A DNA stretch of 64,000 nucleotides from Pandoraea pneumonica (GTDB lineage Bacteria; Pseudomonadota; Gammaproteobacteria; Burkholderiales; Burkholderiaceae): the NCBI RefSeq assembly GCF_902459645.1, contig NZ_CABPSK010000004.1, forward strand, positions 124,001-188,000, read 5' to 3'. The stretch's first letter is position 1, and the number at the start of each line of letters is the position of its first letter. Under the pieces are notes generated by a model. It worked only from the letters and a program-made list of their open reading frames with translations, ran no database searches and was not told the origin of the DNA. Positions 1-64,000 of this stretch are shown piece by piece. Both the position numbers and the translations under genes were made by a program.

Positions 1-1010
1 ATCGAGATCGCTGCCAGCAGCATGACGAGCGCGCGCACGCCGGAAATCTTGTCGGCCACTAGCCCGCCGATCGGACGCACCAGCGCCCCGAGGAACGCGA
101 GCATCGCCATGAACAGCCCGGCCTCGATGCGTTGCATGCCATACAGCGAGATGAGCAGCGTACTCACATACGACGACATGCCAACGAACCCACCGAACGT
201 GATGCTGTAGACCAGCATGATGACCCACGTATCACGCTCGCCCAGCACGCCACGATAGTGACGCGGCAGCACGGCGATCGCGAGCAACGCACCGAGCACC
301 GGCAGCAGCAACACGCCCGCCTTGCCTTCTCCGAACGCACCGGCATGCACGCACAGCACGAGGGCGACGAGGCCGAACACCGTAATGAAGAAGCTCGTGA
401 ACGCGCGCGGCGCGCTACCCGACTTCACGCCCTGATCCTTCGCCCAGAACACGAGCGCAAGCGCGGCGAGTGCCAACAGCGGCAACGCGGCACCGGCGGC
501 ACGCGCCCAGCCGAAGTGCTCGGCAAGCCCAGGAAACATAAAGCCATCGAGCACCGCGCCGATGTTGCCTGCTGCGGCCAGTCCCAGCACGAGACCCTGC
601 ACTTTCGGCGGATAGTTGCTGCCAGCCATCGGCAGCGCCACGGCGAAGCTAGCGCCGCCAATGCCGAGAAACACGCCCAACACGAGCAGCAGTGTGTACG
701 ACGGCGTGCTCGGCATGAGCAACAGCACGATCGACGGAATGGCAGAGAGCGTGAGGCCCATGAGCGCGATCTTGCGGCCGTCGAAGGCCTGATAGAGATT
801 GCCCAGCGTCACACGAAGAATCGCCGCGCCGAGCACTGGCACGGCCACGAGAAAGCCGGTCTGCGCCGGGGTCATCGCAATGTCTTTGCCGATGAACGGA
901 GCCAGCGGGCCGAGCATCACCCAAACGGTGAAGCCGGTATCGAAGTAGAGAAAACACGCGACCAGCGCGCGCCAGTTGCCACTTTTCAACGATTGCGTGA
1001 GCGTGCTCAT
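1..1010 (-). CDS. Nitrate/nitrite-type MFS transporter (partial, 3' end outside window)
   Basis: The frame read from the ATG at 1010 stays open to the left edge, giving about 336 residues with the C-terminus missing. It encodes repeated hydrophobic segments typical of a 12-helix MFS permease. The stretch NYPPKVQGLVLGLAAAGNIG and an early segment with LGNLYQAFDGRK resemble the NNP (NarK/NasA) nitrate/nitrite porter family, which imports nitrate or exchanges it with nitrite at the inner membrane. The leader upstream carries a sigma54-type promoter and an attenuator-like hairpin. That points to assimilatory, nitrogen-controlled expression rather than a respiratory narK, but this is inference. 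Genes that would settle it (nitrite or nitrate reductase) lie outside the window. Confidence 0.8.
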   Translation of the reverse strand, partial: MSTLTQSLKSGNWRALVACFLYFDTGFTVWVMLGPLAPFIGKDIAMTPAQTGFLVAVPVLGAAILRVTLGNLYQAFDGRKIALMGLTLSAIPSIVLLLMPSTPSYTLLLVLGVFLGIGGASFAVALPMAGSNYPPKVQGLVLGLAAAGNIGAVLDGFMFPGLAEHFGWARAAGAALPLLALAALALVFWAKDQGVKSGSAPRAFTSFFITVFGLVALVLCVHAGAFGEGKAGVLLLPVLGALLAIAVLPRHYRGVLGERDTWVIMLVYSITFGGFVGMSSYVSTLLISLYGMQRIEAGLFMAMLAFLGALVRPIGGLVADKISGVRALVMLLAAIS

Positions 1011-1033
1011 GGGAACCCTCGTGTTCGTTTGCC

Positions 1034-1094
1034 AAAAAAAATGGCGTCCCGAAGCCATATGCCTGTGCGAGCAGGCCTATTGCCTCGGGACGCC
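1034..1094 (-). terminator. Leader attenuator terminator before the nitrate transporter
   Basis: A perfect 10-bp outer stem (1043-1052 with 1085-1094) encloses an inner stem GCCTG/CAGGC around a six-base loop. It is followed on the minus strand by eight T residues (1034-1041). It lies 24 bases before the ATG of the transporter, so it must be read through or prevented for expression. Confidence 0.85.
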
Positions 1095-1122
1095 GTTGCC
1101 CCGAAAGCCTCGCTCTCGCGAG

Positions 1123-1175
1123 ACCGTTCATGCGGTGCAGAAAATTCGCTTGTCACGACTCGGCCGCCATTGGCC
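1123..1175 (-). promoter_or_regulatory. Candidate ANTAR-type antiterminator hairpins in nas leader
   Basis: Two small hairpins precede the leader terminator on the minus strand. The first (1162-1175) has a 4-bp GGCC stem and the six-base loop AATGGC, with A at position 1 and G at position 4. The second (1123-1136) has a 4-bp ACCG/CGGT stem and the loop CATGAA, with G at position 4 but C at position 1. NasR/NasT antiterminators recognise paired hexaloop hairpins of this general kind, so this could be their target. The second loop is only a partial match. Confidence 0.5.
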
Positions 1176-1189
1176 TTATGCAAGCATTA

Positions 1190-1204
1190 GCAAGTGGCGT
1201 GCCA
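1190..1204 (-). promoter_or_regulatory. Sigma54 (-24/-12) promoter for the nitrate transporter leader
   Basis: Minus-strand TGGCACGCCACTTGC is an exact TGGCAC-N5-TTGC sigma54 promoter. Transcription would start near 1178, just before the first leader hairpin. Nitrogen assimilation genes of this type are commonly NtrC/sigma54 dependent. Confidence 0.75.
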
Positions 1205-1387
1205 AGCCCCTCGGAGACACCCCGCACATTCGCGGGAGAAGCCCGTGGGCGTTGGCTTTCGAGTCAGCTAAGGGGACGAGAAGAGATCGACGGATGCCAT
1301 GAATGGCCGCGAGGCGTTGCGCCCTGCATGACGCCGTAACGGGCACAATGCCGCATCGTGATGCGGCGGCGCACCATTACAGTGATT

Positions 1388-2614
1388 TCACTCAATGCGG
1401 TACAGGCTGCCAACGCCGCTTCCCTCTACTGACGTGCTGTCGGCGCAGACAGACATCGGAAGACCCTCTCCCCATCCGGCGGCCAAGACCTGCACGTCAC
1501 GCACAGGATCGGACGCCTTGGCCCGCTCGTTGCGGATGCGGCAGGTGTCAGGATCTGTGGCGAACAACCCGCGTGCGAAGACCCGGCCCTGTTCCGCGAG
1601 CCTTGCGGTTTTGGGGGCGCGAATTTTCGCAAACGCCTGAAAGATCTCGTCCAAGCCTCCACTTGCCCCCGCCAGACACCGGGCCAAATGCCACGCATCC
1701 TCCAGCGCCTGGCAGGCGCCTTGCCCTGATGTCGGCAACGGCGCATGTGCGGCATCCCCGACCAGCAGGACATTCGCCCGACTCCATGTAGGCAGCGGCT
1801 CCAGGTCATGCACCGCAATCAGCCGGATGGCATTCTCGGGCGTCGCACGGATGATGCTCGAGACCGGCGCAGGCCATTGTGCGAACAGATCCGCGACCTC
1901 CTTGCGCATATCAGCGGTGGGCGTGGCCTTATTCAGGGGCCGTGCCTGCGCTGCTGCCCAATACACCAGCTCGGGGCGAACTGGCACGCAACCAAAGCGC
2001 TCGCCCGCGCCCCAGAAGTCCTGAATCGACATATCGTCCACCAGCGCATGCGGCCCCTGTGCCACGCCGATCCAGTTCACAAAGCCTTGATAGACCGGGG
2101 TGTTGTCACCCGAGACAAACTTGCGCGCCACTGACGCCATGCGGCCGTCGGCGCCAATGAGCAGATCCGGGCGGATGCTCGCGCCATTTTCGAAATGGGC
2201 CACGGCCCTGCCATGCGCATCCAGCTCGATGCTCACCGCCCGGTGCCCGAACGCCACCGGAATTCCCACCCGTGCCGCATGCGCCAGCAACACCGCCTGC
2301 AAGTGCCTGCGCAGCACCGTGTACGTTGGGTATCCCATCGTCCGGTCCAGCAAACCGATATCGAGGCCCCCCAGTGCATTTCCCTCGGCGTCCTGGCGAC
2401 GCATTGTCAGCGGTCGACCGCCAATGGCCTCGATGTCTTGCAGCAGTCCAAGTTCGTCCAGCACAAAGCTGGCATTGGGCCAAAGCGTCACACCGGCCCC
2501 CATGGTCGCCGGCCCCGCACGGCGCTCGTAGACCCGAGGGTTAAAACCCTGCTGGCGCAATGCCAGTGCCACGCTCAGTCCCGCAATACCGCCGCCAAGT
2601 ATTCCAATTTCCAC
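1388..2614 (-). CDS. FAD-dependent monooxygenase (PHBH/UbiH-like)
   Basis: Predicted class A flavoprotein aromatic hydroxylase of 408 residues. The N-terminal Rossmann fold opens with EIGILGGGIAG (GxGxxG for FAD). A mid-protein LLIGADGRM (DG motif, about residue 160) and LVGDAAHAPLPTSGQG (GD motif, about residue 290) complete the family signature. It probably uses NAD(P)H and O2 to hydroxylate or oxidise an aromatic or heteroaromatic substrate in the cytoplasm; the substrate is unknown. I chose the GTG at 2614 because AAGGAG lies 9 bases upstream and the FAD motif begins at once. An upstream ATG at 2698 would add a Cys-rich 28-residue tail with no family match. The gene is divergent from a LysR regulator that probably controls it. 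Confidence 0.85.
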   Translation of the reverse strand: MEIGILGGGIAGLSVALALRQQGFNPRVYERRAGPATMGAGVTLWPNASFVLDELGLLQDIEAIGGRPLTMRRQDAEGNALGGLDIGLLDRTMGYPTYTVLRRHLQAVLLAHAARVGIPVAFGHRAVSIELDAHGRAVAHFENGASIRPDLLIGADGRMASVARKFVSGDNTPVYQGFVNWIGVAQGPHALVDDMSIQDFWGAGERFGCVPVRPELVYWAAAQARPLNKATPTADMRKEVADLFAQWPAPVSSIIRATPENAIRLIAVHDLEPLPTWSRANVLLVGDAAHAPLPTSGQGACQALEDAWHLARCLAGASGGLDEIFQAFAKIRAPKTARLAEQGRVFARGLFATDPDTCRIRNERAKASDPVRDVQVLAAGWGEGLPMSVCADSTSVEGSGVGSLYRIE

Positions 2615-2754
2615 GCTAATGCTCTCCTTGTTCCCACCGCGCCCGATGCACGGTCCACCGCAACACATCGGGCAAATGGGCATCTTAGATTTCGCCATTA
2701 CAGAGAACTAGCATGCAAAAATAGGATGCTTTCATACCTCAAACGGGACAATCA

Positions 2755-3669
2755 ATGCGCGATGCCCTCGATCTGAATGCTGTCCGTGTCTATGCGGCAG
2801 TGGTTGATGAGCAGAGCTTTGCTGGTGCATCGCGTCTATTGGCCAAGCCCGCCTCCAACGTCAGCCGCCACGTTGCCGCACTGGAGCGAAAACTCGGCAC
2901 ACGCCTCCTGGAGCGAAGCACGCGTCACCTGCGCATGACGGAAGCCGGTCGACTGCTCTACGAACGCGCCAAGCCCTTGCTCGACACCTTGCTCGCCACG
3001 CAGGAAGAGCTGGGTGCCGTACAGCGCGAACTGCGTGGTCCCCTGAGAATCTGCATGCCTGGTGAGGCACCAAGACTGCTGGCGCCCATCCTTGCCGAAT
3101 TCTGTAGCCTCCACCCAGGCATCGAGCTCGAATGCGATACCCGGATGACCGGGCTGGAGGTACTTCGAGAGGACGTCGATCTTTGCATCGTCTTCCACCG
3201 GGGCCATCAGGAGGACAGTGGTTTCATCACCCGCGAACTCGCCACACTGCGCAGCATCGTGGTTGCCGCGCCCTCCTTGCTGGCCAGGACCGGCATGCCA
3301 CGCCATGTGCGCGAACTGAAGTCGCTGCCCTGCATCACCACCCTCAGTGCGCTGAAGGGCCAGCCGTGGCAGTTTCAGGACGCTGCGGGCGACATCATCA
3401 AGGTGCCAGTCCGCAGCCGCTACCGCGTCAACAGTGGGGAACTGGCGGTGGCCGGCGCACGGCAAGGCATCGGCTTCGCGATTGTGGCGGCCTATCCCTG
3501 CCAGGAAGATCTTGCTGCGGGCCGATTGCAGGAGGTGCCACTGGACCTGTGTCCTGCACCACTGCAACTGCTGGGGGCGTACAGCCATCGCCATTCCGTG
3601 ACTGCGCGTGTCCGGGCGCTGCTGGAATTGATACAGGTGCGGTTGGCTGGAAACAACAGTTCGGCGTAG
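2755..3669 (+). CDS. LysR-family transcriptional regulator
   Basis: A 304-residue protein with an N-terminal winged HTH (about residues 5-63: LNAVRVYAAVVDEQSFAGAS through KLGTRLLERSTRHLRMTEAG) followed by a substrate-binding-like effector domain. Length and layout are normal for LysR regulators. It is transcribed away from the flavin monooxygenase gene with a short shared promoter region, the usual arrangement for a regulator that autorepresses and activates its divergent target in response to a pathway metabolite. The effector cannot be read from the sequence. The divergent layout makes control of the monooxygenase likely but not proven. Confidence 0.88.
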   Translation: MRDALDLNAVRVYAAVVDEQSFAGASRLLAKPASNVSRHVAALERKLGTRLLERSTRHLRMTEAGRLLYERAKPLLDTLLATQEELGAVQRELRGPLRICMPGEAPRLLAPILAEFCSLHPGIELECDTRMTGLEVLREDVDLCIVFHRGHQEDSGFITRELATLRSIVVAAPSLLARTGMPRHVRELKSLPCITTLSALKGQPWQFQDAAGDIIKVPVRSRYRVNSGELAVAGARQGIGFAIVAAYPCQEDLAAGRLQEVPLDLCPAPLQLLGAYSHRHSVTARVRALLELIQVRLAGNNSSA

Positions 3670-3763
3670 CTTGGCCGTTATGCCAATCAGGCCGACAGTT
3701 TGAAAAATACGATCGGCCATTACAACAATCAGCAAAACTCAGCACCACACAGGGGAATCTCGC

Positions 3764-5608
3764 GTGTATCGCTTGTCTCGCCTCTTCATTTGCCTGACGT
3801 TGGCCACACTCGGCCTCCTATCGCTCACTCCCATCACGCCCGTCAGTTCCGCTTTCGCGGCACCCGCCTTGGCGACTCCGGGCAGCGCATTGCCGAATCA
3901 GGAAGCCATGACCCGGCAGGTCGACGACGCCTCGCTCGCCAAGTATCGCGAGATCGTCGCCTCGCTCGGCGCATCGGCACGCGCGCGCCCTAGAGACTCG
4001 GCCCTTGCGGTGGCGCGCTGCCAGTTCATCCAGAACTACGCATGGTCGGAGGACTCGCATTGGACCGAGCAAGCGCAGGCCGACCTGAAGGCCTGTCGCC
4101 AGGACTTGAAAGACAAATTCGGCGACGCGCCGAAGGTCGCGCTTTATCTGCTGCAAGGCGTGTACGGCAAAGTGGCTGTCGAGCAGGGCACGGCACTGCT
4201 GCCTAAGGCCGAGCAGTGGCCGCCACAAGATCGTGCGCAACTGCACGCGGCGCTCGCTAACGCCTACGAAGGCATTCAGGACAAGTACAGCGCAGGCATG
4301 CAGGCCGTCGAAGCCGCCAAGCTGTCGCCGGACACCCCTGTGTTGCTGACCGCCGTGCGGCACCTCGCCTCGACAGGCGACAAGGCGCAGGCCAAGCGTC
4401 TGCTGATGGACGCGCCAGTACCGAAGGTGGCGTGGGCCGCTAGCGGACGTATCAACACGGCCCACGACGTGCTGCCGGGCACGACCGCCCGCGATCTGCT
4501 GGTTCGCATGCAGCAAGCGGGCATCAGCGTCGATCCCTACACGAGCGCGCGCGCCTACCTCCAGGCCGGTGACGTCGCCAGCGCCCAGCGTGCACTGTCC
4601 GAACCCAAACCCGGTGCCCCCGAGACGGCGCAACTTCGTGCGCTGCGCATCTCGGTAGGCCTCGCAGCCCGCGACGGCAAAGCGGCCGCATCGGCCATGC
4701 AGTCCTCGCTCCAACGCGATACCAATAACCGCTGGCCGCTCGCGCAGTCGTATGCCGTGCTGCTGTCGATCGATCCGGTGGCCGGGCTGAATCCGGCCTT
4801 CGCGCCGCTGCTGCTCACGCTGATTACCATCGCGCTCGCCATCGTGTTGATACCAGGCGTGCTGATGTTCCCCGCCCACTATGTCGGCACCGTGCGGGCG
4901 CGCAAAGGCCGTCCGCTCGCTGCAATCTTCGAGGGCATCGGCCTGCGTCATGCCTGGTACGCACTGGCGGTGTTCTGCCTAGTCTCATGGGCGGTGACCT
5001 CGCTTGTTGCCGGGCAGTTCATGCAAACGCGCACGGGTGTCGACGTGCCGCGCGTGCAGCCGAATCTCGCCATCGCCCACTTCTTCACGCTTGGCATCGT
5101 CATGCTCGCGCTGGCTCGCACCGTATGGCGCTTCGGTTGGCGGCAGTGGCTGGGCACGGGGCCATGGAAGGTCCGGTGGTTCATTTGGCCAGCCGTGTTG
5201 CTCACGCTCGCCCTGCTTAGCGCGTGGATCAGGGCACGCCACACGCTACCGACGGCACCCTCGCCGCTATTGACTGAGGTCGTCGTGCGCGGCGCTCACC
5301 AGTTGGGCGGCATCGGGCTGGCGTTGCTGCTCATCGCGGTGGCCGTGCCCATCGTCGAAGAGTTCGTCTTTCGCGGATGCCTGCTCGGCGGCCTAAGCCG
5401 CCACATGAGCTTTGCTGCGGCCAACATTTGGCAAGCGTTGATTTTCGCGTCCGTGCACTTCGACGCCACGCATTTCGCTTTCTTTGTCCTGTTCGGCCTC
5501 ACAACCGGGTGGCTCGCGAAGAAAACGCACGGCCTGGGCGCGTCCATTGCGATGCACGCCATCAACAACACGATATTCGTCATGCTGACGCTCTCGCGAG
5601 TGTCGTGA
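3764..5608 (+). CDS. CPBP-family intramembrane metalloprotease with long N-terminal helical-repeat domain
   Basis: A 614-residue membrane protein. It begins with a signal-anchor-like segment (residues 5-35), followed by about 300 residues rich in Ala and helix-forming sequence that look like TPR-type repeats. Several membrane spans follow. The C-terminal CPBP (Rce1-like, formerly Abi) domain carries EEFVFR (E532/E533/R537), a second motif with FASVHF (H565) and HAINN (H598/N602). These are the glutamate, histidine and asparagine residues expected for the metal-dependent glutamic protease fold. Most CPBP proteins are 200-300 residues, so the large N-terminal extension is unusual. It may bind a partner or substrate at the membrane. 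Function and substrate are unknown. No operon partner is evident; the next gene starts about 75 bases downstream. Confidence 0.82.
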   Translation: MYRLSRLFICLTLATLGLLSLTPITPVSSAFAAPALATPGSALPNQEAMTRQVDDASLAKYREIVASLGASARARPRDSALAVARCQFIQNYAWSEDSHWTEQAQADLKACRQDLKDKFGDAPKVALYLLQGVYGKVAVEQGTALLPKAEQWPPQDRAQLHAALANAYEGIQDKYSAGMQAVEAAKLSPDTPVLLTAVRHLASTGDKAQAKRLLMDAPVPKVAWAASGRINTAHDVLPGTTARDLLVRMQQAGISVDPYTSARAYLQAGDVASAQRALSEPKPGAPETAQLRALRISVGLAARDGKAAASAMQSSLQRDTNNRWPLAQSYAVLLSIDPVAGLNPAFAPLLLTLITIALAIVLIPGVLMFPAHYVGTVRARKGRPLAAIFEGIGLRHAWYALAVFCLVSWAVTSLVAGQFMQTRTGVDVPRVQPNLAIAHFFTLGIVMLALARTVWRFGWRQWLGTGPWKVRWFIWPAVLLTLALLSAWIRARHTLPTAPSPLLTEVVVRGAHQLGGIGLALLLIAVAVPIVEEFVFRGCLLGGLSRHMSFAAANIWQALIFASVHFDATHFAFFVLFGLTTGWLAKKTHGLGASIAMHAINNTIFVMLTLSRVS

Positions 5609-5683
5609 ACGCACCGCGGGCGGCAGCGTGGGCGATAATCTGGGCACTTGCCGCCCGCCCGGGCCGCCGTCCGGATATCGCTC

Positions 5684-6355
5684 ATGAACGCCAAGCTTTT
5701 CCCGCATCTGGTCCGCTTCCATCCACGGTTGCTCATCGCCATCGTCATCGGCGTGCTTGCCGGGTTGTTCGTGCAAATCTTCGTGAAGGGTGAATTCAGC
5801 ACCATCACCCGAATCCTCATCGGCTGGAACGCCGGTGCATGGTCGTATCTGGCGATGATCTGGTGGATGATGGTCACCGCGCCGAAGCGCAGCATCGAGC
5901 GCTTTGCCGAGCAGGAAGATCAGAGCGCCGCCGTCGTGCTCACGGTGGTGAGTCTGTCGGCCATTGCAAGCGTGGCCGCCATCATCCACATCCTTGCGAG
6001 TGCCAAAGCCGGGGCCTCGCATCACGCGTCCGAACACGTGATCTTTGCCGCCACCACGCTAATCGGGGGGTGGTTTCTCGTGCCGACCATCTACACGCTG
6101 CACTACGCGCGTCTGTATTTCACCGATACCGAATCGCCCTACGCGCTGGTGTGGCCCGACCGGGACTGCGACCCCGACTATTGGGACTTCCTGTATTTCT
6201 CGTTCACCATCGCCGTGGCCTCGCAAACGGCCGACGTCGGCCTCTCGTCGCGCCGCATGCGCCGTGCCACGCTCGCCCAAGCCATCCTCTCGTTCTTCTT
6301 CAATTTGGCTGTGCTGGGCCTGTCGATCAATATCGGCGCGAGCCTGCTGAGCTAA
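5684..6355 (+). CDS. DUF1345 membrane protein
   Basis: A 223-residue integral membrane protein with about five to six hydrophobic spans. The C-terminal block PDYWDFLYFSFTIAVASQTA resembles the conserved part of DUF1345 proteins, including the tyrosine/aspartate-rich YWDFLYFSFTI signature. No biochemical role is established for the family; the fold suggests a channel- or transporter-like protein in the inner membrane. The ATG at 5684 was chosen over an upstream TTG because the membrane protein starts there (MNAKLFPHL). It follows the CPBP protease on the same strand with 75 bases between, so co-transcription is possible. Confidence 0.75.
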   Translation: MNAKLFPHLVRFHPRLLIAIVIGVLAGLFVQIFVKGEFSTITRILIGWNAGAWSYLAMIWWMMVTAPKRSIERFAEQEDQSAAVVLTVVSLSAIASVAAIIHILASAKAGASHHASEHVIFAATTLIGGWFLVPTIYTLHYARLYFTDTESPYALVWPDRDCDPDYWDFLYFSFTIAVASQTADVGLSSRRMRRATLAQAILSFFFNLAVLGLSINIGASLLS

Positions 6356-6602
6356 CATCGCCACCTGCCCCCACCCCGCCCCCGTGTGACATGGCGTCGC
6401 ACGGGGTGCCGACATAAATCCCTTATAAAACATACAAATAGCGATTCACTTGATGGGTCGCTATGGCGCGTCATTGCGCCACATGCGACGACTTGTCACG
6501 CGTGCTGCAACGCAGCAAGTCCTACTATGTACGCAAACAGATGGTGAAAAACCGTCAATAAATACGTACAAGACAGGGTTATCTACCTACATAGAGCGCA
6601 TC

Positions 6603-7976
6603 ATGACAGCCGTTCCCGAAGCTCTCGACCTCGCGCGCATTCAATTCGCGTTCACGGTCTCGTTTCACATCGTGTTTCCCGCCGTCTCCATCGGGCTGGC
6701 CAGTTTCATCGCCGTACTCGAAGGGCTCTGGCTCAAGACACGCCAACAGCACTATCTCGATCTGTGCAAGTTCTGGTCGAAAGCCTTCGCCGTGTGTTTC
6801 GGCATGGGCGTGGTCTCCGGTGTGGTCATGGCGTATCAGTTCGGCACGAACTGGTCGGGCTTCTCCAGCTTCGCCGGTGCCGTCACCGGGCCGCTGCTGA
6901 CGTATGAAGTCATGACCGCCTTTTTCCTCGAAGCGGGCTTTCTCGGCATCATGCTGTTCGGCTGGAACCGGGTGAGCCCGCGTGCGCACTTCGGCGCGAC
7001 GCTGTGTGTCGCCATCGGCACGCTCATTTCCACGTTCTGGATTCTCGCGTCGAACAGTTGGATGCAAACGCCGCAAGGCTACGAGATTGTCGACGGGCGC
7101 GTAGTGGTGCTGTCGTGGTGGGACGTGATTTTCAATCCGTCTTTTCCGTATCGTCTGGCGCACATGAGCATTGCTGCTTTCGTGGTGGCAGCCCTTGTTG
7201 TCGCAGGCACCGGTGCGTGGCATCTGCTGCGCGGGCGTCGCGATCCGGCCGTCAAGACCATGTTTTCGATGGCCATGTGGCTGCTGCTGATCTTCGCGCC
7301 GTTGCAAGCGTTCGTGGGCGATCTGCACGGTCTGAACACGCGTGAACATCAGCCCGCGAAGCTCGCCGCGATGGAGGGCCTCTGGGAAACGAAGACCGGT
7401 GGCACGCCGCTCAATCTCTTCGGCTGGCCCGACATGGAAGCCGAGACCACGCGCTATGCGCTCGAAGTCCCGCATCTGGGCAGCCTCATCCTCACGCATA
7501 GCTGGGACGGCGAGGTGCGCGGACTGAAGGAATTTCCGAAGGACGAACGTCCCAACGTGCCATTGGTGTTCTGGAGTTTTCGCGTGATGGTCGGCCTCGG
7601 CCTCGCGATGATCGCTGCCGCCCTCGCCGCTGTGTGGCTGCGCCGCCGTGGCACGCTCTTCACGTCGCGAGGCTTTGCCCGAGCGATGCTGTGGCTCTCG
7701 CCGACGGGTTTCGTAGCGCTGCTCGCCGGATGGGTCACCACCGAAGCAGGACGCCAGCCGTGGGTCGTCTACGGCGTGATGCGCACCGCTAACGCCTTGT
7801 CGCCGGTCAGCGCGCAACAGGTGCAGGTGTCGCTGCTGATCTTGGTGATCGCCTACTTCCTCGTGTTCGGCACGGGCATTTACTACCTGCTGAAGATTCT
7901 GCGTGGCGGACCGGAGTCAACGGGCGCCGATAGCCCGCACAGCGCACCGCCCAAGGCCCCGCTCGCCATCGCTTGA
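6603..7976 (+). CDS. cioA: Cytochrome bd ubiquinol oxidase subunit I (CioA-type)
   Basis: Subunit I (457 residues) of a cytochrome bd quinol oxidase, which reduces O2 to water in the inner membrane with electrons from ubiquinol. The N-terminus ALDLARIQFAFTVSFHIVFP contains the heme b595 histidine region, and EVMTAFFLEAGFLGIMLFGW holds the conserved acidic residues of the proton and heme pathway. It is shorter than E. coli CydA (522 residues) and lacks the long Q-loop insertion, as in cyanide-insensitive CioA enzymes. I used the ATG at 6603 because the conserved N-terminus begins there; the frame is open about 50 codons further upstream. It is followed by cioB and a small DUF2474-like gene, forming one operon. 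Confidence 0.93.
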   Translation: MTAVPEALDLARIQFAFTVSFHIVFPAVSIGLASFIAVLEGLWLKTRQQHYLDLCKFWSKAFAVCFGMGVVSGVVMAYQFGTNWSGFSSFAGAVTGPLLTYEVMTAFFLEAGFLGIMLFGWNRVSPRAHFGATLCVAIGTLISTFWILASNSWMQTPQGYEIVDGRVVVLSWWDVIFNPSFPYRLAHMSIAAFVVAALVVAGTGAWHLLRGRRDPAVKTMFSMAMWLLLIFAPLQAFVGDLHGLNTREHQPAKLAAMEGLWETKTGGTPLNLFGWPDMEAETTRYALEVPHLGSLILTHSWDGEVRGLKEFPKDERPNVPLVFWSFRVMVGLGLAMIAAALAAVWLRRRGTLFTSRGFARAMLWLSPTGFVALLAGWVTTEAGRQPWVVYGVMRTANALSPVSAQQVQVSLLILVIAYFLVFGTGIYYLLKILRGGPESTGADSPHSAPPKAPLAIA

Positions 7977-8021
7977 TGACGCGCATTTTCTGAACGCTTC
8001 CTCGTCACATCGAGAACTCTC

Positions 8022-9020
8022 ATGGATCTGACCTTAGCCTGGGCCGCCATCATTGCGCTCGGCCTGTTTCTCTACGTCGTGCTCGACGGCTTCGACCTCG
8101 GCATCGGCATTCTCTTTCCGTTCTTCCCCGACGCTCGCGAGCGCGACGTCATGATGAACTCTGTCGCCCCGGTGTGGGACGGCAACGAGACATGGCTCGT
8201 GCTGGGTGGCGCGGGACTGCTCGCCGCGTTCCCGATGGTGTATTCGGTGCTGCTGTCTGCGCTGTATTTGCCGCTCGTCTTCATGCTCGTGTGCCTGATT
8301 TTTCGCGGCGTGGCATTCGAGATTCGCGGCAAGTCGCGTCGCACGCGGCAATGGTGGGACCTCGCTTTTATCGGTGGTTCGGCAGGCGCAACGTTCTTTC
8401 AAGGCGTGGCACTGGGTGCTTATTTGTCGGGCATCCCTGTCGAGAACGGTCAGTTCTCGGGTGACGCTTTCGCCTGGCTGACCGCGTTCAATCTGTTCAC
8501 CGGCCTGGGGCTGCTCATCACGTATGCGTTGCTGGGCGCCTGCTGGCTCATCGGTAAGACGCAAGACGATTTGCAGCGCCGCTTGCGCACGCTCGCCTGG
8601 CCGCTCACGCTCGCCTTGGTCGCCACCATGGTGATCGTCACGCTCTGGACGCCGCTGCGCCTGCCGCTGGTCGCCGAACGCTGGTTCGACGGCGAACTGT
8701 TCTGGCGCTTACTGCCGGTGCCGTTCCTGGTGGCTGCGGCCACGGTTGTGATGCGCCGTGTCCTCAAGCGCGCACACGACGCCACGCCGTTCTGGCTCGC
8801 GATCGGGCTCGTGTTCCTTGGCTACAGCGGGCTGCTCATCAGCGCGTATCCGTATGCGATTCTGCCGGGCGTCACGCTGTGGGACGCCGCAGCACCGGCG
8901 TCGAGCCTGTCGTTCACGCTGTGGGGCGCGGCGTTCATCATCCCGGTCATCCTCGCCTACACGATGCTGGCTTACTGGGTCTTTCGCGGCAAGGTGGCAC
9001 ACGATGCGCACTATCACTGA
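8022..9020 (+). CDS. cioB: Cytochrome bd ubiquinol oxidase subunit II (CioB/CydB)
   Basis: Subunit II (332 residues) of the bd oxidase. The N-terminal VVLDGFDLGIGILFPF and the following APVWDGNETWLVLGGAGLLA are the classic CydB signatures. The rest is a run of transmembrane helices ending in TMLAYWVFRGKV. It pairs with subunit I encoded 45 bases upstream and stabilises its haem site. The 3' end overlaps a small third gene by 17 bases, indicating translational coupling of the complex. Confidence 0.94.
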   Translation: MDLTLAWAAIIALGLFLYVVLDGFDLGIGILFPFFPDARERDVMMNSVAPVWDGNETWLVLGGAGLLAAFPMVYSVLLSALYLPLVFMLVCLIFRGVAFEIRGKSRRTRQWWDLAFIGGSAGATFFQGVALGAYLSGIPVENGQFSGDAFAWLTAFNLFTGLGLLITYALLGACWLIGKTQDDLQRRLRTLAWPLTLALVATMVIVTLWTPLRLPLVAERWFDGELFWRLLPVPFLVAAATVVMRRVLKRAHDATPFWLAIGLVFLGYSGLLISAYPYAILPGVTLWDAAAPASSLSFTLWGAAFIIPVILAYTMLAYWVFRGKVAHDAHYH

Positions 9021-9213
9021 TCTCACGCGGCCCGCCGTGCGCCACGCGCGCGAGCACGCCGTGCAAGGCTCGCAAGTCGTGGTGACGACCCGCCCGGTGT
9101 GGCGGCAAGCACTCGTACGCTGGGGCTGGTTCATCGCGCTTTGGTGCGCGGGTGTAGCAGGCACGGCATTGCTTGCACTACCATTCAAGCTCATCATTGC
9201 TTCCGCCAAATGA
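9004..9213 (+). CDS. DUF2474/CydX-like small subunit of cytochrome bd oxidase
   Basis: A 69-residue protein that overlaps the end of cioB by 17 bases. After a 32-residue hydrophilic N-terminus it has WRQALVRWGWFIALWCAGVA and one transmembrane helix (about residues 41-64). Short single-helix proteins (CydX, CydS, DUF2474) follow cydAB/cioAB operons in many proteobacteria and stabilise the oxidase. The match to DUF2474 rests on the W-x-R-x-GW-x-hydrophobic pattern and the position. The N-terminal tail is longer than in most family members, so an internal start remains possible. Confidence 0.7.
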   Translation: MRTITDLTRPAVRHAREHAVQGSQVVVTTRPVWRQALVRWGWFIALWCAGVAGTALLALPFKLIIASAK

Positions 9214-9226
9214 GGAGGGAAAGCCC

Positions 9227-9853
9227 ATGAATTCGAAGTTCGAAGTCTCCCGACTGACCATGCGCACGGCCAAACGCACCGCGCCATCGCGCCGCCGCTC
9301 CACCGCTGCGGCATTGGCCGTCACGCTGGGCCTGGTGGGCATGGCGGTCGGTAGCGCGAGTCTCGCGCAGGCCGCTGAAGGGATGAGCGTCTCGTCGAGC
9401 GCCTTTGCCGATAACGCCATGCTGCCCGCAGCTCATGCCGGGCTGGGCGAATGCGGTGGCCAGAACATCAGCCCGCCCGTCGAGTGGAAGAACCTGCCGC
9501 AAGGCACGCACAGCGTCGTCGTCACGATGAAAGACCCCGACGGTGCCAAGGGCGGCGGCGTGGTGCACTGGCTGGCCTACAACATCCCCGCAACGATGAA
9601 CGGACTCGCCGCCGGTGCGGGCAACGAAACGAGCGCACAGGTCACCGTGGGCAAGAACATCAGCGGCGCGCAAGCGTATCGCGGTGCCTGCCCGCCCGTG
9701 GGCGACGCGCCGCATCACTACATCATCAGCGTGACGGCCACCGATCTCGAACCGGGCCGCCTGCCGCCAGGGCTCGACGCCAATGGCCTGACGGCTGCGC
9801 TCGCAGGACACACGCTCAACGGCTCGACCATCGTTGCGCGCTATGCGCGATAG
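9227..9853 (+). CDS. YbhB/YbcL-family Raf-kinase-inhibitor-like protein, exported
   Basis: A 208-residue protein of the phosphatidylethanolamine-binding (PEBP/YbhB) family. A long basic N-terminus and hydrophobic segment (about residues 28-48, ending in SLAQAAEG) look like a Sec signal peptide, so the mature protein is probably periplasmic. The PEBP core is visible as CGGQNISPPVEWKNLPQGTH, MKDPDGAKGGGVVHWLAYNI and CPPVGDAPHHYIISVTA. These supply the conserved DPD and GxPxHHY ligand-pocket residues. The role of bacterial PEBP proteins is poorly defined. A good Shine-Dalgarno (GAGGAGGG) precedes the ATG at 9227. It follows the bd oxidase genes closely and is bounded downstream by a strong terminator. 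Confidence 0.85.
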   Translation: MNSKFEVSRLTMRTAKRTAPSRRRSTAAALAVTLGLVGMAVGSASLAQAAEGMSVSSSAFADNAMLPAAHAGLGECGGQNISPPVEWKNLPQGTHSVVVTMKDPDGAKGGGVVHWLAYNIPATMNGLAAGAGNETSAQVTVGKNISGAQAYRGACPPVGDAPHHYIISVTATDLEPGRLPPGLDANGLTAALAGHTLNGSTIVARYAR

Positions 9854-9893
9854 GCCAGCGCGCCGAGTGCACTAAACACGTCGACCCCGCATG

Positions 9894-9932
9894 AAAAAAG
9901 CGCCGGCCCGGGTAACCCGGCCGGCGCTTTTT
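9894..9932. terminator. Bidirectional intrinsic terminator
   Basis: A very GC-rich hairpin (9900-9927, arms GCGCCGG/CCGGCGC plus an inner CGGG/CCCG) is flanked by six A and five T residues. It sits between the convergent PEBP gene and folE and should end both transcripts. Confidence 0.9.
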
Positions 9933-9961
9933 GTGTAGGCGTCCGTTGGCTTGGTGGCGAT

Positions 9962-10528
9962 TTACTTTTCGCGTGCGAGGGCGAGAAATTCCGTGCGCAG
10001 CGCAAGATTCGGCTGCAACTCGCCCAGCATCGACGACGTCACCGTCTCTTCGCCCGCCGTGCGAATGCCTCGGCTTTCCATACACATGTGACGGCACGAC
10101 ACCACCACGCCCACGGCTTTCGGTTGCAGGTGCGTCATCAGGGCGTCGGCAATCTGCACCGTCAAACGCTCCTGCACTTGCAGGCGGCGCGCGAAGCAAT
10201 CGACCAGACGCGTGAGCTTCGAGAGACCGACGATCTTGCCGTTCGGCAGATAGCCGATCGTCGCCTTGCCAAAGAACGGCGCGAGGTGATGTTCACAATG
10301 GCTGTAGACGGGAATGCCGCGCACCACGATCAGTTCGTTGTATTGCTCTGCGCCGTCTTCGAACACCTTGAGCACTTCGGCCGGGTCTTGCCCGTAGCCA
10401 GCCGTCCACTGCTTCCACGCCTTGCTCACGCGAGCAGGCGTTTCGTGCAGACCGGGGCGGTCCGGATCTTCGCCGAGATGTTTGAGGAATCGCTTCCAGT
10501 CGTTTTCGTCGAACGTGTCGTGAGACAT
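9962..10528 (-). CDS. folE: GTP cyclohydrolase I
   Basis: FolE (188 residues) converts GTP to 7,8-dihydroneopterin triphosphate, the first step of tetrahydrofolate biosynthesis, in the cytoplasm. The zinc site is visible as C78 and H81 (SHCEHHLAPF) and C149 (SCRHMCM). The conserved GYLPNGKIVGLSKL and DCFARRLQVQERLT blocks are intact. I took the ATG at 10528 (MSHDTFDENDW) because homology begins there; the frame continues open upstream through a low-complexity extension with no family match. Length is normal for the compact bacterial type. It is transcribed alone toward the shared terminator at 9894-9932. Confidence 0.95.
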   Translation of the reverse strand: MSHDTFDENDWKRFLKHLGEDPDRPGLHETPARVSKAWKQWTAGYGQDPAEVLKVFEDGAEQYNELIVVRGIPVYSHCEHHLAPFFGKATIGYLPNGKIVGLSKLTRLVDCFARRLQVQERLTVQIADALMTHLQPKAVGVVVSCRHMCMESRGIRTAGEETVTSSMLGELQPNLALRTEFLALAREK

Positions 10529-10733
10529 AAAATCAAGCTCCTTGCATGAGGTCCGGTGCGCTGCGCCGTCACGGCACGCGCCCCGTGCGCTACCGGATAT
10601 GTGCGCACAATAGCAGAGACTCCCCTCCCGCGCATCGGCAGCCCCGCTTGCCCGAATTGCCGCCACAGGCGCTTTTGCGCTAAGGTGACAGCCGACCCCA
10701 CGCACGAGACGCGTCATGCCGGGAGATACCCCC

Positions 10734-11690
10734 ATGAGCACCAACGTGATGACCGTTGCCGCACTGGCTGTCCTGCTGACGATGGCCGGATGCGGCGACA
10801 ACGGCAACAAGCCGTGGCAAGGCTATGCCGAAGGCGAGTTCGTCAATGTCGCATCTTCGCAAGCGGGCACCTTGCAGAAGCTCTCGGTCTCGCGCGGTCA
10901 GCAGGTCAAACCCGGTGACGCCCTCTTCGATCTCGAATCCACTTACGAATTAGCCGCACAGGCCCACGCGCGCGAAACGCTCGCCAGCGCCGAAGCCCAG
11001 TTGCGTGATCTCGACACCGGCAAGCGTCCACCCGAAATTGCGGTCTCGCAGGCCCAACTCACCCAAGCCATTGCCACGCGCGACAAAGCCGTCGCGCAGT
11101 TCGACCGCGATCAGGCGCAGTACGCCGCCGGGGGTATCTCGCGCGAACAACTCGACGCAAGCCGCGCCGATGCGCGCAGCAGCGTGGCCCACGTGCAGGA
11201 ATTGCAGAGCAGTTTGGCCGTCGCACGCTTGCCGGGGCGCGAAGCACAACGGCAGGCTCAGGCCGCACAGGTCGACGTCGCCCGTGCCTCGCTCGCGCAG
11301 GCCGATTGGCAACTCGCGCAAAAGCACCCCGCAGCCGTCTCCGCCGGGCGGGTGTACGACACCATGTATCGCGTGGGCGAATGGGTGAACGCGGGCAGCC
11401 CCGTCGTGCGGCTGCTGCCTCCGCAAAACATCAAAGTGCGCTTCTTCGTGCCGGAATCGGCGCTGGGCAGTTTGCAGGCCGGACAAACCGTGCACATTGC
11501 CTGCGACGGCTGCGGCACCGGCGTCGATGCCCGCATCACCTATGTGGCGAGCGAAGCCGAATACACCCCGCCCGTGATCTACAGCAACGATACGCGCGAC
11601 AAGCTGGTGTACATGATCGAGGCCCATCCCGCCCCCGCAGACGCGGTCAAACTCAATCCGGGGCAGCCGGTGCAAGTGAGCCGCCCATGA
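10734..11690 (+). CDS. HlyD-family membrane fusion lipoprotein of ABC efflux system
   Basis: A periplasmic adaptor protein (318 residues). The signal sequence ends in the lipobox LLTMAGC, so the mature protein should be lipid-anchored. A biotinyl-lipoyl half-motif (GTLQKLSVSRGQQVKPGDALF), a long Ala/Gln/Arg coiled-coil hairpin (about residues 70-200) and a second lipoyl half plus beta-barrel domain follow. It bridges the inner-membrane ABC transporter encoded next to it and an outer-membrane factor. The ATG at 10734 has GGGAGA seven bases upstream; an ATG at 10716 is less well placed. The stop overlaps the start of the ATPase gene (ATGA). Confidence 0.88.
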   Translation: MSTNVMTVAALAVLLTMAGCGDNGNKPWQGYAEGEFVNVASSQAGTLQKLSVSRGQQVKPGDALFDLESTYELAAQAHARETLASAEAQLRDLDTGKRPPEIAVSQAQLTQAIATRDKAVAQFDRDQAQYAAGGISREQLDASRADARSSVAHVQELQSSLAVARLPGREAQRQAQAAQVDVARASLAQADWQLAQKHPAAVSAGRVYDTMYRVGEWVNAGSPVVRLLPPQNIKVRFFVPESALGSLQAGQTVHIACDGCGTGVDARITYVASEAEYTPPVIYSNDTRDKLVYMIEAHPAPADAVKLNPGQPVQVSRP

Positions 11691-12655
11691 GCGCCACGTC
11701 GGCAACGCCAGCCCCCGCGAGAGACGACACGCTCGCCATCGACGTGAAGGGCCTTAACAAGCATTTCGGCGATAAGCACGTCGTCAAGGACGTCTCGCTG
11801 CAAGTGCGGCACGGCGAAATCTTTGGCTTTCTGGGCCCTAACGGCAGCGGCAAAACCACCTGCATTCGCATGATGTGCGGGCTGCTCACGCCCGACTCGG
11901 GCAGCGGCACGTGTCTGGGCTACGACATCGTGAAAGAAAGCGCGCAGATCAAGCGCGAAGTCGGCTACATGACGCAGCGTTTTTCGTACTGGGAAGACCT
12001 CACGATTCGCGAGAATCTCGATTTCGTCGCGCGCGTGTATGGCATGCCGAACCGGCGCGAAGCCGTCGACCGATCCATCGAAAGTCTGGGGCTCAAAGGC
12101 CGTGCGAATCAATTGACCGGCTCGCTCTCCGGCGGCTGGAAACAACGGCTTGCGCTCGCCGCCTGCATGCTGCACGAACCGCGCGTGCTGCTGCTCGACG
12201 AGCCCACGGCGGGTGTCGACCCGACCGCCCGGCGCGACTTCTGGGAAGAACTGCACGAGTTGGCGGCAAAGGGCATCTCCGTTCTCGTGAGCACGCATTA
12301 CATGGACGAAGCCGAGCGGTGCCACAAGCTCGCCTATATCTCCTACGGCGAGTTGCTTGCGCAAGGCACCGCGGCCGAGGTGATCGAGAGCCAGCATTTG
12401 TCCACGTGGACCGTGCACGGCGACAACCTGGTCGACTTGGCGCGCGAACTGCGCGAACAGCCCAGCGTGGCCCAAACGGTCGCGTTCGGCAGTGCGCTGC
12501 ACGTGAGCGGGCAAGACGCCGCCGCCTTGGAGAAAACGCTGCGGGCGCAGGCCGAAGCCAAGGGGCTTACCGTCACGCCCATCGATACCAGCCTCGAAGA
12601 CGTGTTCATCTATCTGATGGGCCACGCGAAAGACAACTTCGGAGACGACGCATGA
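11687..12655 (+). CDS. ABC transporter ATP-binding protein (drug-export type)
   Basis: A single ATPase domain (322 residues) with Walker A GPNGSGKTT, the Q-loop region MTQRFSYWEDLTIRENL, signature LSGGWKQRLALA and Walker B VLLLDEPTAGVDP. The C-terminal extension matches the CcmA/DRA type of export ATPases that pair with ABC-2 permeases. It powers efflux by the adjacent permease. Start and stop overlap its neighbours by four bases (ATGA at 11687 and at 12652), so the three genes are translationally coupled. Organisation resembles the E. coli ybhFSR-type exporter. The substrate is unknown. Confidence 0.93.
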   Translation: MSATSATPAPARDDTLAIDVKGLNKHFGDKHVVKDVSLQVRHGEIFGFLGPNGSGKTTCIRMMCGLLTPDSGSGTCLGYDIVKESAQIKREVGYMTQRFSYWEDLTIRENLDFVARVYGMPNRREAVDRSIESLGLKGRANQLTGSLSGGWKQRLALAACMLHEPRVLLLDEPTAGVDPTARRDFWEELHELAAKGISVLVSTHYMDEAERCHKLAYISYGELLAQGTAAEVIESQHLSTWTVHGDNLVDLARELREQPSVAQTVAFGSALHVSGQDAAALEKTLRAQAEAKGLTVTPIDTSLEDVFIYLMGHAKDNFGDDA

Positions 12656-13794
12656 ACGCGCGGTTCGGGTTCTCTCTGTCGCGCTGGTGGAGCATCGTGT
12701 GCAAGGAGTTTCTGCAACTGCGCCGCGACCGGGTGACGTTTGCGATGATCGTCGGCGTGCCGCTCGTGCAACTCACGCTCTTCGGCTTCGCGATCAATAC
12801 CGATCCGAAACACATGCCCACTGCCGCGTTGATTCACGACAACAGTGAATTCACGCGCAGTTTCGTGGCGGCGATGGAGCACTCCGAATACTTCCGCTTC
12901 ACCGAAACGCTCGACAGCGAAGACGCCGGGCGCACCGCCCTCGCACAAGGCCGCGTGCAGTTCGTGCTGAACATTCCGACCGACTTTACGAAGCGTTTGC
13001 TGCGCGGCGAACGCCCGGCGCTGCTCGTCGAAGCCGATGCCACCGACCCGATGGCCATGGCCTCGGCGCTGGGGGCATTACCTGCCATCGCACAGTCGGT
13101 CGCGCAGAAGGATCTGACCGGTGCGCTCGCGCCGCTCGCGGGCAATCAAAGCGCATTCGACGTGCAGGTGCATCGGCTGTACAACGCCGAAGGCATCACG
13201 CAATACAACATCATCCCCGGGCTGATGGGCGTGATTCTGACGATGACGCTCGCCATGATGACCGGCCTTGCCATCGTGCGCGAACGCGAGCGCGGCACCA
13301 TGGAGAACCTGCTCGCGACACCGGTGCTGCCCATCGAAGTGATGCTGGGCAAGATCGTCCCCTATATCGCCATTGGGTTGATTCAAGCCACCATCATTCT
13401 GGTCGCGGCGCGGTTCGTGTTTCACGTGCCGTTCGTGGGCAGCGTGATCGCGATCTATCTCTCCGCGCTCGTGTTCATCGCGGCGAATCTGACCGTCGGC
13501 ATCACCGTCTCGTCGTTCGCGCAGAACCAGTTGCAGGCGATGCAACTCACCGTGTTCTACTTCCTGCCCAATATGCTGCTCTCGGGCTTTATGTTTCCGT
13601 TTCGCGGCATGCCCGAGTGGGCGCAGGCCATCGGCAACGTGCTGCCGCTCACGTATTTCAACCGGCTCATCCGCGGCATTCTCCTCAAGGGCAACGGATG
13701 GGGCGATGCGTGGCACGACCTGTGGCCGCTGCTGGTCTTCTCCGCCGTGCTCATGACGGTTGCGGTGAAGTTCTACAAACGAACGCTCGACTGA
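12652..13794 (+). CDS. ABC-2 type permease
   Basis: The inner-membrane channel subunit (380 residues). It has an N-terminal helix (RVTFAMIVGVPLVQLTLFGF), a large periplasmic domain (about residues 50-170) and five C-terminal helices containing GLAIVRERERGTMENLLATP, the typical ABC-2 motif with coupling-helix acidic residues. It partners with the ATPase immediately upstream, with ATGA overlap. It probably exports a hydrophobic drug, metabolite or dye through the adaptor and outer-membrane factor encoded in the same operon. Confidence 0.92.
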   Translation: MNARFGFSLSRWWSIVCKEFLQLRRDRVTFAMIVGVPLVQLTLFGFAINTDPKHMPTAALIHDNSEFTRSFVAAMEHSEYFRFTETLDSEDAGRTALAQGRVQFVLNIPTDFTKRLLRGERPALLVEADATDPMAMASALGALPAIAQSVAQKDLTGALAPLAGNQSAFDVQVHRLYNAEGITQYNIIPGLMGVILTMTLAMMTGLAIVRERERGTMENLLATPVLPIEVMLGKIVPYIAIGLIQATIILVAARFVFHVPFVGSVIAIYLSALVFIAANLTVGITVSSFAQNQLQAMQLTVFYFLPNMLLSGFMFPFRGMPEWAQAIGNVLPLTYFNRLIRGILLKGNGWGDAWHDLWPLLVFSAVLMTVAVKFYKRTLD

Positions 13795-13801
13795 GGCCCC
13801 T

Positions 13802-15289
13802 ATGCGCGCGCTTTGTGCCGGACCGAGCCTGACGTTGAACGCCATCGTGATGGCGGCAAGCGCTGTCTTGCTCAGCGCCTGCGCAGTCGGCCCGGACTTC
13901 AAGACGCCAGCGCCCCCCGATGTCGCGCAGTACACCACTGGCGATACCCCATTGGCCACGGCCGGTGCGCCGGCCTTGCAGGGTGAAGCCCAGACCTTCG
14001 CGCCTGGCGACACTCCGCCGCTCGACTGGTGGACCCGCTTCGGCTCGCCGACGCTCGATGCGCTGGTGGCACAGGCGTTTGCCGACAGCCCGACGTTGAA
14101 GCAAGCCCAAGCGAAGCTGCGCCAGGCGCAAGAGGACTATCGGGCGCAGGAGGGTGCGCGTTTGCTGCCATCGGCAGACCTCAAGCTCTCGGGCACGCGT
14201 GAACAAGTCGATCTGCAATCGTTCGGCATCACCAGCGTGCCCAATCCGGGACCGTTCACGCTGTACAACGCGAGCATCGACATCTCTTACACGCTTGATG
14301 TGTTCGGCGGCAATCGCCGCGCGCTCGAAAGCCTTGCCGCACAAGTCGATTACCAGCGCTTCGAACTCGAAGCCGCACGGCTGACGCTAGCGGGCAATGT
14401 AGTGACCGCCGCGCTACGGCAAGCCACGCTCCGTGCACAACGCTCGGCGCTCGAAGGCATGGTCAGCGCACAGCGGGCACAACTCGACATCACACGGGCA
14501 CGCCAGCGCGCCGGTGGCGTCGCGACGCTCGATGTGGAGAATCAGGCTGCGCTAGTCGCGCAGACAGAAGCCCAGTTGCCGCCGTTAAGTTTGCAAATCG
14601 CTCAGTACGATCATCAGTTGGCGCGTTGGCTGGGCAAACCACCGGGGGCGTTCACGTCGCCAGCGATCGATCTGGCTTCACTGCAACTGCCGCAGCGCGT
14701 GCCGGTGTCGCTGCCCTCGACGCTGGCACAGCGCCGCCCCGACATTCGCGCGTCTGAAGCGATGTTGCACAAGGCGAGCGCAGATGTCGGCGTCGCCACC
14801 GCGAACTTGTATCCGCAGTTCACGCTCTCGGGCAGCTTCGGCACGCAACGCATGCGCACCGCCGACCTTGGCAATGGCATCAACATCTGGAATATCGGCA
14901 TGAACCTGTTGCAGCCGATTTTTCGGGGCGGCGAATTGAGAGCACAACGGCGCTCTGCCGTGGCCGCCTACGATGCGGCATTGGCGTCGTATCAAGACAC
15001 CGTGTTGCTCGGCCTGGCGCAAGTCGCCGATGCCATGCGTGCGCTGGAAGCCGACGCGACCACGCTCTCGGCAAGGGCTAACGCCGCTGCGCGCACCGAG
15101 GCGGCCTACCGCATCGCCAGCGACCGATATCGCGTGGGCGGTATCAGCCATCTGTCGCTGCTCGATGCCCAACGGCAGGCGCTCGATGCCACGCGGGCAC
15201 AGTTGGAAACGCAAGGCGCGCGGCTCGTCGACACGGCGGCACTCTGGCAGGCGCTCGGCGGCAGCGCGCCCGAACCGGACGCCCAGTAG
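13802..15289 (+). CDS. NodT-family outer-membrane efflux lipoprotein
   Basis: An outer-membrane factor (495 residues) of the TolC/OprM/NodT class. The signal peptide ends in the lipobox VLLSAC with the acylated Cys at about residue 27, followed by AVGPDFKTP. Two repeated helical halves follow, including LDWWTRFGSPTLDALVAQAF, RPDIRASEAMLHKASADVGV and ANLYPQFTLSGSFG, hallmarks of the family. It starts seven bases after the permease stop. It would form the exit duct of the four-component exporter encoded by this operon. No clear terminator follows; the convergent LysR gene ends six bases downstream. Confidence 0.93.
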   Translation: MRALCAGPSLTLNAIVMAASAVLLSACAVGPDFKTPAPPDVAQYTTGDTPLATAGAPALQGEAQTFAPGDTPPLDWWTRFGSPTLDALVAQAFADSPTLKQAQAKLRQAQEDYRAQEGARLLPSADLKLSGTREQVDLQSFGITSVPNPGPFTLYNASIDISYTLDVFGGNRRALESLAAQVDYQRFELEAARLTLAGNVVTAALRQATLRAQRSALEGMVSAQRAQLDITRARQRAGGVATLDVENQAALVAQTEAQLPPLSLQIAQYDHQLARWLGKPPGAFTSPAIDLASLQLPQRVPVSLPSTLAQRRPDIRASEAMLHKASADVGVATANLYPQFTLSGSFGTQRMRTADLGNGINIWNIGMNLLQPIFRGGELRAQRRSAVAAYDAALASYQDTVLLGLAQVADAMRALEADATTLSARANAAARTEAAYRIASDRYRVGGISHLSLLDAQRQALDATRAQLETQGARLVDTAALWQALGGSAPEPDAQ

Positions 15290-15295
15290 CCACAG

Positions 15296-16207
15296 CTAGC
15301 CGCGCGATTTCGCCTCGTCGGTCAAACACTTCATGAGCGAGGCCACCGGCTCGCGTTTGAGCGCCGACTGTCGCGCCAACACCCCCAGTTCGCGCGTGAG
15401 CGGCACGCCGCTAAGCGGCAAGACCTGCACGCCCGCCGCCCCAGCCTTCGCGGGCGCGATGCCATCCACCGGCAGCCCGATCAACGTCGCGGGTACCATC
15501 GCCCAGCCGAGCCGCGCGCGCACCATGCGCAAGATGACTTCCGGCTCATCCAACTCCACCCCTTCGCGCACCCACAGCCGGTGACGGCGCAGGTAGCGCT
15601 CGACCAGATCGCCGCCATACGAGCGCCGGTTGTAGCGCACGAACGGCAGCGCCGCCGCCCAGTCGGCCACGGTCCCGCGCGTGCCTTTGGGCGCGATGGC
15701 GACGTAAGGCTCGTGCATCAGCGTGACCCACTTCATATCGGCCGGAACGCCGATACGCGGGCGAATCATCACGGCCAGATCGAGTTCGCGGGCGTCGATC
15801 TGCGCGAGCAACTGGACCGACATCCCCGGCACGATGTTCAGATGCGGCAACGAGGCCGGTGCCGCCGACCAGCGCTGGATCGCCCCGGGCAGCAAACCCA
15901 GTTGCACGGTGAGAATCGCCCCGATATGGATCGGCGCCAGCGCCGCCTGCGCGCCATGCGCGCCCGCCTCGCCCCGCATCGACTGATAGGCCGACACCAC
16001 CCCCTGCGCCTGAGCGAGCAAACGGCGTCCGTCGTCGGAGAGCGACACCGCTCGCCCGGTGCGCTCGAAAAGCTGCACCCCAAGGTCGTCCTCCAAGCGC
16101 TGGATCTGCGCGCTGACGGCAGACTGCGTCAAACCGAGACGCGCCCCGGCGGCCGAGAACGACGCGGTTTCGGCTGCCGTGACAAAGGTTTTGAGGTATC
16201 GGATCAT
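15296..16207 (-). CDS. LysR-family transcriptional regulator
   Basis: A 303-residue LysR protein. The N-terminal HTH begins MIRYLKTFVTAAETASFSAA and runs through LGVQLFERTGRAVSLSDDGR. The C-terminal effector domain includes LDLAVMIRPRIGVP and YVAIAPKGTRG. It is divergent from the VOC-FAH gene pair, whose shared promoter region carries palindromes of LysR type. It likely controls that pair in response to a small carboxylic or aromatic metabolite; this is inferred from layout only. Confidence 0.88.
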   Translation of the reverse strand: MIRYLKTFVTAAETASFSAAGARLGLTQSAVSAQIQRLEDDLGVQLFERTGRAVSLSDDGRRLLAQAQGVVSAYQSMRGEAGAHGAQAALAPIHIGAILTVQLGLLPGAIQRWSAAPASLPHLNIVPGMSVQLLAQIDARELDLAVMIRPRIGVPADMKWVTLMHEPYVAIAPKGTRGTVADWAAALPFVRYNRRSYGGDLVERYLRRHRLWVREGVELDEPEVILRMVRARLGWAMVPATLIGLPVDGIAPAKAGAAGVQVLPLSGVPLTRELGVLARQSALKREPVASLMKCLTDEAKSRG

Positions 16208-16234
16208 CTATCGAAATTATTTGTGCTGAGTCGT

Positions 16235-16245
16235 CGAATTATTCG
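16235..16245. promoter_or_regulatory. Candidate LysR operator between lysR and the VOC-FAH pair
   Basis: CGAATTATTCG is a perfect 5-1-5 palindrome in an AT-rich stretch (16208-16275). It is flanked by further CTATCGAAAT and ATCGATGGATAG imperfect repeats. Position and form suit a LysR binding site, but no binding is shown. Confidence 0.4.
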
Positions 16246-16388
16246 TTTCTTATTATTTTTATCGATGGATAGAATTTAGCGCAAATCGGGCGGCAACGTT
16301 TGGCCACCCAATTTCGACGCCTGGCGCGGCATTTTCTGTCTCGCGCCCACGAAGCGCCGTTCAACCCCACATTGCATTGGAGACTCTC

Positions 16389-16808
16389 ATGGCCACGCCC
16401 CTGTTCCACCTTGCTTTCCCCGTCGATAACCTCGAAGCCGCCCGCCGCTTCTACGGCGGCGTGATGGGCTGCCCCGAAGGCCGCAGTTCGGACCACTGGA
16501 TCGACTTCGATTTCTTCGGTCATCAACTGGTCGCTCACCTCTCGCCCGAAGAAGCCGGCAAGCGCATCACGAACCCGGTCGATGGCGACGAAGTTCCGGT
16601 CCCGCATTTCGGCGTTATCCTTGACATGCCCGCATGGCACGCGCTTGCCGAGCGCCTGCGCGCCGCCGGCACCCGCTTCGTAATCGAGCCGCATGTGCGC
16701 TTTGCCGGGCAAGTGGGCGAGCAAGCCACGCTGTTCTTCTACGACCCGGCTGGCAACGCGCTGGAGTTCAAAGCGTTTGCCGACATGTCGCAGGTGTTTG
16801 CCAAGTAA
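16389..16808 (+). CDS. VOC/glyoxalase-fold dioxygenase-like protein
   Basis: A 139-residue vicinal-oxygen-chelate protein, two beta-alpha-beta-beta-beta modules long. It starts [20 protein letters not shown], with the first metal-ligand His in FHLAF. It ends with [16 protein letters not shown], where the Glu of NALEFK is the usual last ligand. GGAGA lies upstream of the ATG at 16389. It is followed 58 bases later by an FAH-family hydrolase, and the pair looks like a small catabolic or detoxification operon under the divergent LysR regulator. The actual substrate is not evident. Confidence 0.8.
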
Positions 16809-16866
16809 GATTGCCGGGTACCGTTTCCAGAGTTTTCTGAGCTTCACTAACGCCACGAGTTTTCTC

Positions 16867-17571
16867 ATGAGCCAATTCGTCATTTCGCCGGCGCCGCAGG
16901 CGTCGGTCGCAGTTGCCGGCAGCGATGCCCGCTTTCCCGTGCGCCGCGTGTTCTGCGTGGGCCGTAACTACGCCGCGCATGCGCGCGAGATGGGCAGCAA
17001 TCCGGATCGCGAGCCGCCGTTTTTCTTCATGAAGCCCGCCGACGCGGTCGTGGCTGCCGAGGGCACGCTGCCCTACCCGCCGCTCACCAGCGAACTGCAC
17101 CATGAAATCGAACTGGTCGTCGCCATTGGCGCCGACGGTGAGAATGTGGACGCCGCTTCGGCCCTCTCGCTCGTCTGGGGCTATGGCGTGGGCGTCGACC
17201 TGACGCGCCGCGATCTGCAACAGCAGGCGAAAGACACGCGCCGTCCGTGGGACTGGGGCAAGGCGTTCGATGCATCGGCCCCCTGCGGCCCGCTGCATGC
17301 CGTGGCGGAAGTCGGTCATCCGAAAGACGGCCGCGTGTGGCTCGACGTGAACGGCGAGAACCGTCAGGTCGGCGATCTGAATGAGTTGATCTGGTCGGTG
17401 CCCGATCTCATCGCCGAAATCTCGCGCAGCGTGAAGCTCGCCGCAGGCGACCTGATCTTCACCGGCACGCCGGCAGGCGTCGGTCCGCTCGAACCCGGCG
17501 ACAAGGTCACGGCAGGCGTGGCAGGTGTAGGCGAGATCGCCTTCACGGTCGGCAAGAAACCGGCGGCCTAA
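16867..17571 (+). CDS. Fumarylacetoacetate hydrolase (FAH) family protein
   Basis: A 234-residue single-domain FAH-fold enzyme. The motif RVFCVGRNYAAHAREMG opens the catalytic domain. SELHHEIELVVAIG supplies two metal-ligand glutamates and GVDLTRRDLQ the aspartate. DLIFTGTPAGVGPLEPGD is the conserved C-terminal signature. Family members hydrolyse or decarboxylate acylpyruvates such as fumarylpyruvate, maleylpyruvate or oxaloacetate with Mg2+. It is paired with a VOC protein and regulated, probably, by the divergent LysR protein. The ATG at 16867 was chosen because the family N-terminus begins just after; the frame is open further upstream but overlaps the VOC gene. Confidence 0.88.
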   Translation: MSQFVISPAPQASVAVAGSDARFPVRRVFCVGRNYAAHAREMGSNPDREPPFFFMKPADAVVAAEGTLPYPPLTSELHHEIELVVAIGADGENVDAASALSLVWGYGVGVDLTRRDLQQQAKDTRRPWDWGKAFDASAPCGPLHAVAEVGHPKDGRVWLDVNGENRQVGDLNELIWSVPDLIAEISRSVKLAAGDLIFTGTPAGVGPLEPGDKVTAGVAGVGEIAFTVGKKPAA

Positions 17572-17608
17572 GCTCGACTGAGATCGACTGAGATCGCTTT
17601 GATACACG

Positions 17609-17638
17609 CAGGGACGCTGGCACTCGTCAGCGTCCCTG
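17609..17638 (+). terminator. Hairpin after the FAH gene
   Basis: An 11-bp perfect stem CAGGGACGCTG/CAGCGTCCCTG with an 8-base loop lies 37 bases after the FAH stop. Only a weak T-rich tract follows, so it is a probable but not strong terminator. Confidence 0.6.
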
Positions 17639-17855
17639 TGTCGTTGTCCGGCGCGTGAATCGTCGCGCGAGGATATCCACAGCAACTGTTGATAACCCTT
17701 TGCATAACTACCTATGTGACGGCGCAGACGCCCGCCAGCATTAGGTGTCAAGTGCATTGCCTAATTTGCCGTCACCCATCCCTTCGCCGTGACGCGCGTC
17801 CCCTGCTTTCATTCCTGAAACGTTTTTCACCATCCATTCCGAAACGCCCTGTTTC

Positions 17856-17887
17856 ACTCATTGAATTCCCCATCAAATTCAATGAGT
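17856..17887. repeat. Perfect 11-bp inverted repeat, 10-base loop
   Basis: Arms ACTCATTGAAT and ATTCAATGAGT flank TCCCCATCAA. It is AT-richer than its surroundings, has no T-run, and no adjacent gene explains it. Confidence 0.7.
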
Positions 17888-18343
17888 TGCAACGGATGGC
17901 ACGCTTCTCGCATCAGGAAGGGGGCAAGCCGTCCGCCTCTGGAGAAGTCTCTTCGCTTGGGCATCACGCTTCGGGAACATCGCCATGCACGCCACATGGC
18001 CCCGGCACGCCCGACGCCGAGCTCTCGCCGGGAGCGCCCCGGAGGCGGGCGGATTGCACCTCTGGTGTCGAAACAGGGGGAAGCAGTAAGAAGCGTTAGA
18101 AAGCGATGGGTCGCGTCATGCGACGGCAACTATCAGGGAGGGGATCATGCAAATGCGCCGCACCGGGCCTTGCGCCCTAAGTCCCTGCACTCGGTCGCTC
18201 GCGCCAGCGAGCCCGGCAAAGTCGGCACGTCATCACCCGCGTGAGCGCTGCGCCAGTTGGCGGCATCGCCGTCACGCGGCGGCGGGCGATCGCCGCCAAG
18301 TCGCGCCCGGACGGGCGATGCGCTAGCTAGCGCTGGGCCGGTC

Positions 18344-18367
18344 GAGGGCTGATGGCGTTCAGCCCTC
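18344..18367 (-). terminator. Hairpin downstream of glpK
   Basis: A 9-bp stem GAGGGCTGA/TCAGCCCTC with a 6-base loop sits 18 bases after the glpK stop on the minus strand. No U-tract follows, so termination may be weak. Confidence 0.45.
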
Positions 18368-18385
18368 GTTGGCCAATGTATCGAT

Positions 18386-19885
18386 TTAGCCTTCTTCGGC
18401 CCACACCTTCGCGGCGCGAACCGCGCGTTGCCAGCCCTTCACCGCACGATTCACGTCGTCTTCCGACAGCTTGCGCGAGAAGCGCTGCTGCAACTGCCAT
18501 TGACGTTGCAGCGTGTCGATGTCCGGCCAGAAACCGACGGCAAGGCCCGCGAGATAGGCCGCACCGGCGGCCGTCGTCTCGATGACGTGCGGGCGCACGA
18601 CATCGGCCCCCAGCAAATCGGCCTGCCACTGCATTAGCAGATCGTTGGCCGCCGCGCCGCCGTCCACTCGCAATTCCGACACATGCAGCCCGGCATCGGC
18701 TTCCATGGCGCGCAACACGTCGAGCGTCTGAAACGCAATGCTGTCGAGCGCAGCACGCGCGACGTGCGCCGCGGTCGTCCCACGTGTCGCCCCGAACAAC
18801 GTGCCTCGGGCATGCGGCTGCCAGTGCGGGGCACCGAGGCCTGCGAACGCGGGGACGAGTACGACGCCATCGGCGTCGGGCACGCTCGTCGCGAGCGCCT
18901 CGACATCGCGCGAGTGGCGAATGATGCCCAGCCCATCGCGCAGCCATTGCACCACGGCACCGCCGATGAAGATGCTGCCTTCGAGCGCGTAGTCGACGCG
19001 ATCGCCAATCTTCCACGCCACCGTCGTGAGCAAGTTGTGGCTCGACGCCTGCGGCTTGTCGCCGGTGTTCATCACCATGAAGCAGCCGGTGCCGTAGGTG
19101 TTCTTCACCATGCCCGGGCGCAAGCACATCTGCCCGAAGAGCGCCGCCTGCTGATCGCCCGCGATACCCGCAATCGCCACCGGCTTCGAGAGCAGCGACG
19201 TCGTGGTGTGGCCGTACACCTCACTCGACGAGCGCACCTCGGGCAGCATCTGACGCGGCACGCCAAGCAGTGCCAGCAACTCGTCGTCCCATTCAAGGCG
19301 ATGAATGTTGAAGAGCATGGTGCGCGACGCATTCGACACGTCGGTCACGTGCAGCTTGCCGCCGGTCAGGTGCCAGACCAGCCAGCTATCGACGGTGCCG
19401 AACGCGAGATGGCCCGCCTCAGCGGCTTCGCGTGCGCCCGCTACGTTATCGAGAATCCAGCGGATTTTGCTGCCGGAGAAGTAGGCGTCGATGCGCAACC
19501 CGGTGCGGCTGGCCACGAGGTCTTGCGCACCGTCGGCACGCAGCCGTTCGCAGAAGTCGGCCGTGCGGCGGTCTTGCCACACGATCGCGTTGTACACCGG
19601 CTCGCCCGTGCGGCGATCCCAAACGATGGTGGTCTCGCGTTGGTTGGTGATGCCGATCGCCTCGATGTCCACGCCGCCAACGCCGGCATGCGTGAGCGCT
19701 TCCGCGACCACGCCCGCCTGTGTCGACCAGATTTCGCGCGGGTCATGTTCGACCCAGCCCGGATGCGGGTAAATCTGGCGGAATTCTTTCTGCGCGGTTG
19801 CCACGACATGCCCATCGCGATCGAACAACAATGCACGCGAACTCGTCGTGCCCTGATCGAACGCGAGGATATAGGGTCCTGACAT
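18386..19885 (-). CDS. glpK: Glycerol kinase
   Basis: GlpK (499 residues, standard length) phosphorylates glycerol to sn-glycerol-3-phosphate with ATP. The N-terminal phosphate loop [18 protein letters not shown], the [20 protein letters not shown] substrate block and the C-terminal [20 protein letters not shown] signature are all intact, marking an FGGY-family kinase. It lies downstream of glpD on the same strand with 111 bases between, and the regulator gene precedes both. This forms a glpR-glpD-glpK group for aerobic glycerol use. No glpF (glycerol facilitator) is in the window. Confidence 0.97.
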
Positions 19886-19996
19886 GTAGGTCGTCTCCTG
19901 AATACTGTCCGCCGGGCGGCGGTCGGCTGGCTTGCCGCCTGCGCACTCACACGCCTGACGTGCGCCGCAGGGGCAAGCCTGTCGTTATCGTCAAAC

Positions 19997-21553
19997 TCAG
20001 CGTGTTGCCAAAGCAGGCGCTTGTTCCGACTGCCGCTCGAACCAGCGCGAGACGCTCGCTTCGCCGTCGCGTCCAACGTGCAGACCCAGCTTGGTACGGC
20101 GCCAAAGCACGTCCTGCGCGGTGCGCGCCCATTCGTACTGCACAAGGTAGCGCAACTCGGCTTCGAAAAGATCGCCGCAAATGCGCTCGCCCAGATCGTC
20201 GAGCGAGTGCGCATCGGCCAGCAGCACGTGCGTGCGCGTGCCGTAAGTGCGGGCGTAGCGATAAGCCAGTGCCTCAGGCAGCCACGGCACCTGCGCACGC
20301 AGCGACGCCTCGAAGGCGCCCGCGTCCGGCTGAGGCATGTCGCCGCCCGGCAGTGCTGCGCCTGCCGTCCAATCGCCCTGCTTGAAACCGAGTGGCCCAT
20401 GCAGCCGCGCAAGGGCTTCTTCCGCGAGACGGCGATACGTCGTGATCTTGCCGCCGAACACCGACAACAGCGGCGCACGCGTGGCCGGGGCGTCGAGTTC
20501 GAGCGTGTAGTCGCGCGTGACCGCCGACGGGTTCGCCACTTCTTCTTCCAGCAGCGGACGCACCCCGGCGTAAGTCCACACGACATCTGTGGGCACGATG
20601 GGCTTCGTGAAATAGTCGCTGGCCGATTTGCACAGATACGCGATCTCGTCGTCGTTGATCGCCACCTTGGCCGGGTCGCCGTGATATTCGATATCGGTCG
20701 TCCCAATCAGCGTGAAATCGCGCTCGTACGGAATTGCGAAAATGATGCGCTTGTCGGGGTTCTGGAAGATATAGGCGTGATCGTGATCGAACAGCTTACG
20801 CGTCACGATGTGACTGCCCTTGACCATGCGCACGGAATGCGTCGCGGGCTGACGCAGTACATCGCCCAGCAGATGACCGACCCACGGCCCCGCTGCGTTG
20901 ACGATGGCGCGTGCACGCACCTGCTGCGTCTGGCCAGACTCGGTCGAGAGCAATTCCGCCGTCCACATATGCTCGCCACGCTCGGCCCCGACGAGGCGCG
21001 TGCGCGTGAGAATCGTGGCACCGCGCTCGGCGGCATCTTGCGCGTTGAGCACCACCAGCCGTGCGTCTTGCACCCAGCCGTCCGAGTAGACGAAACCGCG
21101 TTGAATATCGCGGCGCAGCGGCGCACCGGCCGCATGTTGGAGCAGATCGATGCCGCGCGAGCCGGGCAAAATCTCGCGCCGTGCCAAGTGATCGTAGAGG
21201 AACAGCCCCGCGCGAATCAGCCATGCCGGGCGCAGGTTCGGCATGTGCGGCATGACGAAACGCAGCGGCCACATGATGTGCGGCGCGGCGCGCAGCAGCA
21301 CTTCGCGCTCTTGCAACGCTTTGCGCACCAACCCGAACTCGTAGTATTCGAGATAGCGCAGCCCGCCGTGAATGAGCTTGGTGCTGGCCGACGAGGTGTG
21401 CGAAGCCAGATCGTCCTGCTCGACGAGCATCACGCGCAAGCCACGTCCGGCAGCGTCGCGTGCGATACCCGCGCCGTTGATGCCGCCACCCACGACCAGC
21501 AGGTCGTACGGGGCTAGCGTTGGGTCCGTTGGCGTTTGGGCGGATGGTTGCAC
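19997..21553 (-). CDS. glpD: Aerobic glycerol-3-phosphate dehydrogenase
   Basis: GlpD (518 residues) is a membrane-associated FAD enzyme that oxidises glycerol-3-phosphate to dihydroxyacetone phosphate and passes electrons to ubiquinone. It starts YDLLVVGGGINGAGIARDAA (FAD GxGxxG), continues with SSASTKLIHGGLRYLEYYEF, the classic family block, and has GTTDIEYHGDP in the middle. A perfect GlpR-type operator sits about 50 bases upstream, so repression by the adjacent DeoR-type regulator and induction by glycerol-3-phosphate is likely. The product of glpK is its substrate. Confidence 0.97.
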   Translation of the reverse strand: MQPSAQTPTDPTLAPYDLLVVGGGINGAGIARDAAGRGLRVMLVEQDDLASHTSSASTKLIHGGLRYLEYYEFGLVRKALQEREVLLRAAPHIMWPLRFVMPHMPNLRPAWLIRAGLFLYDHLARREILPGSRGIDLLQHAAGAPLRRDIQRGFVYSDGWVQDARLVVLNAQDAAERGATILTRTRLVGAERGEHMWTAELLSTESGQTQQVRARAIVNAAGPWVGHLLGDVLRQPATHSVRMVKGSHIVTRKLFDHDHAYIFQNPDKRIIFAIPYERDFTLIGTTDIEYHGDPAKVAINDDEIAYLCKSASDYFTKPIVPTDVVWTYAGVRPLLEEEVANPSAVTRDYTLELDAPATRAPLLSVFGGKITTYRRLAEEALARLHGPLGFKQGDWTAGAALPGGDMPQPDAGAFEASLRAQVPWLPEALAYRYARTYGTRTHVLLADAHSLDDLGERICGDLFEAELRYLVQYEWARTAQDVLWRRTKLGLHVGRDGEASVSRWFERQSEQAPALATR

Positions 21554-21601
21554 GTCGTCACTCCCGGGTGATTGGTGTCAAATCGACAAATTGGGCACAA
21601 A

Positions 21602-21619
21602 ATGTTCGTTTTCGAACAT
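21602..21619. promoter_or_regulatory. GlpR operator upstream of glpD
   Basis: ATGTTCGTTTTCGAACAT is a perfect palindrome (arms ATGTTCG/CGAACAT, TTTT centre) matching the GlpR-type TTCG...CGAA consensus. Further partial TTCGAA copies follow at about 21624 and 21655, suggesting several bound repressor units in the glpD promoter. Confidence 0.85.
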
Positions 21620-21728
21620 CAATTTTCGAATTTTAACATATGACGGTGTTGGTTGTTCGAAATCGCGCATTGCAACGGGAAATTGTTGGATTTCGCGCAT
21701 CGTGTCCGCCACGCGCTGCCCATGACGC

Positions 21729-22553
21729 TCAATCGGCGATATGGATTTGCGTACCGGCATCGGCGATGACCTGCGCCATCGCTGGCGGCACGGCGCGATC
21801 GGTGAACAGCGCATCGATTTGCGACAGATGGCCGAGCCGCACCAGCGCGGGCCGCCCGAACTTGCTGTGGTCTGCCGCGAGAAACACGGTGCGTGAATGC
21901 GCAATGATGGCCTCGGCCACGCGCACTTCCCGGTAGTCGAAGTCGCGCAGGGTGCCGTCGGCATCGATGGCAGAGATGCCGATGATGCCGAAGTCGACTT
22001 TGAATTGGCGAATGAAGTCGAGCGTCGCTTCGCCAGTCACGCCCTGATCGCGTGCGCGCACCACGCCACCGGCAATGATGACTTCGGCGTCGGGATAGCC
22101 GCTCATCATGGCTGCTACGTGCAGGTTGTTCGTAATCACACGCAGGCCGCGATGGCGCGATAACGCGCGCGCCACGGCTTCGGTGGTCGTCCCCAGATTG
22201 ATGAAAAGCGACGCGTGGTCGGGAATCTGCTCGGCAAGTCGCGCGGCGATGCGGTGTTTTTCGTCGGCGAGTTGGGTCTGGCGTGCGTCGTAGGCGTCGT
22301 TTTCGGCACCGCCCGGCAGGCCCACACCGCCGTGGTAGCGGCGCACCCATTTCAGTTCGGCGAGGAAGTTAATGTCGCGCCGAATGGTCTGCGGCGTGAC
22401 GTCGAAGCGCACGGCCAACTCGTCGACGGTCAGAAAGCCGTCACGGCGCACAGCATCGAAGAGCGCCTGCTGACGCGGGTTCAGCGACGCTTGTCCAGCG
22501 TCCTGCGCCACGGCAGCAACATCGGGAACATCGACGGATTCGGTAGGAGACAT
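21729..22553 (-). CDS. glpR: DeoR-family repressor, GlpR type
   Basis: A 274-residue DeoR-family repressor. The N-terminal HTH contains LNPRQQALFDAVRRDGFLTV and VTPQTIRRDINFLAE. The C-terminal sugar-phosphate sensor has SLFINLGTTTEAVARAL and the conserved DFGIIGISAIDADGTL. Adjacency to glpD and the perfect GlpR operator beside glpD make the GlpR assignment good. The ligand would be glycerol-3-phosphate. I used the ATG at 22553; an ATG at 22601 would add 16 residues without family similarity. Neither start has a strong ribosome site. Confidence 0.88.
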   Translation of the reverse strand: MSPTESVDVPDVAAVAQDAGQASLNPRQQALFDAVRRDGFLTVDELAVRFDVTPQTIRRDINFLAELKWVRRYHGGVGLPGGAENDAYDARQTQLADEKHRIAARLAEQIPDHASLFINLGTTTEAVARALSRHRGLRVITNNLHVAAMMSGYPDAEVIIAGGVVRARDQGVTGEATLDFIRQFKVDFGIIGISAIDADGTLRDFDYREVRVAEAIIAHSRTVFLAADHSKFGRPALVRLGHLSQIDALFTDRAVPPAMAQVIADAGTQIHIAD

Positions 22554-22745
22554 CGGCACGCACGAAGAAAAATCGCTCGTGCGCCCGGGGCGGACGCACA
22601 TTCGCCGCCATCATACCGCGCCGTACTGTGACACCACAGTGACAGACGCATGACATCTAGGCACTGCGGTGGAACTGACTAGTTGGTCAGGGGCGTGGGC
22701 AAATGCGCCGTCAGCGGTACGGTCAAATGCGCGGTCACGAGCGGA

Positions 22746-23276
22746 TCAGAGGCACTGCCGCACGGCGTCGGCGAGCGACTGCGAGGCGGTCGAGCCGAGA
22801 TAGAGCGAGCCTTCGCTGCCCGGTTTGTGCGGTGCAAGATCGAGGATGGCGAGCACGCCGTCGTCCTTCGACGAGAGTTGCAGCGTCTGGCCCGTGCCCG
22901 CCTTCGCCCGGTCGAGGCGCGCGTACGGCAGTTGCTTCTTCCAGAGCTTGGCGGTGCAGGCACTCACGCGTGTGAGCGTCTTTTTCGACGAACCTTGCCA
23001 GACGGCACCGTTGTTTCTGGCGTCGGCGACGGTGTCGCGATAGGCGGGCAACGTCTCGACTTTTACATTTTCCGGTGCAACGTCGGCGACGCTGCCGATG
23101 GGCGGATCGTTCGGTGACGACACCGGCGCCGTCTGCGCGCAGGCGGCGAGCAGTGCTGACGCGAGCAGCAGGGTGCATGCCGTCAAGGGTGACGAGACGC
23201 CCCGTTCTGCCACGCGCGCTTCGCGACAAGGCGCGACGGACGTCACGCCGGATTTGGTTTCAGTGCCCCACTTCAT
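22746..23276 (-). CDS. Hypothetical lipoprotein
   Basis: A 176-residue protein with a basic N-terminus and the hydrophobic stretch LTACTLLLASALLAAC, which ends in a lipobox, so the mature protein should be lipid-anchored. The mature part contains TLPAYRDTVADARNNGAVWQ and three cysteines (lipobox, CTAKLW, and C-terminal RQCL), which could form a disulphide. I do not recognise the family. The ATG at 23276 gives a plausible n-region; an upstream start would lengthen it implausibly. It is monocistronic and divergent from the glycerate kinase gene. Confidence 0.6.
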   Translation of the reverse strand: MKWGTETKSGVTSVAPCREARVAERGVSSPLTACTLLLASALLAACAQTAPVSSPNDPPIGSVADVAPENVKVETLPAYRDTVADARNNGAVWQGSSKKTLTRVSACTAKLWKKQLPYARLDRAKAGTGQTLQLSSKDDGVLAILDLAPHKPGSEGSLYLGSTASQSLADAVRQCL

Positions 23277-23663
23277 GCCCCGCTCCACGCTGGCCGTGCC
23301 GTCGCACACGTAGCGTCGGCAATGCGCAACTGGCATGGCCGCAGGCGGGCGTGGCGACAGCTTCGTATCTGGTCTCGGCGCCGAGGGCCCACGCTCACGG
23401 GAAGCTTCGCATCCGTGCCGGGCCGTGGCTCGCGCCGTTTATGTTTGCTGGTCTTTCTCTGGACTACCCGGAACGTGTGCGTGCACGTCCGGATTCTTTG
23501 GCGATGTGACGCATCGTACGGCGCACCGCCAGTTGGCGCTCATCTTACTCGTGTTATTCATAGCATGGCAATTCGCGCAATGCGCGGTGACCCGAATCGC
23601 GTATATTGCTGGTTTCTGTCACAAAGTGACTCCGTCCAACCTATTCCCACCATTTCGATTGCC
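23277..23663. other. 387-base divergent intergenic region
   Basis: This is the promoter region between the lipoprotein gene and the glycerate kinase gene. It contains an AT-richer patch (about 23545-23625) that could hold the kinase promoter, for example around TATATT at about 23612, but no clear paired -35/-10 can be assigned. I see no small gene in it. Confidence 0.4.
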
Positions 23664-24815
23664 ATGTCCAGCAATGCGCAAGCCCCGATCATCGTCATCG
23701 CCCCCGATTCGTTCAAAGGTTCGCTGAGCGCGCCCGAAGTTGCGCACGCGATTGCCGCCGGTATTGCCCGTGTGCTACCGCAGGCCGAGATCCGGTTGCG
23801 CCCGATGGCCGATGGCGGCGAAGGCACGCTCGAAGCGCTGCTCTCTGCGGGCGGGCGTCGGGTGCCGCTGTCGGTGCGGGGTGCCGGTCAGGCATCGGTC
23901 ACGGCCGAGTACGGCGTGATGCCCGACGGCACGGGCGTGCTCGAAAGTGCGAACGTGGTGAGCATTACCGACCCGGTCGGCATGCAAACGCCGGTGGCGG
24001 AGCGCACGACGGTTGGTTTGGGTGAAGTGTTGCGGGCGCTGCTCGACACGGGCGCACGCCGTGTGCTGATCGGTCTGGGCGGCAGCAGCACGAACGACGG
24101 CGGCGCCGGTTTGCTGGTGGGGCTGGGTGCGCGCTTGCTCGATGAGGCCGGTGAAGTGGTACCGCCCGTACCCGCCGCACTGCATCGTGTCGCGTCCATC
24201 GATCTGAACGGGCTCGATGGCCGCCTGAAGGACTGCGAACTGATCGCAATGTCCGATGTGAACAACCCGCTCAATGGCTCGCAGGGTGCGACGGCCATTT
24301 TCGGACCGCAAAAAGGCGTGAGCGAATCGCAAGTCGAACCGCTCGATCGCGCGATTGCCCATTTCGCCGGTCATGCGCACCGCGCGTTCAATGCCAACGA
24401 GGCAGCAAGCCGTGCAGGCGCGGGTGCCGCAGGCGGTCTGGGCTTCGCGCTGCATCTGCTGGGTGCGCAATTCCGCTCGGGGGCTGAAGTGGTCGCTGAG
24501 CGCGTCGGACTGCCGCAAGCGGTGGAAGGTGCCGACTGGCTGATTACCGGCGAAGGCCGCAGCGATGGCCAAACGCTTTCGGGCAAGACGCCGATGATTG
24601 CCGCGCAAGTCGCGATCAAGGCAGGGGCGACGGCATCGTTGCTGTCGGGTGCGATCGATCGCAGCGCCTTGGAAAGTCTCTCGCGCGTGTTCTCCGGCTG
24701 CTTCTCGCTAACGTTCGGTCCGACCACGCTGGAGAAGGCCATTGCCGATGCGGCGGGTCTGCTCACGGACAGCGCCGAACAGATGGCCCGCCTGCGCTAT
24801 ACGCATAAAGGCTGA
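23664..24815 (+). CDS. Glycerate kinase (GarK/GlxK family)
   Basis: Glycerate kinase (383 residues), phosphorylating D-glycerate with ATP, usually at O-2. It opens PIIVIAPDSFKGSLSAPEVA and PMADGGEGTLEALL, both diagnostic for the GarK/GlxK fold. GLGGSSTNDGGAGLL and GEGRSDGQTLSGKTP are the further conserved blocks. It links glycerate from glyoxylate or sugar-acid breakdown to lower glycolysis. I chose the ATG at 23664 because homology begins at once. It stands alone, convergent with the VOC gene at 24849. Confidence 0.94.
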   Translation: MSSNAQAPIIVIAPDSFKGSLSAPEVAHAIAAGIARVLPQAEIRLRPMADGGEGTLEALLSAGGRRVPLSVRGAGQASVTAEYGVMPDGTGVLESANVVSITDPVGMQTPVAERTTVGLGEVLRALLDTGARRVLIGLGGSSTNDGGAGLLVGLGARLLDEAGEVVPPVPAALHRVASIDLNGLDGRLKDCELIAMSDVNNPLNGSQGATAIFGPQKGVSESQVEPLDRAIAHFAGHAHRAFNANEAASRAGAGAAGGLGFALHLLGAQFRSGAEVVAERVGLPQAVEGADWLITGEGRSDGQTLSGKTPMIAAQVAIKAGATASLLSGAIDRSALESLSRVFSGCFSLTFGPTTLEKAIADAAGLLTDSAEQMARLRYTHKG

Positions 24816-24848
24816 GTCCGGCGCTATCGATTTGGCTCGCGCCGGGGA

Positions 24849-25235
24849 TCAGTCCGGCGCGTAGCAAACCGCCTCGATGTTGTGACCATCCGGGTCGAGC
24901 ACAAAGGCGGCGTAATAGTTCGGGCCATAGCGCTCACGCAAGCCGGGCCCGCCGTTGTCGGTGCCACCGGCAGCGACCGCCGCACGGTGGAACGCCTCGA
25001 CGAAGCGCCGCTCGGGCACACGAAACGCCACGTGCAAGATGGGGCGATTCGGCGTGCCACGACTGATCCAAAAATCGGGATGACCGTTTTCGCCGAAGCC
25101 AGCGATGTCAGTGTTCCCCGTCACCTCCGCCGACTTCTCGGCAATCAGCGAATAGCCAATGGCCGCTAGTGCCTCGCGATAGAACGCTCGGCTCTTCGCG
25201 AAATCCGAAACCATCACTTCCATGTGATCGATCAT
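24849..25235 (-). CDS. VOC-family protein (glyoxalase-like)
   Basis: A 128-residue vicinal-oxygen-chelate protein. It begins MIDHMEVMVSDFAKSRAFYR, with the His ligand in the first strand. It ends YAAFVLDPDGHNIEAVCYAP, where DPDGHNIEAV carries the final Glu ligand. The enzymatic activity is unknown. It starts 37 bases after the prpD stop on the same strand and may ride on the propionate operon transcript, though no link to 2-methylcitrate metabolism is known to me. Confidence 0.85.
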   Translation of the reverse strand: MIDHMEVMVSDFAKSRAFYREALAAIGYSLIAEKSAEVTGNTDIAGFGENGHPDFWISRGTPNRPILHVAFRVPERRFVEAFHRAAVAAGGTDNGGPGLRERYGPNYYAAFVLDPDGHNIEAVCYAPD

Positions 25236-25272
25236 CCGTTAGCTCCAAGTGCGGCAAGGGCGGCGCGTCGCT

Positions 25273-26721
25273 TCACACCATCAAATCCACAAACTGATGC
25301 ACGGGCATCGCTTCGAGTCGCTGTTGATCGAGTGCGACGTCGAGAATGGATGCCTGTGCGCGCGCAGCGAATCGGCGCGCGAGATTGGTTTTGAATTTCT
25401 CCACCAGCAACGGAATGCCTTCGTCGCGGCGCCGCTTGTGGCCAATGGGATATTCGACGAGCACTTCGTCGAGCACCGTGCCGTCGTTCAGCGTCACCGT
25501 GAGCCCATTGGCAATCGAGCGCTTGTCCGGATCGTGATAATCGCGCGTGAATTGTGGATCTTCTTCGCACACGATCTTCGCGCGCAAGGCGTCGATACGC
25601 GGGTCGGCGGCCACCGCATCTTCATAATCGTTTGCCGTCAGACGCCCGAAGAGCAGCGGCACCGCCACCATGTATTGAATGCAGTGATCGCGATCGGCGG
25701 GGTTCGCCAGCGGCCCCTGCTTGTCGATGATGCGAATCGCCGCCGCGTGCGTGCGAATCTTCACCGACTTGATGTCTTGCGCGCCGCCCCCTGCGCTCTG
25801 CAATTGATGGTGCAACGTGATCGCGGCTTCCGCCGCCGTCTGCGCGTGAAACTCCGCCGGGAACGAGATTTTGAACAGCACGTTCTCCATCACGTACGAA
25901 CCATAGGGCCGTTGAAACGCGAACGGCTTGCCTTTGAACAAGACGTCGTAAAAGCCCCACGTCTTCGCCGTCAGCACCGACGGATACCCCATCTCGCCCG
26001 TGCGCGCCATCAATGCGAGCCGCACCGCGCGGCTGGTGGCATCGCCCGCCGCCCACGATTTGCGGCTGCCCGTGTTCGGCGCATGCCGATACGTGCGCAG
26101 ACTCTGCCCATCGACAAACGCCAGCGACACCGCATTGATCAACTCGTCCCGCGTGAGCCCGAGCATCTCGCCGACGACCGCCGTCGACGCGACCTTCACC
26201 AGCACCACGTGATCAAGCCCGACTTGATTAAATGAATTCTCGAGGGCAAGGCAGCCCTGAATCTCATGCGCTTTGATCATCGCCGCCAACACATGACGCA
26301 TGGTCAGCGGGTTGCCGCCTTGCGCCACGGCCGAGCGCGAGAGCCAATCGGCGGTCATGAGAATGCCGCCGAGATTGTCCGACGGATGGCCCCATTCGGC
26401 CGCGAGCCATGTGTCGTTGAAGTCGAGCCAACGAATCATCGCGCCCAGACTGAACGCCGCCTGCACGGGGTCGAGTTGATAAGGCGTGCCGGGCACCTTC
26501 GCGCCGTTCGGCACCACGGTGCCGGGCACGATCGGGCCGAGCAGCTTGGTACATGCGGGGTACAACAGCGCTTCGAAGCCGCAACCGAGCGTGTCGATCA
26601 GGCAGTTGCGCGCAGTGTCGAAGGCAAGATCGCTGCGGATCTCGTAGGTGAGGACGTAATCGACAATGTCGGTGAGTACCTTGTCGGGCGCGGGACGCAC
26701 ATTCGAAATGCCAGCGGACAT
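25273..26721 (-). CDS. prpD: 2-methylcitrate dehydratase PrpD
   Basis: PrpD (482 residues, MmgE/PrpD family) dehydrates 2-methylcitrate in the propionate-degrading cycle. Recognisable blocks include [40 protein letters not shown] and the central [21 protein letters not shown] good Shine-Dalgarno (AGGAGG) precedes the ATG. It is separated from prpF by 145 bases that hold a 15-bp hairpin, so its level may differ from the upstream genes. With AcnD and PrpF also present, the organism has both routes for this step, and PrpD may supply a second or backup dehydratase. Confidence 0.95.
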
Positions 26722-26799
26722 CGCTTGCCTCCTGTGACGTTTGACGAAAACCGCCCGGCATTGAAACGTCCGCGACGCTTTTCTGTGAGCCCCAATGAT

Positions 26800-26834
26800 A
26801 AGCGGCTGGCAAGCGCAATGCTTGCCAGCCGCTT
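26800..26834 (-). terminator. 15-bp perfect hairpin between prpF and prpD
   Basis: Arms AAGCGGCTGGCAAGC and its exact complement surround a 5-base loop. No T-run follows on the minus strand. It could be a weak terminator, a processing site or an mRNA 3'-end stabiliser that lowers prpD relative to prpF. Confidence 0.6.
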
Positions 26835-26866
26835 CGGCCCTGCCCGCGACAAAAACGCTGTGAGCG

Positions 26867-28060
26867 TTAGAACGCGTCGCCCGGAATCCGGACCCAGCCT
26901 TCCATCAGCACACGTGCGCTGCGGCTCATGATCGCCTTGGTCACCGTCCATTCGCCGTCGACCTGCCCGGCTTCGGCCCCCACACGCAGCGTGCCGGAGG
27001 GATGCCCGAACCGCACCGCGTTGCGCTCTCCGCCACCCGCGGCAAGATTCACCAGCGTGCCCGGAATCGACGCGGCCGCGCCGATACACACGGCCGCCGT
27101 GCCCATCATCGCGTGGTGCAGCTTGCCCATCGACAACGCACGCACGAGCAGATCGACATCGGCGGCCTTCACCGCTTTGCCGCTCGACGCCGTGTAGTCG
27201 GCTGGCTTTGCCACGAACGCCACCTTCGGCGTGTGCTGGCGCTTGGCGGCTTCCGACACGTCTTTGATCAGCCCCATGCGAATCGCCCCATGTGCCCGAA
27301 TCGTCTCGAACATGGCCAGCGCCTTCGGGTCGCTGTTGATGGCGTCTTGCAACTCGGTGCCCCGGTAACCGATGTCCTCGGCATTGAGGAAGATCGTCGG
27401 AATGCCCGCGTTGATCATCGTCGCCTTGAACGTGCCGACACCCGGCACTTCGAGGTCGTCGATGAGATTGCCGGTCGGGAACATCGCGCCGCCGCCGTCA
27501 CCCTCTTCTTCCGCGGCCGGGTCGAGAAATTCGAGTTGTACTTCGGCGGCTGGGAACGTCACGCCGTCGAGTTCGAAGTCGCCCGTCTCCTGCACCGCAC
27601 CGGCCGTCATCGGCACGTGCGCCACGATCGTCTTGCCGATGTTCGCCTGCCAGATGCGCACGACTGCTACGCCATCGTGCGGCACGCGCGCCGCATCGAT
27701 CAGCCCGGCGCTGATCGCGAACGGGCCGACGGCGGCCGACAAATTGCCGCAGTTGCCGCTCCAGTCGACAAACTGCTGATCGATCGACACCTGCCCGAAC
27801 AGATAGTCCACATCGTGACCGGGCCGCTCGCTCTTCGCGATAATCACCGTCTTGCTGGTGCTCGACGTGGCGCCGCCCATGCCGTCGATCTGCTTGCCAT
27901 AGGGATCGGGGCTGCCGATCACACGCATGAGCAATGCGTCGCGCGCGGCACCCGGCACCTGTGCGGCGGCGGGCAGGTCTTGCAGGCGAAAGAACACGCC
28001 CTTGCTGGTACCGCCACGCATATACGTGGCGGGAATGCGAATTTGCGGCTGATGCGCCAT
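26867..28060 (-). CDS. prpF: 2-methylaconitate cis-trans isomerase PrpF
   Basis: PrpF (397 residues) isomerises trans-2-methylaconitate made by AcnD to the cis form so that hydration can continue. It has the family start [40 protein letters not shown] and [20 protein letters not shown]. The Cys of SGNCGN sits where the diaminopimelate-epimerase-like fold places its active-site base. It begins 29 bases after acnD, as expected for the acnD-prpF pair that is found together in betaproteobacteria and pseudomonads. Confidence 0.96.
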
Positions 28061-28088
28061 TACGCTTCTCCTCGGTGCTTCGCTTGAT

Positions 28089-30704
28089 TCAGGCCGAAGC
28101 GCCTGCTTGCGACGATTCCAGAAAGTCTTGCGCGAAACGTTGCAGCACGCCGCCCGCCTCGTAGATCGAGACTTCTTCCGCAGTGTCCAGACGGCACGTC
28201 ACCGGCACTTCGATACGCTCGTCGCGACCATTCTTGTGACGATGAATCACCAACGTCAGGTCGGCGCGCGGCGTGCGCTCGCCAATCACGTCGAATGTTT
28301 CGGTGCCGTCGATGCTCAGCGTTTTGCGATCGGTGCCCGGCTTGAACTCCAGCGGCAACACGCCCATGCCGACCAGATTCGTGCGGTGAATGCGCTCGAA
28401 GCCTTCGGCCACGATCGCCTCGGTGCCCGCCAGACGCACGCCCTTGGCCGCCCAGTCGCGCGACGAGCCCTGACCGTAGTCGGCCCCGGCAATCACGATC
28501 AGCGGCTGTTTGCGCGCCATGTACGTCTCGATGGCTTCCCACATACGCGTGATCTTGCCTTCGGGTTCGATGCGCGCCAGTGAGCCCGCCTTCACCTGCC
28601 CGTCGACCACGACCATTTCGTTCTTCAACGTCGGGTTGGCAAACGTCGCACGCTGCGCGGTCAAGTGATCGCCACGGTGCGTTGCGTACGAGTTGAAGTC
28701 TTCTTCCGGCAAGCCCATCTTCGCCAGATACTCGCCCGCCGCGCTATCGGCCATGATGGCGTTCGACGGCGAGAGGTGGTCGGTGGTGATGTTGTCGCCC
28801 AGCACGGCCAGCGCGCGCATGCCCTGGAGCGAGCGCTCGCCCGCGAGCGCGCCTTCCCAATACGGCGGACGGCGGATGTACGTGCTCATCTCGCGCCAGT
28901 CGTACAGCGGATCGGCGCGCTCGCCGGTGTCCACCGACGCGGCAAACATCGGCTCGTACACACGGCGGAATTGCTCCGGCTTCACGCTCTGCGCGATGAT
29001 CGCGTCGATTTCTTCGTCGCTCGGCCACAAGTCGGCCAGCTTCACCGACTTGCCGTTCGCGTCGACACCGAGCACGTCCTTCTCGATATCGAAGCGAATC
29101 GTGCCTGCAATGGCGTAAGCCACCACCAGCGGCGGCGAAGCCAGGAACGCCTGCTTCGCATACGGGTGAATGCGGCCGTCGAAGTTGCGGTTGCCCGAGA
29201 GCACTGCCGTGGCATACAGATCGCGATCGATGATCTCTTGCTGAATCACCGGATCGAGCGCGCCCGACATACCGTTGCACGACGTGCATGCGTAAGCCAC
29301 CACGCCGAAGCCGAGTTGCTCCAACTCGGGCAGCAGGCCTGCCGCTTCCAGATACAGCGTGACCGCCTTCGAACCGGGCGCGAGCGAACTCTTGACCCAC
29401 GGCTTGCGCGCGAGGCCCACGCGGTTGGCGTTCCGTGCGAACAAGCCCGCCGCAATCATGTTGCGCGGGTTGTTGGTGTTCGTGCAGCTGGTGATGGCGG
29501 CAATGATGACGGCGCCGTCGGGCATCAAGCCCGGCTCGTTCTCCACCTTGCCGCTGATGCCGCGCTCGGCCAGTTCGCTCGTCGGCACGCGCTTATGCGG
29601 GTTCGACGGGCCAGCGATGTTGCGCACTACGCTCGACAAATCGAACGTGAGCACGCGCTCGTATTGCGCGCCCGCCAGCGTGTCGGCCCACAGGCCGGTT
29701 TGCTTGGCATATGTCTCGACCAGATCGACGAGCGCGTCGTCGCGGCCGGTGAGCTTCAGATACTTGATGGTTTGCGCATCGATGTAGAACATCGCCGCCG
29801 TCGCACCAAACTCGGGGGCCATGTTCGAGATCGTGGCGCGGTCGCCCAGCGTCAGGTTGGCGGCACCTTCGCCGTAGAACTCCAGATACGCCGACACCAC
29901 CTTCGACTTGCGCAGGAATTCGGTCAGTGCCAGCACGATGTCGGTGGCGGTAATGCCCGGCTGCGGCTTGCCCGTCAGTTCGACGCCGACGATATCCGGC
30001 AGGCGCATCCACGACGCGCGGCCCAGCATCACGCTCTCGGCTTCGAGACCGCCCACGCCGATGGCGATCACGCCCAGCGCATCGACCATCGGGGTATGCG
30101 AGTCGGTGCCGACGAGCGTGTCGGGATACGCGATGCCATTCGTCACCTGCACCACGGGGCTCATGCGTTCCAGATTGATCTGGTGCAGGATGCCGTTGCC
30201 CGGCGGAATCACGTCGACGTTCTTGAACGCTTTCTTCGTCCAGTTGATGAAGTCGAAACGGTCTTCGTTGCGACGGTCTTCGATGGCGCGATTCTTCGCG
30301 AAGGCATCCGGATCGAAACCGCCGCATTCCACGGCCAGCGAGTGATCGACCACGAGTTGCGTCGGCACGACCGGGTTGACCAGCGCGGGGTCGCCGCCTT
30401 GCGCCGCAATGGCGTCGCGCAGGCCGGCGAGATCGACGAGCGCCGTCTGCCCGAGAATGTCGTGACACACCACGCGCGCCGGGAACCACGGGAAATCGAG
30501 ATCGCGGCGGCGTTCGATCAATTGTTTGAGCGAATCGGTGAGTGCCGCCGGGTCGCAGCGGCGCACCAGATTCTCGGCGAGCACGCGCGAGGTGTAAGGC
30601 AGCGTGTCGTACGCCCCCGGGGCGATAGCCTCGACGGCAGCGCGGGCGTCGAAGTAGTCGAGCGACGTCCCAGGCAGGGATTTACGGTATTCGGTGTTCA
30701 TCAT
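28089..30704 (-). CDS. acnD: Fe/S-dependent 2-methylisocitrate dehydratase AcnD
   Basis: AcnD (871 residues) is an aconitase-family [4Fe-4S] enzyme that converts 2-methylcitrate to 2-methylaconitate in the alternative propionate pathway. The three cluster cysteines lie in AITSCTNTNNPRNM and ACTSCNGMSGALD. The N-terminal block includes VVDHSLAVECGG. The swivelling C-terminal domain has ADYGQGSSRDWAAKG, with the SSRDWAAKG substrate-binding loop. Length agrees with AcnD rather than AcnB. The ORF starts ATGATG; either Met is usable. Its neighbours prpC and prpF confirm the pathway. Confidence 0.96.
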   Translation of the reverse strand: MMNTEYRKSLPGTSLDYFDARAAVEAIAPGAYDTLPYTSRVLAENLVRRCDPAALTDSLKQLIERRRDLDFPWFPARVVCHDILGQTALVDLAGLRDAIAAQGGDPALVNPVVPTQLVVDHSLAVECGGFDPDAFAKNRAIEDRRNEDRFDFINWTKKAFKNVDVIPPGNGILHQINLERMSPVVQVTNGIAYPDTLVGTDSHTPMVDALGVIAIGVGGLEAESVMLGRASWMRLPDIVGVELTGKPQPGITATDIVLALTEFLRKSKVVSAYLEFYGEGAANLTLGDRATISNMAPEFGATAAMFYIDAQTIKYLKLTGRDDALVDLVETYAKQTGLWADTLAGAQYERVLTFDLSSVVRNIAGPSNPHKRVPTSELAERGISGKVENEPGLMPDGAVIIAAITSCTNTNNPRNMIAAGLFARNANRVGLARKPWVKSSLAPGSKAVTLYLEAAGLLPELEQLGFGVVAYACTSCNGMSGALDPVIQQEIIDRDLYATAVLSGNRNFDGRIHPYAKQAFLASPPLVVAYAIAGTIRFDIEKDVLGVDANGKSVKLADLWPSDEEIDAIIAQSVKPEQFRRVYEPMFAASVDTGERADPLYDWREMSTYIRRPPYWEGALAGERSLQGMRALAVLGDNITTDHLSPSNAIMADSAAGEYLAKMGLPEEDFNSYATHRGDHLTAQRATFANPTLKNEMVVVDGQVKAGSLARIEPEGKITRMWEAIETYMARKQPLIVIAGADYGQGSSRDWAAKGVRLAGTEAIVAEGFERIHRTNLVGMGVLPLEFKPGTDRKTLSIDGTETFDVIGERTPRADLTLVIHRHKNGRDERIEVPVTCRLDTAEEVSIYEAGGVLQRFAQDFLESSQAGASA

Positions 30705-30839
30705 GTGAGGACGTTATCGGCCCGGCGTATGACCGTATGACCATGCAGGCAATGAAAGCAGCCAATGTCGCGGGGCAGCTGCGGCGATCCTGCCACGGCC
30801 GCCCCGCGTTGCGCTTGCGATGCTCAATCGTAATCGCGC

Positions 30840-31991
30840 TTAGCGCTTCTCGATCGGCACGAACTTCTGATCTTCCGGACCCGTGTAGTTGGCGCTCGGA
30901 CGGATGATCTTGTTATCGATGCGCTGCTCGATGATGTGCGCGCTCCAGCCCGACGTGCGGGCAATCACGAAGAGCGGCGTGAACATCGCGGTCGGCACGC
31001 CCATCATGTGATAGCTCACGGCGCTGAACCAGTCGAGATTCGGGAACATCTTCTTGACGTCCCACATCACCGTCTCGAGACGCTCGGCAATGTCGTACAT
31101 CTTCGTGTTCTGCTGGTCTTTCGACAGCTCGTGCGCCACTTCCTTGATGACCTTGTTACGCGGGTCGCTCACGGTGTAGACCGGGTGGCCGAAACCGATG
31201 ATCACTTCCTTGTTTTCGACGCGGGCACGAATGTCGGCTTCGGCTTCATCCGGCGAGTCGTAGCGCTTTTGAATCTCGAACGCCACTTCGTTCGCGCCGC
31301 CATGCTTCGGGCCGCGCAGCGCGCCGATGGCACCGGTGATGGCCGAGTGCATGTCCGAGCCCGTACCGGCGATCACGCGCGCGGTGAACGTCGACGCGTT
31401 GAACTCGTGCTCCGCGTACAGAATCAGCGACGTGTGCATGGCACGCACCCACAGATCCGACGGCTTCTCGCCGTGCAGCAGATGCAGGAAGTGGCCGCCG
31501 ATGCTGTCGTCGTCCGTCTCCACATCGATGCGCACGCCGTTGTGGCTGAAGTGATACCAGTACAGCAGCATCGAGCCGAAGCTGGCCATCAGGCGGTCGG
31601 CGATATCGCGCGCGCCCGGAATGTTGTGATCGTCTTTCTCCGGCAGCACGGTGCCGAGCACCGACACGCCGGTGCGCATCACGTCCATCGGGTGAGCGGC
31701 AGCAGGCACGGTTTCCAGCGCATCTTTCACCGCAGCGGGCAGCCCGCGCAGCGACTTCAGCTTGGCCTTGTAGCCCTTGAGTTCTGCCACCGTCGGCAGC
31801 TTGCCGTAGACCAGCAGATACGCGATTTCTTCGAATTCCGAGGTCTGGGCCAGATCCAGAATGTCGTAGCCGCGGTAGTGCAGGTCGTTACCCGAACGGC
31901 CCACCGTACACAGGGCAGTGTTGCCAGCGGTCACGCCCGACAGGGCGACGGACTTCTTGGGCTTGAAACCGGTTGCAGTCGTCTCGCTCAT
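30840..31991 (-). CDS. prpC: 2-methylcitrate synthase
   Basis: PrpC (383 residues) condenses propionyl-CoA with oxaloacetate to 2-methylcitrate. The citrate-synthase catalytic set is present: a His in [16 protein letters not shown], a second in [13 protein letters not shown], and an Asp in the [10 protein letters not shown] block. [22 protein letters not shown] and [20 protein letters not shown] are typical of PrpC. GGAGGAAAGC precedes the ATG. It lies 25 bases after prpB and 135 bases before acnD in the prp operon. Confidence 0.96.
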
Positions 31992-32016
31992 GCTTTCCTC
32001 CAGATCAGGGATTCAG

Positions 32017-32907
32017 TTATTTCTGTTGTGCGAACAGGGCGTCGAGCTTCTGTTCGTAAGCGTGGTAGCCGATGCTCTCATAGAGCTCGGCGCGCGTTTG
32101 CATCGTGTCGAGCACGGCCTTTTGCGTGCCGTCGCGACGAATCGTGTGATAGACGTTCTCCGCCGCTTTGTTCATCGCACGGAAGGCCGAAAGCGGATAC
32201 AGCACGAGGCCGACCTGTGCGCTCTTGAGTTCTTCCACGGTGAAGAGCGGCGTCGAGCCGAACTCGGTGATGTTGGCGAGCACCGGCACCTTCACGGCAT
32301 CGGAAAACTGGCGGTACATCGGCAGTTCGGTCATGGCTTCGGGGAAGATCATGTCGGCACCGGCTTCGACGCAGGCGCAAGCGCGGTCGATAGCGGCTTG
32401 CAGACCTTCGACGGCGAGCGCATCGGTGCGCGCCATGATGACGAAGTTTTCATCGGTGCGGGCGTCGACGGCTGCCTTGATGCGGTCGACCATTTCCTGC
32501 TGGGTCACGATGGCTTTGCCCGGACGATGGCCGCAACGCTTGGCACCCACTTGATCTTCGATGTGCATCGCACCGGCGCCGAACTTGATCAGCGACTGTA
32601 CGGTGCGCGCGATGTTGAACGCCGACGGGCCGAAGCCGGTATCGACGTCGACGAGCAGCGGCAGGTCGCACACGTCGGTGATACGGCGCACATCGGTGAG
32701 TACGTCATCGAGGGTGGAGATGCCCAGATCGGGCAAGCCGAGCGAGCCGGCAGCCACGCCGCCACCTGACAGATAAATCGCTTTGAAGCCTGCGGCTTTC
32801 GCCAGCAAAGCGTGATTGGCGTTGATCGCGCCGACAACCTGCAACGGTTGCTCGGTCTTGACGGCCTCGCGGAAGGCGGCGCCGGCCGAACGAATGGTAT
32901 GCGTCAC
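32017..32907 (-). CDS. prpB: 2-methylisocitrate lyase
   Basis: PrpB (296 residues, the same length as the E. coli enzyme) splits 2-methylisocitrate into pyruvate and succinate, the last step of the cycle. [29 protein letters not shown] (containing the KRCGH active-site loop with the catalytic Cys) and [14 protein letters not shown] are diagnostic of the isocitrate-lyase/PEP-mutase fold. I chose the GTG at 32907 because GAGGGA lies before it and the length then matches the family. It is the first gene of the operon, behind a sigma54 promoter at 33002-33016. Confidence 0.95.
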
Positions 32908-33001
32908 TTGAATCCCTCGGTCGTGTCGCGCCTGATCGCTTTGGACACCGGTATCGGTGATCCGCAAGGCAGGCGCAGGTTGGTGTGCGGGTGTAGAGAT
33001 A

Positions 33002-33016
33002 GCAATGGCCGTGCCA
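33002..33016 (-). promoter_or_regulatory. Sigma54 promoter of the prp operon
   Basis: Minus-strand TGGCACGGCCATTGC is an exact TGGCAC-N5-TTGC promoter. The predicted start near 32990 leaves about 80 bases of leader before prpB. This fits control by the divergent sigma54 activator PrpR. Confidence 0.88.
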
Positions 33017-33168
33017 GGCTGGCGCGGTGCGTCGTTCGCGTTGGCTCAACAAACACCGTGAACCGGCTAACGCGTTCATTTATCAGCGGAAATTTGGCGC
33101 GCTTGTGACGTTTACGTCAAGTGCCACGAGTTACCGTTTCACTTGGGAATGCCTTGGATGTCGCACAA

Positions 33169-33185
33169 CGTTTCATTTTGAAACG
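33169..33185. promoter_or_regulatory. Candidate PrpR upstream activating site
   Basis: CGTTTCATTTTGAAACG is a perfect 7-3-7 palindrome about 150 bases upstream of the prp -24 element. Half-sites occur nearby (CGTTTCA at 33135 and CGAAAC at 33190). Spacing is right for an enhancer of a sigma54 promoter; a second palindrome, TGACGTTTACGTCA (33106-33119), lies between. Confidence 0.65.
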
Positions 33186-33244
33186 CAAAACGAAACACAT
33201 GACACGTCGTGCTACGATACCGCCACGCCACATCGAGTCCGATC

Positions 33245-35329
33245 ATGCCCGCCTCATCGTCCAATACCACCCTACCTATCGCCCTGTCCCGCTCGGGTAT
33301 TGCGCTACCCGCCACGGCGGTTCGCAAGCCGGTGATCTGGGCCGTCGGCATCAGCAAGCTCGGGGAGTTGTACCGCGACATCGTGCCCGACTACGCAGCG
33401 CAGGCCGATCTCGAAATCATCGACAAGGGTTACGAGGCGGTGATCGACGCGCTTGAGCGGTTACCTGCCGGGAGTGTCGACGGCATCGTCGCCGCTGGCT
33501 CGAACGGCGCCTTTCTGCGCGAGCGTGTGGCGTTGCCCGTGGTACTCGTCAAGGTCACCGGTTTCGACGTGATGCATGCACTGGCGCGCGCACGCCGCGC
33601 GCTGCCGTCGACGTCTCCCGCCTCGCGCATCGCGCTGGTGTCGTATGCGCGGCCCGCGCCAGAATTCGAGCGCTTCAAGAGCGCATTCGGTCTCGACATT
33701 GCGCAGCACGCCTACTTCGACGCGCACGATGCCGACGATCTGGTCCATCGCCTGCGCGACGAAGGCACGGAAGTCATCGTCGGCCCGGGACTTGTCACCG
33801 AATTGGCCGAACGCGCCGGTATGACCGGCGTGTTTCTCTACTCGCAGGACTCGGTACGCGCTGCGTTCGATACGGCGCTGGAAGTCGCGCGCTTCGGCCG
33901 CATTGAAGCGCAGCGCCGTGAGCGTCTCGATACCGTGTTGCGTCATCTGCGCGAAGGCGTGGCGGCAGTCGATCTGAATGGCCGCGTCGAAGCCATGAAT
34001 GCCTCGATGGCAGGAATGCTCGGCGTGACGGTGGCCGACGTCGTGGGCCGCCCGCTCGATTCGATCGCACCGGGGCTCGACATCTCCCGAACACTGGAAA
34101 GCGCGAGCGCCGAATTGGAAGCCATCGTCACCATGGCGGGCAAGACTTGGGTGGTCAACCGCATCCCGTTGCTCGATCAGGGCACGCTCACGGGCGCGTT
34201 GCTCACGTGTCAGGACTCGCAGGCGTTCGCACGGGTCGACCGTTCGCTGCGCTCGCGGCATCGCCCTCGCCATCTGGTCGCACGCTACCGCCTAGACGAT
34301 CTGATTGGCGACTCGGCCGCGATGACGCAAGTGCGCGCGCTCGCACGACGCTATGCGCAAACCGACTCGACGGTGCTCGTGCACGGCGAGAGCGGCACCG
34401 GCAAGGAGCTTCTGGCTCAAGGCATTCATAACGCCAGCCGTCGGCGCGACTATCCGTTCGTCGCCATCAACTGCGCGGCGTTTCCCGAAACCCTGCTTGA
34501 GAGCGAGTTGTTCGGCTATGAAGATGGCGCGTTTTCTGGAGCGCGACGCGGCGGCAAAGCCGGTTTGTTCGAAACAGCCCATAACGGCACGATCTTTCTC
34601 GATGAAATTGGCGAAATGCCGATGCCGTTGCAGACACGTTTGCTGCGCGTATTGCAAGAACGGGAAGTGTTGCGTTTGGGCGCAAACGAACCGATTCCTT
34701 GCGACGTTCGGGTGATTGCCGCCACGCACCGGGATTTGCGTCAGCAAGTGGCCGCCGGGGTGTTTCGAGAAGATTTGTACTACCGCCTCAACATCCTGCG
34801 CATGGTGTTGCCGCCGCTGCGCGAGCGCATGGAAGATTTGCCGCGTCTTACGCCGCTGTTTCTGGAGCGGGCGCTTGCGAGAGCGGGGGCGCGCATGAGC
34901 GTGGATGCGCTGCAAGCCTCGTTACTGCCGCTGCTCGCGATGTATCGCTGGCCGGGCAATGTGCGTGAATTGGAGAATCTGCTGGAGCGCATCGCGGTGG
35001 TATGCGCCGACGTCGTGAATGCGCGTGAAATCAGCCGGGCGAGACTGATCGAAATCGCTCCCGAATTGGGTGGCGCACCGGGCGTGGTCGCGCCAGATGT
35101 TGCAAAAACGAACGATGGCCGGGAAACGGGGATTGGGGAGACTCAGAGGGAGGAAAGCGCCGGGGCACCGCTAAACGGCCGCGCTCGCCGGGCTGCCGCC
35201 GAACTCGCACGCATTCGCACGACGCTCGCCGCCTGCGGCGGTGACCGCATGGCGGCGTGCGAAGCCCTTGGCATCAGCCGCTCGACGCTATGGCGCAAAC
35301 TGCGCGACGCGGGCGACATCGACAATTGA
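33245..35329 (+). CDS. prpR: Sigma54-dependent propionate catabolism activator PrpR
   Basis: PrpR (694 residues) activates the divergent prp operon. Residues about 15-190 form the PrpR_N sensor domain that binds 2-methylcitrate in characterised homologues. A PAS-like domain (about 205-300, EGVAAVDLNGRVEAMNASMA) follows. The AAA+ sigma54-interaction domain spans about 335-580 with Walker A GESGTGKE (381), the loop GAFSGA (428, in place of the usual GAFTGA) and Walker B IFLDEIGEMP. The C-terminal Fis-type HTH is ACEALGISRSTLWRKL. I chose the ATG at 33245; no strong ribosome site is visible, and a GTG 12 codons upstream is also possible. Confidence 0.94.
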   Translation: MPASSSNTTLPIALSRSGIALPATAVRKPVIWAVGISKLGELYRDIVPDYAAQADLEIIDKGYEAVIDALERLPAGSVDGIVAAGSNGAFLRERVALPVVLVKVTGFDVMHALARARRALPSTSPASRIALVSYARPAPEFERFKSAFGLDIAQHAYFDAHDADDLVHRLRDEGTEVIVGPGLVTELAERAGMTGVFLYSQDSVRAAFDTALEVARFGRIEAQRRERLDTVLRHLREGVAAVDLNGRVEAMNASMAGMLGVTVADVVGRPLDSIAPGLDISRTLESASAELEAIVTMAGKTWVVNRIPLLDQGTLTGALLTCQDSQAFARVDRSLRSRHRPRHLVARYRLDDLIGDSAAMTQVRALARRYAQTDSTVLVHGESGTGKELLAQGIHNASRRRDYPFVAINCAAFPETLLESELFGYEDGAFSGARRGGKAGLFETAHNGTIFLDEIGEMPMPLQTRLLRVLQEREVLRLGANEPIPCDVRVIAATHRDLRQQVAAGVFREDLYYRLNILRMVLPPLRERMEDLPRLTPLFLERALARAGARMSVDALQASLLPLLAMYRWPGNVRELENLLERIAVVCADVVNAREISRARLIEIAPELGGAPGVVAPDVAKTNDGRETGIGETQREESAGAPLNGRARRAAAELARIRTTLAACGGDRMAACEALGISRSTLWRKLRDAGDIDN

Positions 35330-35330
35330 C

Positions 35331-35495
35331 TTAGTGCTGGTGACGGATCCGCTCCCACATGTCGTGCCAATCGAGGCGCTTATGCTCAGGCCCGGCCTCG
35401 TCGTGATGCGTCACCCAGAAATGATCCACGAGCATGCCGATCGCGAAGCCCACCAGCAGCGCTACCAGCATCATCGAGACATTGATCATGGACAT
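35331..35495 (-). CDS. Small single-helix membrane protein (54 residues)
   Basis: The frame from the ATG at 35495 to TAA at 35331 encodes 54 residues. It has a strong Shine-Dalgarno, AGGAGG, seven bases upstream. After MSMINVSMM comes one hydrophobic helix (LVALLVGFAIGMLVDHFW), followed by a charged tail with DWHDMWERI and a His-rich end. It is convergent with prpR, ending one base from its stop. The protein family is unknown to me. The strong ribosome site, clean membrane segment and purposeful tail make it look real. Confidence 0.6.
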   Translation of the reverse strand: MSMINVSMMLVALLVGFAIGMLVDHFWVTHHDEAGPEHKRLDWHDMWERIRHQH

Positions 35496-35581
35496 GGCAA
35501 CCTCCTGTCGATCGGAATGTCGATTCCATTCTAGTCAAGGCTAAGCACCCCCGCGATCTCATTTATTCGACGTCCGCCCAT

Positions 35582-35620
35582 AAAAAAAACGGGCTCAGTT
35601 CAGCACTGAGCCCGCTTTTC
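35582..35620 (-). terminator. Intrinsic terminator after the MetQ-type gene
   Basis: A 9-bp stem CGGGCTCAG/CTGAGCCCG with a 7-base loop (35590-35614) is followed on the minus strand by eight T residues (A-tract 35582-35589 on plus). Confidence 0.88.
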
Positions 35621-35676
35621 ATTCCTAGCCACGGGGGCGTATTTCACGCTTCACGCCCCCGCTACCCCATCAAGAT

Positions 35677-36480
35677 TTACCAAGTCGCGATCAGCGCGCC
35701 CTTGAATTGGGTCTTGATGAATTCCTTCACTTCGTCCGAGTGGTAGGCGTCGATCAGTTGCTTGACCCACGGCTTGTTCAGGTCTTGCGTGCGCACGGCG
35801 ATCAGGTTGGCGTACGGGCCCTTCAGGTCTTCGATCGCAATCGCGTCACGTTGCGGCACCAGACCGGCTTGCGCGGCGAAGTTCGTGTTGATCGACGCAG
35901 CGTCCAGATCCGGCAGGGCGCGCGGCAGTTGGGCAGCTTCGAGTTCGACGATCTTCAACTTCTTCGGGTTTTCGGCGATGTCCAGCGGCGTGGCGTTCTT
36001 GCCTTCCAGACCGGCGCGCAGCTTGATCAGACCTTCCTTCTGGAGCAGCAGCAACGCGCGGTTACCGTTCGACGGGTCGTTCTGAATCCCGACCTTCGCG
36101 CCGTTCGGCAGGTCCTTCAACGACTTGAACTTCTTCGAGTAGAAGCCCAGCGGCGAGACGTACGTGAGACCGGCGCTCGCAATCTTGTAACCGCGGTCCT
36201 TGATCTGGCTGTCCAGGAACGGCTTGTGTTGGAAGCCGTTCGCGTCGAGGTCACCGGCGTCGAGTGCGGCGTTCGGCTGAGCGTAGTCGCTGAATTCGAT
36301 GATCTTGATTTCGAGGCCGCGTTGATGGGCCACCTTCTTCACGACTTCGAAGATCTGCGCATCCGAACCGGCCATCGTGCCGACTTTGAGCGGCTTGTCA
36401 GCGGTTTGCGCCGAAGCGCCGAGCGAGGCCAGCGCAAACGTTGCGCCGATGAATGCGTTGATCAGTTGACGGGACAGCAT
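35677..36480 (-). CDS. MetQ/NlpA-family ABC transporter substrate-binding protein
   Basis: A 267-residue substrate-binding protein of the MetQ/NlpA (methionine) family. The signal peptide MLSRQLINAFIGATFALASL ends ASAQ. There is no lipobox Cys, so the protein is probably soluble in the periplasm rather than lipid-anchored as E. coli MetQ is. Conserved blocks are PLKVGTMAGSDAQIFEVVKK, QHKPFLDSQIKDRGYK and PNGAKVGIQNDPSNGNRALL. It would deliver methionine or a related amino acid to a MetNI-like importer, but no MetN or MetI is next to it. AAGGAGAAA precedes the ATG at 36480. A strong terminator follows. Confidence 0.9.
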   Translation of the reverse strand: MLSRQLINAFIGATFALASLGASAQTADKPLKVGTMAGSDAQIFEVVKKVAHQRGLEIKIIEFSDYAQPNAALDAGDLDANGFQHKPFLDSQIKDRGYKIASAGLTYVSPLGFYSKKFKSLKDLPNGAKVGIQNDPSNGNRALLLLQKEGLIKLRAGLEGKNATPLDIAENPKKLKIVELEAAQLPRALPDLDAASINTNFAAQAGLVPQRDAIAIEDLKGPYANLIAVRTQDLNKPWVKQLIDAYHSDEVKEFIKTQFKGALIATW

Positions 36481-36954
36481 GTTCGATTTCTCCTTCAATG
36501 CTTGTTTGACTTATTGGAACCTGTTGGGTCGCAAGGGTCGTCTGCGCGGTATGACGGCTGCGAGATGCCGTCCATTGCCAGCACGCGGTTCGCGGCCAGC
36601 CCGCAGCGACCCAGACCCCGGATGCTGCCATAGATAGGGGTTAACGCGAAATACATTATCGGCATTTCGATATCCCCCAGACAGTTTCGATAGTCCACGC
36701 AAATGGCATTAGCCCAGCGCTCGCCCATAAAAAAACGCCCCTTCGGATCACCGAAGGGGCGCTTCGCCGGGAGAACAGCCTGATCACGGGCCGGGGGGGT
36801 GGCACGGCTGACGGCAGCGCCGCCAGCCGGTCGCGTCAGGAACCGACGAACAACCTGCGAGACTCGTTCACGCTATCGATTTGCACCATCCGATGCGGGG
36901 CCAGATCCCGCACGCGCTGTGCCGAGCGCGTGCGGGCCAGCCACCGCCACTGGC
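36481..36954. other. 474-base intergenic region
   Basis: It contains the metQ-type promoter region (about 36500-36720) and, further right, the terminator of the Gly/Ser-rich gene. I see no gene or riboswitch that I can support; short overlapping open frames here have no ribosome sites. Confidence 0.45.
36729..36761 (-). terminator. Intrinsic terminator downstream of the Gly/Ser-rich gene
   Basis: An 11-bp stem CGCCCCTTCGG/CCGAAGGGGCG with an ATCA loop (36736-36761) is followed on the minus strand by seven T residues. It lies about 195 bases past the stop of the Gly/Ser-rich gene. Confidence 0.85.
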
Positions 36955-37794
36955 TCAAGGACACGGCTCTTCGCCGTTCTGGCCATTCATCGAACATCCA
37001 CCGCCTGCGCCGACATTGCCCGGGCCGCCGAACGCGGAAAGCCCGCCGCCGCCCGCTGCACCGCCCAAGCCGCGCCCGCCAGGACCGGAAACCCCGCCGC
37101 CGCCACTTGAGCTAGCCGCACCAATGCCGCCACTGGAGCTGCCGCCGCTCGAACTGCCACCGCTAGAGCCGCCCAGACCGGAGCTGCTGCCACCGGAACT
37201 GCTACCGCCCAAACCGGAGCTGCTGCCGCCCGAGCTACTGCCACCCAAGCCGGAACTGCTGCCTGAACCGCTGCTGCCCGAGCTACTGCCCGAGCCGCTG
37301 CTGCCCGAACTGCTGCCGGATCCACTACTGCCCGAGCTGCTGCCCGAACCGCTGCTACCGGAACTGCTGCCTGAGCTACTGCTGCCGGAGCTACTTCCCG
37401 AACTGCTGCTTCCCGAGCTACTGCCCGAACTGCTACTGCCGGAACTGCTCCCAGAACTGCTGCTGCCCGAGCTACTTCCGGAGCTACTGCTACCGGAACT
37501 GCTCCCAGAGCTACTACTGCCGGAGCTACTGCCATGACTGCCGCATCCGCAACCGGCACCGATGCCAATGCCGACGCCCGTGCCTGCGCCATTGCCAGTC
37601 CCCGAGCCGCCGAATCCGCCGAGACCGGCAAAGCCACCGCTCCCGATGCCGCCGACGCCGCCGCCGAAACCGATGCCGCCGCCTCCGCCGCGCCCACCGC
37701 CACCGCCACCGGCAGCCTGGGTTGCATTGATCGCTACGCCGCAGAGCATTAATGCCGCTGCCGCACCTATGAATGTCGCCTTGAACCGGTTCAT
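36955..37794 (-). CDS. Secreted Gly/Ser-rich repetitive protein
   Basis: A 279-residue low-complexity protein. A signal peptide (MNRFKATFIGAAAALMLCGV..., cleavage near NATQA) is followed by a glycine-rich region (about residues 28-85). Tandem 9-residue units come next: SSSGSSSSG about six times, then SSSGSSGSG about four times, then SSSGLGGSSSGG-type units. A non-repetitive tail follows (GGGCSMNGQNGEEPCP) with two Cys. The signal peptide and GGAGGGG ribosome site before the ATG at 37794, plus the terminator beyond, indicate a real gene. The opposite strand reads as a Leu/Pro-rich open frame, which is a shadow. It could be an extracellular matrix or adhesin-like protein. Function unknown. Confidence 0.72.
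   Translation of the reverse strand: MNRFKATFIGAAAALMLCGVAINATQAAGGGGGGRGGGGGIGFGGGVGGIGSGGFAGLGGFGGSGTGNGAGTGVGIGIGAGCGCGSHGSSSGSSSSGSSSGSSSSGSSSGSSSSGSSSGSSSSGSSSGSSSSGSSSGSSSSGSSSGSSGSGSSSGSSGSGSSSGSSGSGSSSGSSGSGSSSGLGGSSSGGSSSGLGGSSSGGSSSGLGGSSGGSSSGGSSSGGIGAASSSGGGGVSGPGGRGLGGAAGGGGLSAFGGPGNVGAGGGCSMNGQNGEEPCP
37170..37530. repeat. Degenerate 27-base tandem repeats inside the Gly/Ser-rich gene
   Basis: Each 27-base unit encodes nine residues (SSSG plus SSSSG or SSGSG). About ten copies can be seen before the array changes to 36-base units. Copies differ mostly at synonymous positions. Confidence 0.75.
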
Positions 37795-38227
37795 GGTCCC
37801 CTCCCCGCGCACGCGCACGACTCACTTCGGAACACACCGGACCCCGCCAAAAGGTCCGGCATTACGGCGTGAGCGCATCGTCGAAAAACGCGGGCAATAG
37901 TGGGCCGCCCCGGGCACGTATGCACAGGAACCCCTTGCCAACTGTCTGCGGAAATCCGGGTTGGCGCTTCGCCATACACGATTTGTGTACGCGAATTCCG
38001 TGCCAGCGAACTCAACCCATTGATTTATAAGGAACTAATAATTCGATTTGCGAGACATCGGGGGTCGGGGTGTCGAAAATGTATCGTTCATGAAACGCTT
38101 ACAACGGACACCCCATCCGATTTGGCGGGTTTTGCGGCCATGTTTTCGCATGAGATCCGCATGAATACTGCATTAGCGCCGCATGACGGCCAGATGGCGC
38201 CGCTTCGCAGCAAGCGATACGTCGCGC
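37795..38227. other. 433-base intergenic region
   Basis: It separates the Gly/Ser-rich gene from the GlxA-type regulator gene. It is AT-richer at about 38010-38060 and probably contains the promoter of the Gly/Ser-rich gene. I see no gene or structured element that I can support. Confidence 0.4.
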
Positions 38228-39175
38228 TCAAGCCCGCACGCGCTCGCGGGCCTCGCGTAACAGCGCCTGCGGCGGCTTGCCCAGCGTGCGCACGAAGGCA
38301 CGGCGCATACGCTCCTCGTCACCGAAGCCGGTAATGTCCGCCACCCGCGCGATCGAGGCTTCGCCGTGTTCCAGCAACGCCTGCGCCGCTTCGAGCCTGA
38401 GCTTCTCGATGGCCTTCGCCGGGGTGAGCCCGGTCTGCAACGTGAATTCACGACTGAAATGGCGCGCACTCCAATGCACATGCGCCGCGAGTTGCTCCAC
38501 CGATAACGGTTCTCTCAAATGCTCTCGGGCATAAGCGAGCGCGGTACGCACCCGATCGGAATTCGGCTCCAGTGTCGACAGCGTGGAGAACTGCGACTGC
38601 CCGCCCGTGCGCCGGTAGTGCACCACCAATTGACGCGACGCCTCGCGTGCAACGTCGCCGCCATAATCGGCTTCGACCAAGGCCAGTGCCAGATCGACAC
38701 CTGCCGTCATGCCCGCCGACGTCCACACCTCGCCATCGTTGATGAAAATACGGTCTTCTTCGACGATCACGTCAGGGTAGGTTTGCTGCAACGCGTGGGC
38801 TTGCCCCCAATGCGTGGTGGCGCGGCGACCGTCGAGCAGCCCCGTTTCGGCCAGCACGAACGCCCCGGAGCAAATGCTCGCCATGCGGCGCATGCGCGGC
38901 GCGACACGCCGCAACGCCGTCACCAATGCTGGCTCGGTCGGCATCACCACGGTCGCGCCCGCAACCAACAGCGTGTCGAAGCGCCGCCGCCCGATGGCCT
39001 CCGTCGCCACAGAAATCCCTGCCGAATCGCGTACCAGTCCGCCCGCCACCGACACGATGCTCACGTCGTAGAGCGGTTCGTCACGCCCGAAGCTCGCAAT
39101 TTCGAAGACCGACATCGCGGCGAGCGAAATCATCTGGAAACCCGGATACACCACCAACCCGATACGTAACGCCAT
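38228..39175 (-). CDS. GlxA-type AraC-family regulator with DJ-1/PfpI domain
   Basis: A 315-residue protein with an N-terminal DJ-1/PfpI (type 1 glutamine amidotransferase-like) domain (about residues 1-170: LRIGLVVYPGFQMISLAAMS, MASICSGAFVLAETGLLDGR) and a C-terminal AraC HTH pair (about residues 210-310: LSVEQLAAHVHWSARHFSRE, ITGFGDEERMRRAFVRTLGK). The ICSGA Cys sits at the nucleophile position, although in these regulators it is thought to sense rather than catalyse. The ATG at 39175 starts the domain directly. It is divergent from the SDR gene at 39406 and may control it; its own target is unproven. Confidence 0.9.
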   Translation of the reverse strand: MALRIGLVVYPGFQMISLAAMSVFEIASFGRDEPLYDVSIVSVAGGLVRDSAGISVATEAIGRRRFDTLLVAGATVVMPTEPALVTALRRVAPRMRRMASICSGAFVLAETGLLDGRRATTHWGQAHALQQTYPDVIVEEDRIFINDGEVWTSAGMTAGVDLALALVEADYGGDVAREASRQLVVHYRRTGGQSQFSTLSTLEPNSDRVRTALAYAREHLREPLSVEQLAAHVHWSARHFSREFTLQTGLTPAKAIEKLRLEAAQALLEHGEASIARVADITGFGDEERMRRAFVRTLGKPPQALLREARERVRA

Positions 39176-39405
39176 GGCTGAAAAGGTGCCGGACACACGC
39201 CGGCGACGGAGATTGCGATGCTTTCGATTCTAGTCGGCACCGCGAATGGGCGTCGGACAAGAATGTCCTGAAAAGTGGTTCTCCTGTCATTTGAGACAAC
39301 GGCGATCGCGTCCACACTGAAGCCATTGATCCGGACCCGCAACTCACCGAATCAACGCATTCACCGTATTGCTCACTTATTGCTCACGTAAACAGGAAAT
39401 TCGCC

Positions 39406-40251
39406 ATGTCTTCCACTTCGACTCACGCTCACGTGCAAACGACCTCACACACCCCGGGCACCGCGCTGATTACCGGCGCGTCGTCGGGTATCGGGGCGAT
39501 CTACGCCGACCGGCTCGCGCGTCGCGGTCACGATCTGATTCTCGTCGCCCGCAGCACCGACCGCTTGCAGGCCGTCGCGCAACGCATTCAGGCCGAGACC
39601 GGCCGCCGCGTCGACATCGTCACCGCCGACCTCGGCACTCGCGAAGGACAGGCACAAGTCGAAGCCCGCCTGCGTGAAGACGCCCGCATCGACACGCTCG
39701 TCAACAACGCCGGGTTCGGCGCCGTGGCGCCGCTGCTCCAAGCCGACGTCGAACAGATGAATGCCATGATCGACCTCAACGTCACCGCCCTCACCCGCCT
39801 GACCTATGCGGCGGTGCCGGGCTTTGTCGCTCGCGGGCACGGCACGATCATCAACATTTCGTCGATCGTGGCCATTGCGCCGGAATTGCTCAACGGCGTC
39901 TACGGCGCGAGCAAGGCGTTCGTGCTCACGCTATCGCAGTCGCTGCACCACGAACTCGCCGATAAGGGCGTGCGCGTGCAGGCCGTGCTGCCGGGGGCAA
40001 CGGTCACCGAGTTCTGGGATGTGGCGGGCAAGCCGCACGGGGAGTTGCCGCAGGAATGGCTGATGTCGTCGCAAGACATGGTCGATGCGGCGCTCGCCGG
40101 GCTGGACCAAGGCGAAATCGTCACCATTCCGCCACTGCAAGACGGTGAGCAATGGAACGCGCACGAAGCGTCGCGCCAAAAGCTGTCACAACAGTTGGGG
40201 AACGGCACACCGGGGGCGCGTTACGGCGTGAAGTCCGCTAAGGCGGCCTAA
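39406..40251 (+). CDS. Short-chain dehydrogenase/reductase (SDR)
   Basis: A 281-residue classical SDR. The cofactor motif is TALITGASSGIGAIYADRLA; NNAGFG and the active-site Ser in INISSIVAIAPEL follow, then YGASKAFVLTLSQS (YxxxK). It is an NAD(P)-dependent oxidoreductase; the substrate is unknown. AGGAAA precedes the ATG. It lies divergent from the GlxA-type regulator, which may sense its substrate. Confidence 0.9.
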   Translation: MSSTSTHAHVQTTSHTPGTALITGASSGIGAIYADRLARRGHDLILVARSTDRLQAVAQRIQAETGRRVDIVTADLGTREGQAQVEARLREDARIDTLVNNAGFGAVAPLLQADVEQMNAMIDLNVTALTRLTYAAVPGFVARGHGTIINISSIVAIAPELLNGVYGASKAFVLTLSQSLHHELADKGVRVQAVLPGATVTEFWDVAGKPHGELPQEWLMSSQDMVDAALAGLDQGEIVTIPPLQDGEQWNAHEASRQKLSQQLGNGTPGARYGVKSAKAA

Positions 40252-40274
40252 TCGTCTAAGGCGGCTCGGGCGAC

Positions 40275-41231
40275 CTAAGCCGCCTCGATCAACTCCGCCG
40301 ACGACTCGCGCAGGCAGGCGGCAAAGAGTTGCGCGGCGGGCGTCGTGGTGTCTTCGCGCCAGTAAAGAATGGCCTCACCTAAGGGCGCCAACGGCGGCAG
40401 CAGCAATACCCGCATGCTGCCCCGTTGCACATAACGCCGGGCGAGCGAGAGCGGCAGAATCGACACGAAATCGCCGCCGCGTAGCAACGACAGATTCAAC
40501 GCCAGCGAACTCGACTCGATGGCCGGATGCTGCAACGTCACGCCGTGTTCGCCCAGAATCTCCACCATCGTCGCGAACGCCGGTGAACCGCGCATCGGCG
40601 TAATCCAGCGCACGTCGTGCAGATCCTCCCAACTCACCGGCGTATCGGGGCCGCCCAACGCGTGACGCGCGCCGACGACGAACACAAACGGCTCGTGATG
40701 CAGTGCCTCATGGCGCATCACCGGCAAATGCCCCGTCACGCGATTACGCCCCAGCGCCAGATCGAGATTGCCCTCGTCCATCATCTTGAGCAAGCGGTCG
40801 AGGGTGGCTTCGACAAAGGAAAACGATGCCGTGGGCGCGCGGCGCGTGAACAACTCCACCGCGTGAGCGATGAGCGGCTGCGGAATCGTCACTACCGCGC
40901 CGAAACGCACGTGCCCGGCGGTGCCTGCCGTCAGCGCACTCACATCGCGCCGTGCGAGTTCGATCTGCCGCAAGATTTCCGTGCCCCGCTCCACGAGCAC
41001 GCGCCCGATCCCCGTAAGCTCCACGGCATTCCCGACCCGCTGCACGACCGGCGCGCCCAGCGCCTCTTCCACTTCCGCAATCTGCTTGGAGATGGCCGGT
41101 TGCGTGACATGAAACGCCGCCGCCACCCGTGTGACCTGCCGCAACTCACCCAGCGCCACAAGAATGCGCAAATGGCCCAGCTTCAGGCCGCTGCGAAAAA
41201 AGCGCTCGATGGTGTTGTCGGTCGTTGCCAT
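40275..41231 (-). CDS. LysR-family regulator (GbpR-like)
   Basis: A 318-residue LysR regulator. The HTH covers about residues 15-75 (LKLGHLRILVALGELRQVTR, VTQPAISKQIAEVEEALG). The effector-binding half has VRFGAVVTIPQPLIAHAVEL. N-terminal features (an extra leader before the HTH, KLGHLRILVAL) resemble GbpR-type regulators of sugar or sugar-acid genes. It is divergent from the MFS-SDR-IlvD-dehydrogenase operon, whose enzymes suggest sugar-acid catabolism, and is the obvious candidate controller. Confidence 0.85.
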   Translation of the reverse strand: MATTDNTIERFFRSGLKLGHLRILVALGELRQVTRVAAAFHVTQPAISKQIAEVEEALGAPVVQRVGNAVELTGIGRVLVERGTEILRQIELARRDVSALTAGTAGHVRFGAVVTIPQPLIAHAVELFTRRAPTASFSFVEATLDRLLKMMDEGNLDLALGRNRVTGHLPVMRHEALHHEPFVFVVGARHALGGPDTPVSWEDLHDVRWITPMRGSPAFATMVEILGEHGVTLQHPAIESSSLALNLSLLRGGDFVSILPLSLARRYVQRGSMRVLLLPPLAPLGEAILYWREDTTTPAAQLFAACLRESSAELIEAA

Positions 41232-41277
41232 GCCACAGGCCTCATAAGATGGGTGAGCGCCGACATCATAACCAAAC

Positions 41278-41332
41278 GGTAATGCCGCAGGGTGAAAGTG
41301 TGATTTGCGGCAACGCCGCCCCTGACATTACC
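41278..41332. promoter_or_regulatory. Possible LysR control element (long imperfect palindrome)
   Basis: Arms GGTAATG (41278-41284) and CATTACC (41326-41332) and inner CAGG/CCTG are complementary around a 41-base span. The element lies between lysR and the sugar-acid operon, where such regulators bind. No binding is shown. Confidence 0.3.
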
Positions 41333-41509
41333 CTTTGACCGAGCAACGTTGCCGTAGCAAGCGTTCGGTGGGATCAAAGCAAGAAAAACAAATCTTGGGT
41401 GCTGCCCAGCACACCAATGCCGCCTTACCCCGCATAACCGAACACCCTCACGCCGCGCTGCCGAATAACTCGACGTGCCCTACGGCACGCATCCACGGAG
41501 ACAACATCC

Positions 41510-42820
41510 ATGAGCACGTCCCTGACCGGCGGCGCGAGCGCAGCCGTCGACCCGCTGCAACGCGACGCGTTGTACCGCAAGCTGACGTTACACATCATCC
41601 CGTTCCTCTTTCTCTCGTTCATCGTGGCCTATATCGACCGCGTGAACGTGAGCTTCGCGAAGCTGCAAATGCTCGCCGACTTGTCGCTCTCGGAGACGGT
41701 CTACGGCGCAGGCGCGGGGGTCTTCTTCCTCGGATATTTCATTTTTGAAGTGCCGAGCAACCTGATCATGCATCGGGTCGGCGCGCGCATGTGGATCGCC
41801 CGCATCATGGTCACGTGGTCGATCATCTCGTGCCTGACGATGTTCACGCAGGGGCCGGTGTCGTTCTATGTGCTGCGCTTTTTGCTCGGCGTGGCCGAAG
41901 CGGGGTTCTTCCCGGGCATCGTGCTCTACCTGTCGAAGTGGTTCCCGTCGAGCAAGCGCTCGCAGATCATCGCGCTGTTCATGGTTGCCATTCCGGTGTC
42001 GGGGGCCATTGGCGGCCCGCTGTCGGGCTGGATCATGCAGCAGTTCGGCGGCATGCACGGTCTGGCCGGCTGGCAGTGGCTGTTTCTGATCGAAGGCCTC
42101 GCCTCGCTCGTAGTCGGCATCGCGGCCTTCTTCGTACTGCAAGACCGCATCGAAACCGTGAAGTGGCTGTCTGCCGACGAGAAGCGTCTGCTCGCGGCCG
42201 ACCTGGCCGCCGATGACCGCACGCGCGCGCATCACAGCGTGCGGCAAGTGTTCGGCAGCGGCAAGGTGTGGATGCTCGGCTTGCTGTACTTCTGCATCGC
42301 CATGGGCAACTACGGGCTGGTGTTCTGGCTGCCGACGATGATTCGCGCCGCCGGGGTGGCTAACGTGGGCAATATCGGCCTGCTCTCGGCCGTGCCGTCG
42401 CTCATCAGCGCGGTCGCCATGATTCTGATCGCCCGCCATGCCGACCGCCGCAACGAGCGTCGCATTCACGTGGCCGTGTGCTGCTTGCTGGGCGCGGCAG
42501 GCATGCTCGCCTCGGTGCTGCTGGCACAACACCTGTGGTGGTCGATGGCCGCGCTGGTGGTCGCCGCTATCGGCATCAACTCGATTGCGCCGGTGTTCTG
42601 GGGCATTCCCACGGCGATGATGGGCGGCGCAGGCGCTGCGGCGGCCATCGCGCTCATCAATTCGACCGGCAACCTTGCGGGCTTCGCGAGCCCGTATGTC
42701 ATCGGCTTTCTCAAAGACAGTACCGGCCAGTTGCTGCCGGGCATGATCGTGCTGGCGTGTGCATTGGTGGCAGGCGCCATCCTTGTGCTGACGCTCAAGC
42801 CGCAACGGAGTCACGCATGA
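41510..42820 (+). CDS. MFS transporter, ACS family (sugar-acid/carboxylate)
   Basis: A 12-helix permease (436 residues) of the anion:cation symporter family. It has the typical VAYIDRVNVSFAKLQMLADL start and FEVPSNLIMHRVGARMWIAR (motif A region). FLLGVAEAGFFPGIVLYLSK is the ACS signature. Family members import hexonates, hexarates, phthalate and similar anions in symport with H+. GGAGA lies before the ATG at 41510. It overlaps the SDR gene by ATGA, so uptake and metabolism are co-expressed. Confidence 0.93.
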   Translation: MSTSLTGGASAAVDPLQRDALYRKLTLHIIPFLFLSFIVAYIDRVNVSFAKLQMLADLSLSETVYGAGAGVFFLGYFIFEVPSNLIMHRVGARMWIARIMVTWSIISCLTMFTQGPVSFYVLRFLLGVAEAGFFPGIVLYLSKWFPSSKRSQIIALFMVAIPVSGAIGGPLSGWIMQQFGGMHGLAGWQWLFLIEGLASLVVGIAAFFVLQDRIETVKWLSADEKRLLAADLAADDRTRAHHSVRQVFGSGKVWMLGLLYFCIAMGNYGLVFWLPTMIRAAGVANVGNIGLLSAVPSLISAVAMILIARHADRRNERRIHVAVCCLLGAAGMLASVLLAQHLWWSMAALVVAAIGINSIAPVFWGIPTAMMGGAGAAAAIALINSTGNLAGFASPYVIGFLKDSTGQLLPGMIVLACALVAGAILVLTLKPQRSHA

Positions 42821-43596
42821 GTTTTCCGGTTTGTCTCGTCACCGGTGCCGCCACCGGCATCGGTGCCGCTACCGCCCTGCGCTTTGCGCGCGATGGCTGG
42901 GGCGTGGCGATCAACAACTTCGACGACGGCACACGCGCCGATGCCGAGCGCGTGGCTGCCCAATGCCGTGAGGCGGGCGCGCAAACGCTCGTCATCGACG
43001 CCGATGTCGGCGACGACGGCGCGTGCCGCGGCATGGTGGAGCAGGTGGCCGCGCAGTGGGGCCGACTCGATGCGCTGGTCAACAGCGCAGGGACGACGCG
43101 CGTCATTCCGCATAGCGATCTAGAGGCCATCGACGCCGACGAGTTCGAGCGGATCTATCGCGTGAATCTCATCGGCATGTTTCAGATGACCCGCGCGGCA
43201 ACGCCGCTGCTGCGTGAGAGTTCGCGTCCGGGCCAATCGGCATCCGTCATCAACATTTCGTCGCTCGCGTCGCTCAACGGCACCGGGTCTTCGATTGCTT
43301 ACGCGGCGTCGAAAGGCGCGGTCAATTCGCTAACGTTGTCGCTCGCACGCAACCTCGCACCGCTGGTGCGGGTGAACGCGATTGCCCCGGGCATGGTCGA
43401 CGATGGCCTGCTGCGCCGCGTGCTTGGCGACGAGGCCTACGGGCGCGTGGTCGAGAGCATGCGCGAGAACGCGCCGCTCAAACGTGTGTCGCAACCGGCC
43501 GAAATTGCCGAACTGGCGTGGTTCCTCGCGGCACACGCGCCTGCGATGACCGGGCAGGTACTGGCGATCGAGAACGGGCTACTGCTCAACACATAA
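42817..43596 (+). CDS. SDR-family oxidoreductase in sugar-acid operon
   Basis: A 259-residue classical SDR with the cofactor motif [20 protein letters not shown], active-site Ser in [13 protein letters not shown] and [16 protein letters not shown]. The C-terminus ([16 protein letters not shown]) is typical of 3-ketoacyl reductase-like SDRs. It starts by overlapping the MFS stop (ATGA) and is followed by a dehydratase 40 bases later. It probably oxidises a sugar or sugar lactone/acid hydroxyl before dehydration; the substrate is unknown. Confidence 0.9.
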
Positions 43597-43636
43597 CGCC
43601 ACACGAGCGCCGCCCCCACAGAACTACAGGATTCCC

Positions 43637-45376
43637 ATGACTGATCTGCACAAACACCGCTCGCGCACGGTCACCGAAGGTATTACGCGCACCCCGCACC
43701 GTGCCTTCCTGCGCGCCACCGGCCTCGACGACGAAGCCATCGCCAAACCGTTCGTCGCCATCGTCGACACTTTCGGCGAGAACACCCCCTGCTCGATGTC
43801 GCTCGGCCAGATTTCCGACAACGTGCGTCTAGGCGTCGCCGCAGGCGGCGGCGTGCCCATTCGCGGCTCCGCGATCTCGGTCTCGGACGGCACGTCGATG
43901 AACCATTCCGGCATGCGCTTCTCGCTGGTCTCGCGCGAGACCATTGCCGACAGCGTGGAATTGTTCGTGCGTGCGCATTGCTACGACGCGCTCGTCGGTG
44001 TGGCGGGTTGCGACAAGACACTGCCCGGCATTCTGATGGGCATGGTGCGCGTGAACGTGCCCGGCGTGTTCCTGTTCGGCGGCGCGATGCTGCCGGGCGT
44101 GGCACCCGACGGGTCGCAGGCCACGATTCTCACCGCCATCGAAGCGGTCGGCGCAGCCCAACGCGGCGATATGTCGCTCGACACTTTGCAGGGCATCGAG
44201 AAGCGCTGCACGCCCACGGCGGGTTCGTGTCCGGGGCAGTTCACGGCGAACACCATGGCGATGGTGGCCGAAGTGCTGGGGCTCGCCCCGCTCGGCTCGG
44301 CCATGGTGCCTGCCGTCTACAGCGAACGCATTGCCATTGCACGCCGCGCGGGCGAAAACGTGATGCGCGCTCTGCGCAACGGCGGTCCGCTGCCGCGCGA
44401 TCTGGTCACGCGCAAGAGCCTCGAGAATGCCTGTGCCGCGGTCGCGGCGACGGGTGGCTCGACCAACGCAATGCTGCATATTCCGGCGATTGCGCATGAA
44501 GCCGGTATTGAATTCACGCTCGACGATGTTTCCGAAGTGCTGGCCCGCACGCCGCTCATCGGCGATATGCAACCCGGTGGCCGTTATCTGGCCGTGGATT
44601 TGCATCACGTCGGCGGCGTGCCTGCGGTGCTTAATGCGCTGCTCGCGGGCGGCCACATTCATGGCGATACGCTCACGCAAAGCGGCGAGACGTTGGCAGA
44701 CGCCTTGCGCGCGTTCCCCGGCCCGGATGGCCGCGTGGTCAAACCGCATACCGAACCGCTCTCGCCGAACGCCGGGCTGGTCGTGCTGCGCGGCAATCTC
44801 GCCCCCGATGGCGCTGCACTGAAGACCGCCGGGCTCAAACAGTTGGTGTTCTCGGGCACCGCGCGCGTCTTCGAAACGGAAGAAGACTGCATGGCCGTCG
44901 TGGCGGCGGGCACGTACCGCGAAGGCGACGTGCTGGTGATTCGCAACGAAGGGCCGAAGGGTGGCCCCGGCATGCGCGAGATGTTGAGCGTGACGGCGGC
45001 CATTTACGGTCAAGGCATGGGCGAGAAGGTGGCGCTGCTCACCGACGGACGCTTCTCGGGCGCGACGCGCGGCATGTGTATCGGCTATGTCGGCCCGGAA
45101 GCGGCGGCGGGTGGACCGATCCGTTTGCTGCGCGATGGCGACCGCATCCACATCGACGCGATCAAGGGTAAGCTCGACGTCGAACTCTCCGACGACGAGT
45201 TGGCCGCACGGGCGGCCACCACCAAGCCGTTCGTGCGCGGCCGCCTAGGCGGTGTGCTCGAAAAGTACGAAGCCCTCGTGCGTCCGGCAAAGCTCGGTGC
45301 GGTGACGCACTCGGGCGCGGTGGACTGGCCTTACGAAGCGTCGATCGGGGAGACGCCAACCCACGCCAAGGAATAA
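43637..45376 (+). CDS. IlvD/Edd-family dehydratase
   Basis: A 579-residue Fe-S dehydratase of the IlvD/Edd superfamily, which removes water from dihydroxy acids such as aldonates. Candidate cluster cysteines lie in [27 protein letters not shown] and [15 protein letters not shown]. The N- and C-terminal blocks ([40 protein letters not shown]) are the family hallmarks. Its operon partners (MFS anion transporter, SDR, beta-hydroxyacid dehydrogenase) suggest a sugar-acid substrate rather than branched-chain amino acid synthesis. A dedicated ilvD role cannot be excluded from sequence alone. AGGA precedes the ATG. Confidence 0.88.
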
Positions 45377-45379
45377 CGC

Positions 45380-46279
45380 ATGGAATCGAAATCTCCCCTC
45401 CGAGTCGGGTTTTGCGGCATCGGCCGCATGGGCGAACCGATGGTGCAGCGGCTGCTCGCCGCCGGGCACGACGTCGCGATCTGGAATCGCTCCGCATCGA
45501 AGCTAGCGGCCCTCACCACGGCAGGCGCGCACGCCAGCGACACGCCGCAGGCGCTCGGCGAGCGCGTTGACATTGCGCTGCTGTGTCTCGGCGACGGGTA
45601 TGCCGTGGAAGACGTGGTGTTTGGCGAGCATGGCCTCGTGCATGCCGCAAACCCGCCGCGCTATCTCGTCGATCACTCGACGCTGTCGCCCGCGCTCACA
45701 CGCTCGCTGGCAGCGCGCTGGACGGAAGCCACGGGGAACGTCTGGATCGATGCCCCCGTCTCCGGTGGCACAGGTGGCGCCGAAGCGGGCACGTTGGCGA
45801 TCATGGCGGGCGGTGAAGCCGCTGCCATCGACGCCGTGACACCGGTGCTGCGTGCGTTCTCAGCGCGCGTCACGCGCATGGGTGATGTGGGCGCGGGGCA
45901 AACCACCAAGCTCGCCAATCAGGCCATCGTTGCGACGACACTGGCGGGGCTGGCCGAAGCATTTGTCCTCGCCAAGCGCAGCGGCATCGATACCGGCGCG
46001 GTGCCTTCGGCATTGTTCGGCGGCTGGGCCGACTCGGTTCTGATGCAAACGCTGTGGCCGCGCATGGTCACGCCGCCCGAACATGCGACAGGCACAGTGC
46101 GGGTGATGCTCAAAGATTTGAATGCGATTGCCGAGTTGGCCGAGACGAGTGCGACGGTGCAGCGGGTACTGCCCGAAGTTCGCCGCCTGCTGCAAGACGC
46201 TGCGGATCGCGGCATGGCCGACGCCGATCTGTCGCAAATCTTCCGGATCGGTGAAGAAGAGAGTCAGGCCGCCAAGTAA
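45380..46279 (+). CDS. NAD(P)-dependent beta-hydroxyacid dehydrogenase (HIBADH/6PGDH-like)
   Basis: A 299-residue 3-hydroxyisobutyrate-dehydrogenase-type oxidoreductase. It starts RVGFCGIGRMGEPMVQRLLA (nucleotide motif GxGxxG) and has the substrate motif WIDAPVSGGTGGAEAGTLAI. The catalytic Lys lies in GAGQTTKLANQAIVATTLAG. It oxidises or reduces a beta-hydroxy acid such as tartronate semialdehyde or 2-hydroxy-3-oxo acids in the sugar-acid pathway. It begins three bases after the dehydratase stop, the last gene of the operon. A strong hairpin follows. Confidence 0.92.
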   Translation: MESKSPLRVGFCGIGRMGEPMVQRLLAAGHDVAIWNRSASKLAALTTAGAHASDTPQALGERVDIALLCLGDGYAVEDVVFGEHGLVHAANPPRYLVDHSTLSPALTRSLAARWTEATGNVWIDAPVSGGTGGAEAGTLAIMAGGEAAAIDAVTPVLRAFSARVTRMGDVGAGQTTKLANQAIVATTLAGLAEAFVLAKRSGIDTGAVPSALFGGWADSVLMQTLWPRMVTPPEHATGTVRVMLKDLNAIAELAETSATVQRVLPEVRRLLQDAADRGMADADLSQIFRIGEEESQAAK

Positions 46280-46312
46280 TGTGCGCGTTGATGTGATCGC
46301 TGCCTGAAATGA

Positions 46313-46358
46313 CTTGCGCCGCGCCGATTCGAGGGAATTCGAATCGGCGCGGCGCAAG
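46313..46358. terminator. 20-bp perfect hairpin between convergent operons
   Basis: A 20-base arm and its exact complement flank the loop GGGAAT. It lies between the sugar-acid operon and the DppA-like gene. There is no long T-run on either side, but the position and strength indicate a bidirectional 3'-end structure. Confidence 0.7.
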
Positions 46359-46397
46359 CGTCAATCAGCGCAGACGGCGCTGACAGCTTTCTTCGAC

Positions 46398-48002
46398 TTA
46401 CTTCGCCTCGACTGTGGCGAAGTACTGGCGGCCGAACGGGCTGACTTGATAGCCCGTGACGCCCGCGCGCGTGATGACGGCGGCGTTCGGATGCGCCAGC
46501 GGAATCCACAGCGCATCGTCCTTGATCACCTTCTGTGCGGCCTGATACTTGGTCGTACGCGCGGCAATGTCGGGCGTGCGCTTGCCGTCGGCGATCAACT
46601 TATCGAGATTGCTGTCGCAGAAGCGCGCGAAGTTCGTGCCCGACGTCACTGCGGCACAGCTAAATTGCGGCGTCAGGAAGTTGTCCGGGTCGCCGTTGTC
46701 GCCCGACCAGCCCATGAACAGCAAGTCGTGTTCGCCCGCCTTGCCACGGCGAATCAGCTCGCCCCACTCCACCGTACGAATCTGCGCACGCACACCGATC
46801 TTCGCCAGATCGGCCTGCAACATCTCAGCGCCGACCTTCGGGTTCGGATTGAGCAAACTGCCAGCCGGACGCGTCCAAATCGTCGTGTCGAAGCCGTTCG
46901 GGAAACCCGCTTCGGCCAACAACTGCTTCGCCTTCTCGATGTTGTGCGGATAGTCCGCGACGTTCTTGGCGTAGCTCCACGTATTCGGCGGATAGACATT
47001 CACCGCCGGTGTCGCCGTGCCTTCGAAAACTTGCTTGACGTAGCTCGGCTTGTCGAACGCCATGTTCAGCGCCTGACGCACGCGCTTGTCGTCGAGCGGC
47101 TTGTGCTGCGTATTGATCGCGACGAATGCCGTCATGAACGCCGGGGTTTCGACGACCTTCAACGCCTTGTCGCTGCGCGCGGCTTGCACGTCGAGCGGCT
47201 TGGGTGACAGGGCAATCTGGCACTCGCCGACCTTGACCTTCTGCGCGCGCACGGCGGCGTCCGGCACGATGGTGTAGATCAACTGATCCGACGCAGGCTT
47301 GCCCGCAAAGTACGCCTTGTTCGCATCGAAGCGCACGACGCTGTCTTTCTGATAGCTGCGGAACACGAACGGTCCCGTGCCGATCGGACGGGCGTTCAGG
47401 TCATCGGTCTTGTTGCTCGCGATCAGCTTGTCGGCGTACTCGGCCGAATAGATCGAGGCGAAGCCCATCGACAACATCGACAGGAACGTGGCGTCCGGCT
47501 CCGAGAGCGTGAAGCGCACTGTGTTGGCATCGACCTTCTGCACCGACTTGATCAGCTTCGGCAGCGACAACGATTGCGCGTGCGGGAAGCCCGACGGCGT
47601 GAGCTTATGCCACGGCGCGTCCGGGTTGAGCATGCGATCGAACGTGAAGACGACGTCGTCGGCGTTGAACGCGCGCGTCGGCTTGAAATCGGCGTTGCTA
47701 TGGAAGCTGACGTTAGGACGCAGCGTGAAGGTGTAGGAAAGGCCGTCGGGGCTCACCTCCCACTTGGTCGCGAGGCTCGGCACGACTTTGGCCTGCGCCG
47801 CATCGAATTCGACGAGACGGTTGAACACCGTGTCGGCAGACGCGTTGGTCGTCGTGAGCGAGTTGTAACGCACGACGTCGAAGCCTTCAGGGCTGGCTTC
47901 GGTACAGACGGTGAGGGCTTTGGCGTGCGCCGCAAGCGGAATCAGCGGCAGGGATAGAACCGTTAGGACAGCAGCGAGAGTCGGACGAAAGCGACGGCGC
48001 AT
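46398..48002 (-). CDS. DppA-like dipeptide/oligopeptide-binding protein
   Basis: An extracytoplasmic solute-binding protein of family 5 (534 residues). A signal peptide (RFRPTLAAVLTVLSLPLIPL, cleavage near AAHAK) is followed by ALTVCTEASPEGFDVVRYNS, typical of dipeptide-binding DppA proteins. Later blocks include GTGPFVFRSYQKDSVVRFDA and MGWSGDNGDPDNFLTPQFSC. It would capture dipeptides, or haem in some homologues, for an ABC importer, but no permease or ATPase is adjacent. GGAGAAGAAGC precedes the ATG at 48002. Confidence 0.92.
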   Translation of the reverse strand: MRRRFRPTLAAVLTVLSLPLIPLAAHAKALTVCTEASPEGFDVVRYNSLTTTNASADTVFNRLVEFDAAQAKVVPSLATKWEVSPDGLSYTFTLRPNVSFHSNADFKPTRAFNADDVVFTFDRMLNPDAPWHKLTPSGFPHAQSLSLPKLIKSVQKVDANTVRFTLSEPDATFLSMLSMGFASIYSAEYADKLIASNKTDDLNARPIGTGPFVFRSYQKDSVVRFDANKAYFAGKPASDQLIYTIVPDAAVRAQKVKVGECQIALSPKPLDVQAARSDKALKVVETPAFMTAFVAINTQHKPLDDKRVRQALNMAFDKPSYVKQVFEGTATPAVNVYPPNTWSYAKNVADYPHNIEKAKQLLAEAGFPNGFDTTIWTRPAGSLLNPNPKVGAEMLQADLAKIGVRAQIRTVEWGELIRRGKAGEHDLLFMGWSGDNGDPDNFLTPQFSCAAVTSGTNFARFCDSNLDKLIADGKRTPDIAARTTKYQAAQKVIKDDALWIPLAHPNAAVITRAGVTGYQVSPFGRQYFATVEAK

Positions 48003-48177
48003 GAGCTTCTTCTCCAGGAAGTCGATGACGGGATGGCACAGCAACGGGGCAGAATAGCGCAAATCGCCGGTATCTGCCGACGCTGGCATCGCCAGCCTCG
48101 CCCTCCCCCGAACACCTCAACCGCTGTCGCGTCTCGCCCTAGGCATGCGCCGCTGTGCTCGCAGCAGCCACGATCCG

Positions 48178-49038
48178 TCAGTTCTGCCAACCAAAGCCGC
48201 GCATGCGATGCACGATGGTGTCGCGTGCTGCCACCACGGTCAGACGGGAGCCGACCGAGATGTCGTAGAGATAACGTGTGCGCCCCGCGTACGGCACGCT
48301 CACGTAGGGGTGCGCAAGCAGCGGCACGTTGGCCCCCGAGGCAAGGGCGTCACCCTCGCCTGCCAGCCGTGCCAGACACATGCGGTGCGCCGCGTCGCGA
48401 GACACGGCGAACGGATCTTGTGTGGCAGGCGGTTCGCTGTCTTCGGCAACCTCGGCCGCGAGTCCGACAGGGGCGTGTGCGGCGAGGGCCAGTGGACCGT
48501 GTCCGAGGGCGACGAACAGCCATAGACCAGCGTGCGCCATGTCGATCCACACTTTGCCGTGCGGGCTGTCGCATTCGAAAGCCGAGACGCCGGGGGTTGC
48601 GGCGGGCACGGGCGCGTCGGCGGGTGCACAACGGAACCAGCGGCCGAAGATCCAGCGCAATGCGATGCGCTCCGACATAAAGCGGTGCCGCATTTGCGTG
48701 CGCGGCAGACGGCGCGCGAGGGCATGTTCAGCGGGGGAGAGCCAGGTAGCGCCATCGTCCGCCCCACCCACCGCAGCACCGGTGGCCCCAAACGGGCGGC
48801 CTGCGAGCAGAAACCGCCAGAGCCAGAGTTCATCGGCGTCACATTGCGGCGATTGTCTGTTGGCCGGGCCCAGACTTGCGTCGATGGCATCGCTGCTGGC
48901 CAGTGCGCGGTGGCGCGCGCCACCGGAGACCTTGCGTGCGCCCTGCCCAAACTGGCCCAGCGGCACGTAAGTCAGTGCGGGCGACGGGATCGAGAGCACG
49001 CGCGGCGTGAGATCGACGGTACGTTTCAACATGAGCAT
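48178..49038 (-). CDS. Phosphopantetheinyl-transferase-like protein, probably degenerate
   Basis: A 286-residue protein. WLSPAEHALARRLPRTQMRH and FMSERIALRWIFG match the N-terminal helix of Sfp-type 4'-phosphopantetheinyl transferases. The centre GKVWIDMAHAGLWLFVALGH followed by APVGLAAEVAED resembles the SHSG...PVGVDVE core. However, the first Mg-binding Asp is replaced (GLAAE in place of GVDVE). The usual W..KEA..K helix is not clear (VSRDAAHRMCLARLAG). It may be inactive, or only distantly related. The ATG at 49038 has GGAGG 9 bases upstream, whereas the upstream ATG at 49098 would sit almost on a Fur box. Iron regulation fits a link to siderophore synthesis; no NRPS is in the window. Confidence 0.5.
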   Translation of the reverse strand: MLMLKRTVDLTPRVLSIPSPALTYVPLGQFGQGARKVSGGARHRALASSDAIDASLGPANRQSPQCDADELWLWRFLLAGRPFGATGAAVGGADDGATWLSPAEHALARRLPRTQMRHRFMSERIALRWIFGRWFRCAPADAPVPAATPGVSAFECDSPHGKVWIDMAHAGLWLFVALGHGPLALAAHAPVGLAAEVAEDSEPPATQDPFAVSRDAAHRMCLARLAGEGDALASGANVPLLAHPYVSVPYAGRTRYLYDISVGSRLTVVAARDTIVHRMRGFGWQN

Positions 49039-49104
49039 TTGCGACCTCCACGGGCGAGGTCTCGGATGACGGCAGAACGCAGCGTCATCGTCGGCCATTC
49101 ATTT

Positions 49105-49123
49105 GTTAATGAGAATCATTATC
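49105..49123 (-). promoter_or_regulatory. Fur box
   Basis: Minus-strand GATAATGATTCTCATTAAC matches the 19-bp Fur consensus at 16 of 19 positions. It lies 67 bases upstream of the chosen start of the PPTase-like gene, in an AT-rich promoter patch. Iron-replete Fur would repress this gene. Confidence 0.75.
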
Positions 49124-49283
49124 AAATGATAGCACGCACGTACCCACGATGCGGGTCACATCCCAGTCAAAAGTCATAGGAAACTACGCGGATAAGGGGC
49201 GGTGCCCCCTATCTAGTGCGCAAGACGAAGTCGCTGGCCTCGCTCAGGCGCTCAGACGCTCGAGCACTCGGGCGCTTAGGCAC

Positions 49284-50177
49284 TCAAGCACTGGCGGGCA
49301 GCGGCGGCCGGTAGCCGAGCGCGTGACTGGCGGCGAGCGCTTCGCGGCGGACGGCTTCCCCGATGGGGCTATCGAGGCGGGCGTCGAAGCCGCCGGTGGC
49401 GCCGAGTGCGGTGATGACGCCGACCAACCGACCGTCGTAGTTAAAGACGGGGGCGGCGAGCGCGCTGATGCCGGTTAGGTTGGTATCGCGCACGCTCGCC
49501 CCTTGTGCATCGCGCACCGACTGGCGCAGCACGCCGATCGGGTCGGCGCCGTCGAGTTGCGCACGATGCTCGGGCGTCGCGTTGGCGAGTTCAGCCTCGG
49601 CCATCGCCAGCACTTGCGGGTCGTCGAGCAAGCCAAGGAAGACGCGACCGGCCGCCGACCAGAGCACCGACATCACCGAGCCGATGCGCACGTTGATCGT
49701 CACCGGCAACCCGGGCTCCTCGAAACGCACGATCGTTGGCCCCTTGTTCCCCATCACCGCGATGAAGCAGGTGACTTCGAACGCCTCGCGCAAGCGCACC
49801 AGTGCGGGCTCAGCGGCGCGTACCGGGTCGGCCTGACGCATGGCCGCCACGCCGATGAGCATCGCTTCGAGGCCGAGGTGGTAATGCTGGGAATCGGTGT
49901 CCTGCGCGACGAGCCCCTCTTCCACCAGACTCATCAGATATCGGTGCACCTTGGCGGGACTTTGCTGCACGAACTGCGCCAGTACGGTGAGGCTCGCACG
50001 GCCGCCCAAGCGGGCGAGGCCCTTGAGCACCACCATGCCGGTCTCGGCCGATTGCACGCGCTGGCGTCGGCCGCGCTCGCGCGGGGTGTCGCCGTCGGCC
50101 TCTGAGGAAGCAGAAGCGCTTGAGAGCGTGGCCGCGCTTCGCGGTCGGCCTGCCGTGGGTCGTTTGTTTGTCGTCAT
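49284..50177 (-). CDS. IclR-family transcriptional regulator
   Basis: An IclR regulator (297 residues). A low-complexity leader (RPTAGRPRSAATLSSASASS, about residues 6-25) precedes the HTH (VQSAETGMVVLKGLARLG; LTVLAQFVQQSPAKVHRYLM). The C-terminal ligand domain has GAAMRQ-like and NVRIGSVMSVLWSAAGRVFL, IclR-typical. It is divergent from the P450-reductase fusion gene and is the likely controller. The ATG at 50177 was preferred; an upstream ATG at 50219 is also in frame. No clear ribosome site marks either. Confidence 0.88.
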   Translation of the reverse strand: MTTNKRPTAGRPRSAATLSSASASSEADGDTPRERGRRQRVQSAETGMVVLKGLARLGGRASLTVLAQFVQQSPAKVHRYLMSLVEEGLVAQDTDSQHYHLGLEAMLIGVAAMRQADPVRAAEPALVRLREAFEVTCFIAVMGNKGPTIVRFEEPGLPVTINVRIGSVMSVLWSAAGRVFLGLLDDPQVLAMAEAELANATPEHRAQLDGADPIGVLRQSVRDAQGASVRDTNLTGISALAAPVFNYDGRLVGVITALGATGGFDARLDSPIGEAVRREALAASHALGYRPPLPASA

Positions 50178-50251
50178 CGGCGAGATTTTAAGACGCAATG
50201 CGATGTCGTCCGACGTCATGAGACGTAGAGGTTAACCCCAGTCTCGCGATT

Positions 50252-50264
50252 TACGCAATGCGTA
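50252..50264. promoter_or_regulatory. Palindrome in the iclR-P450 promoter region
   Basis: TACGCAATGCGTA is a perfect 6-1-6 palindrome in the AT-rich divergent promoter. A related half-site TTTACGC follows at about 50270. A candidate IclR operator. Confidence 0.45.
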
Positions 50265-50460
50265 TTATATTTACGCTTAACAGATTTAGAGAATGCGAAC
50301 GTCCGTCTGCCGATGTATTGGCACGGCGCAACGATATCGCATCAGGCTGAGGAGACGTCCCCGCATCGCGCCGGTGCTCCTCTACACTTGTTTGATTGCG
50401 TGTGACGCCGCGGTAATTCATGAGCGGCGTGCATACAGAATCCAGAGAGAGCGTGAACGG

Positions 50461-52842
50461 ATGAGCCAAACCCCTTCCCCCACATCGGCCACTTCACAGG
50501 CTTCGCAAACTTCGCCTGCGAGCGGCGGTTGCCCGTTCCACCAAGCATCGGCGACGGCCACTTTGGCCCCGAACGGCTGCCCCGTCAGCGCGCGTGCCGC
50601 CGATTTCGATCCGTTCGAGGACGGCTACCAGCAAGACCCTCCGGAGTACGTGCGGTGGGCGCGCGAGCAGGAACCCGTGTTCTATAGCCCGAAGCTCGGC
50701 TATTGGGTCGTCACCCGCTACGACGATATCAAGGCGATCTTCCGCGACAACCTGACGTTCAGCCCGTCGATCGCGCTCGAAAAAATCACCCCGACCGGCC
50801 CCGAAGCCAACGCTGTGCTGGCTTCGTACGGTTTCGCGCTTAACCGCACCCTCGTGAACGAAGACGAGCCTGCGCATATGCCGCGTCGTCGCGTGCTGAT
50901 GGAGCCGTTCACGCCCGAGCATCTGAAGCACCACGAGCCGCTCGTGCGCGAATTGGCGCGCGAGTATGTCGATCGCTTTATCAACGATGGCCGCGCCGAC
51001 CTCGTCGACCAAATGCTGTGGGAAGTGCCGCTCACCGTCGCCCTGCACTTCCTCGGCGTGCCCGAAGAAGACATGGACAAGCTGCGCGAGTATTCCATCG
51101 CGCACACCGTCAACACGTGGGGGCGTCCGAAGCCTGAAGAGCAAGTCGCCGTGGCGCACGCCGTGGGCAACTTCTGGCAACTCGCGGGCAAGATTCTCGA
51201 CAAGATGCGCCAGCAGCCGGACGGCCCGGGCTGGATGCAATACGGCATTCGCAAGCAGAAAGATCACCCGGAAGTCGTCACCGATTCGTACCTGCATTCG
51301 ATGATGATGGCGGGCATCGTCGCCGCGCACGAGACCACGGCGAACGCCACCGCCAACGCGATGAAGTTGCTGTTGCAGCACCCGGACGTCTGGCGCGAGA
51401 TCTGCGAAGACCCGTCGCTGATTCCGAATGCGGTCGAAGAATGCCTGCGTCACAACGGCTCGGTGGCCGCATGGCGTCGTCTGGCAACGAAGGACGTGAC
51501 CATTGGCGGCATCGACATTGCGGCAGGCTCGAAGCTGTTGATCGTGACCTCGTCCGCCAATCACGACGAAGCGCACTTCGCCGACGCCGATCTGTTCGAC
51601 ATTCGCCGCGAAAACGCCAGCGATCAGTTGACCTTCGGCTACGGCTCGCATCAGTGCATGGGCAAGAACCTCGCGCGCATGGAGATGCAAATCTTCCTCG
51701 AAGAATTCACGCGCCGCCTGCCGCATATGAAGTTGGCCGAGCAGCAGTTCTCGTACGTGCCGAATACGTCGTTCCGTGGCCCCGAACATGTGTGGGTCGA
51801 GTGGGACCCCGCGATGAACCCGGAGCGTGCCGATCCGTCGGTGCTGACGAACCATTCGCCGGTGCGCATTGGCGAGCCGTCGGGCCATAGCGTGACGCGC
51901 CCTGTTGTCGTCGAGTCGATTACGCCGGTTGCCGAAGGCATCGTGAAGCTGCGTCTGGTCGCGCCCGATGGCCGCGCCCTGCCGCGCTGGGCACCGGGTT
52001 CGCACATCGACATCGAGTGCGGCGACACAGGCTTGTCGCGCCAATACTCGTTGTGTGGCGACCCGGCGGACAGCGGCGCGTTGGAAATTGCCGTGTTGCA
52101 CGAGCCTGAGGGCCGTGGTGGTTCGCACTGGGTGCATACCCAACTGAAAACCGGCGAACGTCTGCGCATTCGCGGCCCGCGCAACCACTTCCGTCTAGAC
52201 GAAACCACGCCGCGTGCCATCTTCGTGGCTGGCGGTATCGGCGTGACGCCCGTGGCCGCGATGGCGCGCCGCGCCAAGGCGCTGGGCATCGATTACGAAA
52301 TTCACTACAGCGGCCGCAGCCGCCGCACGATGGCGCTCGTCGACGAGCTTCAGGCGCTGCACGGCGAACGTCTGCATCTGTGGGTGAAGGACGAAGGCCA
52401 GCGCGCCGATTACGCGCAACTGCTCGCCACCCCGCGCGCCGACACGCAGGTGTATGCGTGCGGTCCGGTTCGTATGCTCGACGGTCTGGCCGAGTGCTGC
52501 GCGCATTGGCCGGAAGACACGCTGCGCGTCGAACATTTCCAGTCGCAACTGGGCACGCTCGATCCTGAGAAAGAGCATGCGTTCGAAGTGACGTTGAAGG
52601 ACTCGGGCATTACGGTGATGGTGCCCGCCGATCAGACGCTGCTCACCGCCCTGCGCGCCGCGAATATCGACGTGCAGAGCGATTGCGAAGAAGGCCTGTG
52701 CGGTTCGTGCGAAGTGCAGGTGCTGGAAGGCGACGTCGATCACCGCGACGTGGTGCTCACCCGTACCGAGCGCGACGCCAACACGAAGATGATGTCGTGC
52801 TGCTCGCGTGCCTGCGGGAAAAAGCTGGTACTGGCGTTGTAA
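50461..52842 (+). CDS. Self-sufficient cytochrome P450-phthalate-dioxygenase-reductase fusion (CYP116B-like)
   Basis: A 793-residue fusion. Residues about 35-440 form a P450 domain with a helix-I segment GIVAAHETTANATANA (E291-T292), the ExxR in EECLR (about 326) and haem ligand C399 in FGYGSHQCMGKNLA. Residues about 480-700 form an FMN/NADH reductase (RQYSL flavin motif, VAGGIGVTPVAAM nucleotide motif). Residues about 710-793 are a plant-type [2Fe-2S] ferredoxin with C742, C747 and C750 (CEEGLCGSCEVQVLEGD) and a fourth Cys in MMSCCSRA. It should hydroxylate a substrate with NAD(P)H and O2 without partner proteins; the substrate is unknown. The IclR gene is divergent. Confidence 0.96.
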   Translation: MSQTPSPTSATSQASQTSPASGGCPFHQASATATLAPNGCPVSARAADFDPFEDGYQQDPPEYVRWAREQEPVFYSPKLGYWVVTRYDDIKAIFRDNLTFSPSIALEKITPTGPEANAVLASYGFALNRTLVNEDEPAHMPRRRVLMEPFTPEHLKHHEPLVRELAREYVDRFINDGRADLVDQMLWEVPLTVALHFLGVPEEDMDKLREYSIAHTVNTWGRPKPEEQVAVAHAVGNFWQLAGKILDKMRQQPDGPGWMQYGIRKQKDHPEVVTDSYLHSMMMAGIVAAHETTANATANAMKLLLQHPDVWREICEDPSLIPNAVEECLRHNGSVAAWRRLATKDVTIGGIDIAAGSKLLIVTSSANHDEAHFADADLFDIRRENASDQLTFGYGSHQCMGKNLARMEMQIFLEEFTRRLPHMKLAEQQFSYVPNTSFRGPEHVWVEWDPAMNPERADPSVLTNHSPVRIGEPSGHSVTRPVVVESITPVAEGIVKLRLVAPDGRALPRWAPGSHIDIECGDTGLSRQYSLCGDPADSGALEIAVLHEPEGRGGSHWVHTQLKTGERLRIRGPRNHFRLDETTPRAIFVAGGIGVTPVAAMARRAKALGIDYEIHYSGRSRRTMALVDELQALHGERLHLWVKDEGQRADYAQLLATPRADTQVYACGPVRMLDGLAECCAHWPEDTLRVEHFQSQLGTLDPEKEHAFEVTLKDSGITVMVPADQTLLTALRAANIDVQSDCEEGLCGSCEVQVLEGDVDHRDVVLTRTERDANTKMMSCCSRACGKKLVLAL

Positions 52843-52904
52843 TTGAAAACACGCTGGCATCACGCACATCCGCGCGGTGCCAGCAGAAGCCCACGGAACA
52901 GGGC

Positions 52905-54404
52905 TTATTGAACAACCACTTCACTCGACGCCTTCGTTTGGAGGACAAATCGAATTTTTGCAAGATCTAAATCGGCCTCGGTGCGAATGTTCGCCCGGCG
53001 CGCATCGATCCAGTCAGCTTCGCTTTTCAGAAGCTCCAACATGTTCCCAACACCCTGTGTGTAACGGACTTTGGCAGCATCAGCAGCCATTTTGGCAATG
53101 GTTAGAATTTTTGCCGTGTGCTGGAGCTTCTTCCTTTGCTTCTGGAGGTCTTCCTGAACGCTCCAAATTGCCAGCTCGGCGTCTCGTTCTGCTATTTCCA
53201 GTTCGCTCTTCTTCTGTTCTAACTGCGCCGTTAACGTGTCCACATTACTGCGCTGCCGAAATCCATCGAAAAGAGGAATCCGAACTTGGATTCCGACAGA
53301 CCAACCCGTCACGTCCTGCGCGACGCTAGATTCGTTCGGTGGAGTCGCCGTCCGGTATTGGCCAGCAGAAATGGAAATTGTCGGAAGCCCGTCCCGTTTT
53401 GCAGCCACGATTCGCGCTTCCGCCCCTACGACCTGTTCTCTAAGTGCATTCACCCTAGGGTTGAGCGCGAGTCCAACGCGAAATAGGTCTTCCTGAGACG
53501 GCACTTCGTCAGGCAAAGCAAGGTCTGTTCGACGGCCCTCGATCAGAAACGTCGAATCGGCCCCGCTACCGATGGCGGCTGCCAATGTTGCGTTCGCGGT
53601 TCGAGACTCGCTATCAGCGTCAATCCGGTGCAAAACTGCCTGCTCATATGCGCTCTCGGCTAGAAGGCGATCAGAAAGCGTTCCTACACCTTGGCGAAGC
53701 AGCGCGACAGCAGTCGCCAGATTGGCCTGTGCGGAACGCTCAGCGTCCTGCGCGGCCCTGCTTGCGGCCATTGCAGCCCTGGCCTTGAAGAACGCTGAGG
53801 CGATTGATTCCGCCATCTCACGCACGACGGCTCGCTCCTCCCACACTGAGGCATTGAGCATGTGGGAAGCGCTTTCGAGATTCGCCTCGCGAACTCCGAA
53901 ATCGTAGAGCAACCACGAGATGGTCGCGTCATACCCTCCCGTGCGCCCACGCAATCCATAGTTTGCCGCCGAGTACCCAGGGTAGCTGACTGACTTTCCG
54001 AATCGGCTCGCGTTGACGTTTAGCGATACCGTAGGGAGGTAGGCTCCGATTGCCTTCCTACGACCAGCAGCCTGTTCGGCCACTATCCCCGCAGCTTTGG
54101 CTAGCTTCGGGTTCACACAGACGGCTGCATTTAGAGCCGTGACATAGTCAAGGGGCGCACTCAAGTCGATTTCCGAACAGGTCGGCGTGCCAGGTACTCG
54201 AAGTTCAATGGTCGGTGGAGGCTGATCGCTCAAAAACTGAGCGCACGCAAGCCCAGGAAGCAGGGTCAAAGCGATCAGCATTCTTCTGAATTTCAGGAAC
54301 ACGTCGGGGCTAGGTAGTCGAATGATCAAATCGCGTTTATGCGTTGCCATTGAAGCCCCGCTACCGAATGTGCATGAGAGTGCTGGAGTCATTCTTTCGT
54401 ACAT
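52905..54404 (-). CDS. TolC-family outer-membrane channel of peptide exporter
   Basis: An outer-membrane factor (499 residues). An N-terminal export signal is visible around MLIALTLLPGLACAQ (residues 42-56), so a later start (Met19 or Met42) is possible; the ATG at 54404 has a weak AAGAAAGAG before it. Two helical halves follow with ALNAAVCVNPKLAKAAGIVA, GGYDATISWLLYDFGVREAN and GWSVGIQVRIPLFDGFRQRS, typical of type-I-secretion channels. It is last in the minus-strand cassette and lies 27 bases after the C39 ABC transporter gene. With HlyD and the ABC protein it makes a complete type I secretion apparatus. Confidence 0.92.
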   Translation of the reverse strand: MYERMTPALSCTFGSGASMATHKRDLIIRLPSPDVFLKFRRMLIALTLLPGLACAQFLSDQPPPTIELRVPGTPTCSEIDLSAPLDYVTALNAAVCVNPKLAKAAGIVAEQAAGRRKAIGAYLPTVSLNVNASRFGKSVSYPGYSAANYGLRGRTGGYDATISWLLYDFGVREANLESASHMLNASVWEERAVVREMAESIASAFFKARAAMAASRAAQDAERSAQANLATAVALLRQGVGTLSDRLLAESAYEQAVLHRIDADSESRTANATLAAAIGSGADSTFLIEGRRTDLALPDEVPSQEDLFRVGLALNPRVNALREQVVGAEARIVAAKRDGLPTISISAGQYRTATPPNESSVAQDVTGWSVGIQVRIPLFDGFRQRSNVDTLTAQLEQKKSELEIAERDAELAIWSVQEDLQKQRKKLQHTAKILTIAKMAADAAKVRYTQGVGNMLELLKSEADWIDARRANIRTEADLDLAKIRFVLQTKASSEVVVQ

Positions 54405-54431
54405 GCTCTTTCTTCCGACCGAATAGCCGAT

Positions 54432-56612
54432 TTATGAAAGATCACCAGGGAACTCGGTCGGGCAGCCCTGCCACGCCACTTTCCCACGAGAGAGCAACAC
54501 AACACGGTCGGCGGCGAGAATTGTTTCGGGGCGATGAGCAACTGTGATGCGAGTGATGTTCATCGTGCGGATGTTGTTCAGCACTTCTCTCTCTTTCTCG
54601 ATATTCAAATGGCAGGTTGCCTCATCGAGAATGAGTATCGATGGACGCTTGTACAACGCACGCGCTAGTAGAACGCGCTGCTTCTGGCCTCCGGATAACA
54701 CATTGCCCATGTCACCGACCAAGGTGTTGTAAGCCATGGGCATCGCCATGATTTCGAAATGAACGCCAGAGGCGATGGCGCAAGCGATCATGTGATCATT
54801 GTCGACCTGGTGCCCGAAGAAGTTGATGTTGTCCGCAATAGAACCCGAAAACAGAGCGTCGTCCTGCAGCACAGTCGCAATTTCCTGCCGGAACGCGTGT
54901 ACGCCAATTTCCGTCAAGTCCACACCGTCAATCAAAACTCTCCCTCGCGTCGGCTTCAGCACTCCGAGCAGAACATTCAGTAGCGTTGTCTTCCCACATC
55001 CTGTCGGACCTGCGAGGACAATTGACTCGCCTGAGCTCACATGGAGGTCAATGCCGTCGAGAATTGTCGGTTCACCATGTGCGTATCTGTATTGCACAGC
55101 ATCAAATGTGATTTCCCCTGTCAACTTGCGACGAAACTCCTCGCCCCGCTCCACGGACTCCTCGACCGGGTGAAGCACGATGTCAGCCAAACGCTCGCCT
55201 TGAAGCTGTAACATCCTCACCGCATAAAAGTTGTCGATGAGCCCGCCTACGCGGGAATTGAACTGCCCCTTGAATGCGTTAAATGCCATGAGCATTCCTA
55301 TTGAAAATTGCCCCGACATCACCAATTTAGCGCCGAAGAAGATGATTAGAAGCCCTTCAATGCCAAAGAGAACCCCGTTTATTTGTTGATACATCAGTTG
55401 CATTTTCTGCGACCGCAGACCCGCGTTAACCTGTGCAACCAGGAGGGCCATCCAAGAGGCACGTCGCTCGTCCTGTTTCTGGAACAGCTGCAATGCCTTG
55501 ACGCCACGGACCGTCTCGAGAAAATGACTCTGTGTTCTTGCTGAACGAACGATGACATCCTGTGATGCCAGGCGAAAGGACTGGTACGTAACCGCACGGC
55601 CTGCGCCATACAGTGCCATGGTACCGATCGCAAGCATGGCTAGCGCAGGGCTATATACGAGCATCATCGCGAGAGTCACGATGGTCACGATACCGTCCAG
55701 CACTGCAGCGAGAAACGATGACGTCAGCGTTTGTTGAATCGAGTCGACGGTGCCAAATCGGGACACGATGTCGCCGACGTGTCGCTTCTCGAAAAATTGA
55801 ATCGGCAAGCGAATCAAATGGTTAAACACATTCGATTTCCACTGGATTCCAAGCGTGGTGCTGAGATGCATGAGATTCCACGCTCGTATCGCGCTGACGC
55901 CTTGTTGAACGATCAGCATCGCTCCAAAGGCAAGTAGCAGCGTAACGAGAAGGTCGTGGTCGGCAGTCACGAGTACGTTATCGACGACCCACTGGAGAAA
56001 GAGCGGGCTAGCTATCGACAGCGCCTCCAAGGTTAGCGCGAGGCACAGTATCCTCCCCAGAGATCGTTTCAATCCCGTTACTCGCCCCAGCAACTGGCGG
56101 AGCTTGAGCTGCGGTGGAGGTGTATTGCCTTCAAAATCCAGCGATGGCCAGAGTTCCAACACCACTCCCGTGAACATGTCGGAGAACTCAGAGGCCGAGA
56201 CAGTCCGAACACCTTGTGCTGGATCGTGAATCTTGAATCCCGACCTGCCGATCTCGTAAAGCACGACAAAGTGATTGAATGACCAATGGACAATGCAAGG
56301 AAGCTTTACGTTAGGTAGCTCTTCGATTTCCGCGCGAACGGCACGAGACATCAACTCCATTCGATCTGAAATTTTGATGAGTTGCGACAGCGACGCTCCC
56401 TTCAGGGAAATGGGAAACGCTTGTCTGAGCAGCCGTAAATCAACGTGCAATCCGTGATAGCTCGCTATCATTGCCATACAGGCCAATCCGCACTCTGTCG
56501 CCTCCGTCTGATAAATCATCGGCAAACGATGCCGAAATCCTGTTGCAATGTTTTGATGGCTTTGCATTTGAGTCGAGAAAGTCCATTGCGACCAATATTC
56601 AAAAGAACACAT
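54432..56612 (-). CDS. C39-peptidase-containing ABC exporter (bacteriocin/RiPP type)
   Basis: A 726-residue processing exporter. The N-terminal C39 peptidase has the catalytic Cys41 (QTEATECGLACMAMIASYHG), His (HWSFNHFVVL, H114) and Asp (HDPA, D130), so it should be active. Six transmembrane helices follow (about 170-440), then the ATPase with Walker A GPTGCGKTTLLN (about 537), signature LSGGQKQRVLLARAL and Walker B ILILDEATCHLN. Such enzymes cut the leader after a double-glycine-type site and export the peptide. Its substrate is presumably the 110-residue peptide encoded at 58417-58749. The start codon is uncertain (Met1 or Met16). Confidence 0.95.
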   Translation of the reverse strand: MCSFEYWSQWTFSTQMQSHQNIATGFRHRLPMIYQTEATECGLACMAMIASYHGLHVDLRLLRQAFPISLKGASLSQLIKISDRMELMSRAVRAEIEELPNVKLPCIVHWSFNHFVVLYEIGRSGFKIHDPAQGVRTVSASEFSDMFTGVVLELWPSLDFEGNTPPPQLKLRQLLGRVTGLKRSLGRILCLALTLEALSIASPLFLQWVVDNVLVTADHDLLVTLLLAFGAMLIVQQGVSAIRAWNLMHLSTTLGIQWKSNVFNHLIRLPIQFFEKRHVGDIVSRFGTVDSIQQTLTSSFLAAVLDGIVTIVTLAMMLVYSPALAMLAIGTMALYGAGRAVTYQSFRLASQDVIVRSARTQSHFLETVRGVKALQLFQKQDERRASWMALLVAQVNAGLRSQKMQLMYQQINGVLFGIEGLLIIFFGAKLVMSGQFSIGMLMAFNAFKGQFNSRVGGLIDNFYAVRMLQLQGERLADIVLHPVEESVERGEEFRRKLTGEITFDAVQYRYAHGEPTILDGIDLHVSSGESIVLAGPTGCGKTTLLNVLLGVLKPTRGRVLIDGVDLTEIGVHAFRQEIATVLQDDALFSGSIADNINFFGHQVDNDHMIACAIASGVHFEIMAMPMAYNTLVGDMGNVLSGGQKQRVLLARALYKRPSILILDEATCHLNIEKEREVLNNIRTMNITRITVAHRPETILAADRVVLLSRGKVAWQGCPTEFPGDLS

Positions 56613-56643
56613 TGGCGTGTTGCTGGTGCCCGAGCTGGATTTG

Positions 56644-57936
56644 TCAGAACGTTCCGCGAAGGCTTAGGACGGGTTCAAGAATCCACTCGTAAATCCGGCG
56701 AGTGTCTTGAAGGAGGTCTACGTCCACCGTCATACCGCTGCGCAGCGGCATAGCGCGTCCGTAGGCGGTAACCTGATCAATCTTTGGCGCAACCACGATC
56801 CTGTAGTAGAGTTCCGCCCCTTTCGTCGGGTCTAATCCAGGCACTCCTCCAGAAATTGCTGCCAGTTCCTGGGGTGTCATCGGTGTTTGTGCAACGGAGA
56901 TCACCTTGCCATCGTATTTCCCGAATTTTTGATACGGATAGGCGTGATAGCGCAAAAGCACATCGTCTCCCGGTTTTACAAAGCCGATGGTCCGACTTGT
57001 CGCGTAGAGATCGACAAGCATCCTCGCCCCATCGGGAAGAAGCCCCAAAACGGGGCGACTCGGGTCAACAATTTGGCCCAACTCGGTGAGCACGGATGTG
57101 ATCGTCCCGGCGGCTGCCGCGGAAACCACTAGTCGACGCTTGGATTCACTTTCGGCGTACTCCTGAGACGAGGTACTTTTGAGTCGCTCCAATTGAGCAA
57201 TCTGGCTTTCGTATTTGATGGGCAGCTTGCGCAGATCATTCTCTGCACTCCGTATCTCTTGCTCTACTGAACTGCGCTGGCGTTGAAGCTCGACTCGACG
57301 TGATCGGTGCTCGAGATGTTCCTCCTCTTTCTGCTGACGCTGGTCTTCAGAAACGTACCCATCCTTCGACAATTCGCGGTAACGGCTCGCAGCATTCTTC
57401 GATAGTTTCACTCGACTTTCCTGCACCGAGATTTGCGCGTCAAAAGTAGCCGCCTGGGATCGAAGTGCACGAAGCTTCACCGCCAACGCAGACGCTTCCT
57501 CGGCCTGCATTCGTCGGGCACTTTCCAACTCACTATCGAGCGATGCCTTCCGGTATGAAATTTGTTTGCTAATCTCAATTTGCGTACCGCCAATTGCCAC
57601 GCTGTCACGCTCGCTCGATAGGACATACAGGATGCTCCCTGCCTGGACGTGCTGCCCCTCTGTAACGTGCTTCTCGACAACGATGCCCGCTTGGGCCGGA
57701 TAAACGCGCAGAATGCCTAAGCTCGGCGTGACCTGCCCGGAAACCGTCACACGTCTTGTGTAGGAACAAAACACGACGATTCCAGCGATCAAGACGAACA
57801 CAGCGAACGCAAAAGCGGAGATCAGCGAACTGGAGACTGGGGAGGTCAGTAAAACACTGCCCTGATAAGAATCTCGACGAGCGTTCAACGCTTCCTGCCG
57901 AAATAACTTCGACTTCACGGGATCAACATAGCTCAT
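56644..57936 (-). CDS. HlyD-family membrane fusion protein of peptide exporter
   Basis: The periplasmic adaptor (430 residues). One N-terminal membrane anchor (residues about 34-58, LISAFAFAVFVLIAGIVVFC) precedes a lipoyl half-motif (GILRVYPAQAGIVVEKHVTE). A long coiled-coil hairpin of Gln/Glu/Arg-rich sequence (about 105-255) and the second half (GTITSVLTELGQIVDPSRPV) follow. It would connect the C39 ABC transporter to the TolC-type channel. The ATG at 57936 (MSYVDPVKSK) was chosen; an ATG ten codons upstream is also possible. It follows the small membrane protein gene in the same operon. Confidence 0.9.
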   Translation of the reverse strand: MSYVDPVKSKLFRQEALNARRDSYQGSVLLTSPVSSSLISAFAFAVFVLIAGIVVFCSYTRRVTVSGQVTPSLGILRVYPAQAGIVVEKHVTEGQHVQAGSILYVLSSERDSVAIGGTQIEISKQISYRKASLDSELESARRMQAEEASALAVKLRALRSQAATFDAQISVQESRVKLSKNAASRYRELSKDGYVSEDQRQQKEEEHLEHRSRRVELQRQRSSVEQEIRSAENDLRKLPIKYESQIAQLERLKSTSSQEYAESESKRRLVVSAAAAGTITSVLTELGQIVDPSRPVLGLLPDGARMLVDLYATSRTIGFVKPGDDVLLRYHAYPYQKFGKYDGKVISVAQTPMTPQELAAISGGVPGLDPTKGAELYYRIVVAPKIDQVTAYGRAMPLRSGMTVDVDLLQDTRRIYEWILEPVLSLRGTF

Positions 57937-58005
57937 TGTCGTAAGGTGCCCCTTCCACCACTGCACCTCGGCTTGATGGAAGGGGCATCGTCATGCTCAC
58001 ACTTA

Positions 58006-58389
58006 CTATGTCCGGAATTCCGGCTGCTTGGCAGACTGCTGACATTCCCTAGCCCAAATGACTTCATCTACTCCGCACATGGCGGCAAAGATTGCGGTAG
58101 CGGTTAGCTTTTCGTTTCCTAGAAATAGAAAAAGTATCGCGCCGAACGTGCCGATACAGACGATCAGAAATCCAAATCGCTCCGCCTTGATTCCAAAAAT
58201 CGAGCTTGACCGAAATTGCTTCCCAAACAACCATGGACCAGCAAAAATCCAAAACAATGAGCTCGGAAAGTAGTATAGAAATGCCGAAAAAAAAGCAGAA
58301 AATAAGAATTTACTTCCCGAAAATAAAAAACCAGCATTGATCATCAAAACAGCAAAGTACCACGCCGCCCTAGTTCGATATTTTTCCAT
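58006..58389 (-). CDS. Small membrane protein, candidate immunity protein
   Basis: A 127-residue, very Phe-rich protein (AWYFAVLMINAGFLFSGSKF onward). Three or four hydrophobic segments span about residues 9-55, 70-92 and 95-107, with a short hydrophilic C-terminus (WARECQQSAKQPEFRT). I find no family. Ribosome site GGAGA lies six bases before the ATG at 58389. It starts 27 bases after the precursor peptide gene and precedes the exporter genes, the place where bacteriocin immunity genes often sit. That role is inference from position and topology only. Confidence 0.65.
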   Translation of the reverse strand: MEKYRTRAAWYFAVLMINAGFLFSGSKFLFSAFFSAFLYYFPSSLFWIFAGPWLFGKQFRSSSIFGIKAERFGFLIVCIGTFGAILFLFLGNEKLTATAIFAAMCGVDEVIWARECQQSAKQPEFRT

Positions 58390-58416
58390 AAAAATTCTCC
58401 GCTTACCCTCACTCTA

Positions 58417-58749
58417 TCAACCATCCCCGTCGTCGTTAGTTTGTGGGGTGTCGATATTATCTACTACCATCTTGCACCCCCATGAGACCAATCTTTGCGT
58501 CAACGCACCAACAGCTAAGTTCCGGGAAAGAATACCTGCAGTAATACCGAATCCACTCCCAATAAGAAAGCAAGTCAAATAGGTTCCACTATTCCAGGAA
58601 TAACCTCCAAAACCAGGAACATTGATATTAATTGTTGTCGATGAATTACCCTCCAGCTTCGTAGTTACGGTTGACCCGACAGGCAACGTATAGACAATCG
58701 TCTCAGCCCCGGATACAGAAGAAATTTCATCAGAAGTTAATGGGCGCAT
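58417..58749 (-). CDS. Precursor peptide with double-glycine-type leader
   Basis: A 110-residue peptide. The N-terminus MRPLTSDEISSVSGA matches the LxxxEIxxVxGG leader pattern recognised by C39 exporters, with GA at the expected cleavage point after residue 15. The mature part (about 95 residues) has a Ser/Thr/Asn-rich stretch (residues 26-43), a Gly/hydrophobic region (FGGYSWNSGTYLTCFLIGSG, then FGITAGILSRNLAVGALTQR) and an Asp-rich tail. Two cysteines (60 and 92) could form a disulphide. A strong AGGAG ribosome site precedes the ATG. Located between the JmjC oxygenase and exporter genes, it is the probable substrate of both. Confidence 0.82.
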   Translation of the reverse strand: MRPLTSDEISSVSGAETIVYTLPVGSTVTTKLEGNSSTTININVPGFGGYSWNSGTYLTCFLIGSGFGITAGILSRNLAVGALTQRLVSWGCKMVVDNIDTPQTNDDGDG

Positions 58750-58782
58750 ACCGCTCCTCGTTACTTACCAATCCACAAATTT

Positions 58783-59685
58783 TCACTTACGATCAATCAC
58801 CCTATCAAATTCAATTTTCTTGTATTCATTATTTAGACTTGACATCTCACAAAGAAATAATTCTTGATTCTCCTTCCTCTTTAATTCTTGACAAATTCTT
58901 TCTGCGATATCGATCATTCCACGCGAATCCTCCGAAAATGGGTAGAACGATCGCCTGGCCAACTCCATAGCAGGAAGAATCTGATTGGCTATCCACGCGA
59001 CATAGTCGGTGACTTTGGCGGTGTGTAGTCCAACGGCGATATGGAACGTCTCCTGGGCATCGATTGGCGTTGCCTCATGCCACCATCCTCTAGGGATATA
59101 CAACGCGTCGCCTTGTTCCAAAACAAGCTCAATACTTGGCTCTTCGGGACACTCATCCTTCCTGTACTTACTTTTCTGATGATCAAGTGGGTACGGAAGT
59201 GTTGGAGGGAATACTTTCCATGCCTTGCGCCCTATCATTTGTACAGCAATAACGTCGTGCGTATCCCAATGCCGACCAAAGGTCCCTTTGCCACCGAACG
59301 CGGCGTAAGCGTTCGCAACTGTCTTGACGTTCAAATAATCCGATACCTCGTGGCATATGGATGCAATAGTTGCATCTTTCAAATCCATCCGATTGATGAG
59401 AAGCGTCGCCCCATCTTTCAGCAATGATTCGACGCGACTTGTTGAAATCCTCACCTTAACGTCATATATATCCTGATATTTTTCTGTGTATTGATAAACT
59501 CCGAGTACACCATTCATGTGCATCTTGATATCAAAATCACCGGTCAAATTTACGCCATAAATGGTCTCACTCAAATCACTCCACGAGTAAACATCAGACG
59601 GCACGATCCGAGACAAATGGAGCGGAATTTTCTCGAAGTAGTTCGAGTAAAAATCATCTTTTGAAATACTGAATTTAATTTTCAT
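58783..59685 (-). CDS. JmjC-type Fe(II)/2-oxoglutarate oxygenase
   Basis: A 300-residue JmjC/cupin-fold protein of the bacterial ribosomal-oxygenase-like group (YcfD/RoxA type). The Fe ligands fit H139 and D141 (GTFGRHWDTHDV) and H203 (YIPRGWWHEATP). The surrounding QMIGRKAWKVFPP and LEQGDALYIPRG match the family beta-helix strands. Such enzymes hydroxylate Arg, His, Asn or Asp side chains of proteins with O2 and 2-oxoglutarate. Its gene ends 33 bases before the precursor peptide, so hydroxylation of that peptide is the natural hypothesis. Start is ATG 59685 or the adjacent GTG; a run of eight G residues lies directly upstream. Composition is AT-richer than the flanks. Confidence 0.82.
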   Translation of the reverse strand: MKIKFSISKDDFYSNYFEKIPLHLSRIVPSDVYSWSDLSETIYGVNLTGDFDIKMHMNGVLGVYQYTEKYQDIYDVKVRISTSRVESLLKDGATLLINRMDLKDATIASICHEVSDYLNVKTVANAYAAFGGKGTFGRHWDTHDVIAVQMIGRKAWKVFPPTLPYPLDHQKSKYRKDECPEEPSIELVLEQGDALYIPRGWWHEATPIDAQETFHIAVGLHTAKVTDYVAWIANQILPAMELARRSFYPFSEDSRGMIDIAERICQELKRKENQELFLCEMSSLNNEYKKIEFDRVIDRK

Positions 59686-59851
59686 CACCCCCCCCGAATA
59701 TCGACGGAATTCATATTAATCAACGCAAACAGCTGAAAAACATCTACACGATCTCGCCGCGTATGGCTCGCTCAATTTACTTCATTGCTGCAGCCATTGA
59801 TATGCGAAAATTCTTAGATTATTTCTTTGCCTTTCGAATCACCGAGAGAGT

Positions 59852-59879
59852 GAAATTCCCGTGTTTTGAGGGGAATTTC
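59852..59879. repeat. 9-bp inverted repeat upstream of the JmjC gene
   Basis: Arms GAAATTCCC and GGGAATTTC enclose GTGTTTTGAG. It lies about 170 bases upstream of the cassette's first gene, so it may be an operator. There is no T-run that would make it a terminator. Confidence 0.55.
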
Positions 59880-60145
59880 GAATGGAACCTCGACTTCAAT
59901 CGATGACAATGGCCGACAAACTTTTGACCTCGTGCAAGTGGGATACGCATCTAACGTCCATGCTCGACGCCTGTGCGTTTGTGGTTTCCGTATAGTCGGG
60001 CGCAATGCTTCGGCGGGACTTCCATGAAGTGCTGTTTTCCCAAAACCCTATTAGCTCAATCCGGATTCTCGCGGGCGGGAGGGGCTGCGTTACGAGCAGC
60101 GGCCCATTTCGGGGCGAGGGGGAACTAGTTCTATCGCCCTAATGC

Positions 60146-60172
60146 AAAAAGCCCACAACCATGGTTGTGGGC
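60146..60172 (-). terminator. Intrinsic terminator of the Bcr/CflA gene
   Basis: A 22-base perfect palindrome (GCCCACAACCATGGTTGTGG plus GC) is followed on the minus strand by five T residues. It lies 121 bases past the stop of the MFS gene. Confidence 0.8.
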
Positions 60173-60292
60173 TCTATCAATCTTCCGCTCTGTGTGAAAC
60201 ACAGACGAAAGAAACCGAGTCTTCATTCTCGACTTCATTTTCCGGACCGGACGCAAGCAATTCGCTAATCGGCGGCCTCCTACCCACCGTAT

Positions 60293-61516
60293 CTAGGTCG
60301 ATGAATAATTTCCCTTCTTCACCGGCAACATCGTCAACATCGACACCAGCGCCAGCAGCGCGAATCCGCACATGACGGTGGCGAGCGGCCTCGGCGAGCC
60401 GTCGTTGAGCACGCCGAGCAGCGCGCCCGCCGCAAAGCCGAAGCCGTATTGCACGCTGCCGACCAGCGCCGCCGCCGCACCCGCACGGGTCGGGTGATTC
60501 GCCATCGCACCCGCCACCGAATTCGCAGTGATGATGCCGCGCAGCGACATGAACAGGAACAGCAGCGCCACCATCAACGGCAGAATGGCGATGCCCAGCC
60601 AAGCGGTTGCAAACAGCACGGACGTCACCACAGCGCAGCCGATGATGCCGATGCGCATCAGTCGATAAGACCCGATCTGCCCGACGCGACGCGAGTTGAA
60701 CATCGTCATCGACGCCATGCCGACGATGTTGATCCCGAACAACACGCCGAAGAACTGCGGCGACACATGGAAGTACTCCATGTACACAAGCGGCGTGCCT
60801 GTGATGTAGGTGAACGACGCGCCGAACACCGCCCCACCCGCGACCATATAGCCGACGAAATGCTTGTCGCGCAGCAAGTGCCAATACGACATCACGATGG
60901 CACGCGGGCCGCCCACCGTGCGCGCGTGCACCGCGCCCGTCTCCGGCAGACGCCACAACGCCAGCATGGCCACCACACCGAACGCCGCGAGAATGCCGAA
61001 GATCACCCGCCACGTCGTGAAGCGCAGCAACTGACCACCGAGCAGCGGCGCGACGATCGGGGCCACGCTCATCACCAGCAACATGATCGAGAACGCCCGC
61101 GCACTGTTACGCGCCCCATAGACATCGCGCACGATCGCTTGCGCAATCACCGGCATGGCACACCCGCCGAGCGCCTGCACGAAGCGCCACATCATCATGT
61201 GATCGATGGTGTCCGAGAACGCGCACCCCACGCTGCCGAAAATATAGAGCGCAATACCGGCCGCCATCGGCCAGCGCCGCCCGAAACGGTCCGCCAGCGG
61301 GCCCCACAACAGTTGTCCGAACGCGAACCCTAGAAAGAAGTACGACAGCGTGAGCTGCGCCGCCGATGCACTCGCTCCCAACTCGTGGCGCATCGTCACC
61401 AGCCCCGGCAAATACATGTCCGTGGACGCCGGCGCAATCATCATGAACAGGCCAAGAATGCCCAGCAATACACGCTCGGTCGGCAAGGCGGGAGAGAGTT
61501 CGGACGTCTGTGTCAT
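60293..61516 (-). CDS. Bcr/CflA-family multidrug efflux MFS transporter
   Basis: A 12-helix drug:H+ antiporter (407 residues). It has the family start LLGILGLFMMIAPASTDMYL and motif GQLLWGPLADRFGRRWPM. MWRFVQALGGCAMPVIAQAI with ARAFSIMLLVMSVAPIVAPL are typical of Bcr/CflA exporters of chloramphenicol, sulphonamides or bicyclomycin. Its actual substrate is unknown. It is monocistronic with its own terminator. Confidence 0.93.
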   Translation of the reverse strand: MTQTSELSPALPTERVLLGILGLFMMIAPASTDMYLPGLVTMRHELGASASAAQLTLSYFFLGFAFGQLLWGPLADRFGRRWPMAAGIALYIFGSVGCAFSDTIDHMMMWRFVQALGGCAMPVIAQAIVRDVYGARNSARAFSIMLLVMSVAPIVAPLLGGQLLRFTTWRVIFGILAAFGVVAMLALWRLPETGAVHARTVGGPRAIVMSYWHLLRDKHFVGYMVAGGAVFGASFTYITGTPLVYMEYFHVSPQFFGVLFGINIVGMASMTMFNSRRVGQIGSYRLMRIGIIGCAVVTSVLFATAWLGIAILPLMVALLFLFMSLRGIITANSVAGAMANHPTRAGAAAALVGSVQYGFGFAAGALLGVLNDGSPRPLATVMCGFALLALVSMLTMLPVKKGNYSST

Positions 61517-61563
61517 TTGTCGTTTTAGTTATCGAATGCTGAAGATGCCGTGCAAAAAGCACA

Positions 61564-61592
61564 ACGCCCGCCATCATACCGCTGGCGGGCGT
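61564..61592 (-). terminator. Terminator after the AAHS transporter gene
   Basis: A 10-bp stem ACGCCCGCCA/TGGCGGGCGT with a 9-base loop is followed on the minus strand by a T-rich tract (TGTGCTTTTTG). It lies 62 bases past the transporter stop. Confidence 0.65.
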
Positions 61593-61653
61593 CGGACCTC
61601 ATTGCCCTGCGCTCAATGGTGAGCGCGAAGGCAAGTCGAAAACAGTCACAGCA

Positions 61654-63009
61654 TCAGTTCGCCGTCGCGGCGCGCAGGTTGCCGCCGTCACCGCGTTGCA
61701 TGCGAGCGATGGCCAACACACCGATGAGCGAAATACAGGCCGGCACGGCAGCTGCCATGAACAGCGACGACGACGACCATTGCAGATGCATCAGCGCGCC
61801 GCCCAACACCGGGCCCAGCACCGAGCCGATACGGCCAATACCGAGGCTCCAGCCGATGCCCGTCGAGCGCAGCGACGTCGGGTAGTAAGTCGCGGCCAGT
61901 GCGTTGAGCGCCGGTTGACCGCCGATGATCGAGAAGCCCGCGAAGAAGATCGCTGCAAACACCGCCACCATCGACACCATCACCGCCGGGTTGCCGATCG
62001 CCGCCGTTGCCGCAATCGCAATCAGGAACGTGACAGCCAGCACACTCGTGAAGCCCAGACGATCGATCACACGGCCCAGCAGCAGCGTGCCGATCACACC
62101 GCCCGTCCACAGCGCAGTGCCCGCCATCACAGCCACTTGCGTCGAATAACCGGCGTCGCGAATCACCGTCGGCAGCCAATTCGACAGGAAGTACATATCG
62201 AGCAGGTTGGCGAAGTTGATCACCCAAAGCAGCAGCGTCATACGCGCGCGGCCATCCTTGAACAACTCGATGAACGGCACGCCCTTGGCCTTCTGCTCGT
62301 CGAGCACGAAGCGCGCGTCGGCAGGCAGATTCGCCGCCGGGGCCACACGCTGCAATTGCTTGCGAATGCGCGCGGTGTCGCTCTTCTTGAACATCAGGAA
62401 CTGAATCGACTCAGGCAGCGAAACCCACATCAGGAAGCCGAGCACCAGCGGAATCGCGCCGCCGATGAAGAAGACTGCGCGCCAGCCCAGACTCGGGATG
62501 ATCGCCGCCGTGATCAGGCCGCCGACCACGCCGCCCAGCGTAAAGCCGCACGACACCATCATCATCAGCGAAACACGGATGCGACGCGGGCTGTATTCGC
62601 CCGCAAGCGCCATCGCGTTCGGCATGATGCAGCCCAGACCCAAGCCAGCAGCAAAGCGCCAGACGACGAGTTCGGTGATCGAGTTGGCAAAGCCGGTCAC
62701 GATCATGCACACCGCGAAGAACAGCGTCGCGCCGATGAGCACCGGGCGGCGGCCCAGCTTGTCGGCCAGCGCCGAGAACGTGAGCGAGCCGACCAACATG
62801 CCGAACAAGCCTGCACCGAACACCGGCGACAGCGTTTCCTTCGCAATACCCCACTCGCGAATCACGACCGGGGCCACGTAGCCCATCGCCTGCACGTCGA
62901 AACCGTCGACGACCAGACACATCGCGCACAGCGCAATCACCCACCACTGATAGCCGCCCAGACGGCTCTCGTCGATCAATGCGCCGACATTCACTTCTGC
63001 TGCTTTCAT
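61654..63009 (-). CDS. AAHS-family aromatic acid:H+ symporter
   Basis: A 451-residue MFS permease of the PcaK/BenK (aromatic acid) family. It starts VGALIDESRLGGYQWWVIAL and continues VVDGFDVQAMGYVAPVVIRE (the DGxD motif of the family). FGMLVGSLTFSALADKLGRR and GRRPVLIGATL follow. It should import a benzoate-like anion with protons. GGAGACAGG precedes the ATG at 63009. No aromatic-ring pathway genes are adjacent, so the substrate is open. Confidence 0.92.
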   Translation of the reverse strand: MKAAEVNVGALIDESRLGGYQWWVIALCAMCLVVDGFDVQAMGYVAPVVIREWGIAKETLSPVFGAGLFGMLVGSLTFSALADKLGRRPVLIGATLFFAVCMIVTGFANSITELVVWRFAAGLGLGCIMPNAMALAGEYSPRRIRVSLMMMVSCGFTLGGVVGGLITAAIIPSLGWRAVFFIGGAIPLVLGFLMWVSLPESIQFLMFKKSDTARIRKQLQRVAPAANLPADARFVLDEQKAKGVPFIELFKDGRARMTLLLWVINFANLLDMYFLSNWLPTVIRDAGYSTQVAVMAGTALWTGGVIGTLLLGRVIDRLGFTSVLAVTFLIAIAATAAIGNPAVMVSMVAVFAAIFFAGFSIIGGQPALNALAATYYPTSLRSTGIGWSLGIGRIGSVLGPVLGGALMHLQWSSSSLFMAAAVPACISLIGVLAIARMQRGDGGNLRAATAN

Positions 63010-63249
63010 CCTGTCTCCAAACGTTCTTGTCACTGCGTTCCTGTCGATGACGCCGACGGAATTACGCTTTGCGGAAGTTTATCTCGCGGAACGTAATTCG
63101 ATGCTTGGTGTTAACACTTAGATTCCCACGGCAAACGGCCATAGGCATCACCGGCCGAAAAATGGACGGTGATGGGCAAGCAATGTTGGGAAAAACCGAG
63201 AAGAACCGCTGAATAGACGCGATCGACGCGAGAAGGCGGGAGGTGCTGG

Positions 63250-63858
63250 TCAGCCGCCGACGAGATTCGGCTCGGCGGGATTGGCGTAGCCGGAGACGAA
63301 ATGACGGCGCGTACCGTCAGGCAGATAGACGGAGCGTGCTACGCGGCCGATGTCTGCACCGTAGACGTGGATGCTGATCGACACACGATCGTCGAACGCG
63401 TTGCGCACTTGGTGGATATCGCCGAGGGAGGGAGAAACGGCTTCGACACTACCGGGCACGAGCCTGATCGGGTCGCCTGCGGTGACGAGTTGCCCGTCGG
63501 CGTTGAACGCAAACGGCAGCGAGTCTTCGGCACCGCGCAGCATGCCGATCAGCCCCCATACCGTGTGGTCGTGCACCGGCGTGGACTGCCCTGGTCCCCA
63601 GACAAAGCTCACGACGCTGAAGCGGGCTTGCGGGTCCACGTAGAGGCGGTATTGCGTGTAGCGCGCCGGATCGGGCTGCGCGTAGGCCTCGGGCAACCAC
63701 GTGTCGCCAGCCACAAGCGTCGCTAACGCCGCGCTGCCTTCGGTCACGATCGTGGCTTCGTCCGGCTGGCGATCGAGCAACGCCGCCAAAGTAGTGACAA
63801 ACGTCCGAAGCGGCGCGAGCGAATCCTGATGAGCGTTCACTTTGTGGTTTTTCTCCAT
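63250..63858 (-). CDS. Cysteine-dioxygenase-family thiol dioxygenase
   Basis: A 202-residue cupin enzyme of the cysteine dioxygenase type I family. Fe ligands fit HxH in STPVHDHTVWGLIGM and the later His in DIHQVRNAF. SIHVYGADIGRV follows as in cysteine or 3-mercaptopropionate dioxygenases. It would add O2 to a thiol to give a sulphinic acid. Whether the substrate is cysteine or 3-mercaptopropionate cannot be told. The ATG sits within a 19-base sequence whose near-copy occurs 113 bases upstream. Confidence 0.87.
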   Translation of the reverse strand: MEKNHKVNAHQDSLAPLRTFVTTLAALLDRQPDEATIVTEGSAALATLVAGDTWLPEAYAQPDPARYTQYRLYVDPQARFSVVSFVWGPGQSTPVHDHTVWGLIGMLRGAEDSLPFAFNADGQLVTAGDPIRLVPGSVEAVSPSLGDIHQVRNAFDDRVSISIHVYGADIGRVARSVYLPDGTRRHFVSGYANPAEPNLVGG

Positions 63859-63973
63859 ATGCGCCGTGGGAAGTCGCCTTGCACACGCACCTTAGAGGTA
63901 TATCAGGCGGCGTATTGGGCGATTTCGGTCCAAAAAAGCGACGAAATGTCGCAGTTGTGGTTTTTCTACATAT
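63842..63973. repeat. 19-base direct repeat spanning the cysteine-dioxygenase start
   Basis: TTGTGGTTTTTCTCCATAT (63842-63860) and TTGTGGTTTTTCTACATAT (63955-63973) differ at one base. The first contains the start codon region of the dioxygenase; the second reads ATG-TAG in that register. Near them, arms GCGACGAAA (63938) and TTTCGTCGC (63976) form a separate inverted repeat. Confidence 0.7.
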
Positions 63974-64000
63974 TTTTTCGTCGCAGGTTTACCCGTTCAG

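What the first reader, a model, noticed from the sequence alone, without database searches (positions are those of the whole stretch)
52905..59685. Candidate new RiPP/bacteriocin system: JmjC oxygenase, leader peptide, C39 ABC exporter, HlyD and TolC
Seen: six same-strand genes with short gaps, in order JmjC-fold oxygenase, a 110-residue peptide with leader MRPLTSDEISSVSGA, a Phe-rich membrane protein, HlyD adaptor, C39-peptidase ABC transporter with intact Cys/His/Asp, and TolC channel. Established: C39 exporters cut double-glycine leaders, and JmjC proteins hydroxylate side chains of proteins. Inference: the oxygenase hydroxylates the peptide before leader removal and type I export, the product being an antibacterial or signalling peptide. 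I do not know a characterised class II microcin-like cassette with a JmjC modifying enzyme.
Basis: partly seen in the sequence, partly recalled or inferred. Interest (0 to 1): 0.87.

Follow-up and report, generated by a model that had tools for sequence, protein, structure and literature searches.

The report
Microcin cassette with JmjC oxygenase
This mobile gene cassette appears to make and export a small antibacterial-type peptide together with an oxygenase that, judging from relatives in other bacteria, probably hydroxylates a short tail on the peptide, which could explain what a puzzling 'cupin' gene in two known microcin systems is for.

Summary
The six genes are real, intact and in one minus-strand run: JmjC oxygenase, double-glycine precursor, small membrane protein, HlyD, C39 exporter, TolC. 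They form a low-GC insertion and fit a class II (colicin V-type) microcin cassette. The JmjC is PF08007 with an intact HxD...H triad and is not RoxA. Related JmjCs lie near a C39 exporter in 46 of 80 loci kept (of 193). New here: a shared peptide tail. Leader peptides at JmjC+C39 loci have varied cores, but 38 of 63 end in [DE]GD or G-x-[NDS]-Y (0 of 24 at JmjC-free C39 loci). The frozen motif held in 6 of 7 further loci, all from genera already sampled. Tail type changes once on the JmjC tree, three times on each exporter tree; Acinetobacter exporters 87-89% identical carry JmjCs 32% identical and different tails. JmjC and tail thus look like enzyme and substrate. Published systems overlap: JmjC MctC is required for E. 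coli Mcc1229 activity, while cupin-like McaB of A. baumannii Mcc17978 alone gave protection. Hydroxylation, its site and any iron-binding role are inferred. Novelty: new variant of a known kind.

The parts
58783..59685 (-). JmjC_2 (PF08007) Fe(II)/2-oxoglutarate-type oxygenase, short form lacking the C-terminal domain of many relatives; proposed tail hydroxylase
   Evidence: H140, D142, H204 invariant in 29 of 29 rows; NO66, MINA, YcfD in the PDB; FIH with the profile only
58417..58749 (-). Precursor, 110 aa: 15-residue leader MRPLTSDEISSVSGA, then a 95-residue core with two Cys and tail NDDGDG
   Evidence: P. anhela 83%, Janthinobacterium 49%, Achromobacter 36%; leader Gly-Ala and both Cys invariant in 4 of 4
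58420..58437 (-). Tail NDDGDG of the precursor: DGD-type motif, proposed hydroxylation site
   Evidence: site inferred
58006..58389 (-). 127-aa Phe-rich membrane protein, candidate immunity protein
   Evidence: 67% in P. anhela, 32% in the Paraburkholderia MAG, each next to the precursor; one strong hydrophobic segment in a simple scan; function inferred
56644..57936 (-). HlyD-family periplasmic adaptor
54432..56612 (-). C39-peptidase ABC exporter; the conserved part begins near the internal ATG at 56567
52905..54404 (-). TolC-family outer membrane channel
52847..60321 (.). Inserted low-GC segment; the matching flanks (P450 side and MFS side) lie about 120-170 bp apart in two relatives and about 1.7 kb apart in two others

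Best explanation
A horizontally acquired, JmjC-dependent class II microcin cassette. The precursor is made with a double-glycine-type leader. The JmjC enzyme hydroxylates its short acidic C-terminal tail (NDDGDG; most simply on the beta-carbon of Asp, by analogy with its solved relatives, recalled). The C39 domain then removes the leader after Gly14-Ala15, and the ABC/HlyD/TolC channel exports the 95-residue peptide. The small membrane protein protects the producer. Shown: genes, homologies, triad, insertion, JmjC-tail association and co-inheritance. Shown by others in a relative: MctC is needed for Mcc1229 activity. Inferred: hydroxylation, its site and timing, antibacterial action, immunity.
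For: Intact gene set. C39 within the flank in 46 of 80 and HlyD in 47 of 80 JmjC loci, while 2 of 398 phylum genomes, the window's own included, have such a JmjC at E 1e-40 and 1 of 40 C39 loci had one (that one is the same record as L111). Tail motif in 38 of 63 leader peptides and 33 of 46 JmjC+C39 loci, against 0 of 24 leader peptides at 39 JmjC-free C39 loci. ORFs with a slightly different tail pattern: 51 of 3210 on the JmjC strand, 4 of 4087 opposite. Both counts are on the loci in which the motif was first seen. Frozen motif on new loci: 6 of 7 with C39, 9 of 12 peptides. One change of tail type on the JmjC tree (35 NY, 11 DGD rows); 3 on the C39 tree and 3 on the HlyD tree against 1 for JmjC on the same rows. 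Acinetobacter L043 and L033: C39 87%, HlyD 89%, JmjC 32% identical, tails of different type. Homologous cores carry different tails. MctC is PF08007; its in-frame deletion abolished the Stx2a-amplifying activity of Mcc1229 supernatants and was complemented (PMC8853679).
Against: McaB alone protected a locus-deleted A. baumannii strain (PMC10333792), which a pure maturation enzyme would not be expected to do. Six of 46 JmjC+C39 loci have no motif peptide even with a looser leader pattern, and 34 of 80 JmjC loci had no C39 in the flank held. The held-out loci come from genera already in the first set, and several of their peptides resemble ones seen before. Only 16 of the 39 JmjC-free control loci gave any leader peptide. 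The DGD branch that holds the window has modest support (SH-aLRT 82). MctA lacks the tail motif. In relatives of the window the JmjC lacks its middle (P. anhela) or the precursor has a stop (Paraburkholderia MAG). No structure could be predicted.
Confidence: 0.72

Rival explanations
1. The JmjC is an immunity enzyme: it hydroxylates a cellular target, or the incoming peptide, so that the producer is not harmed, much as RoxA/YcfD hydroxylates ribosomal protein L16. (Not exclusive with maturation.)
For: In A. baumannii mcaB alone on a plasmid protected the locus-deleted strain (PMC10333792). The nearest solved proteins include ribosomal oxygenases.
Against: Tail type, a feature of the peptide, tracks the JmjC more closely than the exporter; a target-modifying enzyme need not do this, although one that inactivates an incoming tail could. 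In Mcc1229 the JmjC MctC is needed for activity and immunity is given by the mctDE region. The window has a separate candidate immunity gene.
Confidence: 0.17
2. JmjC and tail are linked only because whole cassettes are inherited together; the tail is a receptor-binding or export signal, and the JmjC does something else.
For: The DGD branch is only modestly supported. An acidic DGDG tail might bind metal without modification (inference).
Against: Exporters 87-89% identical carry different JmjC and tail types; homologous cores carry different tails; Acinetobacter holds both types.
Confidence: 0.1
3. The JmjC modifies the core or leader of the peptide, and the tail only docks the enzyme. (A variant of the best explanation, which shares the claim that the JmjC acts on the peptide.)
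For: The motif lies near the N-terminus of the core in three Moraxella peptides (L108, L109, L116), as a movable docking site might.
Against: Two or three motif copies in 31 of 39 NY peptides look more like several sites than one dock; by eye the cores share no residue.
Confidence: 0.15

Closest known systems
Mcc17978 locus mcaABCD, Acinetobacter baumannii ATCC 17978 (PMC10333792)
   Same: GA-leader microcin, cupin-like gene, HlyD, C39/SunT exporter; the A. baumannii plasmid pMC23.1 (L033) has this four-gene order with a PF08007 JmjC
   Different: Classed there as a class II microcin, modification left open, McaB read as immunity. pMC23.1 has an NY-type tail and a JmjC of the other clade, and no TolC is annotated beside it. 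The ATCC 17978 sequences themselves were not seen
Mcc1229 locus mctABC, Escherichia coli p0.1229_3 (PMC8853679)
   Same: Microcin operon with a PF08007 JmjC (MctC) that is required for activity; uptake through the catecholate siderophore receptor CirA
   Different: 232-aa precursor with a Cys-rich end and without double-glycine leader or tail motif; 530-aa exporter annotated without a peptidase (not scanned here); separate immunity region mctDE
MCB bacteriocin, Moraxella catarrhalis pLQ510 (PMC2761928)
   Same: HlyD (McbA), C39 (McbB), double-glycine peptide (McbC), immunity (McbI), with a JmjC-like gene upstream
   Different: McbC has no tail motif, and the JmjC there reads as two ORFs in different frames
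RiPP hydroxylases BipG and PbsQ of biphenomycin-type pathways (PMC12707348, PMC12257519)
   Same: JmjC/cupin-like enzymes that add oxygen to a ribosomal precursor (ornithine for BipG)
   Different: Other precursors and partner enzymes; Sg_BipB is an MFS transporter; no C39/HlyD/TolC set in the passages seen
Class IIb siderophore microcins (MccE492, MccH47; features recalled)
   Same: Modified C-terminal tail on a class II microcin; uptake through iron receptors, as reported for the two relatives above
   Different: Ser-rich tail carrying a glucosylated catecholate made by several enzymes; here an Asp-rich tail and one oxygenase

Membership tests
Class II microcin with colicin V-type export | Double-glycine-type leader on a small precursor | tested here: met
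   MRPLTSDEISSVSGA; in the whole window the leader pattern matches only this ORF and one ORF inside hlyD
Class II microcin with colicin V-type export | C39-peptidase ABC exporter with HlyD and TolC | tested here: met
   exporter aligned
Class II microcin with colicin V-type export | Immunity gene beside the precursor | tested here: inconclusive
   Conserved small membrane protein, no family match
Class II microcin with colicin V-type export | Antibacterial activity of the secreted peptide | not testable with these tools
   needs expression
JmjC_2 / ribosomal oxygenase family PF08007 | Match over the curated cut-off and HxD...H iron triad | tested here: met
   93 bits against 22; triad invariant in 29 of 29
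JmjC_2 / ribosomal oxygenase family PF08007 | Being the L16 arginine hydroxylase RoxA itself | tested here: not met
   The genome has a separate RoxA-type copy at 28% identity ('RoxA' by length and family, recalled). The JmjC loci branch apart from these on the tree, with weak support (79) and one short RoxA fragment misplaced
JmjC_2 / ribosomal oxygenase family PF08007 | Hydroxylase activity | not testable with these tools
   needs enzyme assay
NHLP bacteriocin/RiPP system | Exporter over the NHLM ABC cut-off | tested here: not met
   TIGR03796 503 bits against 853.3
Class IIb siderophore microcin | Ser-rich tail and siderophore-attaching genes | tested here: not met
   Tail NDDGDG; none of the six genes has such a family match
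mcaABCD-type cassette | Microcin, cupin-like JmjC, HlyD, C39 in one run of genes | tested here: met
   Same four parts, JmjC first instead of second, plus membrane protein and TolC

The most novel reading that the evidence does not exclude
One JmjC enzyme beta-hydroxylates the Asp (or Asn) residues of a short ribosomal tail, turning it into a built-in iron ligand like the beta-hydroxyaspartate of siderophores. The microcin then mimics a ferric siderophore and enters rivals through iron receptors without any siderophore being attached. This would be a new, widespread class of genetically encoded siderophore-mimic microcins in Proteobacteria.
Probability: 0.28. Interest if true: 0.9.

Novelty: new variant of a known kind. 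Interest (0 to 1): 0.76.

Why it matters
Class II microcins outside the siderophore-linked group are usually treated as unmodified (recalled). If a JmjC oxygenase hydroxylates a portable tail on them, microcin-like peptides in Pandoraea, Pseudomonas, Acinetobacter, Neisseria, Moraxella and other genera belong to a modified class that can be recognised by the tail. It would also explain the unexplained 'cupin' gene of Mcc1229 and possibly of Mcc17978. Both act through catecholate iron receptors (CirA; Fiu and PiuA), which makes a specific chemical idea directly testable by mass spectrometry.

Tried and rejected
Rejected: the JmjC as plain RoxA (separate copy in the genome). Less likely as driver of tail type: the exporter. 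Tried without result: a Fur box before the window cassette (best 11 of 19, reached by 49 of 60 shuffles; 18 other loci gave at most 14 of 19, best case 2 of 60 shuffles); repeats of 18 bases or more in 52700-60400; RNA families; the precursor in plasmids; a Pseudomonas JmjC probe in E. coli genomes. A first leader pattern was wrong by one residue and missed most peptides (corrected); a very loose one gave too many chance matches and its output was cut.

Limits of the counts. The 40 control C39 loci were picked by me from the top of the list by score and frame length, not at random; eight are shorter than 10 kb or cut by contig ends, and 16 of the 39 JmjC-free ones gave the 24 leader peptides. 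The leader pattern catches some chance ORFs in both sets. The tail pattern differs slightly from the one frozen from then on. Of 16 loci fetched for the held-out test, six were duplicates of earlier records and not counted; of the ten new ones three had no C39 and were not counted (L221 carries a motif peptide, L217 and L226 none). For the tail label (looser leader pattern) L049 was left out as mixed because an unrelated ORF matched; the gonococcal rows L034 and L118 rest on a frameshifted ORF, and L108, L109 and L116 on a motif inside the core. Fisher tests treat peptides as independent, which they are not, so I do not lean on them.

Full report
WHAT IS THERE. The six genes lie on the minus strand with short gaps. 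Pfam gives JmjC_2 PF08007, HlyD, Peptidase_C39 plus ABC, and OEP over their cut-offs; the precursor and the 127-aa membrane protein match no family over cut-off. GC is 0.44-0.54 in 54-60 kb against 0.60-0.66 on either side. In all four relatives examined the P450-side and MFS-side flanks match but the cassette does not; the flanks lie about 120-170 bp apart in two (G005, G011) and about 1.7 kb apart in two (G009, G010; the spacer was not examined). So the cassette is an insertion. The host genus is Pandoraea by inference: G024, of the same genus, has the contig length of Pandoraea anhela L039.

NEAREST RELATIVES. P. anhela keeps the precursor (83%), membrane protein (67%) and part of HlyD up to the contig end, with a JmjC missing its middle. 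G005 and G012 hold remnants. A Paraburkholderia MAG (G153 = L040) has an intact JmjC at 41%, a precursor with a stop and an altered leader, a 32% membrane protein, and no exporter in the 18 kb fetched. These four and the window are the 5 of 398 family genomes with a precursor match. Precursor homologues also occur in Janthinobacterium and Achromobacter and, without a clear leader or C39, in Pseudoduganella.

THE JMJC AND ITS COMPANY. A protein search of plasmids (128 records matched) led to bacteriocin-type loci in M. catarrhalis pLQ510 and A. baumannii pMC23.1 and to gonococcal DNA with HlyD, double-glycine peptides and C39. Other plasmid hits examined have no C39 annotated beside them: Streptomyces, A. 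lwoffii, Salmonella, E. coli. A scan of genome contigs with five JmjCs gave 193 relatives, 80 kept. Of the 80, 46 have a C39 domain and 47 a HlyD within the flank held. Such JmjCs are rare: 2 of 398 phylum genomes at E 1e-40, the window's own included. In a 97-row quick tree, 47 of 50 C39-linked JmjCs fall in two groups, one of 43 rows (SH-aLRT 99) and one of 16 rows with the window (82). Another branch of 18 JmjC loci (plus a short RoxA fragment of unsure place) has no C39; the neighbours of three of them were scanned and are genes such as an RND pump, a MauG/ASPIC protein, a glyoxalase or an RNB-domain protein. The tree has long branches and weak deep support.

THE TAIL. Leader peptides at these loci have varied cores but recurrent ends: [DE]GD near the end (Pandoraea NDDGDG, Acinetobacter SSEDGDG, Methylomonas GEDGDG), or copies of [D/A/S]-G-x-[N/D]-Y (Pseudomonas, Vreelandella, Neisseria, Moraxella, A. 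baumannii): 75 copies in 39 distinct peptides, two or three copies in 31. In three Moraxella peptides the motif is near the start of the core. ORFs with such ends: 51 of 3210 on the JmjC strand, 4 of 4087 on the other. With a fixed leader pattern, 38 of 63 peptides and 33 of 46 JmjC+C39 loci have the tail; at 39 JmjC-free C39 loci 0 of 24 peptides do. The motif had been read from those same JmjC loci, so a held-out test followed: ten new loci, seven with C39, six of the seven with the frozen motif, 9 of 12 peptides. The seventh is a Neisseria whose JmjC is 97% identical to the gonococcal one and whose peptide looks frameshifted. These new loci come from searches of the genera of an Acinetobacter, a Pseudomonas and a Neisseria already in the first set, and several peptides resemble earlier ones, so the test is not wholly independent. 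With a looser leader pattern 40 of 46 first-set loci have a motif peptide.

TAIL FOLLOWS JMJC. Tail type changes once on the JmjC tree (35 NY, 11 DGD rows). On matched rows it is 1 for JmjC, 3 for C39 and 3 for HlyD. In A. pittii L043 and A. baumannii plasmid L033 the C39 is 87% and HlyD 89% identical, the JmjC 32%, and the tails are EDGDG and NDYCEDGGNY. Homologous cores carry both tails (49% identity; 35%). The simplest reading is that the tail is the JmjC's substrate.

CHEMISTRY. The triad H140, D142, H204 (numbered from the GTG) is invariant in 29 of 29 rows. The nearest solved proteins are NO66, MINA, YcfD and, with the profile only, FIH. That these hydroxylate the beta-carbon of His, Arg or Asn, and that beta-hydroxyaspartate is a siderophore iron ligand, is recalled. 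Which residue is hit here is not known.

LITERATURE. PMC8853679 (passages, sections 7 and 13): in-frame deletion of mctC abolishes the Stx2a-amplifying activity of Mcc1229 supernatants and is complemented; the mctDE region gives immunity; receptor CirA; iron/Fur regulated; the authors only suggest that MctC may modify the peptide. The record p0.1229_3 has a JmjC protein at the deleted coordinates 5426-6319; the same protein accession in L036 matches PF08007 and the window profile. PMC10333792 (abstract, passages, sections 7, 10, 27 and part 2 of 19): mcaABCD, receptors Fiu and PiuA, induced by low iron, McaB alone protective, modification left open. PMC2761928 (passages) describes MCB; the word cupin does not occur in its held text. 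PMC11798529 (passages) describes a gonococcal peptide island with a C39 protein; cupin and JmjC do not occur in its held text. BipG and PbsQ are JmjC/cupin-like RiPP enzymes (passages). PMC12710340 says that the closest bacterial homologues of some eukaryotic PF08007 proteins lie in RiPP-like contexts (passage, outline and part of its references). Searches showed no paper that links a JmjC to class II microcin tails; the library lacks most subscription papers.

VERDICT. Export cassette: near certain. JmjC acting on the peptide, most likely its tail: about 0.72 (the rivals given overlap with each other and with this). Immunity by the JmjC: the strongest rival. Iron-ligand tail: bold, 0.28, and testable; no Fur box was found before this cassette.

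Noticed in passing
L032 (pLQ510) 39-1120: The JmjC upstream of the known M. catarrhalis bacteriocin genes reads as two ORFs in different frames, and McbC lacks the tail motif: loss of enzyme and tail may go together.
   Followed up: partly
L034 10183-10537; L118 9183-9537; L224: In gonococcal and near-identical Neisseria DNA the JmjC is intact but a tail-bearing peptide seems split over two frames, while another Neisseria (L228) has one intact; possibly phase variation or decay.
   Followed up: no
L028 10716-11042: Paraburkholderia MAG precursor with a stop at the Trp52 position and a degraded leader beside an intact JmjC, without exporter in the stretch fetched.
   Followed up: partly
L031 7280-9935 (G076): A distant JmjC (26-29% identity) about 1.3 kb downstream of a 60-aa ORF with a double-glycine-like LEAVAGG stretch (L005 3-185), with a P-loop ORF between them.
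   Followed up: no
window 58783-59685: PHROG 8014 (unknown function, virus protein set) matches the JmjC at 1.1e-33, so related JmjC proteins may occur in phages.
   Followed up: no
G000:C1:1550890-1551294 and G000:C2:339904-340257: Two further C39 domains in the window's own genome, in open frames of 274 and 729 aa.
   Followed up: no
C39-free JmjC branch, e.g. L056, L059, L061: Eighteen loci of Nevskia, Solimonas, Cellvibrionaceae and others carry a related JmjC without C39; neighbours were scanned in three only; role unknown.
   Followed up: partly
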